This document shows, piece by piece, positions 1 through 8,477 of a stretch of DNA of 8,477 bases. Position numbers and translations under genes: made by a program. Numbering within the stretch: position 1 is the stretch's first letter; each line of letters begins with the position of its first letter. The DNA lies in NCBI GenBank assembly GCA_003152255.1, contig PLZT01000071.1:1-8477 (forward strand), in the 5' to 3' direction. The stretch comes from Methylocystaceae bacterium (lineage in GTDB: Bacteria; Pseudomonadota; Alphaproteobacteria; Rhizobiales; Beijerinckiaceae). Under the pieces are notes generated by a model. The model did no database searches and had not been told where the DNA came from. It saw only the letters and a list, made by a program, of their open reading frames with translations.

Positions 1-1351
1 GCCGGCTTGCGTCGGAATTCGCAATGACGGCCTCGACTCGATGATTGCGCGGGATGAAGCAAGGATTCGCGCGTCTCATTGCGGCTTGGCGCTGTGCGCC
101 ATCCTGCGGCTCTTGGCCGAGGCGGAAACGCCACCGAACAGCCCACTCATCATAGGCGGCAGGATTCTCAAAGAGGCTCCGCACGGCTTCATCGGCCTCG
201 CGGCTTGCGGCTGCGTCGCAGAGTTTCCGGAATGTCAGTGTGAAGTCGGCCTTGTTGGCGGCCATCCGATCGAGTAGATCCTGCGAAAGTGCGACATCGC
301 TGTCCTGCTCGATTGTCAAACCCAGCTTCCGTCTCAGGCCGCCGATATAGGCGGAGTTGAAGTGATCTGCAAAAGCGGAGAGCGACTCCTTTGCCTGCTC
401 AAGCGCCTCGTCCTGATCATCCGCGAGGAGTGGGATGAGACACTCCGCAAGGCGCGCGAGATTCCAATGAGCGATACTGGGCTGATTGGAATAAGCGTAG
501 CGCCCATAGTGATCGATCGAGCTGAAAACGGTCGCGGGGTCATAGGCGTCCATGAAGGCGCATGGACCATAATCAATGGTCTCGCCTGACACCGACATAT
601 TGTCGGTGTTCATGACGCCGTGAATGAAGCCGACAAGCAGCCAGCGTGCGACGAGGATCGCTTGTCTTTCGATCACACCGTCAAGGAAAGCTCTATATGG
701 CTGGGGCGCGCTCGCCGCCTCGGGATAGTGCCGAGCGATGGCATAGTGGACTAGACGGCGCACATCGTCGACATTACCGCTGGCCGCGAAAAACTGGAAC
801 GTGCCAATACGGATGTGGCTCGACGCCACACGCGCCAGGATGGCCCCGGGGTGTTCCGTCTCTCGCATAACGCTCTCGCCCGTCATCACAGCGGCAAGTG
901 CGCGAGTGGTCGGAATGCCGAGCCTAGCCATGGCCTCGCTGACGATATACTCGCGCAAGACGGGACCGAGCGCCGCTCTCCCATCTCCGCGCCGCGAAAA
1001 CGGCGTGAGGCCGGAGCCCTTGAGCTGAATATCGCGGCGCACGCCATCCAGGTCGACCACTTCGCCGAGCAGGATCGCCCGCCCGTCGCCAAGCTGCGGG
1101 ACAAACTTACCGAACTGGTGTCCCGCGTAAGCCATTGCGATTGGCTCCGCGCCATCAGGGATACGCTTGCCGCTGAGGACCTCGACGCCCTCAGGCGTGG
1201 TGAGCGCATCAGGATCTAGCCCCAATTGTGCGGCTAGTTCCCTGTTGAGCGCGATAAGCCGAGGCGCTGACACGGGTGTCGGGAAAACCCTCGCATGGAA
1301 CGAGCTGGGTAGCCGGGCGTAGGAGTTATCGAACTGAATGTGCGCCGTCAT
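1..1351 (-). CDS. selO: Protein adenylyltransferase SelO (YdiU/UPF0061), 3' end outside window
   Basis: SelO is a pseudokinase-fold enzyme that moves AMP from ATP onto Ser/Thr/Tyr of target proteins, with a role in redox stress in studied members. Translating the minus strand from the ATG at 1349-1351 gives an open frame of 450 codons to the window edge. Family landmarks run in order: MAYAGHQFG (about residues 73-81), PQLGDGRA (85-92), QLKGSG with the nucleotide-binding Lys111, [11 protein letters not shown] (116-126), LREY, and the catalytic/metal segment HGVMNTDN (Asp250, Asn251) followed by [10 protein letters not shown] (259-268). The family is usually about 480-490 residues, so only roughly the last 30-40 are missing. 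A GGAG-type ribosome site lies about 11 bases before the ATG. There is no internal stop or frame break, so the gene looks intact. Identification is very secure; physiological targets cannot be read from sequence. Confidence 0.96.
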
Positions 1352-1772
1352 TGGGAAGTGATCTCCTGGGCGCCAGATTAGGTCATATAATCTCTTTGGA
1401 CCTGTTTGACGAACGAACTTGCGATTAAAGTTTTCTTCGTCCTTCGCACGCCACCATGCCGCATCATGCCTTGCGGACCTCCGAGCCACTCGCTGTTGAA
1501 TGTCTGCAAGAAGTTTTGTGTCACGAGAACGAACAGCCTCGGAAAATCCCTATAAATCGGTCGATAGGGCATATCAGGACAAACGCCCTATCGAAAAACG
1601 CCGCCATGCGCGGCGCGCGGATGGGTCACGCGGCGATCAGCTCTGCCAGCCATCGGCGCCAACACACCATGTGACGCGCTAGTGCGCCGCTGATACGTGC
1701 CGAAGCGTCATTCATCGCGGTCACGAGCAACATGATCTCTAAAGGAAGCGGAAGCCGGCGCGGCGTGTCCGT
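1352..1772. other. Intergenic gap upstream of selO, no convincing gene
   Basis: This 420-base gap lies between selO and the IHF-like gene. It has short open frames on both strands, including a 64-codon minus-strand frame (1378-1572), but none shows protein-like composition or a family motif. It should contain the selO promoter, since selO reads away from here toward lower coordinates. Its main structure is the inverted repeat at 1561-1594, listed separately. Confidence 0.6.
1548..1594. repeat. 10-bp inverted repeat plus an extra half-site (CCCTAT/ATAGGG)
   Basis: TCGATAGGGC (1561-1570) and GCCCTATCGA (1585-1594) are perfect inverted copies separated by 14 bases. A third copy of the half-site, CCCTAT at 1548-1553, forms a second dyad with ATAGGG at 1564-1569. 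Three alternating half-sites in 47 bases look like an operator for a dimeric regulator, or alternative hairpins. A run of five A follows on the plus strand, so on the minus strand five T precede the hairpin, which is the wrong side for a terminator of minus-strand genes. Function is not known. Confidence 0.5.
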
Positions 1773-2096
1773 TTACGAACGTTCGTTTATGCGCACGCGG
1801 AGAAGCCCAGAGGGCTTGAATGTCACGACGCGCCGCGCCGAGACCGTGGCGGGGATTCCGGTCTTTGGATTGCGTGCAGGACGTTCGTTCTTCGAGCGCA
1901 CATGGAAGGAGCCAAAGGATCGGAGCTTGAGGTCCTCTCCCGAAACGATCACGTCGATGATTTCCGTCAGAACCGCGTCCACGATGTCCGCCGATTCTGC
2001 GCGCGAAAGGCCGACACGCCGAAGTACGGCGTCGGCGAGATCAGCGCGCGTCAAGCTGCCCGAATCCCTGCTGGGCGCATCCGTCGGAGACAGCAT
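1773..2096 (-). CDS. Integration host factor alpha-like / HU-family DNA-bending protein
   Basis: A 107-residue member of the bacterial HU/IHF family, which bends DNA as a dimer and helps recombination, replication and transcription complexes form. After a 13-residue non-conserved N-terminus it follows IHF alpha closely: LTRADLADAV (15-24), VGLSRAES (28-35), the dimer core, LRSFGSF (58-64), and the beta-arm tip RNPKTG (75-80), whose Pro77 is the residue that intercalates between base pairs; it ends in a VTFKPSGLLRVRI-type tail. The ATG at 2096 is preferred because GGAGG lies five bases upstream; the ATG at 2108 has no such site. It resembles IHF alpha more than HU, but divergence from the usual alpha sequence (for example SARRVVTFKPSG) suggests an accessory copy beside the chromosomal one. 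No beta subunit is in the window, so the partner is unknown. Confidence 0.88.
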   Translation of the reverse strand: MLSPTDAPSRDSGSLTRADLADAVLRRVGLSRAESADIVDAVLTEIIDVIVSGEDLKLRSFGSFHVRSKNERPARNPKTGIPATVSARRVVTFKPSGLLRVRINERS

Positions 2097-2154
2097 CAAA
2101 TCCTCCATTCAGCGATGGTCTTTGTTCGGTCGATAGCAGGGCCCGCAGGCCGCG

Positions 2155-2409
2155 TCACCTTGAGTTGATGGTGATTTCGACAGTGGCGTCCGGCCCGAAA
2201 TCATCGCTGTCATGAGCATGATGCTCCGCGAACCAGTGGCCTATACCACGCCTAACCTCGGCGATAAAATCGAGGTCGCGCTCCTCGGCCAAGTGTCCGA
2301 GATCGCAGATCAGGTCTGCGATGGCGTGCTCTTCAATGGTGCCGCAGCGCCGCTGAAAAACCGCGAGCGCCTCGGCGGCAGATGCAATGTGTTTGGCTTT
2401 ATCGATCAT
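2155..2409 (-). CDS. Small conserved-looking hypothetical protein
   Basis: An 84-residue acidic protein that I do not recognise. It begins MIDKAKHIASAAEAL, is predicted mostly helical (segments roughly 5-20, 25-40 and 45-60), carries a His-rich stretch HWFAEHHAHDSDDF (about 62-75) and ends in a short TVEITIN strand. There is no signal peptide or membrane segment. The ATG at 2409 is chosen because GAGGGGAG lies directly upstream; an in-frame GTG at 2424 has no comparable site. It is 58 bases upstream of the IHF-like start on the same strand, so the two may be co-transcribed. The coherent composition and ribosome site argue it is real. His and Asp clustering could bind metal, but this is only a guess. 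Confidence 0.65.
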   Translation of the reverse strand: MIDKAKHIASAAEALAVFQRRCGTIEEHAIADLICDLGHLAEERDLDFIAEVRRGIGHWFAEHHAHDSDDFGPDATVEITINSR

Positions 2410-2490
2410 GCTCCCCTCGACCACACCATCGCTTAGGCGACGTGTTTGCTAGTTCGATTTTTCTGGCAAGACGACGGCGCGCGTGGAGCG

Positions 2491-2523
2491 AAACAAAAAA
2501 GCGGATGCAACAAATGCATCCGC
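2491..2523 (-). terminator. Rho-independent terminator after the ProQ-like gene
   Basis: GCGGATGCA (2501-2509) and TGCATCCGC (2515-2523) form a perfect 9-bp stem with a 5-base loop. On the minus strand the stem is followed at once by TTTTTTG, the classic terminator layout. It lies about 190 bases beyond the stop of the FinO/ProQ-type gene and separates that transcript from the gene at 2155-2409. On the plus strand the stem is followed by a CTTCTTCC tract, so weak two-way activity is possible. Confidence 0.8.
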
Positions 2524-2716
2524 CTTCTTCCTCCCCAGACTTGGTAGCCGCTCCGGTTGAATCCGTCGTCGAACCTGGTCGCGTGGTCTTAGGGGCGCAC
2601 CTCGTATGCGTCAAGAACAGCTTACATTAGCTATGCTACGGGATGCTGATGGCAGGGTCGGGAAGGAAACCTTGTGCGCGCGTCTCGATGGATACGAGAC
2701 CGGCAAAACCATCGTC
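2524..2716. other. Non-coding stretch 3' of the ProQ-like gene
   Basis: Together with 2410-2523 this makes about 300 bases without a supported gene. Apart from the terminator it holds one small dyad, GTCTCG and CGAGAC at 2682-2700 with a 7-base loop and no T run. It may be the long 3' untranslated tail of the ProQ-like transcript. No tRNA- or rRNA-like structure was seen. Confidence 0.45.
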
Positions 2717-3156
2717 TTAGGCGCTCTTGGCGGTCATCTCGGCCAATTCACGCGCGCGTTTCGCGGCACTGCGCGCGGCGTTCTTGTCGAGTTGAGCTTT
2801 TGCCATTTCACGGGCGCGGTCGTCGATGACTTCCTCGCTTGGCGAGCCGTCGAGATGGACGCGGACGGAGTCGCGGAGAACGGCGCGGCAATAGTCCTCG
2901 CGGCTTTTCCACACATGAAACACGCCGCGCCTATAGCCCCGAGACTCCAGCCAAGGGCCGCGGCGACTCGAGACAAGACGGAACTGGCCAGCGGCTTAAT
3001 GGTTTTTGGGTCGTTGAAAATCGCAGGCCATTTGGCTCGCAAGACCTCGATTGCCGTCCGCGCTTCTTTGACCCCGCGTAATCTGTCCGCTTGGTAGGGC
3101 GGTCTTTCTTTGCTGGTTGGCGCGGGTGATGGCTGAGCGATTGGCGTTTCGAGCAT
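2717..3156 (-). pseudogene. FinO/ProQ-family RNA chaperone, apparently frameshifted
   Basis: FinO/ProQ proteins bind structured RNAs and stabilise or pair small RNAs; plasmid members control conjugation or replication. The match is split over two frames. From the ATG at 3156 the first frame gives a Pro-rich N-terminus, then EVLRAKWPAIFND, KPLASSV and AAALGWS, the first half of the domain. The second half, GVFHVWKSREDYCRAVLRD, RVHLDGSP, then a Lys/Arg/Ala-rich helical tail, lies in another frame that ends at 2717. The switch falls near 2937-2945, at a run of four G on the minus strand. Adding one G gives one frame of 146 residues, a normal length for a minimal family member. Without it the first frame runs on to 2734 as unrelated low-complexity sequence. 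It could be a true inactivating deletion, a sequencing error in the G run, or, less likely, recoding, as no classical slippery heptamer is present. The family call rests on motif recall. Confidence 0.75.
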
Positions 3157-3271
3157 TGTTTCAGATTAGCTCTTGATTCGGTTTCGTGGCGGCATCTTAT
3201 GCGCGGCACCCGTCGCGCGAAAACCGCGCGCGCGGCTAATAATTCAAGGGTATTGAATCCGGCGCCCTACC

Positions 3272-3649
3272 CTACTGGCCAGACAGCCAGTTCGCCGCCG
3301 CAAGCCGTTCGAGCGCGGCGAAATATGCCACGTTCGGGTCTCCACCTGATTTCGGCGCCTTCATGAGATCGGTCATGAACTCGACGAGCACTGATCCGAT
3401 GGCGTGGAGAGCTTCATGCCTGTCGAGGCCTTCGTCCATGAGGCGTTGAGCCGTGCGTCGAGCGGGTGTCTCATCTCCGAGGGCGATTTGGGTCTCGACG
3501 ATCGCATGCACAGCGGCGTGCACAGCGACGTTCGGCACGCGAATACGCGCCCTCCCGTGATAGTCTCGCGCAAGTGCAATGCGCTCTTGCTCATCCAGCG
3601 CGAGCCACTCCTCACAGTCGGGCGCGTCAAGGGGATCGTAATGCTGCAT
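3272..3649 (-). CDS. DUF1841-like small protein
   Basis: A 125-residue soluble protein of unknown function. It opens MQHYDPLDAPDCEEWLALDEQERIAL, then shows the spacing seen in DUF1841-type proteins: VHAAVHAIVETQIA (about 43-56), a helix with RLMDEGLDRHEALHAIGSVLVEF (about 69-91), and a C-terminal DPNVAYFAALERL (about 104-116). The evenly placed His residues (His44, His48, His77, His81) suggest a metal-binding or catalytic helical bundle, but no activity is known to me. A GGAGG site lies 12 bases before the ATG, somewhat far. It is 115 bases upstream of the ProQ-like gene on the same strand and may share its transcript. Being real is well supported; the family name is from memory of the pattern and less sure. 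Confidence 0.72.
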   Translation of the reverse strand: MQHYDPLDAPDCEEWLALDEQERIALARDYHGRARIRVPNVAVHAAVHAIVETQIALGDETPARRTAQRLMDEGLDRHEALHAIGSVLVEFMTDLMKAPKSGGDPNVAYFAALERLAAANWLSGQ

Positions 3650-3974
3650 ACCGACGGCTCGCCTCCGTGTTGTGAACGATGATACGATATCGGTATTTTA
3701 GCTCATTGTCGTCGCCGCGGGATTGCCGGAGAACGTCGCGTTCTGTCGCGGCTCATCGTCGCCGCGCTTGTGGAGCCGGCGCCAAGCGGCGTTCGGATAG
3801 GGTCAGTCCACGATGACGCCCGAAGCCCTTTCAATGACGAATAGCGAAGCGACGCCTGCATAAGACGACTTGATTCGGCAAGTCGCCTATTGATTCAGGC
3901 ACCCCGACGCCGGAAATCACAAAACCAACTCCAAAAGATCAAGATCGGAGCAGCCCTGTGGTCCCTTGCCATCT
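3650..3974. other. Intergenic gap between radical SAM gene and DUF1841-like gene
   Basis: This 325-base gap has no convincing gene. It holds a near-direct repeat, GCTCATTGTCGTCGCCGCG at 3701-3719 and the same sequence lacking three bases at 3751-3766. It also holds the stem CGACTTG/CAAGTCG listed below. The promoter of the DUF1841-like gene should lie near its left end. Confidence 0.5.
3864..3887 (-). terminator. Weak hairpin downstream of the radical SAM gene
   Basis: CGACTTG (3866-3872) and CAAGTCG (3879-3885) pair perfectly around a 6-base loop, about 90 bases after the radical SAM stop. On the minus strand it is followed by TCTTATG, which is poor in T, so it is at best a weak or factor-dependent terminator. 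Confidence 0.3.
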
Positions 3975-5135
3975 TTAAAGATTGACTTCCCCCGACCCAA
4001 TGGTTGAATTCGCATGGGCCGCGATGATTTCGTCGCGCATCGTTGAGCGATTCAGCCAATCGACGATGTAGTCGACGACAAGACGCGCAACGCACTGGTA
4101 AGCTGTCGATGAGTCCACTTCGTACGCCAAGTTGCTGGCCATGAAGTAGCCACTGCAGTTTTTAAAATAAGGACATCCGGCGCAAAAGGTCGCCTGTCGG
4201 GACTCGGATGCGGCGACCGCCTTTTCCCGTCCCGGGGAGCGCAGAAGGCGTTGTAAATCATCGTTGAAAATGTTGCCGTAGACAAATTCGGATTCATAGA
4301 GCTCCGGCTCGCCCCAAACGTTACCGTCGGTATTGACGACGAACACGTTTTCGTGAACCCTTCTGCTGAAGCGAAGCGCTCGTTTTCCGGCGATGAAATT
4401 AATGGCTACCTCCAAATAATGCTCCACCGGCGCGGTCGGAACCGCCACGCTGGAGGTAAGCCATTCCTCAAAGACTTCAATCAACGCGGCGGCGATTTCG
4501 CTGTTGCTGAGCGCATGGCGGTCTTCCTGCCACGCGGCGCCGGTTTCGAAAAATGGGAGAAATCGCACGCTTACGCCGAGTTGATCAAAGAAACGGTAGA
4601 TCTGACGGACATGAGGGCGCGTGCCTCGCGCAAGAACGCATATTGCACCGAAGCTGATCTCGTTGTCGACCAACCTTTGCATGTTCCGCAACACCGCAGG
4701 CGTGCGCGAAGCGCCGCCGACATCGATCCGTTCCTGGCCATAAACGTCGAAAGAAACGCCGATATCCTTGATGAAATCGCCTTGTTTGAGAAAGGCAATG
4801 TGCTTCTCGGTCAAAATCGTTAGGTTGGATTGAAGCGTGTTGGCGACCGCGATTTTATCTTGGAAGGCGTCGTCCTGTAAGGCCTTGGCTTCTTGATAGA
4901 AGTCAAGCGGCATAAGCAGCGGCTCGCCGCCATGCCAAATGAATTGTAAGCGGGTCACATTCCGGTCAATCGCCCAGCCCATAATGTGCTTATACATATT
5001 ACCAATGTTTTCGGACGACATTCTTCTCTTGTCATGAAGCTCTTCATATTCGTAACAATAGGAACAGCGAAGATTGCAATATTTCGTCGCTTTCACCACA
5101 ATTTGTGCCGTAGACTCGCACGGATCGGCACCCAT
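3975..5135 (-). CDS. Radical SAM/SPASM peptide maturase-like protein
   Basis: A 386-residue radical SAM enzyme with a C-terminal SPASM-type domain, the architecture of enzymes that cross-link or oxidise ribosomally made peptides and of anaerobic sulfatase maturases. The S-adenosylmethionine cluster motif is CNLRCSYCY (Cys20, Cys24, Cys27), followed by the SAM-binding WHGGEP (67-72). The auxiliary-cluster cysteines are CAGCPYFKNC (Cys318, Cys321, Cys327) and a later Cys348, fewer than in two-cluster SPASM proteins, so one auxiliary cluster or a reduced ligand set is likely. An in-frame TTG at 5153 is possible, but the ATG at 5135 has a G-rich ribosome site (GGGGG) close upstream and puts the motif at the usual distance. 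Its start lies 83 bases after the second precursor-like gene, same strand. That neighbourhood favours peptide modification over sulfatase maturation, since no sulfatase is present. Fold assignment is firm; substrate and bond formed are inferred. Confidence 0.9.
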   Translation of the reverse strand: MGADPCESTAQIVVKATKYCNLRCSYCYEYEELHDKRRMSSENIGNMYKHIMGWAIDRNVTRLQFIWHGGEPLLMPLDFYQEAKALQDDAFQDKIAVANTLQSNLTILTEKHIAFLKQGDFIKDIGVSFDVYGQERIDVGGASRTPAVLRNMQRLVDNEISFGAICVLARGTRPHVRQIYRFFDQLGVSVRFLPFFETGAAWQEDRHALSNSEIAAALIEVFEEWLTSSVAVPTAPVEHYLEVAINFIAGKRALRFSRRVHENVFVVNTDGNVWGEPELYESEFVYGNIFNDDLQRLLRSPGREKAVAASESRQATFCAGCPYFKNCSGYFMASNLAYEVDSSTAYQCVARLVVDYIVDWLNRSTMRDEIIAAHANSTIGSGEVNL

Positions 5136-5218
5136 CAACACCCCCAACGGCAACGCCGATCGCTACGAGCTTGGCAAAACAGCTTTGCTCTTTGGCGGTA
5201 TAACAAAGTCGCCGAACG

Positions 5219-5578
5219 TCATGAATGCTTGTCCGACGAACACAAAAGATAAACGGCCGCCACATCCTTCACTGCGGCGTTATGTTCGCCTCTCTGCTTG
5301 TGACGTTTCAGACTCCTGACATTTGCATGTTGCTTAAAATGGTCGGGATCGGGGTGCGAGCGGTCGCCAGGCTGCATTTCGCTAAAAGCCTTGTATCCTT
5401 GCGCCAGTCTAAGTTGGCTCAGATTGAGTATCTGATCATGCGCGGCCGGCGAGATCGGTCCCGAACCGGTGGCCGCGCGTACCGTTTGCGAGGCGCTCGC
5501 AACTTCAGACTGAGCCGGTGCGTTAGCGGCTAACAAGCTTGACGCGATCGCTCCGACGATGAAAGGGGATCGTCTCAT
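5219..5578 (-). CDS. Putative exported RiPP precursor, paralogue B
   Basis: A 119-residue protein, paralogous to the gene just upstream. It starts with a Sec-type signal: MRR, a hydrophobic core FIVGAIASSLLAA, then NAPAQS. A block shared with paralogue A follows (45-67: AAHDQIL, RLAQGY, AFSE), then SHPDPDHFKQH (74-84), a basic His-rich stretch to about residue 99, and a short tail VAAVYLLCSSDKHS. The ATG at 5578 is chosen because GGAGAG sits before it and it aligns with the start of paralogue A; the ATG at 5590 and the frame to 5683 lack both supports. It is 83 bases from the radical SAM start, so it probably shares its transcript. Conserved front plus divergent His/aromatic-rich C-terminus is what a leader-core precursor looks like. 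I do not recognise the family with certainty; it could also be an unrelated small secreted protein. Confidence 0.72.
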   Translation of the reverse strand: MRRSPFIVGAIASSLLAANAPAQSEVASASQTVRAATGSGPISPAAHDQILNLSQLRLAQGYKAFSEMQPGDRSHPDPDHFKQHANVRSLKRHKQRGEHNAAVKDVAAVYLLCSSDKHS

Positions 5579-5740
5579 CACACTCTCCATTTCAATTTGC
5601 GACAACCAACTTCCAAACCATTCCCTTCGGGACGCGTCTAAAAGCCTGCACCTTCCTTCTTCGTTTGAAAAAGCATCAATCAAAGCCTCGCCGCGACCAA
5701 ATGGGCTTCGATCAGCTGCCCTCGCCGAGACGCGTTGGTT

Positions 5741-6115
5741 TCAAACGTCGCCCGCCTTCTGAAATGCGGCAAAGACGGAAGCGACCTGTTTTGATGGATC
5801 CCTTATTTCGCTCTTTATCTTTTTAGTTTTTCTGTCCAACTGGGCAGGGGTTTTCATATGTTCCTTATAATGCCATTGACTGGGCGCGTGTGACGGGTCT
5901 GGCAGCTGTGCTTCGCTAAAAGCCCTATAGCCTTGCGCCAGTCGAGTCCGGCTCAGATCGAGTATCTGATCATGGGCGGCGCGGGAGACGGGCCTAAGAA
6001 CAGCGGTCGCAGCCTCTTGCGCCTGTGCAGCGTCGGCCACATCCGCGCTGGCCGGCGCGGGGTCGGCCAAGAGGCTCGTAGCGAGGGCGCCGAGAAGGAC
6101 GGGGTATCGTTTCAT
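5741..6115 (-). CDS. Putative exported RiPP precursor, paralogue A
   Basis: A 124-residue protein, first gene of the presumed cluster A-B-radical SAM. The N-terminus is signal-like: MKR, hydrophobic VLLGALATSLLA, then an Ala-Ser-Ala cleavage-type site near residue 24. The block shared with paralogue B (46-68) contains AAHDQIL, RLAQGY and AFSE with a few changes. It is followed by SHAPSQWHYKEH (75-86), matching B in spacing of Ser-His, His-aromatic-Lys and the final His. A Lys-rich stretch and VASVFAAFQKAGDV close the protein. The ATG at 6115 is chosen because it aligns with B; an in-frame ATG at 6124 is also possible. The 162-base gap to B has no gene. A weak promoter-like pair (TTGCCA, 17 bases, CAATTT) lies at 6169-6197. 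Role as substrate of the radical SAM protein is inferred from position, duplication and conserved-then-variable layout. Confidence 0.74.
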   Translation of the reverse strand: MKRYPVLLGALATSLLADPAPASADVADAAQAQEAATAVLRPVSRAAHDQILDLSRTRLAQGYRAFSEAQLPDPSHAPSQWHYKEHMKTPAQLDRKTKKIKSEIRDPSKQVASVFAAFQKAGDV

Positions 6116-6168
6116 TGCTCGCATTCCCGCGATGAACCGCGCCGTCGATGATACGCAGTCTCGCTAGA

Positions 6169-6197
6169 AAATTGGGCCATTCTTTCATTTTTGGCAA
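6169..6197 (-). promoter_or_regulatory. Weak promoter candidate for the precursor/radical SAM cluster
   Basis: On the minus strand TTGCCA (6192-6197) and CAATTT (6169-6174) are 17 bases apart, about 55 bases before the start of paralogue A. The -35 fits well, the -10 poorly. It is the nearest candidate; the much better promoter at 6604-6632 points the same way but is about 490 bases from the gene. Confidence 0.3.
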
Positions 6198-6274
6198 GTG
6201 GGTATTGGCCGTATTGAGGATTAGGCATAATCTCCGCGAGCGCCGATGCGACATCCCTCTTGTCGCTCGCGCTT

Positions 6275-6545
6275 ATTGAGTGGACTGCTACGCATTTGAT
6301 TTATCTCATTTCGGCTTCGCGCTGGATCGGTGGACTCGCGTTAGATCAGTGGACTTTTTGCGGTCATTTACTGGAGTGCCTTCGGCTTTTTCGATCGCGA
6401 TCGGACCAACCCGAGATCAGCCGTTTCCGGGCGTTTGCGGGTGCCGGTCCAATGAATCGGCGCGAAGCGAGTCCAATCAACCTCCGCGAATTCCGACGCC
6501 TGAATTCGATTTTTCCGGGCTGTCCACCCAATGAACGCGAATGAC
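6275..6545. mobile_element. Possible gene-less remnant or miniature of an IS21-type element
   Basis: On the plus strand the left part has GTGGACT at about 6281, 6332 and 6351, preceded by GA, CG and CA. The right part has the motif in opposite orientation: GGTCCAATGAATC (about 6447), AGTCCAATCAACC (about 6470) and TGTCCACCCAATGAA (about 6521). Multiple short repeats inside both ends, inverted to each other, are typical of IS21-family elements. No istA or istB coding sequence lies between them, so this would be a deletion derivative or a miniature element. Exact ends and target duplication cannot be fixed by eye. It could also be a cluster of protein-binding sites. Confidence 0.35.
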
Positions 6546-6570
6546 ATTCCCGGATTTCCAAGCGTCCGCC

Positions 6571-6605
6571 ATCATGTCCGATAAGCCGGCATTATCGGAC
6601 ATGAT
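6571..6605. repeat. Perfect 14-7-14 inverted repeat
   Basis: ATCATGTCCGATAA (6571-6584) and TTATCGGACATGAT (6592-6605) are perfect inverted copies around the spacer GCCGGCA. The outer edge overlaps the -10 box of the promoter at 6604-6632, so the dyad would cover roughly the transcription start and the first 30 bases. That is an operator position. The arm and spacer lengths also suit a tyrosine-recombinase crossover site. As RNA it would form a stable 5' hairpin. Confidence 0.85.
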
Positions 6606-6900
6606 TATCACAAGACAGGCGCGGCGGTTCAAGGCGCGAAACGGCCGGTAAAGCGCCGTCATGGCGCCGGTGGCGGATCGAGAATCGCGCCCCGTCCCAC
6701 GCCGTGTCGACGGCATTTATGCACGGCGGCAACGGCCCGTAAGTCGCCGCGACCCTCAAGGCTTCCGCTGCGAGATCCCCTGCCCGCGCCAGCAGTTCCA
6801 ACGGCGGCGCGACCAGCTTTGGAACGCCGCTCGCCAGATCGACAATCTCGGTCAGCGCATCCGCCAAAATGGCGAGTTGCGTGTCGGCGTTTGGCGTCAT
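6592..6900 (-). CDS. Uncertain small hypothetical protein, 3' end doubtful
   Basis: A 102-codon frame that I do not recognise. The first two thirds look like a real helical protein: MTPNADTQLAILADALTEIV, then a Leu/Ala-rich amphipathic stretch to about residue 55. The last third, from about residue 66, is rich in Arg, His and Pro and looks like non-coding or shifted sequence. The stop codon lies inside the right arm of the 14-7-14 dyad, and the last codons overlap a strong promoter, so the natural 3' end may have been lost by an insertion. A GAAGAGAG ribosome-type site lies before the ATG at 6900. No neighbour explains its role; it is 127 bases after the gene at 7028-7339 on the same strand. 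Confidence 0.4.
   Translation of the reverse strand: MTPNADTQLAILADALTEIVDLASGVPKLVAPPLELLARAGDLAAEALRVAATYGPLPPCINAVDTAWDGARFSIRHRRHDGALPAVSRLEPPRLSCDNHVR
6604..6632 (-). promoter_or_regulatory. Strong sigma70-type promoter with extended -10
   Basis: On the minus strand TTGAAC (6627-6632) and GATAAT (6604-6609) are exactly 17 bases apart, five of six matches to consensus in the -10 and four in the -35. A TG one base before the -10 makes it an extended -10. It reads toward lower coordinates, through the dyad and the IS21-like remnant, toward the precursor/radical SAM genes. It is the best promoter in the window. Confidence 0.65.
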
Positions 6901-7027
6901 GGGCTGCTCTCTTCAACGCGGACGGAAAACCCCAACAATGGCGCCATCGCGCCGAAACGGCCAGCGGCGCCCGCCGCCGCTGCCGCCTCTTTGCTCGCTA
7001 AGGACCGCCGCTAGCACCAGCGTCAAT

Positions 7028-7339
7028 TCAATGCACGCCGTCCGCGATCATGCTGGCGCGCAGCTGCTCAATCTCCGTTGGCGACGCGGGCCGCCCGGTG
7101 ATTATCTTGTGCATAGCCAGAACGCCCTCGAACGAAGGCTGGACCAGATAGCGCCGGAGCGACTGCTCGGGCTCAGTCGGGCGCGCCTGCGCGGCCATGG
7201 CGCGCGCCTTCGACGATGAGAATGCGAGGCAGCGTCCGAATGACCAGTCGTGCGCCTTCATCAAGCGAAACTGCCGGTGCGCGTCGAGCATGACAGCGCG
7301 GCGGTCGAAAGACCCGTCAGGACGGATCAAAAGGCGCAT
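7028..7339 (-). CDS. Small hypothetical protein, second gene of RHH unit
   Basis: A 103-residue basic protein of unknown function. It begins MRLLIRPDGSFDRRAVMLDAHRQFRLM, continues with HDWSFGRCLAFSSSKARAMAAQAR (about 30-53), and ends with a region around HKIITGRPASPTEIEQLRASM. The middle WSFGRCL-type segment recalls short proteins that I associate with mobile regions of alphaproteobacteria, but I cannot name a family. The ATG at 7339 has AAGGTGG upstream and overlaps the last 23 bases of the ribbon-helix-helix gene in another frame, so the two are almost surely translated from one mRNA. No signal peptide or membrane segment. Possible roles such as regulator partner or toxin-like protein are only suggested by the pairing with a ribbon-helix-helix protein. 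Confidence 0.68.
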   Translation of the reverse strand: MRLLIRPDGSFDRRAVMLDAHRQFRLMKAHDWSFGRCLAFSSSKARAMAAQARPTEPEQSLRRYLVQPSFEGVLAMHKIITGRPASPTEIEQLRASMIADGVH

Positions 7340-7538
7340 CGGGAGCCACCTTTGGCAAATACTCGGCGACGTAACATTCGAGCGCCGCCAGCATGATGGC
7401 CTCGGGCGTCGAGTTCTCGTTGGTGACGATTTCCGCTAGCGCCGACTGCAGATAGTCCGGAATGTCGACGGTCACGCGCTTCAGGGCAGCGTGGAGCGGA
7501 CGCATGGGCGATGAGTTGTCCTTGGGCGATTTAGTCAT
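7317..7538 (-). CDS. Ribbon-helix-helix (CopG/Arc-like) small protein
   Basis: A 73-residue protein with the outline of a ribbon-helix-helix DNA-binding domain: a short strand KRVTVDIPDYL (about 20-30), helix LQSALAEIVTNE, then a turn NSTPEAIMLAALECYVAEYL as second helix. Such proteins bind operators as dimers through the strand and commonly repress their own operon or act as antitoxins. The ATG at 7538 is chosen because AGGAGG lies four bases upstream; the in-frame GTG at 7541 would be too close. Its last 23 bases overlap the start of the next gene. The upstream region has short direct repeats and a dyad (7641-7675) that could be its operator. The fold call is by pattern only. Confidence 0.66.
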   Translation of the reverse strand: MTKSPKDNSSPMRPLHAALKRVTVDIPDYLQSALAEIVTNENSTPEAIMLAALECYVAEYLPKVAPDAPFDPS

Positions 7539-7640
7539 CACGCCTCCTGCGCTTCAAGCACTGTGATCGCTGTCTTGATGGCCGTGCAAGGTCATGGGGT
7601 CGATGGCGTCCAAAAATTCCCGCGCTAGCCATTCCAGATT

Positions 7641-7675
7641 CAGACAAACGCAGACAATCCCACATGTTGACATGT
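7641..7675. repeat. Tandem CAGACAA repeats and ACATG dyad upstream of RHH gene
   Basis: CAGACAAACG and CAGACAATCC are tandem 10-base units at 7641-7660, one helical turn apart. They are followed at 7662-7675 by ACATG-TTGA-CATGT, an inverted repeat. These lie about 100-135 bases before the ribbon-helix-helix start, in an otherwise gene-free 189-base gap (7539-7727), and could be a binding site for it. Confidence 0.4.
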
Positions 7676-7727
7676 ACACGCGCCTACATGCACATATGCC
7701 TCTTGAGCAATCTGATTAGGCCGCCGC

Positions 7728-8060
7728 TCAACGCCTATCGTCATCACGCATCTGCTCGACATAGGACCGCAACACCGCATTGATTTTGGTCTGATAGCCC
7801 CTGCCCTGACGCCGGAAAAATTCCAGCACGTCACGATCAACGCGCATATTGAGGACGGCTTTCGGCTCCGGTAGTTCGACCGATGCTTGCGCCCAATCGA
7901 CAACCATGCCCGCCTCCTCGGGATCGCTGGCAATTGCCGCTTCAAGTTCCGCGTTTGTCATCGCGGTGGCGACTTTCCAATCGCTTTTGCTCTCGCCGCG
8001 TGCCTGCATCGCGCGTAGCTCTTCATCCGTGTGCCTGACGATACGCTCTTTCCTCACCAT
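7728..8060 (-). CDS. brnA: BrnA antitoxin (type II toxin-antitoxin)
   Basis: A 110-residue antitoxin that binds the BrnT ribonuclease toxin and, through its C-terminal ribbon-helix-helix domain, represses the operon. The N-terminal half is charged and likely flexible until bound (MVRKERIVRHTDEELRAM..., then DWKVATAMTNAEL). The C-terminal part has the DNA-binding strand KAVLNMRVDRDVLEFF (about 67-82) and helix QTKINAVLRSYVEQM (about 90-104), as in family members. The ATG at 8060 has a strong AGGAGG site seven bases upstream and overlaps the last 38 bases of brnT, the usual toxin-first, antitoxin-second arrangement with translational coupling. Nothing looks truncated. Confidence 0.93.
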   Translation of the reverse strand: MVRKERIVRHTDEELRAMQARGESKSDWKVATAMTNAELEAAIASDPEEAGMVVDWAQASVELPEPKAVLNMRVDRDVLEFFRRQGRGYQTKINAVLRSYVEQMRDDDRR

Positions 8061-8289
8061 TACGCGCCCTCCTCAACGAAATGATCCGACGGCTGTCGTC
8101 GCGCCATGTCCAAACAATGGTGTAAAATTTTCCGTCAATCATGGCCGTAGTGACAAACCGCGCCTCGAAGGGATGATCCGACTTAGCGGTGATCGTCGCC
8201 CGTCCGTCAAAAAGCAGCCGCGCGTCCACAAAGTCGAGCTTGTGTTTCGCTAAATTCGCTCGCCGTTTCGCTTCATCCCACTCGAACAT
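8023..8289 (-). CDS. brnT: BrnT toxin (RelE-like ribonuclease)
   Basis: An 88-residue toxin of the BrnT family, which cleaves RNA and stops growth when not bound by BrnA. Family hallmarks are present: the opening MFEWDEAKRRANLAKHKLDF (1-20), a central strand region with DGRATI and ARFVTTAMIDGKFYTIVWTWR, and the C-terminal RRIISLRRARNGEERAY (about 67-83), with the catalytic-type basic and Ser/Arg residues in place. The ATG at 8289 is used because the family begins at this MFEWD; an in-frame TTG at 8304 would lie inside the repeat of the promoter region. It is the first gene of the operon and overlaps brnA. The IS30 element begins only about 50 bases upstream. Confidence 0.94.
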   Translation of the reverse strand: MFEWDEAKRRANLAKHKLDFVDARLLFDGRATITAKSDHPFEARFVTTAMIDGKFYTIVWTWRDDSRRIISLRRARNGEERAYRQAHG

Positions 8290-8290
8290 A

Positions 8291-8338
8291 ATTAGTCTAC
8301 ACAATTTGTCTATACATTTCCAGAAGCCTTTTTAGGAA
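8291..8338 (-). promoter_or_regulatory. brnTA promoter with tandem operator-like repeat
   Basis: On the plus strand ATTAGTCTACACA (8291-8303) and ATTTGTCTATACA (8304-8316) are adjacent 13-base units matching at 11 positions. Read on the minus strand, the distal copy contains TATAGA (8309-8314), a likely -10, with TTCCTA (8333-8338) 18 bases before it as a weak -35. Repeats over the -10 and up to the start codon suit autorepression by the BrnA complex. Confidence 0.5.
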
Positions 8339-8341
8339 GGG

Positions 8342-8477
8342 CCGGCTCAAACATGAAGTGCAACACAGTGTAATACTTTCGGTGGGGGTACTTTATGGGC
8401 AAGGAATACAAGCTGTTATCTGTTGAGGAGCGGAGCGTTATAGCGGTTGGGCTTGGTCAAGGGTTAAGCTGGCGGGC
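8342..8477 (+). mobile_element. IS30-family insertion sequence, left end, partial
   Basis: The sequence GGCTCAAACATGAAGTGCAA at about 8345-8364 has the look of an IS30-type terminal inverted repeat, with GTGCAAC just inside the end. It precedes an IS30-type transposase start at 8395. The exact left boundary is approximate and the right end lies outside the window, so the target duplication cannot be checked. Confidence 0.6.
8395..8477 (+). CDS. IS30-family transposase, N-terminal fragment cut by window edge
   Basis: The first 27 codons read MGKEYKLLSVEERSVIAVGL followed by GQGLSWR. The pattern Y-x-x-L-S-x-E-E-R followed by a hydrophobic helix and G-x-S-x-R is the N-terminal helix-turn-helix of IS30 transposases, which bind the element ends and carry a DDE catalytic core further on. 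A G-rich ribosome site (GGTGGGGG) precedes the ATG. It is the only supported plus-strand gene and reads out of the window. Confidence 0.78.
   Translation, partial: MGKEYKLLSVEERSVIAVGLGQGLSWR

Follow-up and report, generated by a model that had tools for sequence, protein, structure and literature searches.

Two exported precursor-like paralogues and an unnamed radical SAM/SPASM enzyme as a probable small RiPP-type operon in a Methylocystaceae bacterium

Introduction

Three neighbouring genes of a Methylocystaceae bacterium raise the question of whether a radical SAM/SPASM enzyme can take as its substrates two small proteins that carry signal peptides of the Sec type, and, if so, what it makes of them. 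The genes lie on contig PLZT01000071.1 (assembly GCA_003152255.1), of which the first 8,477 nucleotides, hereafter the window, were analysed. We conclude that they probably constitute a small RiPP-type operon whose enzyme belongs to an unnamed clade of radical SAM/SPASM maturases with mostly Sec-like precursors, and that an aromatic link is the likely chemistry.

Results and discussion

Organisation of the cassette

ORF calling placed three minus-strand genes within positions 3975-6115, in the order A, B and R.

Gene A, 5741..6115, minus strand: putative exported precursor of 124 aa, with signal MKRYPVLLGALATSLLADPAPASA, conserved block AAHDQILDLSRTRLAQGYRAFSE and a basic tail containing WHYKEH
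Conserved block of A at the DNA level, 5888..5988, minus strand: 76% identical to the block of B
Gene B, 5219..5578, minus strand: paralogous putative exported precursor of 119 aa, with signal MRRSPFIVGAIASSLLAANAPAQS, conserved block AAHDQILNLSQLRLAQGYKAFSE and a tail containing HFKQH
Conserved block of B at the DNA level, 5354..5454, minus strand: repeat partner of 5888-5988
Gene R, 3975..5135, minus strand: radical SAM/SPASM peptide maturase, 386 aa from the ATG at 5135

Gene A starts at the ATG at 6115 (another in-frame ATG is present at 6124) and gene B at the ATG at 5578. For R, an alternative TTG start at 5153 would give 392 aa; the 386-aa form has the length of the database protein P0002. 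The gap between A and B is 162 bases and that between B and R 65-83 bases. The ORFs, BLASTP and Pfam thus confirmed what an earlier note had read from the sequence, namely two exported-type paralogues followed on the same strand by a radical SAM/SPASM enzyme. Its remark that no transporter or protease gene is nearby also held among the window ORFs scanned (9 by NCBIfam and 10 by Pfam). Promoter and terminator scanning gave signals at chance level.

Other genes on the minus strand of the window encode a SelO-type protein adenylyltransferase that is cut off by the window end (2-1345), an IHF-alpha-like protein (1773-2108), an ORF of 125 aa that weakly matches DUF1841 (3272-3649; 18 bits, below the cut-off of 24) and a BrnT toxin/BrnA antitoxin pair (8023-8304 and 7728-8060; Pfam E-values of 6.5e-22 and 2.2e-15). 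The third-position GC of A, B and R (0.58-0.63) is lower than that of the SelO-type (0.69) and IHF-alpha-like (0.71) genes, and the cassette may therefore be of foreign origin. The 448-aa part of SelO had matches in 21 of 115 genomes of the alphaproteobacterial class, the best (67%) in G413; no relative of R was found in that genome, which is the only one of its family and order.

Paralogues A and B

A and B are 49% identical over 115 aa (BLASTP, E-value of 5e-29), and this identity is unevenly distributed: the signals agree at 52% of residues, the middle blocks at 68% and the tails at 29%. The dN/dS values were 0.47/1.27 overall (117 codons), 0.23/0.94 in the conserved block and 0.86/1.54 in the tail, a pattern that points to purifying selection on both genes. 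These values suggest that A and B have been maintained as proteins while their tails drifted.

Each of the two N-termini starts with charged residues, continues with a hydrophobic stretch and has a site resembling Ala-x-Ala; signal peptides, here and in the relatives, were assigned by eye and with a crude rule rather than by SignalP. The C-terminal halves are basic (pI of 9.7 in A and 9.4 in B) and contain 3 and 6 His and 8 and 5 Lys residues, respectively. An alignment of the two proteins identified GYxAFSE and H[FY]K[EQ]H as common elements, with no clear aromatic-X-X repeat.

Neither protein reached the cut-off of any NCBIfam or Pfam family, and Pfam detected no Nif11 domain in them. The earlier note had named a wide occurrence of homologues of the small proteins away from radical SAM genes as an observation that would speak against it. 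No such occurrence was seen: B matched only itself in the protein database at an E-value of 1, A had no match in plasmids or phages at 0.1, and the few matches of the precursor of L001, a relative described below, are all close, one of them running into the enzyme. When A and B were compared with 11 other precursor cores in 22 shuffle tests, nothing convincing was obtained (best, 14/1000). The tie of A and B to R therefore rests on position, signal and paralogy.

Beyond the divergent end of B, a second frame is open on the minus strand at 5135-5300 (FVFVGQAFMTFGDFVIPPKSKAVLPSS). Because the final residues of B are unlike those of A and this other frame continues past its stop, a change of frame in the tail of B is possible. 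In the database, the copy P0001 has the same end point as B in the window.

Features of enzyme R

R contains the CxxxCxxC motif and scores 39.1 bits with Pfam Radical_SAM (PF04055; cut-off, 29.5) and 19.8 bits, slightly below the cut-off of 21.5, with Pfam SPASM (PF13186). Its C-terminal cysteines are arranged as C324-x2-C327-x5-C333-x20-C354 (392-aa numbering), and these retained cysteines are probably equivalent to those of auxiliary cluster II in anSME. In an alignment of 25 rows (A1), CxxxCxxC, WHGGEP and all four of these cysteines are invariant (25/25).

A search of 5.8 billion proteins, in which the 7998 candidates with most words in common were scored, yielded 1080 proteins at an E-value of 1e-3; the best 120 comprise the window's own protein and 119 others at 39-52% identity. 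Three of these best 120 (of 1080) bear NCBI names, all uninformative. R passed no cut-off of NCBIfam release 20.0: its scores against the respective cut-offs were 155/450 for DynA, 153/349 for the sulfatase maturase model TIGR03942, 114/425 for AmcB, 113/650 for DarE, 97/310 for GrrM, 82/445 for YhhB, 74/370 for FxsB and 44/450 for XyeB. Seven further clade enzymes likewise reached no cut-off of a named NCBIfam family, and DynA was the top-scoring model for R and for all seven (94-151 bits in those seven). The AlphaFold model of R (pLDDT of 87) matched anSMEcpe best among PDB entries (TM of about 0.7), followed by the RiPP maturases ChlB (9gmc and 9gm3) and the sactipeptide enzyme 5why.

These results bear on the alternative that R acts as an anaerobic sulfatase maturase, or as a similar protein-modifying enzyme, on a substrate encoded elsewhere, with A and B as bystander periplasmic proteins. 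The TIGR03942 score lies near the best score of R, and anSMEcpe is its closest structural match, but 153 bits is far from the cut-off of 349, whereas the eight sulfatase maturases used as controls scored 373-470 bits, all above it. A cysteine four residues after CxxCx5C is present in 8/8 of these controls and in none of the 22 clade members with the motif, a count that omits L011 (variant spacing) and L001 (cut by the contig end); it is also absent from 25/25 rows of A1. Six of the eight controls were labelled after this cysteine had been seen in three, and TIGR03942 confirms all eight independently. A scan for a sulfatase motif was positive in 0/25 clade loci but equally in 0/66 other loci, and is thus uninformative. 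Adding the separate position of R in the tree and the precursor-like genes that adjoin 21 of 24 clade enzymes (both described below), we regard this alternative as highly improbable. R as a sulfatase maturase proper was rejected on the missing cysteine, the TIGR03942 score and the separate clade. The earlier note had also named, as an observation that would refute it, enzyme homologues that always lie beside a different substrate such as a sulfatase; the missing SPASM cysteine and the missed TIGR03942 cut-off oppose this.

A clade of related maturases

A tree of 62 rows, picked from 109 (84 locus enzymes, 24 A1 proteins and one GrrM), placed R in a group of 48 with support of 100/100, separate from the eight confirmed sulfatase maturases and the GrrM control. 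The root was set at the midpoint, and long-branch warnings apply to L058, GrrM, L016, L011, L031 and L014. Within the group, R stands beside P0003 and P0004 (100/98). The 48 rows consist of 24 of the 119 database proteins, for which there was no context, and 24 loci with DNA context, namely the window, L001-L014, L087, L093-L099 and L102; L100 and L101 were omitted as second copies from genomes already represented.

Comparable, as yet unnamed gene sets are present in cyanobacteria and in further soil bacteria. The contig of L014 is labelled Akkermansia muciniphila and its enzyme groups with that of Marinicauda (L013); the label may reflect a binning error. In surveys of genomes, whose sets partly overlap and whose counts each include the centre genome, R as a single protein (E-value of 1e-40) had relatives in 1/397 genomes of the order of G002 and 1/289 of the class of G001. 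The alignment at 1e-60 gave 2/195 for the genus of G002, 1/199 for the order of G001 and 1/398 for the phylum of G001, and at 1e-70 it gave 8/194 for the class of G004. No relative of R was confirmed in viral contigs, and none of 240 plasmid records had at least 60% identity to R (23.6-27.7% in the best 20 of 240).

Genes upstream of the clade enzymes

Upstream of the enzyme, 15 of 24 clade loci have a gene for a Sec-like protein (the window, L001, L004, L005, L006, L008, L010, L087, L093, L095-L099 and L102), five have one for a Nif11-leader precursor and one has a Tat-like one; the remaining three show nothing clear. A small precursor gene beside a tailoring enzyme, the hallmark by which a RiPP system is recognised, is thus kept across relatives (21/24 loci). 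The Sec-like protein of L005 is located ~700 bases from the enzyme. Those of L096-L099 and L102, at about 215-295 aa, are longer, and in the tree the enzymes of these loci branch off separately together with that of L009. The Nif11-leader precursors, confirmed by Pfam in 5/5 cases, are those of L002, L003, L011, L012 and L094; four of these loci are cyanobacterial or from the cyanobacterial set and one is from Myxococcales. The Tat-like protein, with a twin-arginine start, is that of L013, and no recognisable leader-bearing precursor was found upstream in L007, L009 and L014.

The earlier note had considered precursors with Sec-type signals unusual; within this clade they are instead the commonest form, and its suggestion of export through Sec accords with that arrangement. 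The crude signal rule flagged 17/24 clade loci versus 23/58 non-clade loci (66 minus eight for which the script detected no ORF of the enzyme); among the clade loci, L007 and L013 were flagged on ORFs judged spurious, and the twin-arginine protein of L013 was missed. When a score of at least 1.9 was required, a threshold set post hoc, the figures were 14/24 (one of them, L008, on a spurious ORF) versus 8/58. This automatic rule supports the Sec-like pattern, though it is not a clean test.

L101 (89-4142) contains three exported paralogues around one clade enzyme and is a larger version of the precursor duplication in the window. Two of these paralogues have 194 and 171 aa, and the third, truncated at the locus end, has at least 278 aa.

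Related cores behind exchanged leaders

In shuffle tests between the cores of Sec-like and Nif11 precursors, 12 of the 30 pairs were at 20/1000 or below and 18 above. The closest were L004-L012, L004-L002 and L004-L094 (0/1000 each) and L087-L002 (1/1000), L004 being from Nostoc and L087 from Bradyrhizobium; the core of L001 reached 20/1000 with none of the five Nif11 cores. Cores related to those behind Sec-like leaders are found in 4/5 Nif11 loci. Because related cores stand behind either leader in cyanobacteria, the exported proteins appear to be marked as precursors, and the strongest case for this role, as judged by these sequence comparisons, comes from the relatives of R. Together with the clade-wide gene order, these cores favour the proposal of the earlier note that A and B are substrates of R, which we consider very likely.

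The precursor of L001 has five database matches, all 79-100% identical, and its core type (AKGFKDGFHESFQEGAR) is identical in four of them (P0122-P0125). The fifth, P0126, is an L001-type precursor that runs straight into the N-terminal part of the enzyme, by deletion, fusion or assembly error. Other clade precursors have Phe-rich cores.

A partner gene in some clade loci

Downstream of the enzyme, a partner region of ~290 aa is present in 7/24 clade loci (L002, L003, L004, L005, L012, L087 and L094). All five of the regions that were aligned share its HxD motif and a later H, which are also present in L087. We refer to the protein as putatively oxygenase-like on the HxD...H motif alone; its AlphaFold model reached a pLDDT of only 33, and neither Pfam (two proteins) nor NCBIfam (three proteins) gave a match. 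On the Nostoc plasmid NZ_CP040302.1, a hypothetical HxD...H protein (L103, 3593-4441) with 38% identity to the L004 partner adjoins an annotated GrrM, which scores 437 bits against the cut-off of 310. In genome G952 (L094 and L100), two tandem minus-strand ORFs (719 and 738 aa) both encode a clade enzyme followed by the partner with no stop between; the enzyme parts are 36% and 35% identical to R and the partner parts 45% and 32% identical to that of L004. The presence of the partner beside GrrM and its fusion to clade enzymes link the clade to cyclophane-forming systems, such as those described in PMC11002830.

The partner gene was not found in the window, and one may ask whether A and B are substrates of a decaying system that has lost its partner, has an altered B tail and yields no active product. 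The unlike tails of A and B and the open frame past the stop of B would fit such decay, but dN/dS is well below 1, R retains its conserved cysteines and motifs, and 17/24 clade loci, the window among them, show no partner in the available DNA, several of them being short or cut. We assign decay a very small probability.

Proposed mechanism

The genes, the paralogy of A and B and the selection on them, the clade membership and cysteine pattern of R, and the clade-wide gene order with precursors are observed directly. That R acts on A and B is inferred, as are the residues and the chemistry, the function, and the sequence in which modification and export take place. In the cytoplasm, R would bind the A and B pre-proteins, with the signal peptide and the conserved block acting as leader, and would introduce at least one cross-link between side chains at aromatic residues, for which the conserved Gly-Tyr-Lys/Arg-Ala-Phe-Ser-Glu and His-[Phe/Tyr]-Lys-[Gln/Glu]-His offer candidate positions. 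After modification, the chain would be exported by Sec and its signal cut off by signal peptidase, so that no dedicated transporter or protease would be needed.

For an aromatic cross-link, cyclophane or other, as the modification, we see the chances as roughly balanced. The earlier note had mentioned cyclophane-forming systems among those that cross-link peptides, and a cyclophane is a candidate product here: R passes no cyclophane-maturase model, A and B have no clear repeated aromatic-X-X motif, and a sequence does not in itself reveal the chemistry. R may alternatively mature exported RiPP precursors by non-cyclophane chemistry, such as a Lys/His link, epimerisation or other C-H functionalisation. 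R passes no chemistry-specific model, and A and B lack Trp/Phe-X-X repeats and have Lys/His-rich tails, all of which agree with such chemistry. However, the best NCBIfam scores of R (DynA, sulfatase maturase, AmcB, DarE and GrrM) are mostly to aromatic cross-linkers, the partner family also adjoins GrrM, and other clade precursors have Phe-rich cores. We therefore judge the non-cyclophane alternative unlikely, though a good deal less so than decay or a sulfatase maturase.

A more far-reaching version of the preferred reading, which we put forward tentatively, is that these systems represent a class of their own, made up of exported proteins with cross-links. A Sec signal would have taken the place of the Nif11 leader, or been exchanged with it, and would act both in recognition by the enzyme and in export. 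After maturation, the product would then be a stapled basic protein of ~95 residues in the periplasm or secreted, rather than a short cleaved peptide, and SecYEG would have to pass chains that are already cross-linked. If this is true, maturases that no NCBIfam model names (at least 119 relatives at 39-52% identity) use Sec where other RiPP systems would need their own transporter and protease, and the cassette offers a direct test case for Sec carrying cross-linked chains. It would also mean that Nif11 and Sec leaders are exchanged on related cores, and that a partner, oxygenase-like by motif, is common to the clade and a GrrM system.

Comparison with known systems

Searches of an open-licence library gave no title or abstract start that describes this clade or cyclophane precursors with Sec signals, which is weak evidence of absence. 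Compared with anSME, R appears from its model to have the overall fold and radical SAM core in common (TM of about 0.7), but the cysteine at four residues past CxxCx5C is missing from it, and the 75 residues that precede this motif contain none, where clade members have 0-2 and sulfatase maturases 3-4. Nif11-leader RiPPs are approached by the five clade loci of 24 that use this leader, whereas A and B carry Sec-like signals instead and lack a Nif11 domain.

Triceptides are characterised by aryl to C-beta cross-links between residues i and i+2 and by aromatic-X-X core motifs that usually recur. Their systems (GrrM/OscB, XyeB/XncB, FxsB, YhhB and AmcB) likewise have a radical SAM/SPASM enzyme beside small precursor genes, and GrrM on the Nostoc plasmid adjoins the same HxD...H partner family as the clade; R, however, is far below every cyclophane-maturase cut-off. 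The one neighbour peptide of GrrM examined (68 aa) has no signal peptide by eye, whereas most clade precursors have one. With regard to dynobactin and darobactin, DynA is the best model for R but its cut-off of 450 is missed, and the darobactin cluster carries the transporters DarBCD (PMC9055067), whereas no transporter was seen among the window ORFs scanned. In its mode of action the system is probably similar to triceptide or dynobactin systems, yet it stands outside all named families of NCBIfam release 20.0, and what sets it apart from both is the Sec-type leader.
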